Of a DNA stretch of 64,000 bases, positions 1 to 64,000 are shown piece after piece. The notes under the pieces are model-generated. The model did no database searches. It saw nothing but the letters and a program-made list of their open reading frames with translations, and had not been told where the DNA came from. The stretch spans positions 372,001-436,000 of the forward strand of contig NZ_CP028365.1 of NCBI RefSeq assembly GCF_003033925.1. Direction: 5' to 3'. The number at the start of each line of letters is the position of its first letter. The stretch's first letter is position 1. Source of the DNA: Tannerella serpentiformis. GTDB lineage: Bacteria > Bacteroidota > Bacteroidia > Bacteroidales > Tannerellaceae. The position numbers and the translations under genes are program-made.

Positions 1-25
1 CCCATTACTCCCCCCCCGATACGAA

Positions 26-715
26 ATGAAGATTCTCATCATCGAAGACGACCCCTCGCTGCGCGAACTGATCGCCCAATCGCTTACCAACCGCGAGCGC
101 GCCGTGGTTGAAACGGCCGACAACCTTCGCTCGGCGCTCTACAAGATCGAGGACTACGACTACGATTGCGTCCTACTCGACATCATGCTGCCCGACGGTA
201 GCGGCTTCACCCTTCTGGAGCGCCTCAAGGCGATGAAGAAGCGCGAGAGCGTGATCATCATCTCTGCACGCGACACGACGGACGACAAGGTGGCCGGGCT
301 GGAGCTTGGCGCCGACGACTATCTGGCTAAACCCTTCCACCTGGCCGAACTGCATGCGCGCATCCGCAGTGTCGTCCGCCGCAGCCGACAGGCCGGCGAG
401 GCGGATATCCGGCTGGGCAACGTCCGACTGCTGCCGGAGACGTTCCAAGTTTTCGTCGCCGGCCGCGAGCTCAGTCTCGGACGTAAGGAGTACGGCATCT
501 TGGCCTACTTCTTCCATCGCCCGGGCCACCTGATCAATAAGGAGACGCTGGCCGAGGCCGTCTGGGGCGACCATGTCGACCAGGCCGACAACTTCGACTT
601 TGTCTATGCCCAGATGAAGAACCTCCGCCGTAAGCTCACCGACGCCGGCGCCACGATCCAGCTCAAATCCGTCTACGGCTTCGGCTACAAACTGATCGAA
701 GACACGGAGACATGA
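26..715 (+). CDS. OmpR/PhoB-family response regulator
   Basis: A 229-aa DNA-binding response regulator. The receiver domain (about 1-118) has the acidic pocket D8/D9, phospho-acceptor D52 in LLDIMLPDGSG, the switch residue S80 and the conserved K102 in AKPF. A winged-helix Trans_reg_C domain follows (about 128-225) and ends in VYGFGYKLIE. Its stop overlaps the start of the downstream histidine kinase by 4 nt (ATGA), so the two are almost certainly translated together as a two-component pair. The target genes cannot be read from the sequence. Confidence 0.95.
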   Translation: MKILIIEDDPSLRELIAQSLTNRERAVVETADNLRSALYKIEDYDYDCVLLDIMLPDGSGFTLLERLKAMKKRESVIIISARDTTDDKVAGLELGADDYLAKPFHLAELHARIRSVVRRSRQAGEADIRLGNVRLLPETFQVFVAGRELSLGRKEYGILAYFFHRPGHLINKETLAEAVWGDHVDQADNFDFVYAQMKNLRRKLTDAGATIQLKSVYGFGYKLIEDTET

Positions 716-2022
716 AGCTCATCTATCGCATCCTCCTCCACCTCTCCGTCGTTCTCTCGGCCGTCCTCACCGGGTGGGCCATCTACTTCTACGCCGGCAT
801 CGTGGAGGAGGTCAACGACGAGACCGACGACGCCCTCGACGACTACGCCGAGCGCATCATCCGTCGCTACCTGGCCGGCGTCCATCTGCCCTCCGAAGAC
901 AATGGCACGAACAACAGTTTCTATGTCCACGCCGTGACGGAGGACTACCTCCATCACCATCCCGCCATCGAGTACATCGACGAATCCGTCTTCATCGCTG
1001 AAAAAGGTGAGACCGAACCCGCGCGTACCCTCCGCACCGTCTTTCGCGACCGTGCAGGGCGCTACTTCCTGCTTTCCGTCAGCACGCCCACGATCGATAA
1101 AGACGACCTCAAGCAGGCCATCCTCTGGCGCATCATCACGCTCTACGTTGCGCTCCTCGTCACCATCCTCACCGTCAACGTCTGGGTTTACAGTCGCAGC
1201 ATGCGCCCCCTGTACCGCCTCCTCCGTTGGCTTGACACCTACACCGTCGGCCGATCGCACACGCCACTCACGGCCCACTCGGCCGTCACCGAGTTTCGCC
1301 GACTCTACGACGCCGTGCGCCGCCACACCGACCGCACCGAGCAGGCTTTCGAGCAACAAAAGCAGTTCATCGGCAACGCCTCGCACGAGCTTCAGACGCC
1401 GCTGGCCGTCAGCCTAGGCCGCCTCGAACTCCTGGCCGACAGTACGCCCGCGCTCACCGAAGCCCAACTCGCCGAGGTGATCAAAACGCAGCAGACGCTC
1501 CGCCGTGCCGTGCGCCTGAACCGCTCGCTGCTCTTCCTCACCAAGATCGACAATCGGCAGTTCCTCGACCAGACCGACCTCTGCCTCGACGCCCTCCTCC
1601 GCCGCGATCTGGAAGATCTGCAAGAGGTCTACGCCTCGCGCCGCATTACCGTCGACCTCACCGCCGTCGATCCGCCCCTCCGTGCATCCATGCACGAATC
1701 TCTGGCCGACGCCCTCGTCTCCAACCTGCTCAAGAACGCCTTCGTCCACAATCACTCCGACGGACGCATCCTGATTCGCATCACCACCCCCACCCTCACT
1801 ATCGCCAACACAGGCCCCGCCGCCTCGCTCGATCCCACCCACCTCTTCGACCGCTTCCATCAGGGCCCCCACCGCGTCGAAGGCTCCACCGGCCTGGGGC
1901 TCTCCATCGTCCGTGCCATCTGCCGCCTCTACACCATCGACATCCGCTACGCCTTCACCGCCGACCGTCTCCACACCTTCACGCTCACCTTCCCCCTCAC
2001 CTCTCAGAACAAGACGCCGTAA
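712..2022 (+). CDS. two-component sensor histidine kinase
   Basis: A 436-aa membrane histidine kinase, partner of the response regulator that it overlaps by 4 nt. The first membrane segment is at about 7-28, a periplasmic sensor region spans about 30-137, and the second membrane segment is at about 138-161. The HisKA box is FIGNASHELQTPLA with phospho-acceptor H225. The ATPase domain has an N box (NLLKNAFVHNHSDG, about 338-351), a G1-type IANTGP and a G2 box (GSTGLGLSIV, about 391-400). All catalytic motifs are present. The sensor region resembles nothing I can name, so the signal is unknown. Confidence 0.93.
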   Translation: MKLIYRILLHLSVVLSAVLTGWAIYFYAGIVEEVNDETDDALDDYAERIIRRYLAGVHLPSEDNGTNNSFYVHAVTEDYLHHHPAIEYIDESVFIAEKGETEPARTLRTVFRDRAGRYFLLSVSTPTIDKDDLKQAILWRIITLYVALLVTILTVNVWVYSRSMRPLYRLLRWLDTYTVGRSHTPLTAHSAVTEFRRLYDAVRRHTDRTEQAFEQQKQFIGNASHELQTPLAVSLGRLELLADSTPALTEAQLAEVIKTQQTLRRAVRLNRSLLFLTKIDNRQFLDQTDLCLDALLRRDLEDLQEVYASRRITVDLTAVDPPLRASMHESLADALVSNLLKNAFVHNHSDGRILIRITTPTLTIANTGPAASLDPTHLFDRFHQGPHRVEGSTGLGLSIVRAICRLYTIDIRYAFTADRLHTFTLTFPLTSQNKTP

Positions 2023-2050
2023 AGTCCGCAGACTGCACCCCGGAAATGAT

Positions 2051-2245
2051 TGCAGAACTTCTGCAAGGACACTTTTCCCCATTTTGGCGTTTGCAGAACT
2101 CCTGCAAGGACACTTTTCCCCATTTTGGCGTTTGCAGAACTTCTGCAAGGACGCTTTTCCCCATTTTGGCGTTTGCAGGACTTCTGCAAGGACACTTTTC
2201 TCCATTTTGATGTTTGCAGAACTCCTGCAAACACTTCCAAATCCA
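2051..2245. repeat. 41-bp tandem array A (5 units)
   Basis: Five units start with TGCAG at 2051, 2092, 2133, 2174 and 2215, exactly 41 bp apart. Each holds the inverted repeat TTGCAGAAcTTCTGCAA, or a variant of it, followed by a CTTTTCCCCATTTTGGCG-like segment. The array fills the convergent gap between the histidine kinase and secDF. Its unit is clearly related to that of the array at 31023. Open frames through the array have no coding signature. Confidence 0.95.
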
Positions 2246-2318
2246 GAATGATCTCTCGATCCCTTTCCACCAGTTAGAAGAAGAGATATTTGAGAGGCAC
2301 CAGCCCACAAAAAAGACG

Positions 2319-2354
2319 AGGGGGCTGCCCCACCCTATGTGGAGACAGCCCCCT
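2319..2354 (-). terminator. hairpin terminator after secDF
   Basis: GGGGGCTG and CAGCCCCC arms flank a short loop, 30 bp beyond the secDF stop. An A-rich run at 2308-2315 gives a U-rich tail on the minus strand. It may also stop readthrough from the opposite side. Confidence 0.7.
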
Positions 2355-2385
2355 TCAGTCAGAGGAGAAACTTAGAAGCTATACG

Positions 2386-5300
2386 TTATGCCGTCGCAGC
2401 GGCTGCCGTTGCACCGGCCGCCTTGAGCGATTTGCGATGTTGGATCTCGTAAGCGATCGGCGTGGCCACGAAGAGCGTGGAGTAGGTGCCGACAATGACA
2501 CCGAGAAGGATGGCGAACGTGAAGCTCTGGATCGTGGATCCACCGAGGAGGAAGATCACGAAGACGACGATGAAGGTGGAGAGTGACGTGCTGAACGTAC
2601 GCGAGAGTGTGGAGTTCAGGGCGTCGTTGATCACCTCGTAACGGTCGCGCTTGGGATAGAGCTTGATCGTTTCGCGGATACGGTCGAAGACGACCACGGT
2701 GTCGTTGATCGAGTAACCGATGACGGTCAGAATGGCCGCAATAAAGGTCTGGTCGACCTCCATAGAGAAGGGCATGATCTTCCACAGCAGCGTGTAGAAG
2801 GCGATGATGCAGAGCGTGGTGACGGCCACGGAGATGAACACACCGACGGAGAAGGCTACGTCGCGGAAGCGAACGAGGATGTAGAGCGCCATGCAGACCA
2901 TAGCGAAGAGGACGGCCAGGACGGCGCTGTTCTTGATGTCGTCCGCCATACTGGGGCCGACCTTCTGCGAGCTTTGGATGTTGTCCGAGGCGAACTGCTC
3001 CTGTGTGGCGTTGCCAAGGAAGGGCTTGAGGCCGGCGTAGAGCTTGCCGATGATTTCGTCGTCGATGCCGGCCGAGTTGTCCGTGATCTTATAGTTGGTC
3101 GAGACGCGCACCTGATTCTGCGAGCCGATGGTGATGACGCCGACGGATCCGCCTTTGAATTGCGGTTCGAGGGCCGCACGCACCTCGTCGGTGCGAACAT
3201 CCTTATCGAAACGGATCACATAGTTGCGACCGCCGGTAAAGTCGATGCCGTTGTTGAGGCCAATCGTAGCCATCGAAACACAACCGAGAAGGATGATGGC
3301 GAGCGGGATGATGTAGCCCACTTTACGCTTACCGAGGAAGTTGATCTTCGGATCGTTGAGGAAGTTCTTCGAGATCGATGTGGTGAAGGTCAGGTGCTTG
3401 ATCTTCTCCTTAGCCAAGAGGGCTTCGTAGACGAGACGTGTGATGAAGACAGAGGTCAGGAAGGATGAGATCAAGCCGATGATCAGCGTGGTGGCAAAAC
3501 CGCGGATGGGGCCGGTACCAAAGACAAAGAGTACGACACCGGTGATGATTGTCGTGAGGTTCGAGTCGAAGATGGCGGAGAAGGCATTGGAGTAACCATC
3601 GGCAATGGCACGGGCCAAAGGTTTGCCGGCGCGGAGTTCCTCTTTCGATCGCTCATAGATGAGCACGTTGGCGTCGACTGCCATACCGAGCGTTAGCACC
3701 ATACCGGCGATACCGGGCAGGGTGAGCACAGCTTGGAAGGAGGCGAGGATACCCATCGTAAAGAAGATGTTGATGACGAGGGCGCCGTTAGCAATCATAC
3801 CCGGCAACAGGCCATACATAGCGCACATGTAGACCATGAGGAGGATGAGTGCGAGGGCAAACGAGATGATACCGGCGTTGATGGCTTCCTGCCCGAGCGA
3901 CGGCCCGACGATGTCTTCCTGCACAATGTTGACCGAGGCGGCCATCTTACCCGACTTGAGCACGTTGGCTAAGTCCTTGCCTTCATCTTGGGTGAAGTTA
4001 CCCGTGATCTGCGACTGGCCACCGGTGATTTCTGACTGTACCGTGGGGGCGGAGTAGACCATGCCGTCGAGTACGATGGCGATGCTACGCTTGATGTTCT
4101 CCTTGGTCAGGCGGGCCCATTCGCGGGCACCTTCGGCGTTCATCGTCATGCTGACTTGGTACTGTGGGCGGCCGATCTGCTGCTGGGCGAAGTCGGCCAC
4201 GGCATTCGTGACTACGTCGCCACTCAGGGCGGGCGTACCGTCACGGTTGGTGACCTTCAGGGCAAAGAGCTGATAGAACTGATCGTTATCGTCCATCGCC
4301 TTCACGCTCCAGCGGAAGAGGACATTGTTGGGCAACACAGCCTTCACTTCAGGCCGGTTGAGGTATTCGGTGATCTTGTCCATGTCCGTCTTCTTGGCGT
4401 AACCTACGACGGGGCCGGGAACGAGGTAGCGGCCGGTGCGGTCGACATTCAATTGCAACAGGGCAAAGAGCGGGTGCTCCTTGGCGTATTCTTCGGCGGT
4501 CATCTGACCGGCTGCAGGCGACTGTTGGCTTTCGGCGTTAATCTGCGCCATGAGCGAATCGGTCTCGGAGGTAGCTGAGTCGGCCTTAGCCGTGAGATCA
4601 GATTTGGCGGCGGTAGCCGTTGTATCGGTCGTGGCGGTGGACGAAGGCTTTGTGGACTTCAGCGCCTCCGCCAAAGCGTGGTCAGCGGCGGTGAGTTGCT
4701 GTCCGATCTCGGTCAGGTTGTATGTCTCCCAGAACTCCAGATTGGCGCTACCCTGCAAGAGTTTGCGGACACGTGCCGGCTCCTTCACACCCGGCAGCTC
4801 GACGAGGATACGACCAGCCGTCTCGAGGCGTTGGATGTTGGGCGACACGACGCCGAAGCGGTCGATACGTGTGCGCAATACATTAAATGAATTGTCGATA
4901 GCGCTCTGCAGCTCCTCTTTCAGTACGGCAATGACTTGCGCGTCGGAGCTTTGGGGAGTGATTTTATCTTTCAACTCAAAGGTGCTGAAGAGGGCTGCAA
5001 GATGAGCGCCCGGATCCAGCTTCTTGTATTCTTCGGCAAACAAATCGATGTAATTCTTCTGGCTGGTTGCCTGACGGGCATAAGCCGCATCGAGTGCCTT
5101 GTTGAAGTTGGCGTCGGGATTATTGTCCGCCAGCGAACGAACGACATCGGGCACGTTAAGCTCCAATACGACGTTCATACCGCCCTTCAGGTCAAGCCCC
5201 AAGGTCACCTCCATTTCGCGGCATTGCTTCAGCGTATAGGCGCCGAACCAGACCTTCTTGTTGGCCAATGAGTCTAAATAAAAACTCTCTTTAGCAGGGT

Positions 5301-5424
5301 CCCCGTTAGCATACTCGGCGGCTTCCTTGTAGTATTTTCTCGTCACAAACGAGAAGGAGAGATAGTACAAGCAAACCAAAGCGAGCAGTATGGAGAAGAC
5401 CCTCACGAATCCTTTGTTCTGCAT
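2386..5424 (-). CDS. secDF: protein translocase SecDF (fused SecD-SecF)
   Basis: A 1012-aa inner-membrane protein. It uses proton-motive force to pull preproteins through SecYEG on the periplasmic side. SecD and SecF are joined in one chain, as is usual in Bacteroidetes. The SecD half has LGLDLKGGMNVVLEL near residue 75, the large periplasmic P1 domain and a membrane core with GMAVDANVLIYERSKEE. The SecF half has NGIDFTGGRNYVIRF and GYSINDTVVVFDRIRE. A low-complexity Ala/Thr/Ser linker sits near residues 250-290 in P1. The start MQNKGFVRVFSILLALVC is the first membrane segment. A TATATTTG promoter element lies about 50 bp upstream. Confidence 0.96.
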   Translation of the reverse strand: MQNKGFVRVFSILLALVCLYYLSFSFVTRKYYKEAAEYANGDPAKESFYLDSLANKKVWFGAYTLKQCREMEVTLGLDLKGGMNVVLELNVPDVVRSLADNNPDANFNKALDAAYARQATSQKNYIDLFAEEYKKLDPGAHLAALFSTFELKDKITPQSSDAQVIAVLKEELQSAIDNSFNVLRTRIDRFGVVSPNIQRLETAGRILVELPGVKEPARVRKLLQGSANLEFWETYNLTEIGQQLTAADHALAEALKSTKPSSTATTDTTATAAKSDLTAKADSATSETDSLMAQINAESQQSPAAGQMTAEEYAKEHPLFALLQLNVDRTGRYLVPGPVVGYAKKTDMDKITEYLNRPEVKAVLPNNVLFRWSVKAMDDNDQFYQLFALKVTNRDGTPALSGDVVTNAVADFAQQQIGRPQYQVSMTMNAEGAREWARLTKENIKRSIAIVLDGMVYSAPTVQSEITGGQSQITGNFTQDEGKDLANVLKSGKMAASVNIVQEDIVGPSLGQEAINAGIISFALALILLMVYMCAMYGLLPGMIANGALVINIFFTMGILASFQAVLTLPGIAGMVLTLGMAVDANVLIYERSKEELRAGKPLARAIADGYSNAFSAIFDSNLTTIITGVVLFVFGTGPIRGFATTLIIGLISSFLTSVFITRLVYEALLAKEKIKHLTFTTSISKNFLNDPKINFLGKRKVGYIIPLAIILLGCVSMATIGLNNGIDFTGGRNYVIRFDKDVRTDEVRAALEPQFKGGSVGVITIGSQNQVRVSTNYKITDNSAGIDDEIIGKLYAGLKPFLGNATQEQFASDNIQSSQKVGPSMADDIKNSAVLAVLFAMVCMALYILVRFRDVAFSVGVFISVAVTTLCIIAFYTLLWKIMPFSMEVDQTFIAAILTVIGYSINDTVVVFDRIRETIKLYPKRDRYEVINDALNSTLSRTFSTSLSTFIVVFVIFLLGGSTIQSFTFAILLGVIVGTYSTLFVATPIAYEIQHRKSLKAAGATAAAATA

Positions 5425-5476
5425 TTGAAATTCCTGATTTATTGTTATTTATACCTTATTCTTTTTTTTCAGGGCG

Positions 5477-5484
5477 CAAATATA
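5477..5484 (-). promoter_or_regulatory. -7 promoter element for secDF
   Basis: Minus-strand TATATTTG matches the Bacteroidetes -7 consensus TAnnTTTG and lies 52 bp before the secDF start. I see no convincing TTTG at -33, so only half of the promoter is supported. Confidence 0.4.
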
Positions 5485-5579
5485 GCGCGTTTTTTATTCC
5501 AACTACACGGAAGAGAACCTTTGCAAAAGCCCCATCAATACAGGGAAGTAGCCCTCAAATGAAGCCTTGCGAAAGGGGG

Positions 5580-6563
5580 CTATTCGGTCGTCGGTGCGGG
5601 AATGGCATCCATGATGGCGAAAAGCTCACCAACCGTCTCAGCGCGCAGCATAGCTACACGCGTCGGCTTGAAGTCCGGTATGCCTTTGAAGAGCGGCGTG
5701 GCGGCCAAGTGGCGACGGATATGGAGGATGCCACAACGCTCGTCAAGACGCTCTACACTCTGCAAAACCTGCTGCTTGAGCACGTCGAGATACCACGCGA
5801 ATGACTCTGGCGGAAGCGGTTCACCCGTCTGTAGATAGTGCTTCACCTCACGGAAGATCCACGGCCGGCCGATGCAGCCACGCCCGATCATCACACCATC
5901 GACACCGTAGCGATCAAAGGCCTCACGGCAACGCTCGGCGGAGGTTATGTCGCCGTTGCCAATGATGGGAATTGTCATGCGGGGATTCGACTTGACGGCG
6001 CCGATGAGCGTCCAGTCGGCTTCGCCGGTGTACATCTGCGCGCGGGTACGGCCGTGGATCGTCAGGGCGGCGATGCCACAGTCTTGCAACTGTTCGGCCA
6101 GCTCGACGATGATACGATGATCGGCATCCCAACCGAGGCGCGTCTTGACGGTCACGGGGATACGGACAGCACGGACGACGGCCCGCGTGATCTCGAGCAT
6201 GAGCGGCACGTTGCGCAACATGCCGGCTCCGGCACCTTTACCTGCCACCTTCTTGACCGGACATCCGAAATTGATGTCGAGCACATCGGGCCGAGCGGCC
6301 TCGCAAATCTGTGCGGCCTCGACCATGGACTGGACATCGCGGCCATAGATCTGTATCGCCACGGGGCGTTCTTCGTCGCGTACCCGCAACTTTTCTTCGG
6401 TGCGGCTGACGCCACGGATGAGCGCATCGCTCGAGACAAATTCAGTGTACACCATATCCGCGCCGAAGCGTTTGCACATCAGTCGGAAGGCGGCATCCGT
6501 GACGTCTTCCATCGGCGCCTGCATGACGGGCCGATCACCTAATTCAATTGTTCCGATTTTCAT
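5580..6563 (-). CDS. dusB: tRNA-dihydrouridine synthase, DusB type
   Basis: A 327-aa FMN enzyme that reduces uridine to dihydrouridine in tRNA D-loops. The TIM-barrel starts MKIGTIELGDRPVMQAPMEDVTD. The catalytic cysteine is C101 in INFGCPVKKVAGKGAG, a motif typical of DusB. TVKTRLGW and HGRTRAQMYTG (substrate and FMN contacts) and GNGDI and IGRGCIGRPW (phosphate-binding end) follow in order. Length is normal for the family. It stands alone between secDF and cutC. Confidence 0.94.
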   Translation of the reverse strand: MKIGTIELGDRPVMQAPMEDVTDAAFRLMCKRFGADMVYTEFVSSDALIRGVSRTEEKLRVRDEERPVAIQIYGRDVQSMVEAAQICEAARPDVLDINFGCPVKKVAGKGAGAGMLRNVPLMLEITRAVVRAVRIPVTVKTRLGWDADHRIIVELAEQLQDCGIAALTIHGRTRAQMYTGEADWTLIGAVKSNPRMTIPIIGNGDITSAERCREAFDRYGVDGVMIGRGCIGRPWIFREVKHYLQTGEPLPPESFAWYLDVLKQQVLQSVERLDERCGILHIRRHLAATPLFKGIPDFKPTRVAMLRAETVGELFAIMDAIPAPTTE

Positions 6564-6644
6564 CTTCCTCTTTGTACCTATAATATATGTATGGGGGCCT
6601 TCTCTTGATCCTGTCCATAGGATGCTCCCGATCCTCTGCCCTCT

Positions 6645-6936
6645 AAAAAAAGGAAAGGCGAAGATTCACATCTTCGCCCCCTCAGAAGAATTTTAAACAC
6701 TACACCAGAGCGGCGATATGATGGGCAATGCGCCGCTCTTAATCTCAAAAAAACAATGTCTCGTGGAGCCCGCCTCGGTTTGACGCCCGCCTCTCGGAGT
6801 CGCTGCCTTGCGTATATTCTCTCTCCTGCGTGGCGTAAGGGCTCGCTGTGACCAATTTGATCGAATTCGACTGTTTTGATTGCTGTTTCTTAGTGGAAAA
6901 CGTCAAATAAATTTCTTTTCGACGCCAAAAGTACAC
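6645..6936 (-). ncRNA. candidate small RNA transcription unit
   Basis: A possible non-coding transcript in the 379-bp gap between cutC and dusB. A minus-strand TACTTTTG -7 element lies at 6926-6933, with an ACTTG -33-like element about 18 bp upstream. Transcription from there would meet an AGAGCGGCG/CGCCGCTCT hairpin (6707-6739) and then a GGCGAAGA/TCTTCGCC hairpin (6657-6678) followed by a run of Us, a good terminator. The RNA would be about 250 nt. It shows no tmRNA, RNase P or SRP RNA signature that I recognise. A 63-codon open frame inside has no recognisable features. The last hairpin could instead simply terminate cutC. Confidence 0.35.
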
Positions 6937-6942
6937 CCCTTT

Positions 6943-7692
6943 TCATTTTATGCAAGTCTGAGAGACGTAGCGCGCCACTTCGCGCCGATCTGTCTGCACG
7001 GTTTCGAACTCTGACGTCACGGCGCAACTGCCCATGGGTACGCGCTCGTTGCGGTAAATCATGCCACTCTCGACGACGCGTCGAGCGGAGGTGTGAAACT
7101 CGCGGGCTCCGGTTTCGGACTCGATGCGCGCGATGTTGTCTGCCCGCACACCACAGCCAGGCATGACGACGATACGTCCGTCGGCCTGGCTCACCAGCTC
7201 GCGGAGGAGGGGGATACCCTGCACGGCGGTCGCTTCTTGGCCGGAAGTGAGCACGCGATCGACGCCGTGACGGATCAGTAGCTCGAGTGAGGCGCGCGGA
7301 TCGCGGCAGACGTCGAAGGCGCGATGAAAGGTGACCGAAAGCGGTCGGGCGGCGGCCATAAGTCGGTCGAGGAGGGGCTCGTCGATGTTGCCGTCGGGCG
7401 TTAGGCAACCGATGACGACGCCTTGCACGCCGAGCTGGTGGGCTACCTGGATGTCGTGGAGCATAGCACCGACCTCGGTCTCGGTATAGAGAAAGTCGCC
7501 GGCCCGTGGACGGATGAGTACGTGGATCGCGATCCGCTCAGTGGACTGTCGAGCCATGACGATCTCGCCATAGCTGGGCGTTGTGCCGCCTTCGGGGATG
7601 CCGGCGCAGAGTTCCACACGTGCGGCTCCGCCGGCTTCGGCCTCCACGCAGCTTTGCGCTGAATTGGCGCAGACTTCGATGATTCGATTCAT
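6943..7692 (-). CDS. cutC: CutC family protein
   Basis: A 249-aa TIM-barrel protein of the CutC family, named for copper homeostasis, although a direct copper role is uncertain for the family as a whole. The start is set at MNRIIEVCANSAQS, the normal family N-terminus; a start 10 codons upstream is in frame but not conserved. Family landmarks include AGGAARVELCAGIPEGGTTPS, IHVLIRPRAGDFLYT, GCLTPDGNID, TFHRAFD and ILTSG-like VLTSGQ. A 42-bp repeat array begins about 90 bp upstream of the start. Confidence 0.9.
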   Translation of the reverse strand: MNRIIEVCANSAQSCVEAEAGGAARVELCAGIPEGGTTPSYGEIVMARQSTERIAIHVLIRPRAGDFLYTETEVGAMLHDIQVAHQLGVQGVVIGCLTPDGNIDEPLLDRLMAAARPLSVTFHRAFDVCRDPRASLELLIRHGVDRVLTSGQEATAVQGIPLLRELVSQADGRIVVMPGCGVRADNIARIESETGAREFHTSARRVVESGMIYRNERVPMGSCAVTSEFETVQTDRREVARYVSQTCIK

Positions 7693-7779
7693 ACCTCTAT
7701 AATCAGGAGTAAGGGGGGACAATAAAAAGCTAAAAACTAAATCACAAAAATAGAGGATCCTCGATAATCATCGGTATCT

Positions 7780-9095
7780 CTACCCTATAAAAAAGTACCC
7801 ATCCGATAGCTATCGACAGCTCTATCCTATCGAAAAGTACATATCCGCTGCCCGCTGATAGTACTACCCCCTAAAAAAGTACACCACGGATGCCCATCAA
7901 CTACTCTACCCCCTAAAAAGCAACTATCACCGATCGCAAACAATTACCCTCACTTCAAAAAGTAACTATCCTCAATGCACCACGACATCCCTCTTCCCTA
8001 AAAAATACCTCACTGATCCCCATCGACAACTCTATTCCTAAAAAGCAACTATCACCGACCGTAAACAATTACCCTTACTTCAAAAAGTAACTACCCTCGA
8101 TGCTTTCCGACACTCCTCTCCCATAAAAAAGTACCCCTCCGATTCTCATCAACGACTCTACTCCTAAAAAGCAACTATCACCGATCGCAAACAATAGCCG
8201 TTACTTCAAAAAGAAACTATCCTCGATGCCTCCCGATATCCCTCCCCCCTAAAAAAATGCCTCACCGATGCCCATCAACGACTCTACTCCTAAAAATCGA
8301 CTATCACCGACTGCAAACAATAGCCGTTACTTCAAAAAGTAACTACACTCGATGCTTCCTGATACCTCCCCTCTAAAAAAGTACCTCACCGATATCTGCA
8401 GATACCCCGACCCTCTAAAAAAGTACTCTCAAAACTTTCTACAATACCTCTCCCCCCTAAAAAAGTACACCACCGATTCCCATCAACGACTCTATTCCTA
8501 AAAAGCGACTATCACCGACCGCAAACAATTACCCTTACTTCAAAAAGTAATTACCCTCGATGCATCCCCATATCCTCTCCCCTAAAAAAAACACCTCACC
8601 AATGCAAATCAGCGATCCTACTCCTAAAAAGTAACTATCACCGACCGCAAACAATAGCTTTTACTTCAAAAAGTAATTACCATCGATGCCTCCCGATAGC
8701 CCTCCCCCCTAAAAAAGTACCTCACCAATTCCCATCGATAACTTTAATCCTAAAAAGCAACTATCACCGACTGCAAACAATTGCCCTTTCTTCAAAAAGT
8801 AATTACTCTCGATGCCTCCCGATAGCCCTCCCCCCTAAAAAAGTACCCCACCAATTCCCATCAACGACTCTACTCCTAAAAAGCGACTATCACCGACCGA
8901 AAACAATTACCCTTACTTCAAAAAGTAACTATCCTCGATGCCTCCCGATAGCCCTCCCACCTAAAAAAGTACCTCACCGATGCCCATCAACGACTCTACT
9001 CTCTAAAAAGCAACTATCACCGATTACAAAAATAGCCCTTACTTCAAAAAGCAATTATCCTCGATGCCTCCCGATACCCCTACCCCCTAAAAAAA
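7780..9095. repeat. 42-bp higher-order tandem array B (about 31 units, 126-bp superunit)
   Basis: About 1.3 kb of tandem repeat with no gene. The segment AACTATCACC recurs at 7922, 8047, 8173, 8299, 8507, 8633, 8759, 8885 and 9012, so the dominant period is 126 bp. Inside each superunit three blocks of about 42 bp each begin with an AAAAAGTAC- or AAAAAGCAAC-like segment (e.g. 7793, 7835, 7877, 7918, 7960). The base unit is therefore 42 bp and the array is a three-part higher-order repeat. TTACTT-caaa-AAGTAA is the recurrent inverted repeat. One stretch near 8340-8460 has a different block order, giving the 208-bp step. Confidence 0.93.
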
Positions 9096-9167
9096 TGCTC
9101 TTCCGACAGCAATCAAGACTTCAATCCCAACAAAAAAACACCCAACACCAAACATCAAACAACAAAA

Positions 9168-9213
9168 AACGACCGGATACCTGCGAGCGATGCTCGGCTA
9201 GTATCTGGTCGTT
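9168..9213 (-). terminator. hairpin terminator after the DUF6261 gene
   Basis: A long imperfect inverted repeat with arms GACCGGATAC and GTATCTGGTC and an inner GAGC/GCTC pairing. The A-rich run at 9161-9168 supplies a U tract on the minus strand. It lies just downstream of the DUF6261 stop. The CCGGATAC arm recurs in several other hairpins of the window. Confidence 0.65.
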
Positions 9214-9239
9214 TGCGGGTGAGCGTAAGCAACTTACGG

Positions 9240-10214
9240 TTATCCCTCCTCCGGCAGATGAATATCGGGATTGCCGCTATCGCCGGCACCTCCGGTGCCG
9301 GAATGACCACCGGCGCCTCCGCCGCCGTCGGGTTTCTTTCCGGCGCCGCTATCGCCGCCGGGCTTCTTCGGCTCTTCCTTCTCGGGGAGGTGGATGTCCG
9401 GCTTACCGTCGTCCTTCCCCGGTTTTTGGGGTTTGGGCTCCTTCGGCTGTTTCGGCTGCTTGGGTTGCTTCGGATCCTTCGGTTTCTTGTCGGCGTTCGT
9501 CTGCCGGTTCGCCAGAGTGGACTTCTGATGGTTGATGTGCGACGTTACGCTCTCGACAAAGCCGCGATATGGGGCGTCGCCATTCACTACGACGAGGGCG
9601 TTGACCGTCTCTATGAGCTTGAGGTACGCTTCGTCGCAGGCTTTGCGCTTCTGCTTAATGACGCCCGTCAACTCCGATCGCTCCTCTTTGGCGCGCTTCT
9701 TAACTGCCGCCAAGTAGGCCGTTTGTTTCTGCTCCAGATCGTCGACAAAGTCTTTTATACCGGTCTGGGTGAGCTTACTAACGTCCATCGCGCGGAAATC
9801 TTGAATCAGGTTTCGCAGTGTGCCGGACTCTTGGTTCTGTGGCTGATCAACGATACTGCCGCCGCCGTACTTCTTGAATACGGCTACCGCTTCGGCACCG
9901 ACCTTGGCCTTCTCCTTGTCCGGATGTCCCGAAACGCCTCGCACAAAAGTGTAGAGCTTTGTGCAAGAATCGTCGCGCTGACGATCCAAGTTCGACACCT
10001 CGGCCGCTGACGGCACACTGGATGCGGCCTTGAGCGCCGTATCAAACTCTCCGAAAGCCTTGCCGTGATTCTCGACGTCCGTCTTTAGCCCTGCTGTATA
10101 TCCAGAAGCCGATTCGAGCAGCGGTAACTGGTCTGTCTCGTTCTTAACTAACTCTTGGAACCCAAAATCCTCCTGCACTCGGAGTCTCGCAATGTTGATA
10201 GTTGATATTTTCAT
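9240..10214 (-). CDS. DUF6261 family protein with Pro/Lys/Gly-rich tail
   Basis: A 324-aa protein of unknown function. The start is set at MKISTINIARLRVQEDFGF, the usual N-terminus of Bacteroidales DUF6261 proteins, 27 codons inside the longest frame. Residues 1-220 are mostly helical and charged with no signal peptide or membrane segment, which suggests a cytoplasmic protein. The last 90 residues are low complexity: KQPKQPKQPKEP, then glycine-rich stretches, with the motif PDIHLPE appearing twice, once about 43 residues before the end and once at the C-terminus. Arrays of repeats lie on both sides. The family assignment is from memory of the N-terminal motif. Confidence 0.75.
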   Translation of the reverse strand: MKISTINIARLRVQEDFGFQELVKNETDQLPLLESASGYTAGLKTDVENHGKAFGEFDTALKAASSVPSAAEVSNLDRQRDDSCTKLYTFVRGVSGHPDKEKAKVGAEAVAVFKKYGGGSIVDQPQNQESGTLRNLIQDFRAMDVSKLTQTGIKDFVDDLEQKQTAYLAAVKKRAKEERSELTGVIKQKRKACDEAYLKLIETVNALVVVNGDAPYRGFVESVTSHINHQKSTLANRQTNADKKPKDPKQPKQPKQPKEPKPQKPGKDDGKPDIHLPEKEEPKKPGGDSGAGKKPDGGGGAGGHSGTGGAGDSGNPDIHLPEEG

Positions 10215-10373
10215 GACTAACTCTCTATAAAAATGGTATCTGTTTGGGGTGCGAAGATCTATCTTTTTTCTGACCTTCCAAATTTTTCCCATCAATAGCA
10301 GTCATCTTTTTGATTTTGGCCTATCGTCATTCATCGATCACGCAAACCTTCTACAGGAAGAATAATTGTAATC

Positions 10374-10750
10374 CGTCGACAGTGCTTACTTTTTGAGGGA
10401 AGCCCATTGCAAGCCGTCGACAGTACAAACTTTTTGAGGGAAGTCGATTGTAAGCCGTCGACAGCAAAAACTTTTCGGGGTAAACCAATTGTAAGCCGTC
10501 GACAGTAAAAACTTTTTGAGGGAAGCCGATTGTAAGCCGTCGACAGCAAAAACTTTTCGAGGGAAGCCGATTGTAAGTCGTCGACAGCGCAAACTTTTTG
10601 AGGGAAGCTAATTGTAAGCCGTCGACAACAAAAACTTTTTGAGGGAAGCCAATTGCAAGCCGTCGACAGTACGAACTTTTTAAGGGAAGCTGATTGTAAG
10701 CCGTCGACAGTGCAAACTTTTTGAGGGAGGCTCATTGCAAGCCGTCTATA
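10374..10750. repeat. 41-bp tandem array C (10 units)
   Basis: Ten units have CGTCGAC or a variant at 10374, 10415, 10456, 10497, 10538, 10579, 10620, 10661, 10702 and 10743, exactly 41 bp apart. Each contains the palindrome GTCGAC and then AAAACTTTTTGAGGGAAGC. The array lies in the divergent gap between the DUF6261 gene and the first GLPGLI gene, ending about 140 bp before the latter. Confidence 0.95.
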
Positions 10751-10860
10751 ATAGATTATATAGATAAAGAGATGACTCGTCGGTCGTCTACCCTATTTCT
10801 TTTTAGAGGAAAGTGTGACCGATTTCCGTTTTTGATTCATCTTAAAACAAATATAGGCCA

Positions 10861-10868
10861 TATATTTG
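10861..10868 (+). promoter_or_regulatory. -7 promoter element for the GLPGLI operon
   Basis: TATATTTG, an exact match to TAnnTTTG, lies 24 bp before the ATG of the first GLPGLI gene. A TTTG at 10831 is about 26 bp upstream, slightly far for a -33 box. It is the only good promoter I see for the five-gene operon. Confidence 0.5.
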
Positions 10869-10892
10869 CGGCAAACCTACAAACTGAACGAG

Positions 10893-11726
10893 ATGAAAAT
10901 CGTTGTTTACCTCCTTCTCCTCGCCTCTCTCGCCGTACAGGCTGTTGCGCGCGATCCGCTGATCGATCGGGCTTATATGAAGTGTCTCTACCGCTATGTT
11001 TACCTCAATGATACGTTGACAGGAAAGACCAAGGATGATCTGCTCATCTTACAAATCGGGAAAAGCATCTCCAAGTGCTTTAGTCATTACAGCAACCAAG
11101 TCGATTCCCTCTCTGCGCTGCCGAATGGAGACATGATAATTGGAAAAATGATTGACGACGCCATGAATAGCGGCGAATTTATGCGGGGAAACTATCCCCA
11201 CAAGCGTCTGAAGACCTACATTTATAAGAATTACCCAGAAGGACGCATGACAGTAACCGATGGGCTGATTCTACAGGACTATTGCTACGTGGATTCGCTG
11301 CACACGCAGATATGGACGATGGGCGACAGCACGCGCGAGGTGTTAGGATATACGTGTCAGCAAGCGACGGCCGACTTTCGCGGTCGCCATTGGACGGCTT
11401 GGTTCGCGACGGACATCCCCGTCAGCGACGGCCCCTGGAAGCTCGGCGGACTGCCGGGGCTGATCCTCGAGGCGTATGATGAGGGGCAGCAACATGTGTT
11501 TACTGCCGTCGGCTTAGAACGGGTGAAGGATGAACCGATCATTTTTAATCGATCGTTTGGAGATAATCAAAAATTTGAGCAGACAAACCGCCTCGAGTTT
11601 CTCCGATCGAAGAAAAAATCACTGATGGATCTCAATGGCTACATTCAGATGGAGACGGGCATTGACTTGAGCCAGGGAAAGCCGCAAAAAGTGATGCGAT
11701 ACGACCTGTTGGAACGTGATTACTGA
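10893..11726 (+). CDS. GLPGLI family protein, paralog 1
   Basis: A 277-aa secreted protein of the GLPGLI family (function unknown). The start MKIVVYLLLLASLAVQAVARD gives a clean signal peptide; a start 9 codons earlier does not. The signature block runs WTAWFATDIPVSDGPWKLGG then LPGLILEAYD at about 165-195. The N-terminal half has the family pattern KCLYRYVY, DDLLILQIGK and SKCFSHY. It is first of four tandem paralogs, 7 nt before the next. It shares long near-identical stretches with paralog 2, including the C-terminal YDLLERDY. The protein is probably periplasmic or surface-exposed together with the barrel encoded at the operon end. Confidence 0.9.
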   Translation: MKIVVYLLLLASLAVQAVARDPLIDRAYMKCLYRYVYLNDTLTGKTKDDLLILQIGKSISKCFSHYSNQVDSLSALPNGDMIIGKMIDDAMNSGEFMRGNYPHKRLKTYIYKNYPEGRMTVTDGLILQDYCYVDSLHTQIWTMGDSTREVLGYTCQQATADFRGRHWTAWFATDIPVSDGPWKLGGLPGLILEAYDEGQQHVFTAVGLERVKDEPIIFNRSFGDNQKFEQTNRLEFLRSKKKSLMDLNGYIQMETGIDLSQGKPQKVMRYDLLERDY

Positions 11727-11733
11727 TTTCAAA

Positions 11734-12561
11734 ATGAAAGTCATCCTCTATCTTCTCCTCACCTCTCTCGCCGTACAGGCTACCGCGCGAGAGCCGGTGC
11801 TCGATCGGGCGCACATGAAGTGCCTCTACCGTTATGTTTACACCTTCGACACGCTGAAAAACGAGTTGCGCGACGACTTACTTATTCTCCAAATCGGGAA
11901 AGAGGTGTCGAAGTGTTACAGTTACTACACCTTTCAATGTGACTCGCTACAGCGCACGCCCGATGGGGCAAAAGTCTGGAGCGAGCTGTTCCGACGAGCG
12001 ATAGAAAAGGATGGGATCTATGGAGACTTCCCACACGTCCGAATGAGCACCTATGTCTATAAAAATTACCCGACGGGACAGATGACAATCACAGATCGGA
12101 TTTCTTCACAGGGCTATTGCTACGTGGATTCGCTACACACGCAAACATGGGCGATGGGCGACAGCACGCGCGAGGTGTTGGGATATACATGTCAGCAAGC
12201 GACGGCCGACTTTCGCGGTCGCCGATGGACGGCTTGGTTCGCGACGGACATCCCCATCAGCGACGGCCCGTGGAAGCTCGGCGGACTGCCGGGGTTGATC
12301 CTCAAAGCGTATGATGAGGGGCAGCAACATGTATTTACTGCCGTCGGCTTAGAACGGGTGAAGGATGAACCGATCATTTTTAATCAACAGGATGGCCGCA
12401 ACCGTCGTTTTGAGCCAACGAATCGCCTGGATTTCCTCCGTATGGAGCGGCGATTCCTGATGGATTCCAATTCTTTTATCCAAATGGAGACAGGTATTGA
12501 CTTGCTTGGCGATGAACCCAATCAAGTGATGCGATACGACCTGTTGGAACGTGACTACTGA
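11734..12561 (+). CDS. GLPGLI family protein, paralog 2
   Basis: A 275-aa secreted GLPGLI protein, the closest relative of paralog 1. The start MKVILYLLLTSLAVQATARE gives a signal peptide; six in-frame codons upstream run back into the previous gene. It has KCLYRYVYTFDTL, LLILQIGKEVSKCYSYYT and the core FATDIPISDGPWKLGGLPGL. The 3' ends of paralogs 1 and 2 are nearly identical in DNA, including bases just past the stop, which indicates recent tandem duplication. The gap to paralog 3 is 11 nt. Confidence 0.9.
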   Translation: MKVILYLLLTSLAVQATAREPVLDRAHMKCLYRYVYTFDTLKNELRDDLLILQIGKEVSKCYSYYTFQCDSLQRTPDGAKVWSELFRRAIEKDGIYGDFPHVRMSTYVYKNYPTGQMTITDRISSQGYCYVDSLHTQTWAMGDSTREVLGYTCQQATADFRGRRWTAWFATDIPISDGPWKLGGLPGLILKAYDEGQQHVFTAVGLERVKDEPIIFNQQDGRNRRFEPTNRLDFLRMERRFLMDSNSFIQMETGIDLLGDEPNQVMRYDLLERDY

Positions 12562-12572
12562 TTTCGTAAGCG

Positions 12573-13418
12573 ATGAAGACGACCGTTTTTCTCTTACTTT
12601 TTTCTGCGCAAGTTGTGGCGCAACATCACACAAGGCTTAATCCGGCTATAATAGAGGTGCATTATCACCACACGATGCAGCGCGACACGGTGAGACGGCT
12701 GGCGACGGAGACGGACTCCATGATCCTCCGAATCGGAGCAAGCGCGAGCCAGTTTTTTAGCCATCATACCTTTTATTATGACTCGTTGTGGAACGACCCC
12801 GACGGTCGCGCGACAGCCGAAGCGCTGACGCTCGAGGCCTTTCGCACGCGCGATCATTCAAAAGAGCCGCGAGTGGGAACGACTTACGACTACCTCTACA
12901 AGAATTACCCGGCGGGGCGAATCACGACGACTAACGAACAGTTCCACGTTGCCTGCCGCTACGACGAGGCCACGCCCTCGATCTCGTGGGGGATGGCCGA
13001 CTCCGTCCGCATGATACTCGGCCACCCATGCCGCATGGCGACGGCCGACTTTCGCGGTCGTCATTGGACGGCTTGGTTCGCGACGGACATCCCCGTCAGC
13101 GACGGCCCTTGGAAGCTCGGCGGACTGCCGGGGTTGATCCTCGAGGCGTATGACCGGGGCGACGACTACCGTTACACGGCCGTCCAGATCGTAGAGAGTG
13201 GCCTCGATCCCGTGACGTTCTACTGTTTCGACGGCAAACCCTTCTTCGACACCGATCGCCGGACCTTCCTTCGCTCCCAGCGTGCTTTCCTCAGCGGACA
13301 AGGCAACGTCTACGACATCGAATTGATCCGCGCAATCGTGCAATCCGGCCGCCGGAAGACCTACATGCAGCGCGAGGCCCATCGGCTGCTCTTCGATCCA
13401 TTAGAAAGGGATTACTAA
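12573..13418 (+). CDS. GLPGLI family protein, paralog 3
   Basis: A 281-aa GLPGLI protein with signal peptide MKTTVFLLLFSAQVVAQ. It is the most divergent of the four at both ends: the N-terminal half lacks the KCLYRYVY segment and the C-terminal third is unlike the others, although it still closes with LLFDPLERDY. Yet the central block coding TADFRGRHWTAWFATDIPVS to GLILEAYD is almost identical to its siblings in DNA, silent sites included. This points to gene conversion. Function unknown. Confidence 0.88.
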   Translation: MKTTVFLLLFSAQVVAQHHTRLNPAIIEVHYHHTMQRDTVRRLATETDSMILRIGASASQFFSHHTFYYDSLWNDPDGRATAEALTLEAFRTRDHSKEPRVGTTYDYLYKNYPAGRITTTNEQFHVACRYDEATPSISWGMADSVRMILGHPCRMATADFRGRHWTAWFATDIPVSDGPWKLGGLPGLILEAYDRGDDYRYTAVQIVESGLDPVTFYCFDGKPFFDTDRRTFLRSQRAFLSGQGNVYDIELIRAIVQSGRRKTYMQREAHRLLFDPLERDY

Positions 13419-13429
13419 TACGATAGGGT

Positions 13430-14266
13430 ATGAAAACGATTCGCTACCTCTTGTTATTTATGGCGTTGGCCGTCCATGCATCGGCACAAAAGGACGTGCT
13501 CGACCACGCATCTATGAAGTGTATGTATCGGGCGACGGAATTAAAGGACACGCTCGACGTCGCTTTTTATGAAGACCTCTTGATACTGCAGATTGGCCCC
13601 CAAGTCTCCAAATGTTTCAGCTATTACACCTTCCAGAACGACTCTCTCCGACAGACGCCGGAGGGAAATCGTCAGGCGAGTGAGCTTTTTAATCGTGCCT
13701 TGGCCGATTTCCATAAGCATCGCGACCGCAGCCGGTTCCTGAATAGCTTTCCGCGCAATCGCACCATCACAATCGTTTACAAGAATCACCCCGCGGGCGC
13801 CATCACCGTGACCGACGGACTGCGGGAAGATCAAGTGACGTATCGCGACACCCTCAACGCCCAGCAGTGGACGATGACCGACAGCACGCGCGAGGTGTTA
13901 GGATATACGTGTCAGCAAGCGACGGCCGACTTTCGCGGTCGCCGATGGACAGCTTGGTTCGCGACGGACATCCCCGTCAGCGACGGACCCTGGAAGCTCG
14001 GCGGACTGCCGGGGCTGATCCTCGAGGCTTACGATAAGGGCCATCAATATACGTTTACAGCCGTCGGCTTAGAGCGGGTAGCGGAGGAGCCGATCGTCTT
14101 CACCCCTTGCGGAGGGAAGAATGGCTACCGGACAGTGGACAGGCGTGCTTTCCTCAAAGCGAAAATGTTCGATTTGACGCACGGCGGTGCACTCGGCGCC
14201 TCGGGTCTGAAGTCGACGGACTACGAACCTGTATATAGGGATCTGATAGAGAGGGATTACCGGTGA
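13430..14266 (+). CDS. GLPGLI family protein, paralog 4
   Basis: A 278-aa GLPGLI protein with signal peptide MKTIRYLLLFMALAVHASAQ. It keeps KCMYRATELKDTL, LLILQIGPQVSKCFSYYT and the full core FATDIPVSDGPWKLGGLPGL. Its stop TGA overlaps the ATG of the outer-membrane barrel gene (ATGA-type junction at 14264-14268), so the two are probably translationally coupled. That coupling is the best evidence that GLPGLI proteins and the barrel act together. Confidence 0.9.
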   Translation: MKTIRYLLLFMALAVHASAQKDVLDHASMKCMYRATELKDTLDVAFYEDLLILQIGPQVSKCFSYYTFQNDSLRQTPEGNRQASELFNRALADFHKHRDRSRFLNSFPRNRTITIVYKNHPAGAITVTDGLREDQVTYRDTLNAQQWTMTDSTREVLGYTCQQATADFRGRRWTAWFATDIPVSDGPWKLGGLPGLILEAYDKGHQYTFTAVGLERVAEEPIVFTPCGGKNGYRTVDRRAFLKAKMFDLTHGGALGASGLKSTDYEPVYRDLIERDYR

Positions 14267-16857
14267 TGAGATACTTCCTTATTTTCTTATTATTTATGAC
14301 GGGCGTCGCGGCCACGGCCCAGCGGGTGACGCTCTCGGGAACGGTGACCGACGGCGCTAACGGCCAACCCATAGCGGGTGTGCTCGTCACGGTGCGCCCT
14401 TCCGGAGCACAGAAAGTGCTGGCGTTCACGCAAACGATGGCTAACGGACGGTTTGAAGTGACGCTGACGGCCGACGCGACTGATCGCGTGCTCCACTTTT
14501 CGATGATGGGCTATGCCGCACGCACACTCCCGATCGAGAAAGGTCGGACGACGTACGACGTGACCCTTAAAGAACAGGCCACAGCGCTGCGAGAGGTCAT
14601 CATCCGCGCTCCCAGTATTCACGAAAGAGGGGACACCATCACGTATATCGTCTCCCGATTTGCGACAACGGCCGACCGCTCGCTGGGTGACGTCCTCAAA
14701 AAGATGCCAGGCATTGAAGTCGAGAAGAGCGGGGCCATCACCTACAATGGAAAGCCTATCAACAAGTTCTACATCGAGGGTAAGGACATGCTGGAGGGCC
14801 GATACGGCATAGCGACGAACAATATCCATCCCAGCGACGTGGGTAGCGTGGAGGTGATGGAGAACCACCAACCGGTGAAAGCGCTGGAGAACATCTCTTT
14901 TTCTCAAAACCCGGCCATCAATATCCGGTTGAAGGAGGACGCCAAGGCGCGCTGGGTGGGGACAGCCAAGGCGGCCGTCGGCGCGAGTCCTTTCCTTTGG
15001 GAGGGAGAGCTGGCGCTGATGCGTTTTAAGCGGAAATCGCAAACGTTGAATACGTTGAAGTCGAACAACACGGGTCGCGACGTGACGCGTGAGGCCGCGT
15101 TGCTCATCGACGGCGAGCGTGCCGAATCGGCTCTCATGGAGCATATCGACGTGTCCCCTGATCGCCTGCGGGCTATCGACGGCGACCGCAGTCGTTTCAA
15201 CCGTTCTCACCTCGTGACGACGAACAACCTCTGGGGCGTGTCTAAAGATTTTGACCTCACGTCGCAAGTCACCTATGGCAACCACCGCCTCACGTCCGAC
15301 GTGGCCAGCAGCCAGACGTATTTCCTCGACGACTCGACCGTTTTCACCGAATCCGACGAGCACACCCTCAGCCGCCACCACACCTGCACGGGCGACATCA
15401 CGCTGACGGCCAACACCCCGTCCTTATACGTGCGCAACAAGCTGCAAGTCGACCTCCGGTGGGACGACACGCAGCAAACCGTCCGTGGCACCTACCCCAA
15501 CCGTCAAGCAGCCACGCTCCCCCGCCGTTCCTTCTCCGACGAATTGGAGCTGATCCGTCGCTACGGCCGTCGCGCCTACTCGCTCCGCTCGCTCAACGTC
15601 TACCGCGCCCATCCGCACCGCCTCACCGTCCGCCGGAGCGATGGCGACGAGCAGCAACAGCGCGTCGAGTCGTCCGTTTTTTACACCCACACGCATACGT
15701 CGCTCTCGTTCTATTTCGACCCCGTCGCCCTCTCCCTGCGCGCGGGCCTCGTCGGCACCTGGAGGAGCTTGCGCAGCGCGTTGACCGGCCTCTCGGACTC
15801 GTTCGGCAGCCTCCGCAACGACATGTCGACGCGTCGCCTCTGCCTGTACGTCTCCCCCGAGCTGGCGTACCGTCACGCCGACCTGGAGGCGACCGTCCGA
15901 CTGCCGCTCTCCCTCCTCCCCTATCGCCATACGGACCACATCACCGGCCGCACGACCACGCGCGGACACCTCCTTTTTGCGCCCACGGCTTACATCCAGT
16001 GGTACCTCACCTCGCGACTCACCCTGTCCCTCGACGGTCGCCTGTCCCCCATCGCGCCCGACGAGCAGACGTTTTACGAAGGCCTTATCCTGCGCGATTA
16101 TCGCCACCTGTCGCAGGGACTCATCGACGACCATTTGGGGCAACACATCTCGGCCGACATCACCGTCCGTTACCGCTATCCGCTTCGTGCACTGTTCGCC
16201 CACGCCTCCGCCGGCTACGTGCAGCGTCGCCAGACGCACACCGTCGACAGCCGTTTCCTCGGCGCTTACCTCCTTCAGACGACCATCCCAGAGGCCTCCG
16301 ACACTCGGTCATGGATGGCCGACGCCAGTCTGAGTAAGGGTCTCGACGCCCTTCGGAGCATCGTCACTCTAAGCGCCAGCTTCCTCTCCACCCGAGGCAT
16401 GGCCTACCGCAATCGCGTGCCCACTTTTTTCACGTCTACAAATCGCGATGCCAGTTGCAAGCTCTCCACCCGTCTCGCGACGTGGTGCAACACCGCCTAC
16501 GAGCTCTCTCTCTCCCAGAGCACGCTTCACGTCGACCGTCCCGACTTCCGATCCTCGTATCTTGACCTCTCCCAACGTATCACGCTACACCTCATCCCGC
16601 ATCGCATGTGGAGCCTACGCCTCACGGCCGAGCACTACAGCAATGAAATCGCCCCCCGCCTCCGCAAGCAACTCCTCCTGGCCGACGCCGAGCTGACGTG
16701 CAGCCTGAAACATGGCTGGGAGGTAAACGTTTCCGCCCGCAACCTCTTCAACCGCCGCACCTACGCCTACACCCTCTACGACGGCCCGGCCACCTTCCGC
16801 AAATCCTATCTCCTCCGCCCACGCAACCTCACCGTCGGCCTCTTCTTCCGCTTCTGA
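14266..16857 (+). CDS. outer-membrane beta-barrel protein with CarboxypepD_reg-like and plug-like domains
   Basis: An 863-aa TonB-receptor-like protein. The ATG at 14266 overlaps the upstream stop; a GTG one codon earlier is less likely. Signal peptide, then a CarboxypepD_reg-like domain (about 22-95: LSGTVTDGANGQPIAGVLVT), then a plug-like domain with ERGDTITYIVSRF, LGDVLKKMPGIEV and ITYNGKPINKFYIEGKDML, then a long barrel ending LTVGLFFRF with a terminal Phe. The substrate is unknown. The same fold and motifs occur in the barrel at 59341, which also sits last in a GLPGLI operon. A TonB box is not obvious. Confidence 0.88.
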   Translation: MRYFLIFLLFMTGVAATAQRVTLSGTVTDGANGQPIAGVLVTVRPSGAQKVLAFTQTMANGRFEVTLTADATDRVLHFSMMGYAARTLPIEKGRTTYDVTLKEQATALREVIIRAPSIHERGDTITYIVSRFATTADRSLGDVLKKMPGIEVEKSGAITYNGKPINKFYIEGKDMLEGRYGIATNNIHPSDVGSVEVMENHQPVKALENISFSQNPAINIRLKEDAKARWVGTAKAAVGASPFLWEGELALMRFKRKSQTLNTLKSNNTGRDVTREAALLIDGERAESALMEHIDVSPDRLRAIDGDRSRFNRSHLVTTNNLWGVSKDFDLTSQVTYGNHRLTSDVASSQTYFLDDSTVFTESDEHTLSRHHTCTGDITLTANTPSLYVRNKLQVDLRWDDTQQTVRGTYPNRQAATLPRRSFSDELELIRRYGRRAYSLRSLNVYRAHPHRLTVRRSDGDEQQQRVESSVFYTHTHTSLSFYFDPVALSLRAGLVGTWRSLRSALTGLSDSFGSLRNDMSTRRLCLYVSPELAYRHADLEATVRLPLSLLPYRHTDHITGRTTTRGHLLFAPTAYIQWYLTSRLTLSLDGRLSPIAPDEQTFYEGLILRDYRHLSQGLIDDHLGQHISADITVRYRYPLRALFAHASAGYVQRRQTHTVDSRFLGAYLLQTTIPEASDTRSWMADASLSKGLDALRSIVTLSASFLSTRGMAYRNRVPTFFTSTNRDASCKLSTRLATWCNTAYELSLSQSTLHVDRPDFRSSYLDLSQRITLHLIPHRMWSLRLTAEHYSNEIAPRLRKQLLLADAELTCSLKHGWEVNVSARNLFNRRTYAYTLYDGPATFRKSYLLRPRNLTVGLFFRF

Positions 16858-16903
16858 CGCCCCCTCCCCACCCAACAACACCCCTTCCCTCAAATGGAAA
16901 GCC

Positions 16904-17490
16904 CTATTGCCTCACAGCTACAGCCCTTTCCTTTCAAGGGAAGAGCTATTTTTTCACAGCAACAGTCCTTTCGATTCAAGGGATGGACTATTTTTTCACA
17001 GCGATAGACTTTTCAATTCAAGGAAAGGAGTGTTTTTTCACAGTGACAGCCCTTTTTTTTCGGGGGAGGAGCTATTTTTTTCGGACAATCTCCCTTTCTA
17101 TTCAAGGGAAGCACTATTTTTTCATAGCGACAGTCCTTTCTCTTCAAGGAAAGAGATGATTTTTCTTGCTGATAGCCTTTTCGATTTAAGGAAAACACTA
17201 AATCCATACAGCGACAGCCCTTTCTTTTCGGGGGAAGAGCTATTTTTTTCAGACAATTCCCTTTTCGATTTAAGGGAAGCACTAAATCCACACAGCGACA
17301 GCCTTTTCTCTTCAAGGGAGGAGCTATTTTTTCACAGCGATAGCTCTTCCTTTTTGAGAGAAAAGCTATTTTTTTCGGACAATCCCCCTTTCCTTTCAAG
17401 GAGAGCACTAAATCCACATAGCGAAAGCCTTTTCTTTTCGAGGGAAGAGCTGTTTTTTCATGACAACAGTCCTCTACTCTCGAAAAGAGA
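16904..17490. repeat. 42-bp tandem array D (about 14 units)
   Basis: Units recur every 42 bp; CTATTTTTT, CACTAAATCC or an equivalent is at 16946, 16988, 17030, 17072, 17114, 17156, 17198, 17240, 17282 and 17324, continuing to about 17490. At least three unit types (CTATTTTTTCACAGC, CTATTTTTTTCGGACAA and CTAAATCCACACAGC) are interleaved, so it is a partial higher-order repeat. Each has a CCTT/AAGG inverted repeat. Because 42 is a multiple of three, an open frame of nearly 200 codons runs through it, but it encodes only a repetitive peptide and is not a gene. It fills the convergent gap between the barrel and DUF5686 genes. Confidence 0.94.
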
Positions 17491-17501
17491 GGCGTAAACG
17501 C

Positions 17502-17546
17502 AAAAAAGCGCCCCGATCACCAAAGAGGTGACAGAGGCGCCTTTCG
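17502..17546 (-). terminator. bidirectional hairpin terminator
   Basis: AAAAAAGCGCC and GGCGCCTTT arms surround an inner GATCACC/GGTGAC stem. It sits 25 bp past the DUF5686 stop. The A run on one side gives a U tract on the minus strand. Confidence 0.65.
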
Positions 17547-17569
17547 TTATGATCGAGCGACCGTAGACG

Positions 17570-20158
17570 TTAGAAGTCAAAATGCAGCGCGATACGGAAG
17601 CCGTGGCGCTGGATGTCGGAGTGATTGAGGTAGGTCAGGCGGCGGTAATAGCTGACTTCGAGCACGCGAAAGATGTTTTCCAGCCCGACGCTGAACTCCA
17701 TGTAGGGCGAGGTTCCAAAGGCGTGCGATCCGTCGGGGAAGAGCATGAGGCCGTCGGTCTTGTCCGGGTTGTTGCGGTCGCTGAGGCTGCCCCAGACGCC
17801 GCTGACGGAGGCTACCTCACGCAACCCGAGGAGGTTGATGAGCGGAATGCGGTTCAGGATCCAGCCTTTGAGGTGATAGCGGGCGTCAAAGGAGACGTAA
17901 CGGTCGGCCATGAACTCCATCGGGTTCATGAGGTGGAAGGCTTCGGGCTGGATGGTGACGGACTGGTTCGTGTTCGGGGTGATGAGCAGCGGGAAGGGCA
18001 CCTTGTCCCAGACGATGCCGCCGCGCAGGGAGGCGTCGATGTGACCGAAGGAGGAAAGCCAGATGCGTTTGCTGACGCCGGCCTCGGTGCGGTTGTAGCG
18101 GTAGTCGCCGCCCAGGATGCCGCGGAAACCGACCTGATGCGAGAGGCGGAAGACGGGGGCGTCTTTGCTGAGGTTGAAGACGGAGCTCTTGCCCAGGCGA
18201 CTGTTATAGGCGCGCTCGCCGGGGGCGAAGCGGAGTTGGAAGCCCCACTCTGTGGTGTTGTAGTCCTGTAGGCGGGTGAAGTCGTCGGCGCTGTTGCGGA
18301 CGATGTAGCGGAGCGTGCCAGCGGCCTCGTTGTTCATCACCTGCGCCCAAGTCTTGACGGAGAATCCGTTCCGCCACTCGCGTTCGTATTGCAGGCGGGT
18401 CTTGCGGAGGTAGTTCATGTTGCGGTTCGGATGGCCCACTTTCCAGGCCACAAAGACGTTGTCCTTGCTGGTGAAGAGGAAGTCCTGGCCGGGGGTGTAG
18501 AGGTCGTACTCGTGCTGGAGGGAGAGGTTGTTGACGGGCGATTCCTTTTCGTGATACTCTTTTTCGTTGAAGGCCCAGGTGGCGGTGGCGCTGTATTTCC
18601 ATCGGCGGTCGTTGAGGCCGAAGGCGCCGTAGCCACCGAGGAAGAGGTGCGGATGGAGGTTGGCCGTAGTCATGGCGCCAGCGCGGATGCGGAAGCCCTC
18701 GATGTTGTTGGCGCTGAAGACGGTGTTCATGGGGCCGAAGTCGAGCTTGTTCTTCTCGTGCACGTCGTTGATGGGGATGTAACCGGAGATGAGGATCTCG
18801 GCCGTCTTGAGGAGCACCTTGAAGGCCGTCACCTCCTTGAGCTGATTGAGCAGACTCTCGATGCCACTTTCGCGCTCTCGGAGCGGGGTGTGGCGACGGT
18901 TGGCCCAGAAGGAATCGGGCTGCGCGAGGTAGCGCGAGAGGGGCGTCTGGACGCGTCCGGAGAGGGCGAAGATGGAGTCCGCACTGGCGATGTTCGTCCG
19001 ATAGTCCGAGTAGCTGCGCAGCTGGTGGGCGTACATCTGCTGACCGCCGTCGAAGAGTTGGAAGAGCACGTAGGTGTTGTCCGTGTCCAGCTCCCAGAGG
19101 CCGTCCGTGCGGCGGCGAAACTGCTGCTCGACGCGCAGCTCACGGACGAAGTTGAGGTTGATGTGTCGGGGCACATTGAGGAGCACTTTCTTGACCGAGT
19201 ATGTGCCGTCGGTCGTGACATAGAGTCGACCGGTGAAGCCGTAGCTCTGCGCGTTGACGGGCACGAAGGCCAGGTCGGTGCAGGGCTCGCCGCCCACGTC
19301 GACGGTGTCCATGATATAATAATGGTAGAAGGTGTTGGCCAGGGTGGACGAGAGGGGGCTGACGAAGCGATTGAGCAGAAAGGTGATGTTGTTGTCGAAG
19401 ATGTCGACGCCTTGGAAGATCTCGTCGAGGTTAGCAGTGAGGGTGCCGTATTCGTCGAGGCTCTGGTCGATGCCCTGCTGACGGGTGGCACGGACGACGA
19501 CCTTTTCGGATCGGGGCTCGCGGCGGTAGTAGATGTCGGAGATCTTCTCGCGCAGGGAAAGCGTGAGGATGGGGCGGCCGTCGAACTCGGAGGTGTCGAG
19601 GTAGTTCTTCAGGAACTTGAATCGCTTGAGCACCTTGCTCTTCTCCAGTCGGGTGTCGAACTTATCGAGCGAGAGGGTCATCTTTTCGTAGCACTCCGTG
19701 CTGTAGTCGTCCAGCTGGGTGATGCGGTTGCTGTCCTTGCGGGCCACAACGCGCTTCATCAGCTCTACGGCGGGGTTGTTCTTGCGGGTGTAGCGTTCGC
19801 GTTTGGGGCGGATGACAATCTCGGAGAGCTGGATGGTGGAGGGTGCGAGGCGGATGCGGAGGTCGGTCGTGGCGTGCCCGGCGGTGAGGGTGACGGTCTT
19901 GGGGTCATAGCCCACGTAAGAGATCTTGAGGCGTGTCAGCCCGCGATCGTTCTTCAGCTGAAAGTTGCCATCCATGTCGGTGACCCCACCGATGGTGGAT
20001 CCCTCGAAGACGATCGTGACGAAGGGCAGGGGTTCGCCAGTGATGGAGTCGACCACCATGCCAGCGACGGAAGTAGCGTGTTGTGCGTATGCGGCTTGTC
20101 GGCCGAGGCCGATGAGCAAAAGGACCGCAAAGAGGGTTCGGATAACCGCTTTGTTCAT
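17570..20158 (-). CDS. DUF5686 and CarboxypepD_reg-like domain outer-membrane protein
   Basis: An 862-aa predicted outer-membrane protein. Signal peptide MNKAVIRTLFAVLLLIGLGRQAAYAQ, then a CarboxypepD_reg-like domain (about 30-115: AGMVVDSITGEPLPFVTIVF), then the DUF5686 region, which starts with the conserved NPAVELMKRVVARKDSN and includes YHYYIMDTVDVGGEPC and FVPVNAQSYGFTGRLYV. The C-terminal 400 residues look like a barrel and end in FRIALHFDF. Function unknown; the family is widespread in Bacteroidetes, often with surface-polysaccharide or receptor genes. A TATCTTTG promoter element is 41 bp upstream. Strong codon bias makes a long antisense frame that I discount. Confidence 0.9.
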   Translation of the reverse strand: MNKAVIRTLFAVLLLIGLGRQAAYAQHATSVAGMVVDSITGEPLPFVTIVFEGSTIGGVTDMDGNFQLKNDRGLTRLKISYVGYDPKTVTLTAGHATTDLRIRLAPSTIQLSEIVIRPKRERYTRKNNPAVELMKRVVARKDSNRITQLDDYSTECYEKMTLSLDKFDTRLEKSKVLKRFKFLKNYLDTSEFDGRPILTLSLREKISDIYYRREPRSEKVVVRATRQQGIDQSLDEYGTLTANLDEIFQGVDIFDNNITFLLNRFVSPLSSTLANTFYHYYIMDTVDVGGEPCTDLAFVPVNAQSYGFTGRLYVTTDGTYSVKKVLLNVPRHINLNFVRELRVEQQFRRRTDGLWELDTDNTYVLFQLFDGGQQMYAHQLRSYSDYRTNIASADSIFALSGRVQTPLSRYLAQPDSFWANRRHTPLRERESGIESLLNQLKEVTAFKVLLKTAEILISGYIPINDVHEKNKLDFGPMNTVFSANNIEGFRIRAGAMTTANLHPHLFLGGYGAFGLNDRRWKYSATATWAFNEKEYHEKESPVNNLSLQHEYDLYTPGQDFLFTSKDNVFVAWKVGHPNRNMNYLRKTRLQYEREWRNGFSVKTWAQVMNNEAAGTLRYIVRNSADDFTRLQDYNTTEWGFQLRFAPGERAYNSRLGKSSVFNLSKDAPVFRLSHQVGFRGILGGDYRYNRTEAGVSKRIWLSSFGHIDASLRGGIVWDKVPFPLLITPNTNQSVTIQPEAFHLMNPMEFMADRYVSFDARYHLKGWILNRIPLINLLGLREVASVSGVWGSLSDRNNPDKTDGLMLFPDGSHAFGTSPYMEFSVGLENIFRVLEVSYYRRLTYLNHSDIQRHGFRIALHFDF

Positions 20159-20198
20159 TCTGTGTAAGATAACTTGTTACTGTTCAATTAAGCGGCGC

Positions 20199-20206
20199 CA
20201 AAGATA
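20199..20206 (-). promoter_or_regulatory. -7 promoter element for the DUF5686 gene
   Basis: Minus-strand TATCTTTG, an exact TAnnTTTG, lies 41 bp before the ATG. A TTTG on the same strand about 25 bp upstream is a weak -33 candidate. Confidence 0.45.
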
Positions 20207-20377
20207 GAGTGAGCGTAAAAACCCGACCATCCAAAAGGAGGTGGCAAATTCGTCGTGGGGAAGGCCTCCCCCCCACCGTCCCCATTCGATGGGATTGGCG
20301 CATCTGATTTCAGTACATTTCTTTGCACCCGATTTCAAACACGTTTCAAGCGCATTCCATCCATACACACCCCACGC

Positions 20378-20734
20378 ATGCATTGCACTGAAAAAGTAAG
20401 ACGACGACTGGCCTTCTGGCTGTGTATCCTCTTCATCGGATACACGGCGGCGACGTCGTTTTTCTATCATGCGCACTACGTGAACGGTCGATGGATCGTG
20501 CACTCTCACCCCTACACCCAGGCGCCCGAGACGGGCCACCACACCCACACGCAGGCGGGCTTTGCTACGCTGGCCTGCCTCACCGCAGCGCTGATGACCT
20601 CCATCGCGCCCACGCTTTACACTGAACCTCTCACGCGTCTCTCGGCTGTCATCATCAAGGCGATCTGCATTGCCCTCGTCAGCCAGGAGTTCCTCCACCT
20701 ATCCCTTCGCGGCCCGCCGGCGATGTGCCTCTAA
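20378..20734 (+). CDS. small histidine-rich membrane protein
   Basis: A 118-aa protein. The start is set at MHCTEKVRRRLAFWLCILF, where the first membrane segment begins; the in-frame extension upstream is not protein-like. There are two hydrophobic segments (about 12-28 and 65-85) and possibly a third at about 93-110. Between the first two lies a histidine cluster: FYHAHYVNG, then IVHSHPY, then HHTHTQAGF. This HxH...HSH...HTH pattern looks like a metal site and I recall similar small proteins in Bacteroidales. It lies upstream of a TonB-dependent receptor on the same strand, separated by an array. A metal-uptake or sensing role is inference. Confidence 0.65.
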   Translation: MHCTEKVRRRLAFWLCILFIGYTAATSFFYHAHYVNGRWIVHSHPYTQAPETGHHTHTQAGFATLACLTAALMTSIAPTLYTEPLTRLSAVIIKAICIALVSQEFLHLSLRGPPAMCL

Positions 20735-20922
20735 ATGGCGAATTGCTGCGTTGCGATCGATTCTCGGTCTCGGACGCCTTGCACTTCATCCATTTATGAA
20801 CACCGCCCTGTAATCCACCTGTCAATTGATCATTGTCAATGGTCATAGGGCGCCATGATTCGCCCCGACGGCCATTGTTGCGTGCTCCTGCTTCGGAAAT
20901 ACACGCTATCAGACTGATGCAG

Positions 20923-21285
20923 GCTTGCAGGGACTCGTCGAAGTCTTCGCCAGCTTCACGCAGGCTTGCAGGGCCTCGTCGAAGTCTTCGCCAGCCTCAA
21001 ACATGCTTGCATGGACTCGATTTACCGTAAATCAGCTCCAAACATGCTTGCATGGCTCCGATTTACCGTAAATCAGCTTCAAACACGCTTGCATGGCTCC
21101 GATTTACCGTAAATCAGCTTCAAACAGGCTTGCATGGCTCCGATTTACCGTAAATCAGCGTCAAGCACGCTTGCATGGACTCGATTTACCGTAAATCAGC
21201 TTCAAGCAGGCTTGCAGGGCCCCGATATACAGTATATCAGCTTCAAGCAGGCTTGCATGGCCCGATATACATTATTCCAACTGTC
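20923..21285. repeat. 41-bp tandem array E (9 units) with three alternative palindromes
   Basis: GCTTGCA, or GCTTGC at the edges, recurs at 20923, 20964, 21005, 21046, 21087, 21128, 21169, 21210 and 21251, exactly 41 bp apart. The 15 bp at unit positions 15-29 form a palindrome. In units 1-2 it is GTCGAAGTCTTCGCC, in units 3-7 GATTTACCGTAAATC, and in unit 8 GATATACAGTATATC. The flanking sequence is nearly constant. The array lies between the histidine-rich protein gene and the TonB receptor gene. Confidence 0.96.
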
Positions 21286-21327
21286 TAAAAACAAACAGAT
21301 ATCACACTAATAAACACAAGTAAGAAA

Positions 21328-23943
21328 ATGAGAATCATTTACCTCCCCCTGCTGATGCTTTGCGCATCGCTCACACAGCCGGCTTGGGCCGGCACGACTG
21401 ATCCCACGATCGGATCGGAACAAGTCAAACCCAAGACAGACGCCGTCGTCACCGGCCACGTGGTCGACGCTAAGACGGGCGAACATTTGCCCTACATCAA
21501 CGTCGTAGTCAAAGGCACCACCATCGGCGTGGCCACCGACGCCACGGGTCACTACATGCTCAAGGACCTGCCCGCGGGCGAACTGACCATCGAGGCCACC
21601 TTCATCGGCTACAAAAAGGCCGTGAAGAAGATCAAGACGAAGCCCAACACGATGCTCGAAGTCAACTTTGAGCTCGAGGAAGAGGCGCTGGCCATCGACG
21701 AGGTGGTCGTCTCGGCCACACGCAGCGAGACGATGCGCCGCGAAGCACCGTCGCTCGTGAACGTGCTTGACACGAAGCTCTTCGAGCGCACCCAATCGAC
21801 CGACATCGCCCAAGGACTGAAGTTCCAACCCGGCGTGCGCGTGGAGACCAACTGCCAGAACTGCGGCTTCAGCCAAGTGCGCATCAACGGCCTCGACGGC
21901 CCCTATTCGCAGATCCTGATCGACTCACGCCCCGTCTTCAGCGCGCTGGCGGGCGTCTACGGGCTGGAGCAGATCCCGGCCAACATGATCGAGCGCGTCG
22001 AGGTGGTGCGTGGCGGCGGATCGGCGCTGTTCGGATCGTCGGCCATCGCGGGCACGATCAACATCATCACCCGCGAACCGACAGGCAACTCCGCCTCCCT
22101 CTCGCACCAGACGCGCGGACTGGGCGGCCTGAACACGTTTGAGAACACGACGAACTTCAACGGCTCCATGGTGAACGAAAACGGTCGGCTGGGCGTCACC
22201 CTCTTCGGCCAGGCACGCCACCGCACGGGCTACGACCACGACGGCGACGGCTACACGGAGCTGCCCGTGCTCGACGGTCGCACCTTAGGCTTCCGCACCT
22301 TCCTCAAGCCGAACATCTACTCGCGCTTCACGCTGGAGTTTCACAACACCCACGAGTTCCGCCGCGGCGGTGACCTGCTCAAGGAGCAGCCCCACAACGC
22401 CCACATCGCCGAGCAGCTGGAGCACATCAACAACGTGGGCAGCCTCGGCTACCAATACTTCAGCCCCGACGGCCATCACCGCTTCAACGCCTACGGCTCG
22501 TTCATGAAGGTGCAGCGCAAGAGCTACTACGGTGGCGGCGATCGCACGGCAGACGAGATCATCAACGAGGGCAAGAAGAACGTGGAGGCTGCCAAGGATG
22601 CCTTCATCGCCGAGCTCAAAAAGAAGAACCCCGCCATCACGGACGACGAGCTAGAGGCCGAGGTGAAGAAGTCCTTCTTACCCGGCTCGCACAACGGCCT
22701 GACGAACGAGGATATGCTGGAGCTGAACAAGCGCATGTCTTCTTACGGACGCACAAACGGCCTGACCTACATGTTCGGCGCACAGTATGCCGCTGACTTT
22801 GACCGCCTGCTCTTCCTCCCCTCCACGCTCACCGCGGGCATCGAGTACAACCACGATCACTTGGACGATAAGAGCGGATACCGCGAGGCGCCCATCGATC
22901 AGCGCGTGAACACGAAGAGCGCCTTCCTGCAAAACGAATGGAAGGACGACCGCTGGAGCATCCTCGTCGGTGCCCGGCTCGACAAGCACTCGATGGTCAG
23001 CCGCGCCATCCTCAGCCCGCGCCTCAACCTGCGCTTTGCCCCCTCGAAAGATTTTACCCTGCGCGCCAGCTACAGCAAGGGATTCCGCGCCCCGCAGCTC
23101 TTTGACGAGGACTTGCACGTGGACAATGCTGGTGGCGACCTCATCGTCTCTCGCAACGCCCCGGGCCTCCGGGAGGAAACCTCGCACAGCTTCAGCGCCT
23201 CCATCGACTGGTACCACCGCTTCGGCGTTTGGCAGCTCAACCTGCTGGCCGAAGGCTTCTACACGCAGCTCGTGGACGCCTTTGGGTTTACGCAGAAGGA
23301 CACCGTCATCGGTGGCATCTCGCAGATCCTCAAGACGCGCGAAAACTCCGACGGCGCCAAGGTGTACGGCCTCAACTTCGAGGGTAAAATTGCCTACCTC
23401 AACACCTGGCAGCTGCAAGGTGGACTCACCGCGCAACGTAGCCTTTGGAACACCGAGCGACAGTGGAACGAGGACGACGCCTACAAGACGCGCCGCATCT
23501 ACCGCACCCCCGATCTCTACGCCTACTTCATCGGCACGCTCAACATCACCCGCGCCCTGAGCTTCTCCCTGACGGGTAACTATACGGGCAACATGCTCAC
23601 CGGCCACGAGATCCCGACCGAGGACGACGGTTCGCTCACACAGTTCAACGGCCGTCCCGCCGCCACCATCCACCCCGACCGCATGCAGCATGGCGAAGGT
23701 CAGACGGACAAGACCTACGGCCCGCGCACATTCCGGACGCCGGCCTTCTTCGAGATGGGCGCCCGCGTGGCCTACAACATCCCGCTCTACAAGACCTACA
23801 CACTGCAGCTCCACGCCGGTGTGCAGAACATGTTCAACGCCTTCCAAGACGACTTCGACCGCGGTCCCTCGCGCGACTCGGCCTACATCTACGGCCCCGG
23901 CTCGCCCCGCTGCTGGTACGCCGGCATGAAGCTCACGCTGTAA
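21328..23943 (+). CDS. TonB-dependent outer-membrane receptor
   Basis: An 871-aa receptor. Signal peptide MRIIYLPLLMLCASLTQPAWA, then a CarboxypepD_reg-like domain (about 45-125: TGHVVDAKTGEHLPYINVVV), then a typical plug (about 130-240) with VVVSATRSE, the cysteine pair in ETNCQNCGFSQVRINGL, YSQILIDSRPVFS and VEVVRGGGSALFGSSAIAGTI. The barrel follows and ends CWYAGMKLTL. A charged helical insertion lies near 405-460. The CxxC in the plug, and the histidine-rich membrane protein upstream, suggest a metal or metal-complex substrate, but this is inference. A strong terminator follows at 23973. Confidence 0.92.
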   Translation: MRIIYLPLLMLCASLTQPAWAGTTDPTIGSEQVKPKTDAVVTGHVVDAKTGEHLPYINVVVKGTTIGVATDATGHYMLKDLPAGELTIEATFIGYKKAVKKIKTKPNTMLEVNFELEEEALAIDEVVVSATRSETMRREAPSLVNVLDTKLFERTQSTDIAQGLKFQPGVRVETNCQNCGFSQVRINGLDGPYSQILIDSRPVFSALAGVYGLEQIPANMIERVEVVRGGGSALFGSSAIAGTINIITREPTGNSASLSHQTRGLGGLNTFENTTNFNGSMVNENGRLGVTLFGQARHRTGYDHDGDGYTELPVLDGRTLGFRTFLKPNIYSRFTLEFHNTHEFRRGGDLLKEQPHNAHIAEQLEHINNVGSLGYQYFSPDGHHRFNAYGSFMKVQRKSYYGGGDRTADEIINEGKKNVEAAKDAFIAELKKKNPAITDDELEAEVKKSFLPGSHNGLTNEDMLELNKRMSSYGRTNGLTYMFGAQYAADFDRLLFLPSTLTAGIEYNHDHLDDKSGYREAPIDQRVNTKSAFLQNEWKDDRWSILVGARLDKHSMVSRAILSPRLNLRFAPSKDFTLRASYSKGFRAPQLFDEDLHVDNAGGDLIVSRNAPGLREETSHSFSASIDWYHRFGVWQLNLLAEGFYTQLVDAFGFTQKDTVIGGISQILKTRENSDGAKVYGLNFEGKIAYLNTWQLQGGLTAQRSLWNTERQWNEDDAYKTRRIYRTPDLYAYFIGTLNITRALSFSLTGNYTGNMLTGHEIPTEDDGSLTQFNGRPAATIHPDRMQHGEGQTDKTYGPRTFRTPAFFEMGARVAYNIPLYKTYTLQLHAGVQNMFNAFQDDFDRGPSRDSAYIYGPGSPRCWYAGMKLTL

Positions 23944-23972
23944 TCGTCAGAGGGTTCATTGTCCATGATAGA

Positions 23973-24007
23973 AAGGGCATCTCCGCTGGTCGGGGGTGCC
24001 CTTTTTT
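23973..24007 (+). terminator. Rho-independent terminator of the TonB receptor gene
   Basis: AAAGGGCA and TGCCCTTT arms are followed by a T run, 30 bp after the stop codon. Confidence 0.8.
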
Positions 24008-24084
24008 CCGTGTTACACCTCGTCCGTTGCATGATGGATGTTGTTCTGCGCTGAAAAAGTCAGTCAGCAAAGTCCACTCAGACT

Positions 24085-24175
24085 CAAGTACCCGGCCAAG
24101 CTTACCCGGCCTCGGTAGAGGCCTTGATCTTCTTTTGCTTCTTTTCTTCCATCAAGGGAAGAAAAGAAGGATGCA
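24085..24175 (-). repeat. dispersed intergenic element, copy 1
   Basis: The sequence from GTACCCGGCC through CCTTGATCTTCTTTTGCTTC to the hairpin TTCTTTTCTTCC-atcaag-GGAAGAAAAGAA is matched in reverse complement at 28578-28665. It encodes nothing. The perfect hairpin of 12 bp or more is the most conserved part. Confidence 0.75.
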
Positions 24176-24210
24176 AGAGGAAGAAAAGGAGTTAAGCCTC
24201 CCCCCGCGCC

Positions 24211-24218
24211 TATCTTTG
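24211..24218 (+). promoter_or_regulatory. -7 promoter element for gmd-fcl
   Basis: TATCTTTG, an exact TAnnTTTG, lies 37 bp before the gmd ATG, directly after the dispersed element. No clear -33 TTTG. Confidence 0.45.
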
Positions 24219-24255
24219 CCGCCCAAACAACACGTATAATAGTATATCACACACA

Positions 24256-25338
24256 ATGAGAAAGACCGCATTAATCACAGGCATCACGGGTCAGGACGGA
24301 TCGTATCTGGCCGAGTTCCTGATCGACAAAGGCTATGAGGTGCACGGCATCATGCGCCGCTCCTCGTCGTTCAACACCGGGCGCATCGAGCACCTCTACC
24401 TCGACGAATGGGTGCGCGACATGAAGCGCCAACGCACCATCAACCTCCACTACGGCGACATGACCGACAGCAGCTCGCTCGTCCGCATCATCCAACTGAC
24501 GCAGCCCGACGAGATCTACAACCTCGCCGCACAGAGCCACGTCAAGGTCAGCTTCGACGTGCCCGAGTACACCGCCGACGCCGACGCCATCGGTACCCTC
24601 CGCCTGCTGGAGGCCGTACGTATCCTCGGTATGGAACACAAGACACGCATCTATCAGGCCTCTACCTCTGAGCTCTTCGGACTCGTGCAGGAGGTGCCGC
24701 AGCGCGAGACGACACCCTTCTACCCCCGATCGCCCTACAGCGTAGCCAAGCAATACGGCTTCTGGATCACCAAGAACTATCGCGAGAGCTACGACATGTT
24801 TGCCGTCAACGGCATCCTCTTCAACCACGAAAGCGAACGCCGGGGCGAGAACTTCGTCACCCGCAAGATCACGCTGGCCGCCGCACGCATCGTGCAGGGC
24901 TTCCAAGACAAGCTCTACATGGGCAACCTCAACGCGTTGCGCGACTGGGGTTACGCCAAGGATTACGTGGAGTGTATGTGGATGATGCTGCAATACGAGC
25001 GCCCGGAGGACTTCGTGATCGCTACGGGCGAGATGCACACCGTGCGCGAGTTCTGCACCCTGGCCTTCCGTGAGGCCGGCATCGAGCTGCGTTGGGAGGG
25101 CGAGGGCCTGAATGAGCACGGCATCGACGTCAAGACGGGCCGCTCGCTCGTGGAGGTAGATCCGAAATACTTCCGACCCGCCGAAGTGGAGCAGTTGCTT
25201 GGCGACCCGACGAAGGCGAAGACCCTGCTCGGCTGGAACCCGCGCAAGACCTCGTTCGAGGAGCTGGTCCGCCTGATGGTGAAACACGATCTACGCTTCA
25301 CGCGCAAGCTCTATCTGCGCGCCCAAGAGGAGGAGTAA
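24256..25338 (+). CDS. gmd: GDP-mannose 4,6-dehydratase
   Basis: A 360-aa extended SDR enzyme that converts GDP-mannose to GDP-4-keto-6-deoxymannose, the first step to GDP-fucose. The NADP-binding loop is [15 protein letters not shown] (8-22), [14 protein letters not shown] follows, the catalytic set is T137/S138/E139 in STSELFG, and the YxxxK pair is Y161/K165 in [27 protein letters not shown] binds the nucleotide. It is 4 bp from fcl, so the pathway is a two-gene operon. In Tannerella and Bacteroides relatives the product feeds fucosylated surface glycans. Confidence 0.97.
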
Positions 25339-25342
25339 ACCG

Positions 25343-26449
25343 ATGATGGATAAGCAAGCCAAAATCTATGTCGCCGGCCACCGCGGACTCGTCGGGTCGG
25401 CCATTTGGAACAACCTCCTCGCCAAGGGGTACACGAACCTCGTGGGCCGCACCCACACGGAGCTCGACCTGCTGGACGCCGCTGCCGTTCGCCGATTCTT
25501 CGACGAGGAGCGCCCGGCGTACGTCGTCCTGGCCGCGGCCTACGTGGGTGGGATCATGGCCAACAGCCGCTACCGCGCCGACTTCATCTACCGCAACCTC
25601 GGCATCCAGCAGAACGTCATCGGCGAGAGCTTCCGCCACGATGTCCGCAAACTGCTCTTTCTCGGCAGCACCTGCATCTACCCCCGCGACGTGCCCCAAC
25701 CCATGCGCGAGGACGCCCTCCTGACCGCCCCGCTGGAGTACACCAACGAGCCCTACGCCATCGCCAAGATCGCCGGCCTGAAGATGTGCGAGAGCTTCAA
25801 CCTGCAATACGGCACGAACTACATCGCCGTCATGCCCACCAACCTCTACGGCCCGAACGACAACTTCGACCTGGAGCGCAGCCACGTCCTGCCCGCCATG
25901 ATCCGCAAGATCCACCTGGCCCGCTGCCTCCACGAGGGCCGCATGGACGACGTCCGCGCCGATCTCGTCCGCCGCCCCGTTGAGCAAGTCGACGCCCGCA
26001 CGGCCTCGGACGAGGAGCTGCTCGCCCTGCTCGCCAAGTACGGCATCGCCCCCGACGCCGTCACGCTCTGGGGCACGGGCACACCGCTGCGCGAGTTCCT
26101 CTGGAGCGAGGAGATGGCCGACGCCTGCGTCTACATCATGGAGCATGTCGACTTCGCCGATTTGAAGGGCTCCGATCCCGACGTCCGCAACTGCCACATC
26201 AACATCGGAACGGGCCACGAGATCACCATCGGCGACTTGGCGCGGCTCATCGTCCGCACCGTCGGCTATGGCGGCCGCCTCGCCTTCGACGCCACCAAGC
26301 CCGACGGCACCCTCCGCAAGCTGACCGACGTCTCCAAGCTCCACGCCCTCGGCTGGCACCACCGCATCGAGATCGACGAGGGTGTCGACCGCATCTATCG
26401 CTGGTACACGAACGCGTCTGCGGAGGCGTCTACGGGCGCCAGCCAATGA
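25343..26449 (+). CDS. fcl: GDP-L-fucose synthase
   Basis: A 368-aa SDR epimerase/reductase that converts the Gmd product to GDP-L-fucose. It has the Rossmann loop VAGHRGLVGSAIW (10-22), the catalytic LGSTCIYPR with C111, and the YxxxK pair Y138/K142 in NEPYAIAKIAG. VMPTNLYGPNDNFD is typical. A roughly 40-residue insertion near 195-235 makes it longer than the E. coli enzyme, a common state in Bacteroidales. It is the second gene of the operon and is followed by a hairpin terminator. Confidence 0.96.
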   Translation: MMDKQAKIYVAGHRGLVGSAIWNNLLAKGYTNLVGRTHTELDLLDAAAVRRFFDEERPAYVVLAAAYVGGIMANSRYRADFIYRNLGIQQNVIGESFRHDVRKLLFLGSTCIYPRDVPQPMREDALLTAPLEYTNEPYAIAKIAGLKMCESFNLQYGTNYIAVMPTNLYGPNDNFDLERSHVLPAMIRKIHLARCLHEGRMDDVRADLVRRPVEQVDARTASDEELLALLAKYGIAPDAVTLWGTGTPLREFLWSEEMADACVYIMEHVDFADLKGSDPDVRNCHINIGTGHEITIGDLARLIVRTVGYGGRLAFDATKPDGTLRKLTDVSKLHALGWHHRIEIDEGVDRIYRWYTNASAEASTGASQ

Positions 26450-26480
26450 GCCGGGTACGGCGCCTTATCCCCCAATGCAG

Positions 26481-26525
26481 AGAAGTCCTGCGGATCCTTT
26501 GTTGATCCACGGGACTTCTTGTTTT
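26481..26525 (+). terminator. Rho-independent terminator of gmd-fcl
   Basis: AGAAGTCC and GGACTTCT arms with an inner GGATC/GATCC stem, followed by TGTTTT. It separates the fucose genes from dnaB. Confidence 0.7.
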
Positions 26526-26538
26526 GAGTCGTGGATCC

Positions 26539-26935
26539 GTTTCTGATTCGCTATTCCTGACTGCAAACGATCATCAATCAGTTTCTGATTCACTATCCCT
26601 GACCGCAAAAGGTCATCAATCAGTTTCTGATTCACTATCCCTGACCGCAAAAGGTCATCAATCAGTTTCTGATTCACTATCCCTGACTGCAAAAGGTCAT
26701 CAATCAGTTTCTGATTCGCTATCCCTGACTGCAAAAGGGCCTCAATCAGTTTCTGATTCGCTACCCCTGACCGCAAAAGGTCATCAATCAGATTCTGATT
26801 GGGGGCTATCACATGAAAAGGATAGGCAATCAGTTTCTGATTGGGAGTCATCACATGAAAAGGATAGGGAATCAGATTCTGATTGGGGGCTATCACACGA
26901 AAGGGATAAGGAATCAGAAACGGATTCGAAGGCCC
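26539..26935. repeat. 42-bp tandem array F (10 units)
   Basis: The palindrome AATCAGtttCTGATT, or its AATCAGattCTGATT variant, recurs with a 42-bp step at 26539, 26581, 26623, 26665, 26707, 26749, 26791, 26833, 26875 and, more weakly, 26917. The first seven units continue with CACTATCCCTGACCGCAAAAGGTC; the last ones switch to GGGGGCTATCACATGAAAAGG while keeping the palindrome. The array ends about 60 bp upstream of dnaB. As 42 is a multiple of three, it is open in frame with dnaB. Confidence 0.95.
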
Positions 26936-26994
26936 TTCCGACAGACAAGTACTTTTGGCGCCACAAAAAACATCTTATCACACATCCCATCCCT

Positions 26995-28521
26995 ATGGCA
27001 GAAAACAATTCCAACCGCACGGCGCGCAAGAAGCCCGTCGTCGTACAAGTCTCGGACATGGGCCGACTCCAGCCTCAGGCGCGCGATCTGGAACAGGCTG
27101 TCCTCGGTGCGCTCATGCTCGAACAGGACGCCTTTTTTAAGGTCAACGAAACGCTCAAGCCCGAGAGCTTCTATGAACGGGCACACCGGCTCATCTATCA
27201 GGCCATCGTCGATCTGGCCGCGCGCCAGCACCCCATCGACATGCTGACCGTCATCGATCAGCTGAAGAAAAACGGCGACCTGGAGGCGATCGGCGGACCG
27301 CTCTACATCTCCCAGCTGACCGAGAACGTGGGCGGCGCAGCTCACCTCGAGCGCCACGCGCAGATCGTGGCCGAGAAGTTCCTGGCCCGCGAACTGATCC
27401 GCTACACGGGCGAGATCCAAGGCAAGGCCTACGACGAGACGATCGAGGTCAAAGAGCTCATGCAGGAGGCCGAGGGCGAGCTCTTCCGCATCTCGCAGCA
27501 GAACATCCGCAACGAGGCCGTGCAGATCAACCCCATCATCAAGGAGGCGCGCGAGCTGCTCGAGCGGGCGGCCAACCGGAAGGAGGGCCTCAGCGGACTG
27601 CCCACCGGCTTTGCCGATCTGGACAAGATCACGTCCGGGTGGCAGAACTCCGACCTCGTCATCATCGCCGCCCGCCCCGCGATGGGTAAGACGGCCTTCG
27701 TGCTCTCCATGGCCCGCAATATGGCCGTCACGTTCAAAGTCCCCGTGGCCATGTTCTCGCTTGAGATGAGCAACGTGCAGCTCGTGAACCGCCTCATCGT
27801 GAACGTCTGCGAGCTGCCGGGCGAGAAGATCAAGAGCGGCCGGCTGGAGAAGTACGAGTGGGAGCAGCTGGAGTACAAGATCAAGGACCTCTACGACGCG
27901 CCAATCTACGTCGACGACACGCCAAGCCTCTCCATCTTCGAGCTTCGCACCAAGGCGCGACGTCTCGTACGCGAGCACAAGATCCAGTGCATCTTCATCG
28001 ACTACCTCCAGCTGATGAACGCCAGTGGCATGAACTTCGGCAGCCGTGAGCAGGAGGTGAGCACCATCTCGCGCTCGCTCAAAGGGCTGGCCAAGGAGCT
28101 GAACATCCCCATCATCGCCCTCTCGCAGCTCAACCGTGGCGTGGAGGCGCGCCAAGGCATCGAGGGGAAGCGCCCGCAGCTGGCCGACCTGCGTGAGTCG
28201 GGCGCCATCGAGCAGGACGCGGACATGGTCTGCTTCATCCACCGCCCGGAGTATTACAAGATCCTCGAGGACGAGCGCGGCAACTCCCTCGCGGGCATCG
28301 CCGAGATCATCGTAGCCAAGCACCGTAACGGCGCCACGGGCGACGTGCGACTGCGTTTCAAGAGCGAGTTTGCCAAGTTCATCAACCTCAGCGAGGATCA
28401 AGCCGTCCGCGAGTACGCCTCCAGCATGAATCAGGAAGACGCCCCCGGTCCCGCTCCCGTCACCGCCCCGAACGTGGAGGACTTCATCGCCGCCCAAAAC
28501 GACGAACCGGTGCCGTTCTGA
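26995..28521 (+). CDS. dnaB: replicative DNA helicase DnaB
   Basis: A 508-aa hexameric helicase that unwinds DNA at the replication fork. The start is set at MAENNSNRTARKKPVVVQVS; the same frame stays open for 157 codons upstream through array F, but that part is a repeat translation. The N-terminal domain (about 24-125, PQARDLEQAVLGALMLEQDA) is followed by a linker and the RecA-like domain with Walker A AARPAMGKT (K232), FSLEMS, the Walker B-like IFIDYLQLM, SQLNRGVE and LRESGAIEQDAD. The length is normal and no intein is present. Confidence 0.97.
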   Translation: MAENNSNRTARKKPVVVQVSDMGRLQPQARDLEQAVLGALMLEQDAFFKVNETLKPESFYERAHRLIYQAIVDLAARQHPIDMLTVIDQLKKNGDLEAIGGPLYISQLTENVGGAAHLERHAQIVAEKFLARELIRYTGEIQGKAYDETIEVKELMQEAEGELFRISQQNIRNEAVQINPIIKEARELLERAANRKEGLSGLPTGFADLDKITSGWQNSDLVIIAARPAMGKTAFVLSMARNMAVTFKVPVAMFSLEMSNVQLVNRLIVNVCELPGEKIKSGRLEKYEWEQLEYKIKDLYDAPIYVDDTPSLSIFELRTKARRLVREHKIQCIFIDYLQLMNASGMNFGSREQEVSTISRSLKGLAKELNIPIIALSQLNRGVEARQGIEGKRPQLADLRESGAIEQDADMVCFIHRPEYYKILEDERGNSLAGIAEIIVAKHRNGATGDVRLRFKSEFAKFINLSEDQAVREYASSMNQEDAPGPAPVTAPNVEDFIAAQNDEPVPF

Positions 28522-28556
28522 TAAAAACGAAAAACGAAAAATTACCGGGTACATGT

Positions 28557-28665
28557 GGGGCGTATGCGATACGCCCCTACTTCCTTTTCTTCCCTTGATG
28601 GAAGAAAAGGAAGCAAAAGAAGATCAAGGCGTCAGGGACGCCAGCCAAGCTGGCCGGGTACAAAC
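28557..28665 (+). repeat. dispersed intergenic element, copy 2, with GGGGCGTAT palindrome
   Basis: It begins with the palindrome GGGGCGTAT-gcg-ATACGCCCC (28557-28577), then the hairpin CTTCCTTTTCTTCC-cttgat-GGAAGAAAAGGAAG, then GATCAAGG and GGCCGGGTAC. The hairpin part matches 24085-24175 in reverse complement. The palindrome recurs at 41965-41985. These are REP-like elements. Confidence 0.75.
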
Positions 28666-28683
28666 TCTTCTATACAAGACAAT

Positions 28684-28726
28684 GCCGGATACACGATGGG
28701 TCTCCCCCACATGTATCCGGCATTCT
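28684..28726 (+). terminator. hairpin, possible terminator of dnaB
   Basis: GCCGGATACA and TGTATCCGGC arms flank an 18-bp loop and are followed by ATTCTT. The arms belong to the CCGG(G/A)TAC hairpin family of this genome. The rest of the 300-bp gap (28740-28815) holds a short direct repeat of CCCGGCCAAACTTCGCTGG. Confidence 0.5.
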
Positions 28727-28824
28727 TCGTTGACGGCCACAGCCACCTGTACCCGGCCAAACTTCGCTGGCGTCCGAAGACGCCCCCGGCCAAACTTCGC
28801 TGGCCGGCGAACCGGCTCCGGCCC

Positions 28825-29625
28825 TTAGTGACCGAGGATGTTCGCTCGCTCGATGTCTTTGAAGTAACGGTAGGTGCCGACCTTCAGCTCGTCGCAGGCG
28901 GCTTCGTCGCAGACGATGATGCCGTGCGGATGGAGTTGCAGGGCGGTGATGGTCCACATCTGGTTCACGCTGCCCTCCACGGCTTGCTGCAGCGCACGCG
29001 CCTTGGCGTGACCGTTGGCTAGGATCACCACCTCGCGCGCGTCCATGACGGTGCCGACGCCGACGGTGAGCGCCGTCTTGGGCACCTGCGTGACGTCGTT
29101 GTCGAAGAAGCGTGAGTTGGCGATGATCGTGTCCGTGGTGAGCGACTTGATGCGGGTGCGCGAACGGAGCGACGAACCGGGCTCGTTGAAGGCCACATGG
29201 CCGTCAGGGCCGATACCGCCGAGGAAGAGGTCGATGCCGCCGACTTCGCTGATACGCTTCTCGTAGGCTGCACACTCGGCTTCGAGGTCGGGGGCGTTAC
29301 CGTTGAGGATATGGATGTTGTGCGGCGCTACATCGACATGATCGAAGAAGTGGCGACGCATGAAGGTGTGGTAGCTCTCGGGGTGATCCTCGGGCAGGCC
29401 GACGTATTCGTCCATGTTGAAGGTGACGACGTGGCGGAAGGATACTCGGCCTTGCTGGCACAGCTCGATGAGCCGTTTGTAGGTGCCGATGGGCGACGAG
29501 CCGGTGGGCAGACCCAAGACGAAGGGACGCTCGGCCGTGGGTGCGGCGCGGTTAATGCGCAAAGCGATGTAGTCCGCCGCCCAGCGGGACATGGCTTCGT
29601 AGGTGGGTTGAATAAGCAGGCGCAT
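28825..29625 (-). CDS. nagB: glucosamine-6-phosphate deaminase
   Basis: A 266-aa enzyme that turns glucosamine-6-phosphate into fructose-6-phosphate and ammonia. [16 protein letters not shown] binds phosphate. The catalytic residues appear as D72 in FNMDEYVGL, and D141, H143 and E148 in [31 protein letters not shown]-like [13 protein letters not shown] is typical of the hexameric E. coli-type enzyme. It stands alone; no nagA or transporter is next to it. Confidence 0.97.
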
Positions 29626-29642
29626 GATTGATCTATAAACGA

Positions 29643-29698
29643 AAAGCTCCTGCCGGACGAAGGGGCGATCCCCCTCCCTTACCGGCAGGAGCCTTTCA
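29643..29698 (-). terminator. Rho-independent terminator of the flavodiiron gene
   Basis: On the minus strand GGCTCCTGCCGG pairs with CCGGCAGGAGC, followed by TTTTCG. It lies between the flavodiiron stop and the nagB start. Confidence 0.75.
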
Positions 29699-29709
29699 CT
29701 GTTCCGTTT

Positions 29710-30894
29710 TTACTTGTTCGTTCCTCTCAGTCGTTCCGCCATGGCTTGTCCGAGGGCGATGCACTGCTCTTCGGTGCTGATGCCTTGCTTCTGCTCGACG
29801 GGTGTGCCGACTACCTCCCACTTCATGGCTTCGGCGTAGGCCGCCAGATGCTTCACTGCGGCGCCGGCCCAGGTGAACGAGCCGAAGTAGCTGAAGAGGC
29901 GATCCTTCACCTCGCGCAGCTTGATCTCAGAGAGCACCATCTCCACCTCGGGGTAGAGCTGGCCGCTGTAGGTGGGGCAACCCACGATGAGGCCGCGGTA
30001 GTTGAAGACGTCGCGCAGGATGTAGGAGCCGTGGCTCTTGCTGACGTTGTGCATGGCGATGTGGCGCACGCCGCCGTCGGAGAGGGCCGTGGCGATGTCC
30101 TCAGCCATCTGTTCGGTGTGGCCGTACATGCTGCCGTAGATGATCGTCACGCCGTCGAGGCCTTCGTAGCGGCTGAGGCGGTCGTAGAGGGCGATCACAT
30201 CGCCGCTTTGCTTCGTCCAGACGGGGCCGTGGGTAGAGCAGATGGTGTGGATCTCAAGCCCGGAGAGCTTCTTGAGTGCGCGCTGCACGGGGGCGCCGTA
30301 CTTGCCGACGATGTTTGCGTAGTAGCGCGTCATCTCGCTCCAGAAGCGGTCGGTGTCCATATCGGTGTCGAGCACGCCGCCGTCCAGGGTGCCGAACGTG
30401 CCGAAGGCGTCGGCCGAGAAGAGCACCTTCTCCGTCTCCTCATACGTGACCATGACCTCAGGCCAGTGCACCATCGGGGCCATGTAGAACGAGAGCTTGT
30501 GGTGGCCCAAGTCGAGCGTGTCGCCCTCCTTGACCTCGTGCAGCCCGTCGGTGATGCCGTGATATCCGGCCAGCATGCCGAAGGTCTGCTTGTTGCCGAT
30601 GATCTTCACATCGGGGTAGATCTGGCGCAAGAGGCGGATGCTGCCGGCGTGGTCCGGCTCCATGTGATCGACCACCAGATAGTCCAGCTTGCGGCCGCCA
30701 AGCAGCTTGGCCACGCGCTTGAAGAAGAGGTCGGAATAGCAGATATCGACCGTATCGACGAGCACAGTCTTGTCGTCGACGATCAAATAAGAGTTGTAGG
30801 ACACGCCCCCGGGGAGCGGCCACAGGTTTTCAAACAGTGCTTTTTGGCGATCGTTTACGCCTACGTAATAAATGTCCTTAGCAACAGCTTTCAT
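29710..30894 (-). CDS. flavodiiron protein (FprA family A-type flavoprotein)
   Basis: A 394-aa soluble enzyme that reduces O2 to water or NO to N2O, protecting anaerobes. The N-terminal metallo-beta-lactamase-like domain (1-250) holds the diiron ligands H77, E79, D81 and H82 in HMEPDHAGSI, with further ligands in MVHWPEVM and LFSADAFGTFG. The flavodoxin domain (about 252-394) binds FMN through IYGSMYGHTEQMAEDIA. There is no rubredoxin domain, so it needs a separate electron donor. Together with sodB it forms the oxidative-stress content of the window. Confidence 0.94.
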   Translation of the reverse strand: MKAVAKDIYYVGVNDRQKALFENLWPLPGGVSYNSYLIVDDKTVLVDTVDICYSDLFFKRVAKLLGGRKLDYLVVDHMEPDHAGSIRLLRQIYPDVKIIGNKQTFGMLAGYHGITDGLHEVKEGDTLDLGHHKLSFYMAPMVHWPEVMVTYEETEKVLFSADAFGTFGTLDGGVLDTDMDTDRFWSEMTRYYANIVGKYGAPVQRALKKLSGLEIHTICSTHGPVWTKQSGDVIALYDRLSRYEGLDGVTIIYGSMYGHTEQMAEDIATALSDGGVRHIAMHNVSKSHGSYILRDVFNYRGLIVGCPTYSGQLYPEVEMVLSEIKLREVKDRLFSYFGSFTWAGAAVKHLAAYAEAMKWEVVGTPVEQKQGISTEEQCIALGQAMAERLRGTNK

Positions 30895-31022
30895 GATGGA
30901 TCCTGTTTTTTTATTGATGATTGATATGTGTATGATTCGGTAGTGCGAAATCGTTGGGGAGAAATGAACTCTCAGCCTCCTTTTTATGGGAAATACGGGG
31001 CGCGGAGGGACTTGTTAGTCGT

Positions 31023-31375
31023 TGCAACAATCTTGCAAATCGAAAAATGAAGTTTTGGTGCTTGCAGAAATGCTGCAAATGCCCCGAAAAACTTTTTGGC
31101 CTCTGCAGGAATGCTGCAAACGCCGCGAAGAACTTTTTGGCGTTTGCAGGGACGCTGCAAGTGCCTCGAAAAACCTTTTGGCGTTTGCAGGAATGCTGCA
31201 AACGCCGCGAAGAACTTTTTGGCGTTTGCAGGAACGCTGCAAGTGCCTCGAAAAACTTTTCGGCGTTTGCAGGAACGCTGCAAGTGCTTCGAAAAACTTT
31301 TTGGAGTTTGCAGGGACGCTGCAAGTGCCGCGAAAAACTTTTTGGGCTTTGCAGAATTGTTGCAAGCATTTCCAA
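31023..31375. repeat. 41-bp tandem array G (9 units)
   Basis: TGCAG recurs at 31063, 31104, 31145, 31186, 31227, 31268, 31309 and 31350, exactly 41 bp apart, with a degenerate first unit at 31023. Each unit has the inverted repeat TTGCAG-gaacg-CTGCAA, then AAAAACTTTTTGGCG. The unit is related to array A, 29 kb away. It lies between the flavodiiron gene start and the lgt stop. Confidence 0.95.
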
Positions 31376-31413
31376 AAGCTCCGCGGGCACTGTAAAGCCC
31401 TCAGAATATGCGT

Positions 31414-32238
31414 TCAAGACTGGACAGGCTGTTTCAGCGCGCGCCATACGCAATAGATGCCCAAAAGGATGAACGGGATGCTGAGCAACTGGCCCATATC
31501 GAGCGGCAGGGAGGCCTCAAAGTCTTCCTGATAGTTCTTCAGAAACTCCACAAAGAAGCGGGCGGTGAAGATGCAGATCATGAAGATGCCGAAGATGAGT
31601 CCCTCGCGCTTCCAAGCGTCCCGCTTGAAGTAGAGCCACATGCAGAGGACGAAAGTCAGGAGGTAGCAGATGGCCTCGTAGAGCTGCGTCGGGTGTGAGG
31701 GCGGGGTGAAGATGGGCGCGGCGCCGTGACGCCAGGCGTAGAGGTTCTTGACGAAGCGGAAACCCCACGGCAGGTCGGTCGGGTGGCCATAGATTTCGTG
31801 GTTCATCAGGTTGCCGATGCGGATCAGCGCCGCCACCAGCCCGGTGGGGACGACGAGCTTGTCGAACGTCCAGAGCATACTCCGGTGCGACACGTAACGC
31901 GAGAAGAAATAGATGGCAATGATGATACCCAATACGCCGCCGTGGCTGGCCAGGCCGCCCTCCCAGACCTTGAGGATCTCGACCGGGTGGGAGAAGTAAT
32001 ACGACGGATTGTAGAAAAGACAATGCCCCAGTCGGGCACCGATAAGCGTGCCGGCCAGGGTGAAGTAGAGGAGCGGATCGAGCCATTTCTCATTGAGGCC
32101 TTCGCGCCGAAACATGCGCTCGACGATCTTGTAACCCACGGCAAAACCGATGAGGAACATGAGCGTATACCAGCGGATTTCCTTCGGGCCGATGGAGAAG
32201 ATGACCGGGTCGGCGGTCCAAGTAATGTCTAAAAGCAT
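31414..32238 (-). CDS. lgt: prolipoprotein diacylglyceryl transferase
   Basis: A 274-aa multi-pass inner-membrane enzyme that moves diacylglycerol from phosphatidylglycerol to the lipobox cysteine of prelipoproteins. Seven hydrophobic segments are apparent. The Lgt signature is IRIGNLMNHEIYGHPTDLPW, and the conserved HPTQLYEA lies further on; GARLGHCLFY is also typical. It processes lipoproteins such as the DUF6242 and transglutaminase-like proteins in this window. ddh lies 17 bp upstream on the same strand. Confidence 0.96.
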   Translation of the reverse strand: MLLDITWTADPVIFSIGPKEIRWYTLMFLIGFAVGYKIVERMFRREGLNEKWLDPLLYFTLAGTLIGARLGHCLFYNPSYYFSHPVEILKVWEGGLASHGGVLGIIIAIYFFSRYVSHRSMLWTFDKLVVPTGLVAALIRIGNLMNHEIYGHPTDLPWGFRFVKNLYAWRHGAAPIFTPPSHPTQLYEAICYLLTFVLCMWLYFKRDAWKREGLIFGIFMICIFTARFFVEFLKNYQEDFEASLPLDMGQLLSIPFILLGIYCVWRALKQPVQS

Positions 32239-32255
32239 AGGCCGAGTGGGATTCG

Positions 32256-33155
32256 TTACACGATTCGTCCGATCCAGGCGTCGCGATCGCCAGGCAGCAG
32301 GTCGACGGGCGGAATTTCAATCATTGTATAGGCGCCCGGCTGGAGTCGCATCGCAGCGCGGGCGGCGGCCACGAGGATCTGCCCCGTGAGCGCCGGGTTA
32401 TTGATCTGCATATCGAAGCTGATGCGCTGGTTGTGCGTCACGCCGGAGACGCCTTTGCGGGTGAGGTGCACACCGTGGCCCACATCCTTCAGCGCCTCGA
32501 CCGAGTCGACGCGGACGACGTGCGTCTCGTCGTGGGCGAAATAGTCGTCGCGGCAGATGGCGTCGGCTACGGTGTCGAAGTCGTATCCGTCTTCAATCTC
32601 TACGTAGACCATGCGTCGGTGCACGCCCGTGCCCATCGGGATAGTCATGCTCAGCGCCGCGCGTACGCCTTCGATGGCCTTCACCGCCACCGTGTGCCCC
32701 ATGCTCATGCCTGGGCCAAAGTCGGTGTAGGTGATGCCCTCCGGCACGATGGCCTGCAGCAGCGCACGCACCACCGAGTCGCTACCCGGATCCCATCCGG
32801 CAGCCACAACCGACACAACGCCGTGCCGTTTGGCCTCTACATCGAGCGTCCGACGCAGGTCGGCTATTTGGGTATGGATATCGAAGCTGTCCACCGTGCG
32901 AATGCCCAGCGCCAGTGCGGCTTTGGCGTAAACCTCGACCGAACGCGTGGGGGTAGCCAATATGGCCACGTCGACAGCCTCGAGCTTCTCTAAATGATCG
33001 GTTACGGGGTATGAGCGGAACGGCTCAGGAAGGGGAGATTGGGGGTTGCGACGGATGACGCCCGCCACTTCAAAGTCGGGCGCGGCCTCAATGGCTTCCA
33101 GCGCATAGCGCCCGATATTGCCGTAGCCCACTACGGCAGCTCTGATTTTTTTCAT
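32256..33155 (-). CDS. ddh: meso-diaminopimelate dehydrogenase
   Basis: A 299-aa NADPH enzyme that makes meso-DAP from tetrahydrodipicolinate in one step, or runs in reverse. The Rossmann loop is VVGYGNIGRYAL; VAILATPTRSVE and the substrate segments AGWDPGSDSV and DFGPGMSMGHTVAVKAI are diagnostic. It supplies cell-wall cross-links and lysine. It is followed by lgt in a likely two-gene unit and preceded by tRNA-Arg. Confidence 0.95.
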   Translation of the reverse strand: MKKIRAAVVGYGNIGRYALEAIEAAPDFEVAGVIRRNPQSPLPEPFRSYPVTDHLEKLEAVDVAILATPTRSVEVYAKAALALGIRTVDSFDIHTQIADLRRTLDVEAKRHGVVSVVAAGWDPGSDSVVRALLQAIVPEGITYTDFGPGMSMGHTVAVKAIEGVRAALSMTIPMGTGVHRRMVYVEIEDGYDFDTVADAICRDDYFAHDETHVVRVDSVEALKDVGHGVHLTRKGVSGVTHNQRISFDMQINNPALTGQILVAAARAAMRLQPGAYTMIEIPPVDLLPGDRDAWIGRIV

Positions 33156-33180
33156 AGAGGGGGGAGGAGGGAGTGTTGCT

Positions 33181-33255
33181 TGGTAGTCTCGCCGGGAATC
33201 GAACCCGAATCTAAAGTTTAGGAAACTTCCATTCTATCCATTGAACTACGAGACC
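33181..33255 (-). tRNA. tRNA-Arg (anticodon CCU)
   Basis: A 75-nt cloverleaf with encoded CCA. The acceptor GGTCTCG pairs with CGAGACT (one G-U at the end), then discriminator A and CCA. The D-stem is GTTC/GAAT-like, the anticodon stem GAAGT/ACTTT closes loop TTCCTAA with anticodon CCT, and the T arm has GGTTCGATTCC. It reads AGG arginine codons. Confidence 0.95.
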
Positions 33256-33339
33256 TTATTCAACAGCGGACCGCCTGAGAAACAGTCCGCCGTGAAGAGT
33301 TGTTGGTGCGCCTTGGCGCCATTAACTGACGCTTCCGGT

Positions 33340-33921
33340 TTAGAGGCGGCTGCCTACCACGTCCCAGTCGACAATATCCCAGACGGCCTTGATGTGATCG
33401 GCACGACGGTTCTGATAGTCGAGGTAGTAAGCGTGCTCCCATACATCGAGACCGAAGATGGGCTTGTAGCCACGGACTACGGGATTGGCACCGTTGGGCT
33501 CCTGCGTGATGACAAGTTTGCCATTCTGATCTACCGAGAGGAACGCCCAGCCTGACCCGAAGAGGGTAGCGGCGGCATCACCGAAAGCCTTCTGGAAGGC
33601 CTCGAAGCTGCCGAAGTCGCGGTTGATAGCCTCAGCGATCTTGCCGGTGGGCTTGTTGTTCTCGACGGGCGACTTGAACTGGAGGAAGTAGAGCGTGTGA
33701 TTCAGCAGCTGGCCGGCGTTGTTGAAAATGCCGCCCGCGGGGGCTGTCTTGACGATCTCTTCGAGGGGTTTGCTCGCATATTCGGTGCCTTCGATGAGTT
33801 TATTCAGCGTGTTGACGTAGTTCTGGAGGTGTTTACCGTAGTGAAACTCGATCGTCTGTTGGCTGATTACGGGTTCTAACGCATTCGTTGCGTAGGGAAG
33901 TTTGGGCATGTCGAAGCTCAT
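33340..33921 (-). CDS. sodB: superoxide dismutase (Fe/Mn)
   Basis: A 193-aa cytoplasmic enzyme that converts superoxide to O2 and H2O2. The start is set at MSFDMPKLPYATNALEPVI, which aligns with the usual Bacteroides N-terminus. Metal ligands are the histidines in IEFHYGKH and LLNHTLYFLQF, and Asp/His in LDVWEHAYYLDYQ. GGIFNNAGQLLNH is typical. An in-frame ATG at 33972 would add 17 mostly hydrophobic residues (MRTIVLSIITTIISFTL); both starts lie downstream of the predicted promoter, so the choice is not certain. Confidence 0.93.
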   Translation of the reverse strand: MSFDMPKLPYATNALEPVISQQTIEFHYGKHLQNYVNTLNKLIEGTEYASKPLEEIVKTAPAGGIFNNAGQLLNHTLYFLQFKSPVENNKPTGKIAEAINRDFGSFEAFQKAFGDAAATLFGSGWAFLSVDQNGKLVITQEPNGANPVVRGYKPIFGLDVWEHAYYLDYQNRRADHIKAVWDIVDWDVVGSRL

Positions 33922-33997
33922 AAGTGTAAAGCTGATGATTGTTGTGATGATGGATAATACAATGGTTCTCATTCTGCTGTATGGCAAAAAACGCGGG

Positions 33998-34027
33998 CAA
34001 AGATACGCCCGGGGTTGTAATGCCAAA
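33998..34027 (-). promoter_or_regulatory. sodB promoter (-33 TTTG, -7 TATCTTTG)
   Basis: On the minus strand TTTG (34027-34024), 18 bp, then TATCTTTG (34005-33998): close to the Bacteroidetes consensus TTTG-N19-TAnnTTTG. The start of transcription should fall near 33990, upstream of both possible start codons. Confidence 0.6.
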
Positions 34028-34119
34028 GTGGCAATTCGGCTTTTACTGTTTTTTGGGTGACTCTGCTTAGCGGTGCATCTGCCGTCGTTCTACGCCCTCC
34101 TCCCATACACGATCCGCCT

Positions 34120-34845
34120 TCATTCAAAAAGCGCGCGCAGCACCTCGAGCGACTTGAGCTCTGGAAAGCCGGGCAGGTGCAGGCGATAGAAGTCGAGGAC
34201 GTGGCCGAGGATGGCCGAGCGTTCGGTGTGGGAGAAGGCGAAGAGCGACATGTTGGCGAAGGTCATCTTCGTCAGGCGGGCCATGACGCGACTGTCGTCA
34301 GCGTTCAGATAGCGGCCGTGAAGGGGGACTTCCTCGGTGAAGATGCCCTCGAGGAGGTCGAAGTAGCGGCCCTCCACGTACGTCTCGCGATTGGGGCGGA
34401 TGCCGAGGTAGACGGCCAGACGGAAGAGGAATGTGAGGTGGAAGTTGGCGATGCCGGCGTCGGCCGTTTCGAGATGACGGACGGCGTCGAAGAGGAAGTG
34501 GAAGAGCGGCGGATCGGACTCCTTCTCGCGGATGACCCGATAGAGGATCTCGGAGAGGAAGAGCGCCTCGGCGTTCTTCGCCGGATGCGTCTGGAGGGCG
34601 GTGGGGATGGAGAGGGATCGCGCCTCACGGATGCGTTGCAGGTCGCGGTCGTTGCGGTGCTCCACCTCCAGCTCGAGTAGCGAGAGGGGCATGAGCAGGG
34701 CCTGCGCAACGCCACCCTTACCCCGTCGAGCGGGGGTGGTGAGGTAGCCGACACGCCCGAAGAGTTCGGTGTAGATGGCGACGATGAGGTATTTGTCGCC
34801 GTAGGGTAGGGTGTGGAGGACGATGCCGCGCGTCTTATGCAGCAT
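34120..34845 (-). CDS. recO: DNA repair protein RecO
   Basis: A 241-aa RecFOR-pathway protein that loads RecA on SSB-coated DNA. The N-terminal OB-fold region starts MLHKTRGIVLHTLPYGDKYLIV and includes YTELFGRVGYLTTPARRGKGG. The rest is helical and has no zinc cysteines, as is common in Bacteroidetes RecO. Length is normal. It lies 3 bp after the ispF stop on the same strand, so they likely share a transcript. Confidence 0.9.
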   Translation of the reverse strand: MLHKTRGIVLHTLPYGDKYLIVAIYTELFGRVGYLTTPARRGKGGVAQALLMPLSLLELEVEHRNDRDLQRIREARSLSIPTALQTHPAKNAEALFLSEILYRVIREKESDPPLFHFLFDAVRHLETADAGIANFHLTFLFRLAVYLGIRPNRETYVEGRYFDLLEGIFTEEVPLHGRYLNADDSRVMARLTKMTFANMSLFAFSHTERSAILGHVLDFYRLHLPGFPELKSLEVLRALFE

Positions 34846-34848
34846 AAG

Positions 34849-35322
34849 TCACCGGGGGACAATGAGCGCCACGGCGTAGGCGGCGATGCCTTCGCGGCGT
34901 CCGACGAAGCCCATACGCTCGGAGGTGGTGGCTTTGATGGAGATGTCGGCCGTGGGGACGCCCATGACTTCGGCCATCGTGCGCTGCATGTCGGGGATGT
35001 GGGGGTTGAGCTTGGGCTGTTCGGCCACCACGGTGGCGTCGATGTTGCCCAGTTCGTAGCCCGCATCGCGGAGGAGGCGCATGGTACAGGAGAGGAGGAT
35101 CTTGCTGTCGATGCCGGCATACTCGCCGGCGGTGTCGGGAAAGTGATAGCCGATGTCGCGCAGTCCGGCGGCGCCGAGCAGGGCGTCGCAGATGGCGTGA
35201 ATGAGTACGTCGGCGTCGCTATGGCCGAGGAGTCCGAGGGGGTGGTCGATGTGCACACCGCCGATCCACAGTTCACGGTCGGGGGCGAAGGTGTGGACGT
35301 CGTATCCGAATCCGATTCGCAT
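34849..35322 (-). CDS. ispF: 2-C-methyl-D-erythritol 2,4-cyclodiphosphate synthase
   Basis: A 157-aa enzyme of the MEP isoprenoid pathway. The start is MRIGFGYDVHTFAPDREL; the frame continues upstream through the 7-bp repeat array, which would add a false Leu/Ser/Thr/Tyr/Pro repeat of 67 residues. Metal ligands are D8, H10 and H42; GLLGHSDADVLIHAICDALLG and the C-terminal KATTSERMGFVGRREGIAA are conserved. Order porV-ispF-recO on one strand. The isoprenoid units feed UppS, encoded further on. Confidence 0.95.
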   Translation of the reverse strand: MRIGFGYDVHTFAPDRELWIGGVHIDHPLGLLGHSDADVLIHAICDALLGAAGLRDIGYHFPDTAGEYAGIDSKILLSCTMRLLRDAGYELGNIDATVVAEQPKLNPHIPDMQRTMAEVMGVPTADISIKATTSERMGFVGRREGIAAYAVALIVPR

Positions 35323-35324
35323 AA

Positions 35325-35550
35325 TGGTAGAGGGTAGAGGGTAGAGGGTAGAGGGTAGAGGGTAGAGGGTAGAGAGTAGAGGGTAGAGAGTAGAGGGTGG
35401 AGAGTAGAGGGTAGAGAGTAGAGGGTAGAGAGTAGAGGGTAGAGAGTAGAGGGTAGAGAGTAGAGGGTAGAGAGTAGAGGGTAGAGAGTAGAGGGTAGAG
35501 AGTAGAGGGTAGAGGATGAACATGTACCCGGCTCTACCCTCTACCCTCTA
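35325..35550. repeat. 7/14-bp tandem array H and its inverted end
   Basis: About 190 bp of GTAGAGG and GTAGAGA heptamers; from about 35370 they alternate to give a 14-bp unit. At 35535-35550 the inverted form CTCTACCCTCTACCCTCTA follows, so the end of the array can fold back on itself as a hairpin, possibly the porV terminator. It abuts the ispF start codon by 3-10 bp and is the only array here without 41/42-bp units, although 14 is a third of 42. Confidence 0.93.
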
Positions 35551-35554
35551 ATGA

Positions 35555-36724
35555 TTAATTGAATAGGCTACGCAGTCCGTCCATGTCGAAGGAGAGGGAG
35601 AAGCGGAGCGTTTGATCGAGGGGGTTACTCTGGACGGTGCTGATGAGGTAGGCGGCGTCGAGGCGGAAGACGTTCATCTTGAAGCCAGCACCCATCGAGA
35701 AGTATTGGCGGTTGCCCTTTAGCTGGTTCTCGTAATAGTAACCGCCGCGGACGAAGAACTGGTTGTTGTAGCTGTATTCGGCACCGAGCGAGACGTTGAC
35801 CTCCTTCAGCTCTTCGCTGAAACCGTCGTTGGCGTCGGAGAAGGACCGGAGCGCGGCCGAGAGGGAGTTCATCGTCTTGTAGTCGTCGCTGCGTTTGGCG
35901 AAGTCGGCGTCCGACTCGCCCTCGCGCTTAATTGGTTCGGTGGGCACGAGGTACTTGTTGAGGTCGAGGTAGACGCCGATCTGGTTGTAGTCGTCGATGG
36001 GGTACAGGAGGCCGGTACCGATCTTGAGGTTGGCGGGCAGGAACTGCTGGCGGTTGCCACCGTCGAACGAGACCTTGGTACCGAGGTTCGAGACGTTGTA
36101 GCCGAAGCTCCAGAGGCTCTCGCTCTGCCCGAGGTAGACGTACTTCTCGAGGTAGCCGGAGACGTCGACCGAGACGGCGTTGGCGGGCTGCAGGTCTTGG
36201 TTGACGGTGGCGTTCATGTCAGACCGGATGTAGCGCAGGGCGACGGCCATGGAGTAGTTTTCGGAGAGCTTCATGCCGTAGCTCAGGTCGAAGGCCATTT
36301 CGTAGGGGTTGAGGTTGGTGAGTTGCTGGCCGACCTGATTGGTGATAGGCACCTCACCCAGCGAGAAGTAGCGCAGGGAGGCGCCGATGGCCGATCGGTC
36401 GTTGGGCTTGTAGTAACCCGAGGCGTAGGCCATGTAGACGTCCTTGACGAGCTTGCGGAGCCAGGGGGTGTACGAGATGCCGACGCCAGCTTTGCTCTCC
36501 ATGAAGGCGTATTTCGAGGCGTTCCAATACTGCGAGTGGATGTCGGGCAGGGTGGCGGCGCCGATGTCGCCCATACCGCCGCCGCGCGCATCGGGGGCGA
36601 TGGAAAGCGAAGGGATAGCCGTGTTGATGGGGCTGAATTGTTTGTACTTGTCCTGTGCATGCAGCAGGGCTGCGGGCAGGAGCAGCGCCGGCAACAGGCC
36701 GACGATTCTACGAAGGTTCATCAT
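35555..36724 (-). CDS. porV: type IX secretion outer-membrane protein PorV (LptO)
   Basis: A 389-aa outer-membrane protein that, in Porphyromonas, works with PorU to process T9SS cargo and attach it to A-LPS. The start is MMNLRRIVGLLPALLLPAALLHAQ; 21 upstream in-frame codons precede this signal peptide. Family features include INTAIPSLSIAPDARGGGMG, ATLPDIHSQYWNASKYAFM and YTPWLRKLVKDVYM, in a FadL-like barrel. porU is not adjacent in this window. Its presence, with porG, means this organism has a type IX system. Confidence 0.93.
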   Translation of the reverse strand: MMNLRRIVGLLPALLLPAALLHAQDKYKQFSPINTAIPSLSIAPDARGGGMGDIGAATLPDIHSQYWNASKYAFMESKAGVGISYTPWLRKLVKDVYMAYASGYYKPNDRSAIGASLRYFSLGEVPITNQVGQQLTNLNPYEMAFDLSYGMKLSENYSMAVALRYIRSDMNATVNQDLQPANAVSVDVSGYLEKYVYLGQSESLWSFGYNVSNLGTKVSFDGGNRQQFLPANLKIGTGLLYPIDDYNQIGVYLDLNKYLVPTEPIKREGESDADFAKRSDDYKTMNSLSAALRSFSDANDGFSEELKEVNVSLGAEYSYNNQFFVRGGYYYENQLKGNRQYFSMGAGFKMNVFRLDAAYLISTVQSNPLDQTLRFSLSFDMDGLRSLFN

Positions 36725-36983
36725 AGGGGTTTGTGTCAATGTTTCGTTCAAAAAATAAGCCCCTTTATAACTACGAGGCCGGTGCATTATTGTACGCAGG
36801 TGAAGAAGCGATCTCAGTCGGTCGTCTCTCGTCTGACGCGGGCTGACGACAGCCCCTCGACGCTAAGAAACGAATAGCCGCTTTTTGGATTCATCTCGTA
36901 TAGCCGACCCTCTCTTTTGAATCCATCTTGATTCAGATCACATCCCCTTCCACCTCTATCTATACAAAATAGAAATGCTTCGT

Positions 36984-37290
36984 TTGTCGTGCAATCCGGA
37001 GCGAAACAGTTTTGTATCGGACCAGATTGCATGCAATATAGAGTAATACAATTTTGATTCGAATTATATTGCATGCAATTCTAAGCGAAATAGTTTTGTA
37101 TCGGATCGGATTGCATACAATCCAGAGTAATACAATTCTGATTCGGATCAGATTGCATGCAATCTAGAGCGAATCAGTTTTGATTCGGATCAGATTGCGT
37201 GCAATCCAGAGCGAAACAATTTTGTATCGGATCGGATTGCATGCTATCTGATATAAAACAAACGTGTATCAAATCGTATTTTGAGCCATA
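36984..37290. repeat. 42-bp tandem array I (7 units)
   Basis: The palindrome GATTGCATGCAATC, or a one-base variant, recurs every 42 bp: 36984 (partial), 37026, 37068, 37110, 37152, 37194 and 37236. The rest of the unit is AGAGCGAATCAGTTTTGATTCGG or similar. It lies between the porV start and the stop of the GNAT gene. The remaining 240 bp upstream of porV show no gene. Confidence 0.94.
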
Positions 37291-37368
37291 CGATAGGATA
37301 CACGTTTTGCATTCAATAGAAATCAGGATCAGGGACCCAAAAACGGGTGGAAACGACGCGCGGCTCGG

Positions 37369-38220
37369 CTAATCGAGCATCAGCGCCATGTGGAGACGGT
37401 CGATGTCGGCCGCCGAGAGACGGTCGTCGAGCCGTGCGGCCAGTCCGTAAGGCTGCGAGGGGCGGTCGGGCTGCGGGGGGCGACGAATGCGGAGCTGCGT
37501 GGCGCCGTGACGCGTGGCAGCGGCGCGAAGGAGGGCCGTCTCGGTGTCCGCGTCCTCGGCGAGCAACTCCTTGACGCGCACCACGCCGCCCTCCTCGGGC
37601 GCCTCGAAGAGGAAGCCTGCGGGCCGTCCGTCGGCCAGGGCCACGAGCACACGGCCGCCGTCCGATTCGCAGTCGAGGCGGATGGTGTCGAAGTCGCGGG
37701 CCGTGTGCAGGATGGCGCACGGTCGGCGGCGCTCGAGGCGGTCGAAGGCGGCGTAAAAGCGCGCGTCGGTGCAGGGCGCGATGCGGACGTCAGGGGGAGC
37801 GAGCGGTAGGTCGGCCGTGGCGATCCGTTCGTCGCAAGTCTGGATGGGGTGGACGTAGCCCAAGCGGGCGTAGACGTCGAAGAGCCACGGCTCGGCGGGG
37901 ATGAGCGTGGTGAGGGCGAAGCCTCGGCGGCGCATCGTGCGGAGGGCGCGGCGCATGAGGGCCGTCATCAGCCCCTGGCCGCGCGCCTCGGGGCGGGTGC
38001 TGACGCCGCAGATGTAGGCCGCGGGAAGCGTGCGCCTCCCCACGCGGAGGCGGTAGGGGACGATGTGAAGCATGGCCGCGAGGCGTCCGTCGCGGCTGAG
38101 CGTGAGGGCATTCTGGGGCCGATAGACGCGGGTGAAGAAGAGGCGGACGAAGGCGTCGGAGTCGCCAAACGTGTCCTGCCAGAGGCGCATCATCGCGGGT
38201 AGTCGCGGGTCGCGGATCAT
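37369..38220 (-). CDS. GNAT family N-acetyltransferase
   Basis: A 283-aa acetyltransferase. The N-terminal GNAT fold has the acetyl-CoA loop STRPEARGQGLMTALMRRAL (about 71-90) after YICGV. The C-terminal half is a second, degenerate domain, as in two-domain Eis-like or SCP2-linked GNATs. The first codons overlap the stop of the upstream DUF2156 gene by 4 nt, so the two form an operon. The substrate is unknown. Confidence 0.85.
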   Translation of the reverse strand: MIRDPRLPAMMRLWQDTFGDSDAFVRLFFTRVYRPQNALTLSRDGRLAAMLHIVPYRLRVGRRTLPAAYICGVSTRPEARGQGLMTALMRRALRTMRRRGFALTTLIPAEPWLFDVYARLGYVHPIQTCDERIATADLPLAPPDVRIAPCTDARFYAAFDRLERRRPCAILHTARDFDTIRLDCESDGGRVLVALADGRPAGFLFEAPEEGGVVRVKELLAEDADTETALLRAAATRHGATQLRIRRPPQPDRPSQPYGLAARLDDRLSAADIDRLHMALMLD

Positions 38221-39125
38221 CGGCGCTTCACGGCGCCGAACTTCTCCAGCAGCACGGCGGGGTTGTACGACAGTTTGGCCTTGCGGAGGCCCGGCAGCCC
38301 GAGATCCTCCTCGCGATTGATGTAGGTGTACGTCTCCGGAATGTGGGCGACAAACTCCTGGTTGATGACGCTGAAAATGCCCTCGTAGCGCGTGTCGGCC
38401 TTCTCGACGTGCACGCCGAAGGTGGTGCGGTTGATGGGCGATCCGTAGGTGAAGGCGGCGATGTGGTCGTCGATGACCAGGGCGCCACCGGTGAGGCCCA
38501 GCGCTTCGAAGTTGCGGAGGGCGAAGTCCATCGATCGACGCTCATTGGTGAGGTCGTCGGCGTTGTCGTCCGTCGCGTTGGCACGCATCCAGGTGCGCTC
38601 CAGCTCCATGCAGCAGGGGGCCGTCTCGGGCGTGAGGGGCAGGTAGGTGTAGGTGTATTCCTTGCGGAAACGGTTGGCGTGGTTGCGCTTCGACTGGAGT
38701 TTTTTGCCGCGCAGCGTGAGTAGCTCCTCGCGCAGGTAGATGTAATCGAAGTAGTCGCGGTCGGCCATGTAGGCGAACTTGTCGGGGCAGGCAGCCTCCA
38801 GCTCCGGGCGTGCCTCGGGGGTAATGCCGAGCACAAGCAGCGGGTGGCCGAAACCGTTCACGTGGTTGTTTTCGTCCAGCTTACGGATGGCTGCGCCCAG
38901 GCCGCCGTGGCCGATCGGCATCATGTAGGCCAGTCGTCGGCCCGCGTTTTCCTCGATGTAAAAGCGGATGAAGAGGAAGCCGTCCTCGATGGCATACTCG
39001 GTGTCGTAGAGGAACCGCCAGCTGCATATGTTGGCGAAGGCGAAATCGCAGTTGGAATAGGGGGCATTCAGGGTGAATGCGCTGATCGCGTCGCGATCGG
39101 TGAGGGAGATGGGTTGGAATGTCAT
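38217..39125 (-). CDS. DUF2156 protein (phosphatidylglycerol lysyltransferase-like)
   Basis: A 302-aa protein with the DUF2156 fold, a double GNAT-like domain related to the C-terminal part of MprF. Family pattern: LTDRDAISAFTLNAPYSNCDFAFANICSW at the N-terminus, FEALGLTGGALVIDDHIAAF and the closing VNREEDLGLPGLRKAKLSYNP-like INREEDLGLPGLRKAK. There is no membrane segment, so it is not a full MprF. Overlap with the GNAT gene suggests joint aminoacyl- or acyl-transfer work. Substrate unknown. Confidence 0.85.
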   Translation of the reverse strand: MTFQPISLTDRDAISAFTLNAPYSNCDFAFANICSWRFLYDTEYAIEDGFLFIRFYIEENAGRRLAYMMPIGHGGLGAAIRKLDENNHVNGFGHPLLVLGITPEARPELEAACPDKFAYMADRDYFDYIYLREELLTLRGKKLQSKRNHANRFRKEYTYTYLPLTPETAPCCMELERTWMRANATDDNADDLTNERRSMDFALRNFEALGLTGGALVIDDHIAAFTYGSPINRTTFGVHVEKADTRYEGIFSVINQEFVAHIPETYTYINREEDLGLPGLRKAKLSYNPAVLLEKFGAVKRR

Positions 39126-39147
39126 AAGTCTATAAATAGGAAAGGAA

Positions 39148-39187
39148 ACGCCGACCGGGCAGGCCTGAAATCTGTCCGATCGGCGTC
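39148..39187 (-). terminator. Rho-independent terminator of kbl
   Basis: ACGCCGACCGG and CCGATCGGCGT arms with an inner CAG/CTG stem, 25 bp past the kbl stop. The minus-strand tail is TTCC-rich rather than a pure U run. Confidence 0.6.
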
Positions 39188-39212
39188 GGGGGGCTTGTCG
39201 GCAGGCTTACGT

Positions 39213-40403
39213 CTACTTGATGACGCCCAGCGTACGGCCGACTTTGATGAAGGCGGCGATGGCCTTGTCGAGGTGCTCGCGCTCGTGTCCGGCAGAGAGC
39301 TGCACGCGAATGCGCGCTTGATCCTTGGGCACGACCGGATAGTAGAAGCCGGTCACGTAGATGCCTTCGTGCTGCATTTCGCGGGCAAAGTCTTGCGAGA
39401 GCTTGGCGTCGTACAGCATCACGGCGCAGATAGCCGACTGCGTGGGCTTAATGTCGAAGCCCGCCTCTATCATGCGGTCGCGGAAGTAGGTCACGTTGCG
39501 CGCCAGCTTCGTGTGGAGCGTGTCCGACTCGTCGAGCATCTTGAACATCTCAATGCTCGCGCCGACGATCGACGGGGCCAGCGAGTTGGAGAAGAGGTAC
39601 GGGCGTGACCGCTGGCGGAGCATGTCGATGATCTCCTTCCGGCCCGTGGTGAAGCCGCCCATAGCGCCGCCGAAGGCCTTGCCCAGCGTACCGGTGAAGA
39701 TGTCGATGCGTCCGTAAAGGTTGAACTGCTCCGCTACGCCGCGTCCCGTCGGCCCAACGACGCCCGCAGAGTGCGACTCGTCGACCATCACCAACGCGTC
39801 GTAACGCTCGGCCAGGTCGCAGATCCGATCCATCGGCGCCACGTTGCCATCCATCGAGAAGACGCCGTCCGTCGCAATCACGCGGAAGCGACAGCCCGCG
39901 GCCTCCTTCAGGCAACGCTCCAAGTCGGCCATATCCGCATTGGCGTAGCAGAAACGTTTGGCCTTGCAGAGGCGTACGCCGTCGATGATCGAGGCGTGGT
40001 TGAGGGCATCGGAGATGATGGCGTCCTGCTCGCCGAGGAGCGGCTCGAAGAGTCCGCCGTTGGCGTCGAAACAGGAGCCGTAAAGGATCGTGTCGTCCGT
40101 CCGGAAGAAGCGGGCGATGGCGGCCTCGAGGTCCTTGTGCATGTCCTGCGTACCGCAAATGAATCGCACGGACGACATGCCGAATCCGCGCTGTTGCATG
40201 GCGCGTGTGGCGGCCTCGATGAGGCGCGGATTGTCGGATAGCCCGAGGTAATTGTTGGCGCAGAAGTTTAGCACCTCCTCGCCGTCGCCAACGCGGATGT
40301 CAGCGCGCTGCGGGGTTCGGATGATGCGTTCTTTTTTGAATAATCCCGCCGACTCGATGTCGGCCAGTTCCTGCTGGAGGAACGCTTGAATTTTTCCGTA
40401 CAT
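39213..40403 (-). CDS. kbl: glycine C-acetyltransferase (2-amino-3-ketobutyrate CoA ligase)
   Basis: A 396-aa PLP enzyme that splits 2-amino-3-ketobutyrate with CoA into glycine and acetyl-CoA. The PLP lysine is K242 in FTGTLGKAFGGAMGG; H136, D208 and H211 in VMVDESHSAG complete the cofactor site. It works right after threonine dehydrogenase, whose gene (40896) is divergent, with array J between them. A TACATTTG promoter element lies about 36 bp upstream. Confidence 0.96.
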   Translation of the reverse strand: MYGKIQAFLQQELADIESAGLFKKERIIRTPQRADIRVGDGEEVLNFCANNYLGLSDNPRLIEAATRAMQQRGFGMSSVRFICGTQDMHKDLEAAIARFFRTDDTILYGSCFDANGGLFEPLLGEQDAIISDALNHASIIDGVRLCKAKRFCYANADMADLERCLKEAAGCRFRVIATDGVFSMDGNVAPMDRICDLAERYDALVMVDESHSAGVVGPTGRGVAEQFNLYGRIDIFTGTLGKAFGGAMGGFTTGRKEIIDMLRQRSRPYLFSNSLAPSIVGASIEMFKMLDESDTLHTKLARNVTYFRDRMIEAGFDIKPTQSAICAVMLYDAKLSQDFAREMQHEGIYVTGFYYPVVPKDQARIRVQLSAGHEREHLDKAIAAFIKVGRTLGVIK

Positions 40404-40438
40404 GACTCTTTGTGTATGTAATTATGGTTTCGCGGCGG

Positions 40439-40446
40439 CAAATGTA
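40439..40446 (-). promoter_or_regulatory. -7 promoter element for kbl
   Basis: Minus-strand TACATTTG fits TAnnTTTG and lies 35 bp before the kbl ATG. No clear -33 box. Confidence 0.4.
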
Positions 40447-40524
40447 AGACGTAGTTCGAGGTAAAACGGGGCCGGCGCCTCATCCCTCAGCCACCGATGC
40501 GATATCAGCGTATCGTCGCCCGTC

Positions 40525-40800
40525 TGCGCGGGCACGTCGCTGTGTATTTCGGGGCCATGCAAAGCTGCGACAGCCCGTCGCTGTGTGTTTTGAGCTGTTG
40601 CAAAGCTGCGACAGCCCATCGCTGTGTGTTTTGGGCGTTGCAAAAGCTGCGACAGCCCGTCGCTGTGTATTTTGAGCGTTGCAAATTTTGCGACAGCCCG
40701 TCGCTGTGTATTTCGAGCGTTGCAAAATCTACGACAGCCCGTCGCTGTGTATTTCGGGCGTTGCAAAATCTGCGACAGCCCGTCGCTGTGCGTTTTGAAG
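40525..40800. repeat. 41-bp tandem array J (7 units)
   Basis: GCGACAG recurs at 40567, 40608, 40649, 40690, 40731 and 40772, exactly 41 bp apart, with a degenerate first unit at about 40526. Each has GCGACagcccGTCGC, then TGTGTATTTTGAGCGTTGC. It occupies the shared regulatory gap of the divergent kbl and tdh genes but ends before the promoters of both. Confidence 0.95.
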
Positions 40801-40841
40801 TGCACGCATCATCTCTTTTTGCAGATTGTATGGGTTTCTAT

Positions 40842-40870
40842 TTTGTCGTATATCTATTCTGATACCTTTG
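40842..40870 (+). promoter_or_regulatory. tdh promoter (-33 TTTG, -7 TACCTTTG)
   Basis: TTTG at 40842, 17 bp, then TACCTTTG at 40863-40870, close to the Bacteroidetes consensus and 25 bp before the ATG. Confidence 0.55.
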
Positions 40871-40895
40871 CGCGCAAAAATTCACATTCAGCAAG

Positions 40896-41843
40896 ATGAA
40901 AAACATATTGGTAATCGGTTCAACCGGACAAATCGGCTCTGAACTGACCTTGGAATTGCGAAAGCATTACGGAGAGAATGTGGTTGCGGGTTACATACCC
41001 GGAGCCGAACCCAAGGGCGAGCTGGCCGAAACGGGCCCGGCAGCCATTGTGGACATCACGAACGGACAGCAGATCGCAGACACGGTGGCGAAGTATCGCG
41101 TCGACACGGTGTACAACCTCGCAGCGCTACTCTCGGCCGTGGCCGAAAGCAAGCACTGCCTGGCGTGGCACATCGGCATCGACGGCCTGATGAACGTGCT
41201 CGAAGTGGCCCGTGAACGGGGCTGCGCCGTCTTCACCCCCAGCTCGATCGGAGCCTTTGGCGACGGTGCGCCGAAAGACATGACGCCGCAGGATACCATC
41301 TGCCGGCCACACACCATGTATGGCGTGACGAAGGTGACGGGCGAGTTGCTCAGCGACTACTATTATACCCGCTTCGGCGTCGACACGCGTGGCGTGCGCT
41401 TCCCGGGGCTGATCTCGTACGTGACGCCTCCGGGCGGTGGCACGACGGACTATGCTGTCGACATCTTCTACGCCGCGGCTCGGGGCGAGACGTTCCGCTG
41501 CCCCATTCAGGGCGGCACGTTCATGGACATGATGTACATGCCCGACGCACTGCACGCTGCCATCAGTCTGATGGAGGCTGACCCTGCGCGGCTCAGGCAT
41601 CGCAACGCGTTCAACATCGCCTCGATGAGCTTCGATCCGGAGATCATCTACCGGCAGATCCGCAAGTATCGGCCCGACTTCGTCATGGAGTACGCCGTCG
41701 ATCCCTTGCGGCAGTCTATCGCCGACTCGTGGCCGAACCACATGGACGACCATTGCGCCCGCGAGGAGTGGGACTGGGCGCCGCGCTACGATCTCGACGC
41801 CATGACGCGCGACATGCTGGAGAAGCTCTCGGCTCGCTTCTGA
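40896..41843 (+). CDS. tdh: SDR-type L-threonine 3-dehydrogenase
   Basis: A 315-aa extended SDR protein. NAD loop LVIGSTGQIGSELTLEL (5-21); YNLAALLSA; catalytic T114/S116 region TPSSIGAFG; YxxxK pair Y142/K146 in MYGVTKVTGE; then GVRFPGLISY. This is the epimerase-like form of threonine dehydrogenase, which oxidises threonine to 2-amino-3-ketobutyrate. The assignment rests on the family motifs and on the divergent kbl, which encodes the next enzyme. A terminator follows at 41878. Confidence 0.93.
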   Translation: MKNILVIGSTGQIGSELTLELRKHYGENVVAGYIPGAEPKGELAETGPAAIVDITNGQQIADTVAKYRVDTVYNLAALLSAVAESKHCLAWHIGIDGLMNVLEVARERGCAVFTPSSIGAFGDGAPKDMTPQDTICRPHTMYGVTKVTGELLSDYYYTRFGVDTRGVRFPGLISYVTPPGGGTTDYAVDIFYAAARGETFRCPIQGGTFMDMMYMPDALHAAISLMEADPARLRHRNAFNIASMSFDPEIIYRQIRKYRPDFVMEYAVDPLRQSIADSWPNHMDDHCAREEWDWAPRYDLDAMTRDMLEKLSARF

Positions 41844-41877
41844 CCGAGCGCCCCCCTCCTACCCTGCTTTCACGACT

Positions 41878-41917
41878 AATCCCGCATACCGGCCACACGG
41901 TGTGCGGGATTTTTTTA
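41878..41917 (+). terminator. Rho-independent terminator of tdh
   Basis: AATCCCGCATACCG and CGGTGTGCGGGATT arms followed by seven Ts, 35 bp after the stop. Confidence 0.85.
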
Positions 41918-41964
41918 GCCAATATGTGGGAGGCGAAGGCGGCCTCTCCTGCCGGTAGGATGTA

Positions 41965-41985
41965 GGGGCGTATTGCATACGCCCC
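41965..41985. repeat. REP-like palindrome GGGGCGTAT-n3-ATACGCCCC
   Basis: Nine-base arms around TGC. The same palindrome with a different centre (GCG) is at 28557-28577, again flanked by a CCCTA/GTAGGGG extension. A looser relative (GGGGGCAAATAGCATTCACCCCTA) follows at about 42020. Confidence 0.7.
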
Positions 41986-42054
41986 TTAGGATGGAATCGT
42001 AGGCCTGTTATCCGGGTACACGGGGGCAAATAGCATTCACCCCTACTCCCAATT

Positions 42055-42795
42055 CTATTTGGAGAGGGGGCGATGCAGGGTGAAGGGCATGAAGTAGGCC
42101 AGCCGCAGGGTGAAGACTTGGGGCGAGGCTTTGGAGAAGGCGTCGCCATGGCGGGTGCTGTAGAAGTCGCCAAGGGAATAGTAGTAGCGGCCCTCGAGCT
42201 GGAAATAGCCGACAGACGTGCGCAGCTCTACGCCCGGCCCGCCGCAGAGTCCCCACGCGAAACGCCGCTCGATGGCCATCGTGTGCTGATCGTTCGTCTT
42301 GTTAGGCGTGGCGCCGTTCAGGTTCTCGTCCGTGCTCTCGCCCGTCAGGAGGCCGATCTGCGGACCGAGGTTGAAGAAGCATCGCACGCGCTCGGAGCCG
42401 AAGTAGATGTGCGTCAGGAAGGGCACTTCGAGGTAGTTCATGCGGCGGATGTAGCGATACCGGGGCTGCTCGTCGAAGCGCTCGCGCCAACCAAGCTGAC
42501 GGAAGCCGGCCTCGAGCTGTAGCCCGAGGTTACGCTCCGTGATCCACCTGAAGGCCACGCCAGCGTTGAAGCCTTGCATCGGGCTCTGATGCACCTTGGG
42601 CGCGAAGAAGACGGTCGAATAGTTGATGCCGCCCGTCACGCCTGCCGCCCATTCTTCGCGGAACGTGGGCCGTTGTGCCCGACTGTCCGTAGCGTGAACG
42701 GCCGCCCATGCCAGAAACAGAAAGAGGGCCATCGCCCTCCTCCTGTTTGAAACGCCTTGCAGCCACCGGGCTGCGCTGTGAAGTCGGCTCATCAT
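42055..42795 (-). CDS. outer-membrane beta-barrel protein (porin family, OMP_b-brl)
   Basis: A 246-aa barrel of the broad PorT-like family, about eight strands. A signal peptide ends near AVHATDSRAQ; the first ATG overlaps the upstream stop by 4 nt, and another start at residue 22 (MALFLFLAW) would give a more standard leader. Strands such as GVTGGINYSTVFFAP, LGLQLEAGFRQLG and YFQLEGRYYYSLGDF alternate with turns. The coupling with the LysM/PBP1 gene suggests they work together in the envelope. I cannot assign a T9SS role. Confidence 0.75.
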   Translation of the reverse strand: MMSRLHSAARWLQGVSNRRRAMALFLFLAWAAVHATDSRAQRPTFREEWAAGVTGGINYSTVFFAPKVHQSPMQGFNAGVAFRWITERNLGLQLEAGFRQLGWRERFDEQPRYRYIRRMNYLEVPFLTHIYFGSERVRCFFNLGPQIGLLTGESTDENLNGATPNKTNDQHTMAIERRFAWGLCGGPGVELRTSVGYFQLEGRYYYSLGDFYSTRHGDAFSKASPQVFTLRLAYFMPFTLHRPLSK

Positions 42796-44579
42796 TCGCG
42801 CGTGACGGTGTTGTCCTTATTGTAGTGGACGATGTAAATGTTCTGGTTCATGAAGCCGCCCCAGTTGCTCATCCGCTCATTGTAGTAGAGGCCCATCTGG
42901 AGGCTGGTGTACTTCATCTGGCGGATGTTCTCCTCGAAGTTTGCGCCGTGCTTTTGCAGCGCACCGATGAAATACATGCCCGTATCGAAGCCCAGCATGG
43001 CGTAGCGCGGGTAGGTCTGGTGCATACTCTTTTGGTAGAACGATTTGTAGCGCGAGGTGAAGCGGCGCACACTCGCCGATCGGCTGATGGCGAAGAAGGG
43101 CGCGTAGATGTACGTATTGAAGGCGCTAAAGTCTCGCGTGTAGTTGGTGTACGTCTGCCATTCGGGGTATCCGAAGAGCGTCAGCCGATAGTTCGACTTG
43201 CCCTGCAAGAGCGCGCGGAGCGTGGGGCGGAGCTTGGCCAGCGCGCCCTCGGACGACGAAGTGGGGATGATCACGTTCGGTTTCGATGTGCTGAGCAGGC
43301 CCGTGAGATCGTTCATGAACGTGCGACTGTTATAGCCGACTTCCCGATTCGGAATGCCCTTTTTCGTCATCTCCGCTTTGAGGGCGCGGACAAAGTCCGT
43401 CTCTTCGTCCTTATCGCCGATGCTGACAAAGACGGCGTTGTAGTTCGCCAACAGTGAGGCGGCTCGGACGGCAGCGATGGGTGCGATATAAGCCTTGGGG
43501 GCATTGACTTGGAAGATGAACGAGTTGCCAGACGTCAGCTTCTCGAGTTTCGAAGAGAGGGGGATGACGTATTTGACGCCCTTCCGCGAGGCATAGTCGG
43601 CAATCAGCTCGATCTGTTCGTCCGTCACGCCACCGATGATCAGGTCGGCGGCGTTCACCTCGTCCGTGCGGAGCACCTCCTCCGTCTTCTGCGTGCCGTC
43701 GCCCAGGTCGTAGACCGAGAGATCGATCGAGGTGCCCGTACGGCGCAGACTGTCAATGGCCATGAGGAAACCCTCGTAATACTCCACAAAGCGGGGTACG
43801 TTTTTCTTGTCGCTCGTCAGGAAGGGCAGCAGCAGCGCCACACGGGCCACGTCTATGCGATTCACCTCGTTGCGATAGGCACGCATGGCCTCGATGTCAA
43901 ATTCGTTCGTGGGTCCACTGACGGGTGTGGTGGGTGTAGAAGGTGCGGCGCCCGCTTTCTTGGGTGGCACCTTGATCACCATGCCCGCGCGCAGGCCGCT
44001 TTTAAGTTGTGGATTGACTCGGAGCAGTGTCTCGTTGTCCGTCTCGAAGCGTCGGCAGAGACCGTAGATGGTTTCGTTTTTCTTGATCGTGTAGGTCTCG
44101 CCCGTCGAGGCGGTGGCTGGAGCGGCGGACGGGGCCGGGATGCGGATCGTCTTGCCGACGTAGAACGTGCCTGCGTCCAGTCCCGGGTTTGCGGCCGTGA
44201 TCTCGTCCGGCGTCACGCCATAATTCCTGGAGAGGGAAAAGAGCGTCTCGCCACTGCGAATGGTGTGCTGCACAGAGGCGCCGTCGGCCGTCCGTCCGCT
44301 GGCGTTCGACGTGCCATTACGGGGAATCTTCAGCGTTTCGCCCTCCCGGATGTTGTTGCGGCTACTGGGGTTCAACCGATAGATGTCGTTTTCACTCACC
44401 TTGTACAGGGCGGCGATGGAATAGATGGTTTGTCCACGCTCTACGGTGTGATAAATAACGCTGTCGTCGCGCTCGTTACCGGCGGATGCTTGTTTGCGGC
44501 TACCCTGTGCCGCCAAGAAGCTGGGTGGCAAACAGAGCAAGAGAGACAGCAGATAGAAATTCAATCTATTCATAGTCAA
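42792..44579 (-). CDS. LysM peptidoglycan-binding protein with PBP1-like domain
   Basis: A 595-aa periplasmic protein. Signal peptide in MNRLNFYLLSLLLCLPPSFLAAQ (third codon is the likely start). Three LysM domains follow at about 42-88 (HTVERGQTIYSIAALYKV), 104-150 (HTIRSGETLFSLSRNYGV) and 162-208 (YTIKKNETIYGLCRRFET). From about 235 on there is a type-1 periplasmic-binding-protein fold (VARVALLLPFLTSDKK, ADLIIGGVTDEQIELI). It is probably anchored to peptidoglycan and senses or carries a ligand; the ligand is unknown. It overlaps the barrel gene by 4 nt. Confidence 0.9.
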   Translation of the reverse strand: MTMNRLNFYLLSLLLCLPPSFLAAQGSRKQASAGNERDDSVIYHTVERGQTIYSIAALYKVSENDIYRLNPSSRNNIREGETLKIPRNGTSNASGRTADGASVQHTIRSGETLFSLSRNYGVTPDEITAANPGLDAGTFYVGKTIRIPAPSAAPATASTGETYTIKKNETIYGLCRRFETDNETLLRVNPQLKSGLRAGMVIKVPPKKAGAAPSTPTTPVSGPTNEFDIEAMRAYRNEVNRIDVARVALLLPFLTSDKKNVPRFVEYYEGFLMAIDSLRRTGTSIDLSVYDLGDGTQKTEEVLRTDEVNAADLIIGGVTDEQIELIADYASRKGVKYVIPLSSKLEKLTSGNSFIFQVNAPKAYIAPIAAVRAASLLANYNAVFVSIGDKDEETDFVRALKAEMTKKGIPNREVGYNSRTFMNDLTGLLSTSKPNVIIPTSSSEGALAKLRPTLRALLQGKSNYRLTLFGYPEWQTYTNYTRDFSAFNTYIYAPFFAISRSASVRRFTSRYKSFYQKSMHQTYPRYAMLGFDTGMYFIGALQKHGANFEENIRQMKYTSLQMGLYYNERMSNWGGFMNQNIYIVHYNKDNTVTRE

Positions 44580-44594
44580 TTAAAAATTTGTGCA

Positions 44595-44602
44595 CAAAGG
44601 TA
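44595..44602 (-). promoter_or_regulatory. -7 promoter element for the LysM/PBP1 operon
   Basis: Minus-strand TACCTTTG, an exact TAnnTTTG, 16-24 bp before the start codon. Confidence 0.45.
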
Positions 44603-44884
44603 AGCCTTATTCATCGATCAGACAGCCGGGTATGTGGGGAAATTGGATAGCGGCGAGGATCGTTTGAATGTTTGGGTGCCACTCCCCGCCATCCGATCCA
44701 CTTCCCGCTTCGGAACAGCATCGGGCGACGATGCGTAGCGGTTTGGGAGGCTCGTTTTGGGCTTTCGTCGGGTGACGGGATGTCCGAAAAGGTTCGAAAT
44801 GGACTTCCATCAGGTAGCGCGGTGTCGTCGCGAACTTATCTAAAATTCAACCGAGCCACCGCAGCCTTGTGCTGAATGTATATC

Positions 44885-45335
44885 ATAGGCTTTTAATCTG
44901 AAAGCCTATAATATGCACAGCAGGTTATTGGCTATTGATCTGAAATGTGCCTACACACTTTATCTATCACACGATTTTAATATAAAAGTAAAGAATATGC
45001 ACCGACTGTACTATGCTTTCAATATAAAAGGACACCATATACATGAGAGATTGTATCCATTTAATCTGAAAGCATACTATATACAGTTCACATAGCCTCC
45101 TTTTAATCTAAAAGGATAGAATATGCATTGACTATTACATACTTTCAATGTAAAAGGCTGACATATACATGAGAGGTCTTATCCTTCTAATCTGAAATCA
45201 TACTATGTACAGTATGCATAACCTCCTTTTAATCTGAGAGCCTCTTATATACGATAGACATTAGATCCTTTCCTTGTGAAAGCACTTTACAGGCAGTGAC
45301 ATTTCTAACCTTTTAAGCTGAAAGCATATCACAGA
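44885..45335. repeat. 42-bp AT-rich tandem array K (11 units)
   Basis: CTTTTAATCTGAAAG or a variant is centred at 44895, 44937, 44979, 45021, 45063, 45105, 45148, 45189, 45231, 45273 and 45315: a 42-bp step, with one 43 and one 41 that cancel. Each is followed by an ATAATATGCAC- or CTATATACAG-like segment. It is related to the AT-rich half of array L, 10 kb away. The remaining 300 bp (44603-44884) before the LysM gene show no gene. Confidence 0.94.
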
Positions 45336-45404
45336 CACCCGTTCTGGGGGCGGACGAGCGGTCTACTGGGCCAAACGGGGCGTCGGGGGGAGCGCCGCGG
45401 GGCG

Positions 45405-46070
45405 TCACTTGCCAATCAGGGGGTAGGAGGCGCGGGCTCGAGCGGCGGGACAGGCGTTGAAGTGCCACCATTCGCTGGTGACGGTGGTGAAACCTGCAGC
45501 GCGCATGACACGACGGAGCAGCAGGCGATTCTGGAGCTCCTGTTGGGTGATGCGGCCGGTGCGAACGAGCGACGGCTCGCGGTCGATGTTGGCCGTGGGG
45601 CCGAAATGGTCGAAGGGCGTGCCCATGGGCAGGGCGTGTCCGAGGGTGTCGCAGAGGGTGAGGTCGACGGCGAGGCCGAAGTTGTGGAGGCCGCCGCGGG
45701 CGGGACTGGCCACGTAGTAGGTGTTCGGGGTGCCACGGACGAGGCTCCACATGATGCGCTGCACGGCTATGGGCCGCGCGGCATCGTAGACGAGCAGGGT
45801 GAGGTCGGGGCGCTCGAGGCGGAGCAGCTCGTGGGCGCGGCGGAGCTTACGGGCGGCGTCGGGGTGGAGGAAGGCGCGGGTGAGGCCGTCGTAGACGGGG
45901 CGGCCCATGAAGTTGTCGGCCGTGGCATACTTCAGCTCCACGCGTAGGCCGGGGATGAGGAGCTGGAGGTCGACGTAACCGGCGGCCCGGAGGCGGGCGT
46001 CCCAGTCCTCGGCGCGGGCGGTGGCGGCGAGGACAAGGGCGACGAGGAGGGCAAGGAGGGGGCGCTTCAT
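45405..46070 (-). CDS. M15 family D-alanyl-D-alanine dipeptidase (VanX/DdpX-like)
   Basis: A 221-aa secreted zinc peptidase. Signal peptide MKRPLLALLVALVLAATARAE. The zinc site is complete: H129 and D136 in GGLHNFGLAVDL, and E200 and H203 in SEWWHF. VYDAARPIAVQ is the usual VanX-family segment. It probably hydrolyses D-Ala-D-Ala in wall turnover. No vanH or vanA partner is nearby, so resistance is not implied. It overlaps murI by 4 nt. Confidence 0.9.
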   Translation of the reverse strand: MKRPLLALLVALVLAATARAEDWDARLRAAGYVDLQLLIPGLRVELKYATADNFMGRPVYDGLTRAFLHPDAARKLRRAHELLRLERPDLTLLVYDAARPIAVQRIMWSLVRGTPNTYYVASPARGGLHNFGLAVDLTLCDTLGHALPMGTPFDHFGPTANIDREPSLVRTGRITQQELQNRLLLRRVMRAAGFTTVTSEWWHFNACPAARARASYPLIGK

Positions 46071-46933
46071 CGGATGCGCCGCTGTGTGACGGTGTCGGAC
46101 GTCAGGGCGACGCGTTCGGCACGGCCGACGTCTTTGCGGAGGAAGAGGGAGGCCATGTCGGCGAATCGCTCGGGGGAGTCGGTCGTCTGGAAACGCACTT
46201 CGGCGTGTCGGCTGAGGCGACGCTCGATCTCGGGGTGGCGCGTGAGGTAGTCCTTGAGGCGGTCGGCCACGCGGTCACCTTGCGAGAAGAGGGTAACGCC
46301 CTCGGGCAGGTAGCGGCGGATCTTGTCGGTGAGCAGCGGATAGTGCGTGCAGCCAAGGATGACGGTGTCGATCTGCGGATCGCGGTTGAAGAGGCGCTCG
46401 ATGTGCTTCTGGACGAAGTAGTCGGCGCCGGGCGAGTCGGCCTCACCGTTCTCGACGAGCGGCACCCACATGGGGCAGGCCTCGCCGACGACGGTGACGT
46501 CGGGGTAGAGCTTGGCGATCTCCATGGGGTAAGATCGGGAGGCGACGGTGCCGGTGGTGCCCAGCAGCCCGACGTGGCCCGTGTGTGTGAGCCGCCCGAC
46601 GATCTCAGCGGTGGGCCGGATGACGCCCAGGACGCGCCGCGAGGGGTCGTGCCCGGCGGGCAGATCGCGCTGCTGGATGGTGCGGAGGGCCTTGGCCGAG
46701 GCGGTGTTGCAGGCTAGGATGATGAGGGGGCAGCCTTCGGCGAAGAGGTGCATGACGGCTTCGCGGGTGAAGCGGTAGACGGCGTCGTAGGAGCGTGTGC
46801 CGTAGGGGGTGCGGGCGTTGTCGCCGAGGTAGATGTAGTCGTAGTCGGGCAGGGCTTCGCGGATCTTGTCGAAGATGGTGAGTCCGCCGAAGCCGGAGTC
46901 GAAGATGCCGATGGGGGTAGGTTTATCGTTCAT
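46067..46933 (-). CDS. murI: glutamate racemase
   Basis: A 288-aa enzyme that makes D-glutamate for peptidoglycan. IGIFDSGFGGLTIFDKI is the N-terminal signature, the two catalytic cysteines are C75 in ILACNTASA and C195 in LGCTHYPLL, and YLGDNARTPYG is conserved. It lies after the bamA-skp genes but beyond a terminator, and is translationally coupled to the dipeptidase. In Porphyromonas the same order (racemase near skp and bamA) is, as I recall, conserved. Confidence 0.95.
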   Translation of the reverse strand: MNDKPTPIGIFDSGFGGLTIFDKIREALPDYDYIYLGDNARTPYGTRSYDAVYRFTREAVMHLFAEGCPLIILACNTASAKALRTIQQRDLPAGHDPSRRVLGVIRPTAEIVGRLTHTGHVGLLGTTGTVASRSYPMEIAKLYPDVTVVGEACPMWVPLVENGEADSPGADYFVQKHIERLFNRDPQIDTVILGCTHYPLLTDKIRRYLPEGVTLFSQGDRVADRLKDYLTRHPEIERRLSRHAEVRFQTTDSPERFADMASLFLRKDVGRAERVALTSDTVTQRRIR

Positions 46934-46934
46934 T

Positions 46935-47045
46935 TTTTAGGGGAGTTACGCGCCGTTGGCGCGGGTAGTTATGCGGCCGTCGGCCGCGGTAGTTGCGGCC
47001 TTGCGACCGGGGAGTTAGGGGTAGTTATAGGAAGAGGGGGGCGGG
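46935..47045. repeat. GTAGTTA-punctuated short hairpins upstream of murI
   Basis: Four short GC-rich inverted repeats (GCGCCGTTGGCGC, GCGGCCGTCGGCCGC, GCGGCCTTGCGACCG and a weaker one) are separated by GGTAGTTATG-, GGTAGTTGC- and GGAGTTAGG-like spacers. It lies in the murI leader region. A looser echo (AACTACCTA) occurs at 56290-56325 before the transglutaminase gene. Confidence 0.55.
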
Positions 47046-47052
47046 GATAAAA

Positions 47053-47099
47053 AGGGAAAGGATGCCGGCCGCACATCGATTGGCGGGGCATCCCTTCTC
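47053..47099 (-). terminator. terminator of the bamA-skp operon
   Basis: AAGGATGCC and GGCATCCCTT arms enclose a CCGc/GCGG stem. On the minus strand it is followed by CCCTTTTT. It lies about 40 bp past the second skp gene. Confidence 0.65.
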
Positions 47100-47137
47100 T
47101 GATTTTTACTTCGGATTACACGTGCGTCTCGTCCCGA

Positions 47138-47635
47138 TTACTTGAGCCCAAGTTTGGCCTTAACCAGCGGTGTGGCGTCGATAGCGGAGCTACCCGTGTA
47201 GAGAAGCACTTGGGGGTTGATGATGTAGGTGTACCCCTTCTCATCGCCCACGGCCTTGATGGCGGCCTGCATCTTCTTTTGGATGGGCTCGTAGAGCTCT
47301 TGCTGCTTCTTCTGGATCTCTTGCTGGGCCACGGGAACGAAGTTTTGGATCCGGGTTTCGAGGTCTTGAATCTCCTGCTGACGGCGGAGCTTGATGTTCT
47401 CGGTCAGGGAGTCCTGCTTGGACATGTACTCGGAATACTTCTTCGTGTACTCGTCCTGCATGGTTTTGAACTCCTTCTCATACTGCTCATTGAGGGCCGC
47501 CATCTTCTTTTCAACGGCTGCGACTTCAGGCATGGCATTGAAAATGTCTGCCGTGTTGACAATAGCGATCTTGTCTTGTGCGAAGACTCCGCCCAGGGGC
47601 AGGAGCATAAAAATCAGCACTACTAACTTCTTCAT
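47138..47635 (-). CDS. OmpH/Skp family periplasmic chaperone, copy 2
   Basis: A 165-aa periplasmic chaperone that holds unfolded outer-membrane proteins for BamA. Signal peptide MKKLVVLIFMLLPLGGVFAQ, then IAIVNTADIFNAMPEV and a long coiled-coil (about 40-125) rich in Lys, Glu and Gln. The conserved end is VGDEKGYTYIINPQVLLYTG then ATPLVKAKLGLK. It is the second of two tandem paralogs downstream of bamA. Confidence 0.92.
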   Translation of the reverse strand: MKKLVVLIFMLLPLGGVFAQDKIAIVNTADIFNAMPEVAAVEKKMAALNEQYEKEFKTMQDEYTKKYSEYMSKQDSLTENIKLRRQQEIQDLETRIQNFVPVAQQEIQKKQQELYEPIQKKMQAAIKAVGDEKGYTYIINPQVLLYTGSSAIDATPLVKAKLGLK

Positions 47636-47791
47636 TACTCTAAAAATCTCTTGTTACTAAAATGGATTGTTCTGTCTATTCAAAAGCGGGCGGCAAAGAT
47701 GGAGGTAAAAGCGAAATGCGAAAAGCTAAGGGGGACGGCTGGTCCAGATGTGGGGTCCGCCTTCGGGCTTTTGGCTTTTCGTCGTTCCGCT

Positions 47792-48310
47792 CTACTTCGC
47801 GTAGCCGAGTTTGGTGAGCACCTCGTTACTGATATCGATCCGTGGCGAGGCGAAGATCATGCTGCCGGCCGAGGCACGATCGATGACCATCTGGTAGCCC
47901 TTGTCGTTGGCAATCTCCTTGACAGCGTTGTAGATCTCGTCTTGGATGGGCTTCATCAGGCTCTCGCGCTTCTTATAGAGCTCGCCCTCGGCCCCGAAAT
48001 ATTTCCGCTTCAGATCTTGGGCCGCCTGTTCCTTCTTCACGATCTCTTCCTCGCGCTTGGTCTTCATCTCGGCCGATAGGAAGACGAGGTCGCTCTGATA
48101 CTTCTTATACATGTTCTGCGCCTCTTGCTGGATGGCCTCGACCTCGTTCTGCCACTTCTTGGAGAGCTGCGACAGCTGTTCGTTGGTCATCTCATACGCC
48201 GGAATATTCTTCAGGATATACTCCATGTCCACTAAGGCGAACTTCTGCGCCATCGATGCCACTGAGAACAGCAGCACCATTCCGATCATCAAAATACTTT
48301 TCCTTTTCAT
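47792..48310 (-). CDS. OmpH/Skp family periplasmic chaperone, copy 1
   Basis: A 172-aa paralog of the downstream gene. Signal peptide MKRKSILMIGMVLLFSVASMAQ, then FALVDMEYILKNIPAYEM, a coiled-coil (about 45-130, MYKKYQSDLVFLSAEMKTKREE) and the end ANDKGYQMVIDRASAGSMIFASPRIDISNEVLTKLGYAK, in which the first 20 or so residues form the Skp core strand. It lies 83 bp after bamA on the same strand. The pair bamA-skp is a standard outer-membrane assembly cluster. Confidence 0.92.
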   Translation of the reverse strand: MKRKSILMIGMVLLFSVASMAQKFALVDMEYILKNIPAYEMTNEQLSQLSKKWQNEVEAIQQEAQNMYKKYQSDLVFLSAEMKTKREEEIVKKEQAAQDLKRKYFGAEGELYKKRESLMKPIQDEIYNAVKEIANDKGYQMVIDRASAGSMIFASPRIDISNEVLTKLGYAK

Positions 48311-48393
48311 CGCTCTATGGTCATTAAAAATTTATCGTCGCAACAGACGGACTGCCTGCGTAGAGGTTTGAGTCGTCCGCTTCATAAATCACA

Positions 48394-51123
48394 TTAAAAT
48401 TCTTGGCCCAAATAGAAATGGATCTGGCTGCCGCCGCGCTGCGCGCCGGGATAAGGCCGATCGAAGCCGTAGGCCCAGTCGATACCGATCATGCCGATCA
48501 TAGGCAGGAAGATGCGCGCACCGACACCGGCCGAACGCTTCAAGTCGAACGGGTTGAAGTCGCGCACCGATCCCCAGGCGTTACCGCCCTCCACGAAGGC
48601 CAGGCCATAGATCGTAGATGTCGGCTCGAGGATAAGCGGATAGCGCAATTCCATTGACAGGCGGGAGTAGGCGTAGGCGTAGGGCACGACGCTGTTGCCG
48701 GCGATGGAGTTGTTTTCGTAGCCGCGTAGGGCAACAAGCTCGGTGGGATAGCCGTTGCCGGAATAGCCCGACATGCCGTCGCCACCCATTTGATAAGACT
48801 CGAAGGGGGAGATTTTATGTCGGTTGTAGTAGCCAAGGAAGCCGTACTCCACACGGGTCATGAGGACCGGCGTACGCTTGGGGCCGTTGTTTTGCGGCAG
48901 GGGCGTGAGGGGAAAGAACATCTTGCCTTGGAATTTCCACTTGTGATACTCGATCAGCTTGTGTCGCTCGGCCGGGTCGTTGATCTTAGAGTAGTCCTTG
49001 CCATCGATGAGCGAGTAGGGCGGCGTGAACGAGACGGAAGCCAGGAACTGCGAGCCGTAGCGCGTGTAGATCGGGTTATCGATCGAGTTACGTTGCAAAC
49101 TCAGATCGAGGCTGATCTTGTGGCAGACGCCGTTGGCTACGTCGAAATACCGGTAGTCGTGCATATGATACAGCTGATAGCCCAGCGTGAGCATGGTATA
49201 GAAATAGTCGTCGGGCCAATTGAGACGCTTACCAAAACCTATACTTCCGCCAACCATTTCGATGTACTTCGTTGGGTCGTAGGCTTGCTCATAGGGATTG
49301 TAGCCATTGCTTCCATAACTATTGCGACCGTAGATGCCGTTGTTGTAGAAGCTGTTGGCCATGTAGCGGCTGTATTCCTGATTAAAATAGCGGGGATTAT
49401 AACCCGTGTACTTGGAATAATAGAGCCCGACAGAGAGCGTGTTCGGGCGCTTGCCACCGAACCACGGGTCGAGGAAGGAGAGGCTGTAGGACTGATAGTA
49501 TTTACCACTCGTCTGGCCGTTGATGGTAAACGTTTGGCCGTCGCCCTGGGGGATAATGCCGCGGTAGGTGCCGGGGTGGAAAAGGTTGCGCATGGAGAAG
49601 TTGTTGAACTTCAAACCGACGCGCCCAAGCAATCCGCCCGGTCCCCATCCGGCTGATAACTCGATCTGATCGCTGGCCTTAGAGACGAGGTTGTAGCGGA
49701 TGTCCACCGTGCCATTGTCCGGGTTGGGGATGGGTTCGGGGTTCATCTTCTCAGGATCGAAGTGGCCCGTCTGCGCGATCTCACGCGCCGAACGGATCAG
49801 GTCGTCGCGGCTGAAGAGCTGTCCTGGCTTGGTGCGCAACTCACGGCGGATATTGTTTTCGTAGAGCCGATCGTTACCGTTGATGATCACTTTATTGATC
49901 GTGGCCTGCGGGCCTTCCTGTATGCGGATTTCAAGCGAGATCGAGTCGTTCTCCACCTCCACTTCGACGGGGTCGGCGTAGAAGAAGAGGTAGCCGTTGT
50001 TGTAGTAGATGTTCGAGACGGCGTCGTCATCTGACTGTAGGCGCTCCTGCAACTTCTTCTGGTTGTAGACGTCGCCCGCCTTCATGTTCAGCAGCATGGA
50101 GAGCTGCTCGGTGGGATACTTCGTGTTGCCCACGAAGCGGATGTCCTTCAGATAGTATCGGTCGCCCTCGTTAAGGTTGAGGTAGATGTCGACGTATTTG
50201 TCGTCCACGGGCACAATGCTGTCTGAGGTTACGACGGCATCTCGATAGCCGTACTCATTGTATTTATCGATGAGGTTCTTCTTGTCGTTTTCATACTCCT
50301 CGCTGGTGAACTTCTTCGTGCTGAAAAGCTCCAACCAACTGGTGCGGAAGCGCTTCTTGAGGTCGAACTTCTCGTTCGTCTTCTTCATGGCCTTCTTCAG
50401 TGTAACATCCGAGAGGGCATGGTTGCCATTGAGGTGGATCTCGCGAATCCTCGTCTTTTGGTTTTTGGAGATGTTCACGTCCACGATCACCTCGCCGTCT
50501 TTCCCCGCATCCTCACGTTGCACGATGTCCACCTCCACGTTCTTGAAGCCCTTGCCATCGAAATATTTCTTGACGAGCGTCTTCGCGCGATCCATCACGT
50601 TGGGCGTGATCTGATGGCCCTTGCGCAGACCGAGCTTTGCCTCGAGGTCTTCACGTTCGCTCTTCTTCACGCCGTTATAGTGGATTTCCGAGATACGTGG
50701 GCGCTGCTTCAGGCGGATCTCGAGCCACACCTTATCGCCTTGGATGCGAGTGGCCAGGATCTTCACGTCAGAAAACAGCCCATGCTTCCAGAAGCGCCGC
50801 ACCGCGTCCGAGATCTCATCGCCCGGGATCGACACCTCGTCGCCAACAGAGAGGCCGGAGAAGCCGATGAGGATGAAATCGTCGTAGTTCTTGGTGCCGG
50901 TCACTTGGATGCCGGCGATGGTGTAGCGTTTCGGCGTCAGCGTATAGGATACCGTCGGCACCTCGCCGGCTGGCACCGTATCCGTCGGTACCGCGTTCGT
51001 CGGTGTAAGGTCCGAAAGCACCGTCCCAGCGTGCACGGCCGTGGTGTCGACCTGCGCCCACGCGCTGCCCACCGTTAAGGCTGCCATTAGGGCCGCCGCC
51101 ATCAAGCGTAATCTCTTCTGCAT
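48394..51123 (-). CDS. bamA: outer-membrane protein assembly factor BamA
   Basis: A 909-aa Omp85 protein, the core of the machine that inserts barrels into the outer membrane. Signal peptide MQKRLRLMAAALMAALTVGSAWAQ, a Thr/Pro/Val-rich linker, then POTRA domains (about 65-480; RYTIAGIQVTGTKNYDD, PRISEIHYNGVKKSERE, KTRIREIHLNGNHALSD, YLKDIRFVGNTKYPTEQ, ATINKVIINGNDRLYEN) and the C-terminal barrel from about 495. The chain ends IHFYLGQEF with a terminal Phe. VGARIFLPMIGMIGIDWAYGF is the typical late-barrel motif. It follows uppS, as in Porphyromonas. Confidence 0.96.
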   Translation of the reverse strand: MQKRLRLMAAALMAALTVGSAWAQVDTTAVHAGTVLSDLTPTNAVPTDTVPAGEVPTVSYTLTPKRYTIAGIQVTGTKNYDDFILIGFSGLSVGDEVSIPGDEISDAVRRFWKHGLFSDVKILATRIQGDKVWLEIRLKQRPRISEIHYNGVKKSEREDLEAKLGLRKGHQITPNVMDRAKTLVKKYFDGKGFKNVEVDIVQREDAGKDGEVIVDVNISKNQKTRIREIHLNGNHALSDVTLKKAMKKTNEKFDLKKRFRTSWLELFSTKKFTSEEYENDKKNLIDKYNEYGYRDAVVTSDSIVPVDDKYVDIYLNLNEGDRYYLKDIRFVGNTKYPTEQLSMLLNMKAGDVYNQKKLQERLQSDDDAVSNIYYNNGYLFFYADPVEVEVENDSISLEIRIQEGPQATINKVIINGNDRLYENNIRRELRTKPGQLFSRDDLIRSAREIAQTGHFDPEKMNPEPIPNPDNGTVDIRYNLVSKASDQIELSAGWGPGGLLGRVGLKFNNFSMRNLFHPGTYRGIIPQGDGQTFTINGQTSGKYYQSYSLSFLDPWFGGKRPNTLSVGLYYSKYTGYNPRYFNQEYSRYMANSFYNNGIYGRNSYGSNGYNPYEQAYDPTKYIEMVGGSIGFGKRLNWPDDYFYTMLTLGYQLYHMHDYRYFDVANGVCHKISLDLSLQRNSIDNPIYTRYGSQFLASVSFTPPYSLIDGKDYSKINDPAERHKLIEYHKWKFQGKMFFPLTPLPQNNGPKRTPVLMTRVEYGFLGYYNRHKISPFESYQMGGDGMSGYSGNGYPTELVALRGYENNSIAGNSVVPYAYAYSRLSMELRYPLILEPTSTIYGLAFVEGGNAWGSVRDFNPFDLKRSAGVGARIFLPMIGMIGIDWAYGFDRPYPGAQRGGSQIHFYLGQEF

Positions 51124-51220
51124 AGTAAAGTAGTTAGAAGTAGTAGGAGTGTGGTTTGAGGTAGTAAGTCGTAGGGAAGCGGTGCCCCCAGCGAGGTTCG
51201 TACCTGTGTACTTGTCTTAT

Positions 51221-51961
51221 TTATTTGAGTTGTTCGCCGGTCTTGCCAAAGCGCCGCTCGCGGTGCTGATAGTCCAAGATGGCCGTGTATAATTCTTCTT
51301 CCCTGAAATCGGGCCAATAGGTGTCGGTGAAATACAGCTCGGCATAGGAGAGTTGCCAAAGCAGGAAGTTGCTGATGCGTTGCTCGCCGCCCGTGCGGAT
51401 CATCAGATCGGGGTCGGGCAGATGGCGGGTGGTGAGATGATTGGAGAAGCACGCCTCCGTCACCTCCTCCGGCCGTAGCCGACCGTCACGAACGGCTTCG
51501 GCCAATTCACGCGTAGCACGCAGGATCTCCCAACGCGCCGAATAGCTGAGCGCAAGAACGAGCGTCGTGCCTGTATTGCCTGACGTTTCGCGCAGACATT
51601 CCTCAAGCGTGGCCCGCACTTCGGCCGGCAAACGGTCTAAGTCGCCAATGGCCTCAAGGCGCACGTTATTCCTCATCAGGTCGGGCGTCTCGCGCTGGAT
51701 GGCGGCCACCATGAGCGCCATCAGGGCGTGCACCTCGGCCGCAGGGCGGTTCCAGTTTTCAGTGGAGAAGGTGTAGATGGTCAGGTAGCGCAGCCCGATG
51801 GCCACGGCCGCCTCGACCACCTTACGCACGGAGACGACGCCCTCGCGGTGTCCCGCGCTGCGATCTTCGCCACGCGCCTGCGCCCATCGGCCGTTTCCGT
51901 CCATGATGATCGCCACATGCTGCGGCAATCGATTGCGGTCTATTTGTTCTTTCAACGACAT
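51221..51961 (-). CDS. uppS: isoprenyl transferase (undecaprenyl diphosphate synthase)
   Basis: A 246-aa cis-prenyltransferase that makes the C55 carrier for wall and glycan synthesis. The start is MSLKEQIDRNRLPQHVAIIM; 34 upstream in-frame codons overlap porG and lack family similarity. The catalytic Asp is D21 in IMDGNGRWAQARG; GHREGVVSVRKVVE, YAFSTENW-like YTFSTENWNRP and LMIRTGGEQRISNFLLWQ complete the site. It sits between porG (23 bp gap) and bamA. Confidence 0.95.
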   Translation of the reverse strand: MSLKEQIDRNRLPQHVAIIMDGNGRWAQARGEDRSAGHREGVVSVRKVVEAAVAIGLRYLTIYTFSTENWNRPAAEVHALMALMVAAIQRETPDLMRNNVRLEAIGDLDRLPAEVRATLEECLRETSGNTGTTLVLALSYSARWEILRATRELAEAVRDGRLRPEEVTEACFSNHLTTRHLPDPDLMIRTGGEQRISNFLLWQLSYAELYFTDTYWPDFREEELYTAILDYQHRERRFGKTGEQLK

Positions 51962-51984
51962 GCTTTGGTAAGTCTTCAGTTGGT

Positions 51985-52707
51985 TCAGTGTTTCGATAAT
52001 CCCATCAGCGCCTCGATGCCCTTTGTGCTGTTGCATTTGCGGTTGCGCGGCCCGAAGTCCCACGTGAGGAAGAGCGTCGTGAGCGTGTACCAGTCGCCGT
52101 TCTTCATCACGCTGCCGGGGATGATGTTGTACGGGTTGTCCAGCTGCGCATTGTCTAAGCCATCGCCCAAGACCTTGTGCACCGTCAGCTCTGCGCCGAT
52201 GTTGACGCGGTTGCGGAGCTTGTATTTGATCCCCACGCCGATGGGCAGGTTCAGCCCGCCGAACGTACGGCCTTGGCCTGTAGCCACAGTGCCACCGAGG
52301 CCAACGAGCAGGTAGGGCGCAAGGCGCTGCGTATTGAGGTAGGCGAACTTGTCGCTGTAGGGAAAGAAGTTGAACTCGAATTGCCCACCAAGGTCCACCA
52401 CGTTGCGCGAGAAAGCGGTCTGCATACCGCCGGGGAAGGCGTTCTTGAGGCCAGCCGTGCTACCCGTGACCCGTGCCCACGTCAGGCCGCCCTTGAAGGC
52501 AATACGGAAGTTGGCGTTGTAGCGAAAGACCAGCCCCAACGACGGGTTCATGCCCTTGAGCGGCGTACTCTTATTCACATCCCCCATGTAAAACGCTCCG
52601 CCGCCCATGCCGCCGATCTCGTATTTGTATTCCTGCGCAAAGGCCGACACGCTGACGACGGCGAAGACGAGCCCCGCCGCAAGGTGTCGAAAGAAAGCTG
52701 CTGACAT
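51985..52707 (-). CDS. porG: DUF6089 protein, T9SS outer-membrane component PorG
   Basis: A 240-aa outer-membrane barrel. Signal peptide MSAAFFRHLAAGLVFAVVSVSAFAQ, then YKYEIGGMGGGAFYMGDVNK and strands such as GLVFRYNANFRIAFKGGLTW and DLGGQFEFNFFPYSD; LPIGVGIKYKL and ADLTVHKVLGD-like ELTVHKVLGDGLDN are typical of DUF6089. In Porphyromonas the gene next to uppS and bamA is PorG (PG0189, as I recall), which contacts the PorK/PorN ring. The assignment here rests on family plus this gene order. Confidence 0.85.
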   Translation of the reverse strand: MSAAFFRHLAAGLVFAVVSVSAFAQEYKYEIGGMGGGAFYMGDVNKSTPLKGMNPSLGLVFRYNANFRIAFKGGLTWARVTGSTAGLKNAFPGGMQTAFSRNVVDLGGQFEFNFFPYSDKFAYLNTQRLAPYLLVGLGGTVATGQGRTFGGLNLPIGVGIKYKLRNRVNIGAELTVHKVLGDGLDNAQLDNPYNIIPGSVMKNGDWYTLTTLFLTWDFGPRNRKCNSTKGIEALMGLSKH

Positions 52708-52775
52708 TATCCTTGATTATTACGGTCATTACTTTCTCCCTAACGCGAAAAGTGTTTCAAAATTACGTTCACCCT

Positions 52776-54164
52776 TTACCGCCCGTAACCCAGTCGATTG
52801 ATGCGTCCACGCCACAGTTCGTCCATCATGGCACCCGTTCGCGAGGTGCGTCCGCCGACGAGCAGCAGGTAGCCGTCCGACGTGACAGCGGCCGAAGCAT
52901 AGCCACGCGCCACGAACTCCGTTGGCAGCTGGAGCTTGTGCGCCGCTGCGATCCATGTCGCGCCGCGGTCGTAGGAGAGGTAGAGCGTGCGCTGTGCAGT
53001 GCCCGAGGCGTTCAGGCCGCCCACAAGGACGATGGCGCCGCTGTAGTTCGCTACCGCCGCGCCTTCCAAGGCCGGCAGACCGGAGGCGGTGTACTGGTTG
53101 AGGCAGATCCACGTGCGACCGTCGGTCGTCTCCCAAGCCTGATCCGTCAGGATACCGTCGCGCCGACGACCGCCCGCGATCAGCAGGTGCCGACGGTAGG
53201 CCGCCTCATAGCTCGTACTGCCGAAGCCCTCCGTGGGGAACGTAGTTGGGACGGCGTCGCCCGTGGTCCATGTGCCCGACGCATCCATCGAGGCGAAATG
53301 GAGCGTGTTGTCCTTACTGCGCACAATGGCCGCCAGCGCCACCGGCTGTGAGCCGTAAGTCACCGTGTCCACGGCGCCCAAGAGGCGGACGATGGTGGGC
53401 GCCCCTGCGACGAACGTCCACGTGGCGCCGTCGGACGAGCGGTAGAGCGCGCCGTCGGTGGCGTGTATATAATAGGTATGGCGGAGGAGGGTGGCGTAGG
53501 CCGCCTCGAACGTCTTGCCCGCGGGTAGGCCGGACGGAGTGAGGGCCGTCCACGTCTGCGCGTCGGACGAGCGATAGGCACTCAGGCCGTCGGTCGTGCG
53601 GGCCAAAAGCAGGTAGGCGCCAGTGTGGGCCAGCACGCGCGCCTCAACGAGGTTGCTCTGGCGGAGCAGCGGCGCAGTGTGTTGCCAGGCCATCGAGTCG
53701 GGGTCTTGCTGGTGCACATTCAGGCGCACGGTGTAGGTCTTGGCCTCGGTGCGGTCGAGCGACGTGACGTAGATGCGCACAGGCCGCGAGAAATCGATCG
53801 AGTCGTCCTCCCGCCCCGAAATGCGTTTGCCGGTCGCCTCTGGCTCGAACTCCACGCTCGACGGACCCACGGCTTCGTCGTATACGATCTGGCAGGCCAA
53901 CTTATGGGTGACCCGTGTGCCGTACGGCAGTGAATCGGTGTTGTAGATTTCCCCTCGCAGTTGGTCGATGGTGAAAGTCACCCGACTCAGGCCTGCGATG
54001 GAGTCCTTGTCCTTGGTGACATTCTTCAGCAAAAAGGAGGCGATTTGGCAGTTTTTCTGCCGCCATTTCGGCGTTGTCCTCTGCGCTTCGTCCTTCAAGC
54101 AGGACGACAAAACGAGCGCTGCTAAACAGCTGACAAGCACCGATCGTAACCCGTTATTTCTCAT
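52776..54164 (-). CDS. DUF6242 lipoprotein with sialidase-like beta-propeller
   Basis: A 462-aa predicted lipoprotein. Lipobox LVLSSC puts the lipidated cysteine at C22. A beta-sandwich N-terminal domain (about 35-150) is followed by a repeat-rich region with SDAQTWTAL, SSDGATWTFV and TTDGRTWICL, the Asp-box-like blades of a sialidase-type propeller. DUF6242 proteins of this type are common in Bacteroidales and have no known role. It is 68 bp upstream of porG on the same strand and may be first in the operon. A TACTTTTG element lies upstream. Confidence 0.82.
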   Translation of the reverse strand: MRNNGLRSVLVSCLAALVLSSCLKDEAQRTTPKWRQKNCQIASFLLKNVTKDKDSIAGLSRVTFTIDQLRGEIYNTDSLPYGTRVTHKLACQIVYDEAVGPSSVEFEPEATGKRISGREDDSIDFSRPVRIYVTSLDRTEAKTYTVRLNVHQQDPDSMAWQHTAPLLRQSNLVEARVLAHTGAYLLLARTTDGLSAYRSSDAQTWTALTPSGLPAGKTFEAAYATLLRHTYYIHATDGALYRSSDGATWTFVAGAPTIVRLLGAVDTVTYGSQPVALAAIVRSKDNTLHFASMDASGTWTTGDAVPTTFPTEGFGSTSYEAAYRRHLLIAGGRRRDGILTDQAWETTDGRTWICLNQYTASGLPALEGAAVANYSGAIVLVGGLNASGTAQRTLYLSYDRGATWIAAAHKLQLPTEFVARGYASAAVTSDGYLLLVGGRTSRTGAMMDELWRGRINRLGYGR

Positions 54165-54193
54165 TTACACAATTGTTTTTTCTGAACGAGGGG

Positions 54194-54201
54194 CAAAAGT
54201 A
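54194..54201 (-). promoter_or_regulatory. -7 promoter element before the DUF6242 gene
   Basis: Minus-strand TACTTTTG fits TAnnTTTG and is 30-37 bp before the ATG. It could drive the whole DUF6242-porG-uppS-bamA-skp run. Confidence 0.45.
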
Positions 54202-54319
54202 GATAGATATTCGTCCTACACAACCGGCGTCCGGAGCAAGGGTCAGGGGTCAAATTCCCCTGATTACGGGTGCGCGCAACGGCTTACCCGGCATCGCCAT
54301 TTCCGTTGTCCTACAATCA

Positions 54320-54800
54320 CCCTGCGCCGCGCCCGAAGCACCTCTTTTTGCCCAATAGACGCCCTGCGTGGCCCCTAATGCGCCTCATTTTACCCGATAG
54401 ACACCCTGCGCGGCGCCCGAAGCGAGTCATTTTGCCCCACTACCACCCCATCAGGCCCTAAAAAGAGCCATATATTCCATGCTTTTACATTAAAAGTGCG
54501 AGATATACAGTGCAAGTAATATGCTTTTATATTGAAAGGATAAGATATTCGACACGCATTGAATGCTCTCATATTAAAAGCCTATTATATACGATCTATA
54601 TTTAATGCTTTTACACTGAAAGGATACAATATACATGATATATCTAATCCTTTTAATCTGAAAGTATTATATATACGGTGAAAGTAGATATCTTTCAAAT
54701 TAATACGCTCCGACTTGCAGTATATATTCTATCCTATCAGATTAAAAGCATAAAATATACATGTGATATTTTATCCTATCACATTAAAAGCGTCTGATAT
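54320..54800. repeat. 42-bp composite tandem array L (12 units, GC-rich then AT-rich)
   Basis: Four GC-rich units (CCCTGCG or a relic at 54320, 54362, 54404 and about 54446) run straight into AT-rich units with CTTTTACATTAAAAG-like palindromes at 54481, 54523, 54565, 54607, 54649, 54691, 54733 and 54775. The 42-bp step holds inside each part and the change happens inside one array. The AT-rich part is related to array K. The 300 bp that follow (54800-55110) contain no gene that I can support. Confidence 0.93.
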
Positions 54801-55112
54801 ACACCTCCATCTAAGGCTACGCAGCGGGGAGGAGCTTCGAATGGGGCCGCTGGGGCAGCCTGCCACCCGGAAACAGTCCGAAAGGCCGTCGCTTTTGCCC
54901 CTCACACGACGTCGCACCCCGAAATGCCCTTCCAATTGCAGGCTAACGCCCCTCACGGATCGACTCCACTTCGTCTTTTCCGTCCTCCCCTGCGGGATGT
55001 TCCCCCGGAAGGGAGGCATATGCTTTTGCGCCCCTACCCGATCGTCTCTCCTGTATCTGGCCAAACTGCGCCTGCCTCCGCAGAGGCCCCTACCATAAAT
55101 CGAACAGCCGCT

Positions 55113-55120
55113 TAGCTTTG
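55113..55120 (+). promoter_or_regulatory. -7 promoter element for the hydrolase gene
   Basis: TAGCTTTG fits TAnnTTTG and is 83 bp before the chosen ATG at 55204 and 41 bp before an in-frame ATG at 55162. Confidence 0.4.
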
Positions 55121-55203
55121 CGCCTCCAAATTTCCAGAGAGTAAGAAGTGACAATAGGACAATGGAAGGATTCACAGATAACAGACCAAACAAGAACCCC
55201 CGC

Positions 55204-56268
55204 ATGAAGCATCTATTTATCGGCGCTTTGGCGCTGCTTGTCGCCCTACATGGGGGCGCAGCCTACGGGCAAAAAGCAAAACAGAAACAGAAGTCGGCCG
55301 CAGTCAATGTGCTGGCTAACGACACGCGCGTCTTCAAGGTCGATCCGGCGATCGATGTGCAGGGCGTGCGCTTCAAAAACCGCTTCGGGATAGAGCTGGC
55401 CGGCCACCTCTACATGCCCAAAGGCTATGAGGCATCGAAGCGATACCCCGCCGTGGCTGTCTGCGGACCCTTTGGGGCAGTCAAGGAGCAGGCCTCCGGA
55501 CTCTACGCCCAGGAGTTGGCATCGCGCGGCTTTGTGGCCCTGGCCTTCGACCCCTCGTTCACGGGCGAGAGCGGCGGCGAGGTGCGCAGCGTGGCCGCAC
55601 CAGACATTAACACGGAGGACTTCGGCGCGGCCGTGGACTATCTGATGCGCCTGCGCAACGTCGACGTCTCGAAGATTGGCCTCGTGGGCATCGGTGGCTG
55701 GGGCGGCATGGCGGTCAATGAGGCCTCGGTCGACACGCGCGTCAAGGCGACCGTCATCTGCTCTTTCTACGACATGAAGCGCCTCTTCGCCGACGTCTAT
55801 TACGACTCCAAAAGCGACGATGCGCGCTACGAGGAGCTGCGCCGACTGAGCAATCAGCGCACCCGAGACGCGCAGACGGATACGCACGAGGTGACGGGCG
55901 ATAACTTGGATCGTATCGCCGCCAACGCGCCCCGCTACCTGCGCGACTTTCAGGCCTACTACAAGTCGGCCCGCGGCTTCCACAAGCGCTCGGTGAACTC
56001 CACGGGCGGCTGGACAAAGACAACGCCCATCTCCTTCATCGGCTCGCCGCTCTGCTCGCGAGTGAGCGAAATCCGCGGTGCGGTGCTCATCGTCCAGGGC
56101 GAAAAGTCGCACACTCGCAGCATGGCCGAGGACATCTTCAAGCGCCTCAACGGCTCGAACAAAGAGCTCTACATCGTGCCCGGCGCCTACCACATCGACC
56201 TCTATGACGACATAAAGCGCATCCCCTTCGATATCATCGATCGATTCCTGAAGGAATATCTGAAGTGA
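55204..56268 (+). CDS. secreted alpha/beta hydrolase
   Basis: A 354-aa exported protein. The start is MKHLFIGALALLVALHGGAAYGQ, which forms the signal peptide; 14 upstream codons are not hydrophobic. The alpha/beta fold shows YPAVAVCGPFGAVKEQ, LAFDPSFTGESGG and the late catalytic region VLIVQGEKSHTRSMAED with histidine in VPGAYHIDLYDD. The nucleophile elbow reads LVGIGGWGGMAVNEA. I recall relatives with Cys or Ser where this has Gly (GICGWGG), so activity is in doubt. The lipoprotein gene 61 bp downstream is on the same strand. Confidence 0.85.
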   Translation: MKHLFIGALALLVALHGGAAYGQKAKQKQKSAAVNVLANDTRVFKVDPAIDVQGVRFKNRFGIELAGHLYMPKGYEASKRYPAVAVCGPFGAVKEQASGLYAQELASRGFVALAFDPSFTGESGGEVRSVAAPDINTEDFGAAVDYLMRLRNVDVSKIGLVGIGGWGGMAVNEASVDTRVKATVICSFYDMKRLFADVYYDSKSDDARYEELRRLSNQRTRDAQTDTHEVTGDNLDRIAANAPRYLRDFQAYYKSARGFHKRSVNSTGGWTKTTPISFIGSPLCSRVSEIRGAVLIVQGEKSHTRSMAEDIFKRLNGSNKELYIVPGAYHIDLYDDIKRIPFDIIDRFLKEYLK

Positions 56269-56329
56269 GGCGGCTCGACGCCGCAGGTGCGCAACTACCT
56301 ATGCAAGGCTCTATAACTACCTATTCATT

Positions 56330-59020
56330 ATGAGAACATACTCACCCATGATCGCAGGACTCTTGCTCCTGCTCTTCGCTGCGTTCGGCTGCACGAAATC
56401 CGAACATTTCATCACAGACGCCTCCTATCGCGCTCGCGTGGAGGCGGATTTCAAAACGAAACGTGAGGCCTTCGCCGACTCGTCGCTCTTCGCCATCTTC
56501 CAAACCGAGATGACCACCCCGGAGCGTGAGGCGATGGAGTTCCTCTATGCCTACATGCCCATCGGCGACGTGGCCGACTACGACGGCGCCTTCTATCTGC
56601 GCAACGTCCGGGCGGCCTTCACGGCCCGCCGTGAGATGCCATGGGGACAACAGATCCCGGAGGACATCTTTCGCCACTTTGTCCTCCCGATCCGCGTCAA
56701 CAACGAGAATCTGGACGAGAGTCGCACCGTCTTCTTCGAAGAGCTGAAGGACCGCGTGCGGGGACTCTCACTGCGCGAGGCGGTGCTTGAGGTGAACCAT
56801 TGGTGTCACGAGAAGGTGATCTACACACCCTCCGACGCCCGCACCAGTTCACCGCTCGCCTCCGTCTGCACGGCCTACGGACGATGCGGCGAGGAGTCCA
56901 CCTTCACCGTGGCCGCCCTACGCGCTGTCGGCATTCCCGCGCGGCAGGTCTACACGCCACGCTGGGCCCATACGGACGACAATCATGCCTGGGTCGAGGC
57001 GTGGGTCGACGGTCGCTGGTACTTCTTCGGCGCCTGTGAGCCTGAGCCGGCGCTCAATCTGGCTTGGTTCAACGCTCCGGCTTATCGCGGGATGCTGATG
57101 CACACGAAGGTGTTCGGCTACTACGACGGGCCAGAGGACGTGATGGAGCGCACGGCCTGCTACACGGAAATCAACGTGATCGACAATTACGCTCCGACGG
57201 GTCACACGACAATCACCGTGAAGGGTACCGATGGCAAGCCGGTAGCGGATGCGCTCGTAGAGTTCCAGCTCTACAACTACGCTGAGTTCTTCACCGTGGC
57301 GCGCAAGCAGACCGATGCCGACGGCAAGGCCTCACTGACGGCAGGTAAGGGCGACATGCTCGTGTGGGTGTCGAAAGACGGACGCTACGGCTTCCACAAG
57401 GTGACCTTTGGTAAAGACGACGCCGTGACGATCGCCTTGGATCATACGCCAGGTGACACGGCTACGGTAGAGATGGACATCGTGCCCCCGGTGGAAGGTG
57501 CCATCCCACCGGAGCGTGAGGTGACGGATGCGGAGAAGGCCGAAAATACGCGTCGCATGCTGGCTGAGGACAGTATCCGCAACGCATACGTGGCCACGTT
57601 CTATACCGACACCCTGTCTGCTGCCTTAGCGAAAGTTTTAGGTATGTCGAACGCGGATGAGCTGCGGAAAATCATGCCCAAGACACGTGGCAACCACCAG
57701 GAGGTCGAGCATTTCCTGCGTGAGGCAGATCAGACCAACCGACTGCCCGACGCGCTGCGTCTATTAAACAGTATCTCCGAAAAGGACCTCCGCGATACGC
57801 CGGCGGACGTGCTACTCGACCATCTGAACAACACGCCGCAAATCCCGGAGAGCCTTATCGACCGACCTGATGCCACTCTTTTTGCGAAGTACGTAGTTAA
57901 CCCACGCGTATGGAACGAGTATCTGACGCCTTACAAACAATTCTTTGCCGAGCGGATCGATACGTCGTTGGCTACGGCAGCTCGACGCAATCCGCAGGCC
58001 CTCGTGGAATGGGTGAAGATACATATCGCCCTTCGTAACGACCTCAATCCGCAGTATATCTCTATCATGCCGACGGGTGTATGGCGTGCGCGCATGGCGG
58101 ACACCTATTCGCGCAACATTTTCTTCGTGGCCGTGGCGCGAAGCCTTGGCATACCTGCCCGGATCGAGTTAATGACGGGTAAGGTGCAGTACTACAATCA
58201 CGGATGGCAGGATGTGAACTTCGAGGCGGACCATCAGACTAACGCGCCCCAAGGAATGCTCACGGCCAGCTACTCCCCCACTCCCTCGCTTGACAATCCG
58301 AAATACTACAGCCACTTCACGATTGCCCGATTGCGTGACGACGCACAAATGCGGACACTCGACTTTGAATCGCAGGGCGGTGTGGGCGACACGTGGCAGG
58401 ATCTGCTTCGCGCGCCGTCCTCATTGCGACTCGATTGCGGCAATTATGTGCTCGTCACGGGTACGCGTATGGCCAGTGGCAAGGTGCTGGCACGTCTCAC
58501 CTTCTTCTCTATTCACGAAGGGCAGACGACGAATGTGCCGCTTGTCATGCGTGCGGATACGACGGACATCAGCGTGATCGGCAGTATCGATCCCGAAGCC
58601 AAGTTCGACAACGAAACAGGCTCGAAGGTCTCCATTCTTTCGACCACAGGCCGCGGATACTTCATCATAGGCATTCTCGGCGCGCGTCAGGAACCGACGA
58701 ATCATGCACTGCGCGATATTGCCCGTCTGAAGGCCGACTTTGAAGGCTGGAACCGTGGCATAGTGCTTCTTTTCAAGGATAAGGCTTCTTTGGATGGCTT
58801 TGATCGAAAGGAGTTCGGCCCGCTACCGAGCACAATTACGTGGGGCACGGACGCGGACGGTTCCGTGACGCGTATGATTGCCGAGGCCATGAAATTGCGG
58901 AATACGAACGACTTGCCAATTTTCATTATCGCCGATACGTTCGGTCGGGTAGTCTTTGTATCGCAGGGCTATACGATTGGCTTAGGTGAGCAGATGATGC
59001 AGGTGGTGCGGAAGCTGTAA
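56330..59020 (+). CDS. transglutaminase-like domain lipoprotein
   Basis: An 896-aa predicted lipoprotein with lipobox AAFGC (C21). The transglutaminase-like core (about 155-240) has C186 in YGRCGEESTF and H219 in DDNHAWVEAW; the third residue is not clear, as the sequence continues RWYFFGACEPEP. A CarboxypepD-like or MG-type beta domain follows (about 285-375, KPVADALVEFQLYNYAEF). A second transglutaminase-like stretch (VARSLGIPARIELM near 605) is degenerate. The C-terminus looks thioredoxin-like (LLFKDK to FIIADTFGRVVF). It probably acts on extracellular peptides. Substrate unknown. Confidence 0.82.
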   Translation: MRTYSPMIAGLLLLLFAAFGCTKSEHFITDASYRARVEADFKTKREAFADSSLFAIFQTEMTTPEREAMEFLYAYMPIGDVADYDGAFYLRNVRAAFTARREMPWGQQIPEDIFRHFVLPIRVNNENLDESRTVFFEELKDRVRGLSLREAVLEVNHWCHEKVIYTPSDARTSSPLASVCTAYGRCGEESTFTVAALRAVGIPARQVYTPRWAHTDDNHAWVEAWVDGRWYFFGACEPEPALNLAWFNAPAYRGMLMHTKVFGYYDGPEDVMERTACYTEINVIDNYAPTGHTTITVKGTDGKPVADALVEFQLYNYAEFFTVARKQTDADGKASLTAGKGDMLVWVSKDGRYGFHKVTFGKDDAVTIALDHTPGDTATVEMDIVPPVEGAIPPEREVTDAEKAENTRRMLAEDSIRNAYVATFYTDTLSAALAKVLGMSNADELRKIMPKTRGNHQEVEHFLREADQTNRLPDALRLLNSISEKDLRDTPADVLLDHLNNTPQIPESLIDRPDATLFAKYVVNPRVWNEYLTPYKQFFAERIDTSLATAARRNPQALVEWVKIHIALRNDLNPQYISIMPTGVWRARMADTYSRNIFFVAVARSLGIPARIELMTGKVQYYNHGWQDVNFEADHQTNAPQGMLTASYSPTPSLDNPKYYSHFTIARLRDDAQMRTLDFESQGGVGDTWQDLLRAPSSLRLDCGNYVLVTGTRMASGKVLARLTFFSIHEGQTTNVPLVMRADTTDISVIGSIDPEAKFDNETGSKVSILSTTGRGYFIIGILGARQEPTNHALRDIARLKADFEGWNRGIVLLFKDKASLDGFDRKEFGPLPSTITWGTDADGSVTRMIAEAMKLRNTNDLPIFIIADTFGRVVFVSQGYTIGLGEQMMQVVRKL

Positions 59021-59058
59021 AACGTAGGTCGACAAAAGTCTAAGGCCTTCAAACGAAA

Positions 59059-59108
59059 GCCGGGTACACGGGCGGAATTTCCCCAAGTCGTGTACCCGGC
59101 ATTTTTTT
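59059..59108 (+). terminator. Rho-independent terminator of the transglutaminase gene
   Basis: GCCGGGTACACG and CGTGTACCCGGC arms followed by ATTTTTTT. A clear member of the CCGG(G/A)TAC hairpin family. Confidence 0.85.
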
Positions 59109-59256
59109 GTCCTCACGTGTACCGGCGAAATAAGTTGGGATGAAAAATAAGTCTACACACGGCGCCGCGGCTCCTTCATGAAACGGCATGTGCACCTTAC
59201 GCGTCGTTTGAGGTGGCGTAAGATTTTGCGATCTTATCTCCGGATAGTCGGATGGA

Positions 59257-59312
59257 TAAAAAAAGGCCGGATACCTGACGAGAAAACTCGCAGGTGTCCG
59301 GCCATTTTTTGT
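59257..59312 (-). terminator. bidirectional hairpin terminator of the second barrel gene
   Basis: GGCCGGATACCTG and CAGGTGTCCGGCC arms flanked by an A run on the left and a T run on the right, so it can stop transcription from either side. It lies between convergent genes. Confidence 0.85.
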
Positions 59313-59340
59313 TTTTCGATTTTCGTTTTCTCCTGATCCC

Positions 59341-61965
59341 CTATCGCTTAAAACGAAAGCTGATCAGAAATTCCGAGGGCCGCAGCCGATCGGTACGCGT
59401 ATAGGTATTGATGGCGTTATAGCCCGTAACCACATACGTGCGACGGTTCAGGAGGTTCGTCCAGTCTAAACTGACGGTCATGTGAGGGAACGAAAAACGC
59501 AGACCTAAGTCAGCGAAAAAAAGATTCGTTGCCGATATGTCTGGGGCCTGTGTGTAATAATGTTGCAGGGTGGTGGTTAGTGAGAGGCGCGGCGTGAGGC
59601 CCCAATAGGTGTACAGACGATGGTCGAGGAATGGAATGTACCGATCCACGGCGCTCCGATCGATGCTTACCCCGGTATACGATAGCGACGCGACATAATC
59701 AAAATTTAAGTTCCTCCGAGCGTTCCATTTAAGGGAAGGCGAAAGCGTGAAACTATGATCGGTATAATCTATCGTAGCTCCCTGCTGCTCCAAGGTCGAT
59801 GCGTTGCGAGCGTACGTAATTTGTAGCCCTGCGGTAAGGGAAAGGCGCGTCAATAGCCGAGTTGCCGAAAGGGTATGAGCCCAATACGTGCTGCGTTGAT
59901 CAAAAGGACGAAGCCAGGAGAAGGTATAGAAATCACGAATAAGATATGCCGAGATCAGGTTTCCCTGATGACGAGAAAAATACGTCATATAACTCAAGTT
60001 GAAGAAATGCGACAGATCCTTGACCGAGAGGTCGAGACTCAGCATGTCCGAAACGTTGCGTTCCTCACGGTCCGTGCCACGCGTGAGCAGGTTATAGCGT
60101 TTCATCACATAGCCCGTGAGGCGATTGTCCAGGTCGCCACGGCGAATCGTACGCTTCCAACTGGCGCTCGACTTGAATACCGCCGAAGGCTCATAGCTGA
60201 AACGTATCGCGGGGTGGATTTGCAGATCGCGATCGGTATGGCCGGCATACGTGGTCTGTCGTTGCTCCAGCATCGCGGATGACGTGAGGCTACAAGCCCC
60301 ATACACGAATCGATAAGCAGGCACCGCGTATAGCTGCCATAGGCGCCAACGAAGATCGTTCGTGTAGGGACCCTCCACGCCCTCCGGTTGGGGTTGCAGG
60401 GCGGACCGCACGGCTTGTCCCTTCCATGCAAAACCCGTTTTTAAGTCCAGCGTATGTGCCCCGGAGTGGAAGTTGAGCGTCAGATATGAATCGTTGCTAC
60501 CCGCCTCATAGCGAATAGATTGCCGGACGAATAGCTGTCTAAAAAGTGGTATCGAATCTTGCGAAGAAACCGTAAGCCATTGCGGCATACGTATAAATTC
60601 TGTCTCATTTCCGAATCCAAAAGCCACGCGACCGATCAAACGAGAAAGTTTTAAGTGATTCTTTATCAAGGTGCGTGGCAAATTCATCTGCTGCTGCATT
60701 TGGCGACCACCGGCAGCTACATCGGCGCGCGCATCCTTCCAATGAATTTCTGCGCTGAGCTTATTCTCCAAAAAATAACGTGTCCGATTGGCCGTCAAAG
60801 TCCATTCGCCTTCCAATTGATGACGTCGAACGATCTGCGAGGTGTAATCGCCGACGATATACGTCTGTCCGTTGCCCAGCCGGTACTCCGTCTCTACGCT
60901 ACGGCTGCGCGACTCACGTTCGTAGCCATAATTGAGATTCAGACGCAAGTCCACGTCGTCCGCCAACCGCCAAAGTTGATTCACCGAGGCGATAGCAGAC
61001 CGATTGAAGCGTGCACGATCGCGAACGAAGAAGGCCGAGGTCATCGTGAGGGGTGAAAGTTGATCCGGAATGCCCTCCAAAGTAGCCGGATTAAAGACGG
61101 TGGCGCCCATCGAATGGATCCGGAGCTCCATGGCAATGTCCCGCCCCGTATTATTGGCCTTAGCGACAATCAGCGTCTGGTTTCGACGCGCAAAGCGGGC
61201 TGGCGTCACGGTCGCGTCATAGAGCATCGGAAAACCGCCCAAACCGAAGTCACCCGTGAGGAGCCATTTGGCACGCGATCCCGATTTCAGTCTGATGTTT
61301 AGGGCCGCCTCGTCGGGATCCGTGCGTCCACGCATCATTTTGATCGGCTCATGATTTTCGTAAACCTGTACGGAAGCGATGTCAGCCGGTGAAAGATTTT
61401 TCGTAGCCAGTGAATACCGATTGCCAAGCAGATTCAAATCTTCGATATAAAAGCGGTTGATAGGTCGGCCGTCATATTTGACAAGTCCGTCACTACGGAC
61501 TTCAATGCCGGGCATACGCTCCAGCACTTCGGCCAACGTCTTATCCTGCGGCCGCGAAAAATTAGACATGAAATAGGTCAGCGTATCTCCGCGGCGTCGC
61601 ATGGGCGCGGCCTCGACCTTCACTTCGCGCAGCTTGACCGAAGTCTCCTGCAAACGCAGTTCCACAGTGCCCGCATCCCTCCGAACACTTTGCCGCAGGG
61701 CTTCAAAACCTAACCGAGAGGTCGATACAACGTATTCCGGAGCACCGTCCGACGGGAGGTCTAAAGTGAAAGCGCCGTCATCCCTCGAGTAATCGTAGGA
61801 CAGGATTCGCCGTCCGTCCGCACTCATCAGCATAACGTAGACGTCCGGAATGGGTGCGCCATTGGTCTTCGCGCGGGTATGGCCCTTCAATTGCTGTTGC
61901 GCGCTGGATCCGGCGACGGTCAGCATAAAAAGTATTGTCCAAAAAAGTAGTCCACGATTCATCAT
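59341..61965 (-). CDS. outer-membrane beta-barrel protein with CarboxypepD_reg-like and plug-like domains
   Basis: An 874-aa relative of the barrel at 14266. Signal peptide MMNRGLLFWTILFMLTVAGSSAQ, a CarboxypepD_reg-like domain (about 27-105), then the same plug motifs: RRGDTLTYFMSNF, LAEVLERMPGIEV, VKYDGRPINRFYIED and VQVYENHEPIK. The barrel ends LISFRFKR. It is the last gene of a minus-strand cluster after two GLPGLI genes, mirroring the order in the first cluster. Its substrate is unknown. The gap to the GLPGLI gene upstream is about 108 bp. Confidence 0.88.
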   Translation of the reverse strand: MMNRGLLFWTILFMLTVAGSSAQQQLKGHTRAKTNGAPIPDVYVMLMSADGRRILSYDYSRDDGAFTLDLPSDGAPEYVVSTSRLGFEALRQSVRRDAGTVELRLQETSVKLREVKVEAAPMRRRGDTLTYFMSNFSRPQDKTLAEVLERMPGIEVRSDGLVKYDGRPINRFYIEDLNLLGNRYSLATKNLSPADIASVQVYENHEPIKMMRGRTDPDEAALNIRLKSGSRAKWLLTGDFGLGGFPMLYDATVTPARFARRNQTLIVAKANNTGRDIAMELRIHSMGATVFNPATLEGIPDQLSPLTMTSAFFVRDRARFNRSAIASVNQLWRLADDVDLRLNLNYGYERESRSRSVETEYRLGNGQTYIVGDYTSQIVRRHQLEGEWTLTANRTRYFLENKLSAEIHWKDARADVAAGGRQMQQQMNLPRTLIKNHLKLSRLIGRVAFGFGNETEFIRMPQWLTVSSQDSIPLFRQLFVRQSIRYEAGSNDSYLTLNFHSGAHTLDLKTGFAWKGQAVRSALQPQPEGVEGPYTNDLRWRLWQLYAVPAYRFVYGACSLTSSAMLEQRQTTYAGHTDRDLQIHPAIRFSYEPSAVFKSSASWKRTIRRGDLDNRLTGYVMKRYNLLTRGTDREERNVSDMLSLDLSVKDLSHFFNLSYMTYFSRHQGNLISAYLIRDFYTFSWLRPFDQRSTYWAHTLSATRLLTRLSLTAGLQITYARNASTLEQQGATIDYTDHSFTLSPSLKWNARRNLNFDYVASLSYTGVSIDRSAVDRYIPFLDHRLYTYWGLTPRLSLTTTLQHYYTQAPDISATNLFFADLGLRFSFPHMTVSLDWTNLLNRRTYVVTGYNAINTYTRTDRLRPSEFLISFRFKR

Positions 61966-62073
61966 AGGTCATTCTTACGCTAAAGTGAGTAATCAAAAAA
62001 CCTCAGGATGTGTCTTTCGTCTAAAGAAAAGCACAAGCTGAGGCCTGTAAAGTACTTCTGAAAAAAATAGGTG

Positions 62074-62925
62074 CTATTTCTCTATTGGGATATACTCTCT
62101 TTTCATCACAGGAGCAGATGTGGGGTTTCCGCTCTCATCAAAAAAGGTCGAAGGCGACCCCGTCTCAAAATCTCCAAAAGCAATGGCATCCTCGTGATAC
62201 AATCGCTCATATTCCAAATAGGTCTTCCTCGATATTTTCTTGTATTCAGCACCTGTATAACCTCCTTTTGCACCAATCTCGCGATGAATATAAATGATCG
62301 GAACTGGATTTATTAGACGCTTAAAATCCTCCATTTCAAATAGGAAGTGGTGATCCGCATCCGTAGCGCGAGTAATCAATCCCGGAAGGCCCCAAAGTTT
62401 CCACGGACCACGATTAAGCGGTATTTCGGAGGTGTAATACACTTCCCAATCACGACCTCGATAATGCGTCGTAGCCCGTTTGCACAAATATCCTGATATG
62501 GTTGCGGTGTCTTCATGCAATGTCCAGTCAGGCATAGCCATTTGTTCCTCACCGATATACCCATCCATATATTCGATAGTCGTACGGGTCTTTTTTTCGT
62601 CATAAAATTGATAGTAAGCGGGGGTATTACTTGGCCGCGGATAGCCTTTGATCAATTCGAGGACTTCCCAGGCAGACAGACCATTCTTAAACGCATCATT
62701 TTTGATTGAATCACGTATCTCACCATAACGGCTATAAAATTTCGTCACCTTATTGCCCATATCCAGATAAATCCAATCCACGCCATCAAACTCCGGCTGT
62801 TCCGGAGCGGTCTTATAAGAGAACTTATAGACCGCCCGGAACTGTGCCGTGTCGATTGTTTCCTGCGCATGCATCGCCACTATAGCGAAAATCCATGCAA
62901 AAAAGAATATCGGTATTCGTCTTAT
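62074..62925 (-). CDS. GLPGLI family protein, paralog 5, with an apparent ATA start
   Basis: A GLPGLI protein of about 283 aa. The core is GPWKLWGLPGLITRATDADH and the end is YIPIEK. In-frame codons 62940-62860 read IRTFLIRRIPIFFFAWIFAI then VAMHAQ, which lines up residue for residue with the leader of paralog 6, but the codon matching its ATG is ATA at 62923-62925. No ATG, GTG or TTG is in frame near it. A GTG at 62880 would give a protein without its signal peptide. So either an AUA start is used, or this copy has lost its start and is decaying. Confidence 0.75.
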   Translation of the reverse strand: MRRIPIFFFAWIFAIVAMHAQETIDTAQFRAVYKFSYKTAPEQPEFDGVDWIYLDMGNKVTKFYSRYGEIRDSIKNDAFKNGLSAWEVLELIKGYPRPSNTPAYYQFYDEKKTRTTIEYMDGYIGEEQMAMPDWTLHEDTATISGYLCKRATTHYRGRDWEVYYTSEIPLNRGPWKLWGLPGLITRATDADHHFLFEMEDFKRLINPVPIIYIHREIGAKGGYTGAEYKKISRKTYLEYERLYHEDAIAFGDFETGSPSTFFDESGNPTSAPVMKREYIPIEK

Positions 62926-63121
62926 TAGGAATGTCCTTATTTGTTCTCCACAAAGAACGCAGAAACAACTGTAGACTCAAAAACAAGAGCGCATGCTTTA
63001 CAACATGTTTTTTGGCTCCTGAAAATTGGGGAGCTTGCTATTGGAGATGCTCAATGACTGCCATAGCCGCTTAAAAACAGAGTCCCCATATATAGGCAAT
63101 AGGAATATGTTTTTGAGAAAG

Positions 63122-63958
63122 CTATTTCTCGAGTGGGATATATGGAATTTCTGCAACTGGAGCGGGATCACCCGATGTAGGTCCTGTATCTCCCATCTCA
63201 AAATCGAGAAACGCCATAGCATCCTTATGGAACAATCTCTCATATTCCACAAAAGTCTTCTTGGATACCTTCTTATACTCACTTCCTGTGTATCCACCCT
63301 TATTGCCAAATTCCCGATGGATATAAATAATGGGTTCAGGCTTAGATAGACGTTTGAAATGATCTAATTCAAAGAGAAAATAATGGTCTGCATCTGTAGC
63401 ACGAACTATCAATCCGGGCAATCCCCATAATTTCCATGGTCCATAACTCAAGGGTATCTCTGTGGTATAATAGACTTCCCATGTTCGACTTAAATAATGG
63501 GTTGTAGCCCGAAGGCAAGTGTAACCGTATAAGGTTAGCGACTTATTGTCAAGTATCCACTGCGGCATGACCATCGGTTCTTCATAGTAATAACCTTTGG
63601 TATACCGTGTAGCAACCCGCGTTGTCTTCTCACTGTACAATTGACAATAAACCGGCGCATCTCCCCTTACGGGATAGTTTTTTGTCCGCTCATGGATCGC
63701 CTCTGGGGGCATATTCTGCTTTAGGCACTCGTTCGTCATAGAATCTTTGAGTTCGGCATAACGATTATAAAACATCGTTGCCTTATTCCCTATATCGATA
63801 TACATCCAATCCACCCAACCAAATGTGGGCTGTTCCGGGCTTGTTTTATAAGAGAACTTATACATAGCCCGGAACATCGCCTTATCGATTTCTGTCTGCG
63901 CTTGCAGGGCGAAGACTACTAATGTCCACGCGAAAAGAAATATCAGTACTCGTTTCAT
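63122..63958 (-). CDS. GLPGLI family protein, paralog 6
   Basis: A 278-aa secreted GLPGLI protein. The start MKRVLIFLFAWTLVVFALQAQ forms the signal peptide; nine codons upstream are in frame but not needed. The core is GPWKLWGLPGLIVRATDADH, with FRAMYKFSYKTSPEQPTF and WMYIDIGNKATMFYNRY in the N-terminal half, and YIPLEK at the end. It is a tandem duplicate of paralog 5, and the homology extends about 40 bp upstream of the start. Confidence 0.9.
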   Translation of the reverse strand: MKRVLIFLFAWTLVVFALQAQTEIDKAMFRAMYKFSYKTSPEQPTFGWVDWMYIDIGNKATMFYNRYAELKDSMTNECLKQNMPPEAIHERTKNYPVRGDAPVYCQLYSEKTTRVATRYTKGYYYEEPMVMPQWILDNKSLTLYGYTCLRATTHYLSRTWEVYYTTEIPLSYGPWKLWGLPGLIVRATDADHYFLFELDHFKRLSKPEPIIYIHREFGNKGGYTGSEYKKVSKKTFVEYERLFHKDAMAFLDFEMGDTGPTSGDPAPVAEIPYIPLEK

Positions 63959-64000
63959 TTGAAATATCCTTATATGCTTCCCCACAAAGAAACAATTACC

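Follow-up and report, generated by a model that had tools for sequence, protein, structure and literature searches.

An Array of 41-bp Units with Changing Dyads in Tannerella serpentiformis, Possibly One of Many Intergenic DNA Lattices

Introduction

The parS/sopC centromere of the F plasmid consists of twelve 43-bp tandem repeats, which contain 16-bp inverted repeats and are bound by ParB/SopB (PMC6238139). In Porphyromonas gingivalis, the tandem repeats found inside BrickBuilt MITEs are 23 nt long and carry dyads (PMC4596501). We analyzed here array E, located in a window of Tannerella serpentiformis DNA (i.e., the whole stretch analyzed, 64,000 nucleotides, contig positions 372001–436000), together with the arrays of comparable geometry present in the same genome. 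These two systems are the closest to our arrays in their anatomy, and neither fits, since sopC has a single conserved site and BrickBuilt elements share their ends. Like sopC, the arrays are made of tandem units of approximately four helical turns (period 40–43), each with a 15–17-bp dyad, in many copies. Unlike sopC, a single locus that has a single dyad sequence and whose protein is known, they are chromosomal, number approximately 135 per 850 kb, and carry unrelated dyads, often two per unit. A centromere of the ParB–parS/sopC type was rejected: there is no single conserved binding sequence, the dyads differing among 78 families and even within array E. Like BrickBuilt, the arrays are found in Bacteroidales, are intergenic, and show internal tandem repeats with dyad symmetry. 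However, the BrickBuilt repeats correspond to about two helical turns, against a period of 41–42 here, and BrickBuilt elements have a common leader, tail, and family sequence, whereas our arrays share neither ends nor between-family sequence.

The arrays also resemble REP/BIME elements with RAYT, which are short extragenic palindromes present in many copies (REP families: PMC3733652). Unlike the arrays described here (78 families in our sample), REPs form few sequence families. They are tied to a transposase and are not known to build strict 41-bp tandem lattices. In the open-access literature searched (Tannerella repeats, Bacteroidales arrays, dyads), of which coverage is incomplete, we found no description of this class of arrays, nor are they mentioned in the passages found on T. 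forsythia, BU063, and BU045.

Array E and Its Dyad Versions

Read directly, array E is made of eight full 41-bp units followed by a partial ninth, from 20919 to about 21280 of the window, and the 41-bp register is strict throughout; Tandem Repeats Finder reported it as two overlapping pieces. The features of the locus are as follows (window positions; dyads carry no strand).

20919–21280, plus strand: array E, intergenic, with a degenerate ninth unit (read directly)
20919 and 20960: starts of units 1 and 2, with GTCGAAGTCTTCGCC
21001, 21042, 21083, 21124, and 21165: starts of units 3 to 7, with GATTTACCGTAAATC
21206: start of unit 8, with GATATACAGTATATC
21247: start of the partial degenerate unit 9, with GATATACATTATTCC
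20937–20951: dyad version 1, GTCGAAGTCTTCGCC, imperfect, unit 1
20978–20992: dyad version 1, GTCGAAGTCTTCGCC, unit 2
21019–21033: dyad version 2, GATTTACCGTAAATC, 7-1-7, unit 3
21060–21074: dyad version 2, GATTTACCGTAAATC, unit 4
21101–21115: dyad version 2, GATTTACCGTAAATC, unit 5
21142–21156: dyad version 2, GATTTACCGTAAATC, unit 6
21183–21197: dyad version 2, GATTTACCGTAAATC, unit 7
21224–21238: dyad version 3, GATATACAGTATATC, 7-1-7, unit 8
21264–21278: degenerate dyad GATATACATTATTCC, edge unit
21162–21173: candidate second dyad CAAGC-AC-GCTTG, weak, about two turns off the main dyad
21203–21214 and 21244–21255: candidate second dyad CAAGC-AG-GCTTG
20255–20734, plus strand: upstream gene, small His-rich protein of no known family
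21328–23943, plus strand: downstream gene, TonB-dependent receptor with a carboxypeptidase-regulatory-like domain, starting about 50 bp past the array

In each 41-bp unit, the dyad occupies positions 19–33, except in unit 9, where it comes one base earlier. Direct reading confirmed that three dyad versions coexist in this one array (units 1–2, 3–7, and 8), as the first-pass annotation had reported, while parts of its description had to be narrowed. It presented all versions as inverted repeats: pairing is complete (7-1-7) in versions 2 and 3, but GTCGAAGTCTTCGCC is imperfect, with 6 of its 7 positions paired and a T.C at pair 2/14. Its many coordinated changes hold for the passage from unit 2 to unit 3 only, where four pairs are fully exchanged; between versions 2 and 3 (GATTTAC-C-GTAAATC and GATATAC-A-GTATATC), the only differences are base pair 4/12 and the center base. 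The flanks are mostly, but not strictly, constant (variants ACATGC/GCAGGC and GGACTC/GGCTCC/GGCCCC). A CRISPR array was rejected, as array E repeats its whole 41-bp unit and unique spacers are absent.

In relatives, a homologue of the His-rich protein adjoins the same TonB receptor. This gene pair was recovered in four of them (G010, G004, G005, and G019), and the 41-bp array is absent from the loci fetched. Since the pair is kept without it, array E has been added to a gene order that is itself conserved, and the receptor gene of the relatives does without the array. As a separate observation, the His-rich and receptor genes (20255–23943; loci L010–L013) are perhaps a metal-uptake pair.

The Array E Family in the Genome

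Using BLAST of array E against its own genome, we identified four main family loci (392910, 879834, 2011438, and 2023355) and weaker relatives, while array E DNA has no match among 40 other genomes of the genus. A close strain being absent, covariation was examined inside this genome. Pattern searches and a local survey showed that one flank, GCAGGYTTGCATGGCCTC and its variants, carries GAAATACATTATTTC, GAAATACACTATTTC, GAAATACAGTATTTC, GATATACAGTATATC, GATATACAGTAAATC, GATTTACCGTAAATC, and GTCGAAGTCTTCGCC, i.e., a graded series in which most neighbors are one base pair or central bases apart. Among these dyads, the hybrid GATATACAGTAAATC, whose arms are mismatched at one pair, is found in 5 units at two loci (2 of 9 dyads at 2011436 and all 3 GATW-type dyads at 2023355). 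In the genome pattern searches, GATTTATCGTAAATC has a single occurrence.

Because the hybrid survives with its mismatched pair, the passage from version 2 to version 3 is a single compensatory step, of which the intermediate is still present. As for version 1, a third genomic copy of GTCGAAGTCTTCGCC lies in an E-family array, at G000:C1:2023485, and the units bearing this version in array E and in array 2023355 are 92% identical over 52 bases. Version 1 is thus ready-made in the latter array, which points to unit exchange between arrays. From these sequences, the "swap" of array E is largely a stepwise compensatory change, together with one unit type common to another array.

In the E superfamily, the covariation of the dyad reaches 0.347, against 0.079 ± 0.019 in shuffles (0/500) and at most 0.127 when the dyad position is slid, in 37 distinct windows that were gathered by a motif which itself fixes part of the arms; since these windows are kin, the score is no probability and the independent events are few. 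In the same 37 windows, pair 29/39 is U-A in 18, A-U in 16, and C-G in 3, and is never unpaired.

Array families present at several loci, in a genome with one Y1-type transposase gene, could evoke mobile repeats of the MITE or REP type, which are non-autonomous and would owe their dispersal to a transposase. However, the similarity between the E-family copies is confined to the units and stops at the array edge: the borders of the four loci have neither a leader nor a tail in common, and no terminal repeat, inverted or not, and a MITE of the BrickBuilt type was rejected. The transposase locus is the following.

G000:C1:1380004–1380351 (locus L161): sole Y1-type transposase gene detected in this genome, with REP-like GGGTTTCGCCC palindromes at its flanks

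These palindromes belong to a different family from the dyads of the arrays, and the REP/RAYT association, in which the Y1 transposase is flanked by the same palindromes, was rejected as well. Dispersal by a transposase is therefore, in our opinion, very improbable.

Two other observations concern the family. The minus-strand reading of window array 40535 is a distant relative of it. In arrays G000:C1:1016202 and 2439088, the dyad GAAATACACTATTTC is constant and the flank alternates (e.g., GCAGACTTGCATGGCCCC and GCAGGTTTTGCAACGCTC), the reverse of array E.

A Genome-Wide Class of Arrays

The genome is a single contig of 3,013,500 bp, of which we sampled 850 kb (28%), in stretches partly picked around array hits. 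The G+C content of the sample is 56.6%; for BU063, a value of 55–56% has been published, in a paper that also mentions that the genome of a cultivated strain has been deposited (PMC5989130). In one scan, Tannerella MAGs were among the nearest relatives bearing a name. We detected 189 regions whose period is close to 21, 42, or a multiple of these, and in 135 of them the consensus is 40–43 bp. Extrapolation gives approximately 480 arrays per genome, a value that may be somewhat high because of the way the stretches were picked. Under a loose definition (shared-9-mer rule), the 135 arrays sort into 78 families, and their dyads show no obvious common motif. They have a median of 7 units and cover 46 kb in total. 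They thereby account for about 5–7% of the bases sampled, and for much of the non-coding DNA among these. Nearly all of the 135 are intergenic and only 4 are mainly coding, according to simple gene calls (hexamer-scored ORFs, 568 genes). The periods are quantised at 40–43, plus 21–22 and the multiples 82–86 and 123–126, with almost none at three turns. The window itself carries further intergenic arrays of this class.

2050–2230, 10365–10746, 31053–31354, and 40535–40790: period 41
26535–26918, 36990–37249, and 54318–54676: period 42

Their units are mostly unrelated and have their own dyads (e.g., TTGCAGAACTTCTGCAA and AATCAGTTTCTGATT). Two long arrays (window 7762–9094 and 16912–17460) show higher-order periods of 84, 126, 168, and 252 bp, which are multiples of 42. 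At 35326–35514, 13.5 copies of the 14-bp GGTAGAGAGTAGAG, with 98% identity, overlap the end of an ORF and are probably a very recent expansion.

Outside this genome, periods of 40–44 are rare (12 rows in 1.47 Mb of other loci, mostly from Bacteroidales). In the same 1.47 Mb, periods of 21–22 show a marked excess, with dyads scoring at least 4 in 41%, against 18% of shuffles. Five other genomes of the genus were sampled, over 17 to 65 kb each, and arrays of 41–42 bp are present in 2 of them. The 21–22-bp dyad arrays are seen in several Bacteroidales genera (e.g., L071, L084, L093, L114, and L127), and are perhaps the simple form of the 41–42-bp arrays.

The number of families bears on the proposal, also made in the first-pass annotation, that the different dyads are specific for different dimeric proteins. 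Each array would then be a multi-site operator serving its own dimeric transcription factor, and a dyad swap would be a regulator switch. The 15–17-bp dyads do resemble operators, and array E lies about 50 bp before the ATG of the TonB receptor. On the other hand, with 78 families in the 28% of the genome sampled, the regulators required would run to dozens, which is implausibly many; E-type arrays are found at several loci whose adjoining genes are unrelated; intermediates and mixed dyads stand together within one array; and the relatives keep the gene pair without the array. We hence consider this proposal improbable.

Dyad Symmetry and Helical Phasing of the Units

A dyad score of at least 5 is reached by 53% of the units, against 8.6% of shuffles, and a consensus score of at least 6 by 33% of the real arrays, against 2.4% of shuffled units, so these dyads are not due to chance. 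Around the best dyad, the pair-match profile is high up to approximately 8 bp, at background from 9 to 12 bp, and high again from 13 to 19 bp. This second rise is a second dyad, located half a period away (20–21 bp, i.e., two helical turns). In 37 family representatives (one per family, with a clear first dyad required), 130 of 275 pairs match in the half-period zone, against 70.2 ± 7.1 in flank shuffles (z 8.4). Matching in the linker that separates the two dyads is near background (0.30 against 0.26). The second dyad has at least 4 pairs in about half of these representatives and 0–3 in 18 of the 37. In a periodic array, symmetry about a first axis forces any residual symmetry to lie half a period further, so the exact half-period is no independent evidence; the evidence for the second dyad is only the separate symmetric island beyond unsymmetric linkers. 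In the E family, 63.8% of the cells of the second dyad are paired, with little covariation. The fourth harmonic of the unit (k=4), which is the helical one, stands out in A/T, purine, and A-T skew (z about 5–6). Harmonic 6 in A/T is raised as well.

What Is Kept in the Dyads

Within arrays, the variability is 0.051 for the arms, 0.102 for the flanks, and 0.158 for the dyad centers, and the arms are less variable than the flanks in 57 of 72 arrays. In these 72 arrays, 31 of the 39 double changes preserve Watson–Crick pairing, against 18.5 ± 3.6 when the arms are dealt anew among the units. With arms half as variable as flanks and double changes that mostly pair, the central idea of the first-pass annotation, namely that dyad symmetry outlasts sequence change, is borne out. 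Its suggestion of a copying mechanism that enforces pairing is not: single changes are far more numerous than double ones in dyad pairs (370 against 39) and the hybrid GATATACAGTAAATC has been propagated in tandem, which argues against any strict mechanism of this kind. Likewise, the two arms had been expected not to vary independently, and within this genome they do.

The same annotation evoked an RNA hairpin. Transcribed arrays could act as terminators, stabilizers, or small RNAs; the dyads pair, and the unit consensus folds slightly more stably than shuffles (mean z −0.97). This reading is largely contradicted. Among single changes in arrays between co-directional genes, G.U does not prevail over A.C (60 against 70), and the array E units fold at −3.7 to −5.1 kcal/mol, with z from 0.47 to −1.97 (DNA parameters), 3 of 4 being no better than shuffles. 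RNA structure is thus not what is kept. Moreover, array orientation relative to genes shows no bias, and a search of the locus in Rfam gave no match. Lacking G.U-tolerant covariation, a stable fold, and an Rfam match, a structured RNA element was rejected, and we regard RNA hairpins as a highly unlikely explanation. The arrays use convergent, tandem, and divergent contexts according to the frequency of long gaps of each kind, as expected for an element acting at the DNA level and not at the transcript level.

The results rather favor something that keeps the symmetry and spacing of the DNA, and not its sequence. This upkeep may come from selection or from mutational homogenization, both being compatible with the data. 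In its neutral form, the latter makes each array a minisatellite without selection or function, expanded by slippage or unequal exchange and homogenized by template switching of the DNA polymerase between the short inverted arms. Template switching is known to homogenize the arms of inverted repeats and to yield compensatory changes (PMC8604942, PMC8794818), and would explain the paired arm changes. The arrays are also lineage-specific, they occupy long gaps, empty sites exist for them, and their edge units are slightly more divergent than the inner ones (63 of 98 arrays). Of 36 distinct changes of the central base, 16 replace it by its complement, against 92 of 460 (20%) in flanks (p = 0.0014); such flips fit a one-base spacer inversion, and are equally expected for a two-fold-symmetric reader, to which they are neutral. 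However, exact spacer inversion, the mark of intermolecular template switching, was found in 0 of 99 changed loops of at least 2 bases, although arm homogenization alone would lack this mark anyway. The neutral process also leaves unaccounted for the unit length near four helical turns over unrelated sequences, the two discrete dyads with unsymmetric linkers, and the 10-bp phasing, and mismatched hybrids have been propagated. We judge it somewhat unlikely, while still the main competitor of the reading that we prefer.

A Possible DNA Lattice

Our preferred reading, to which we give a chance a little short of even, is that array E is one of the genome-wide intergenic DNA lattices on which a putative dimeric, shape-reading protein docks. 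The lattice unit (40–43 bp) comprises one strong dyad of approximately 15–17 bp and, in many families, a weaker one. Its symmetry axes recur at intervals of ~20.5 bp, or two helical turns, and thus look to the same side of the duplex. A homodimer, either a DNA-binding or a nucleoid-type protein, could dock at successive dyads and spread in a cooperative manner; it would recognize symmetry and the helical phasing of composition (shape) more than the exact bases. Compensatory steps could then alter the letters of the dyads under a constant geometry. Unequal exchange may spread units within an array, and ectopic exchange from one array to another, and we propose that one flank carries several dyads because of these exchanges. 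Such a lattice could affect chromosome structure or neighboring promoters. Against this reading, the second dyad of array E itself is weak and misses the exact half period by 2 bp, the candidate centers lying 18.5 and 22.5 bp from those of the main dyads.

In a broader and rather unlikely version, the ~480 chromosomal arrays extrapolated for the genome would form a sequence-independent docking lattice, with two-fold axes two helical turns apart, for a putative spreading or bridging protein of Bacteroidales. The 21–22-bp arrays of other Bacteroidales would be the simple form of this lattice and the 41–42-bp arrays an alternating form, expanded here. If it is symmetry that is kept, and not sequence, the arrays amount to a natural experiment, since dozens of unrelated sequences then spell a single geometry. 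They could reveal how a protein reads the shape of DNA, or to what extent template switching on its own can shape a genome.
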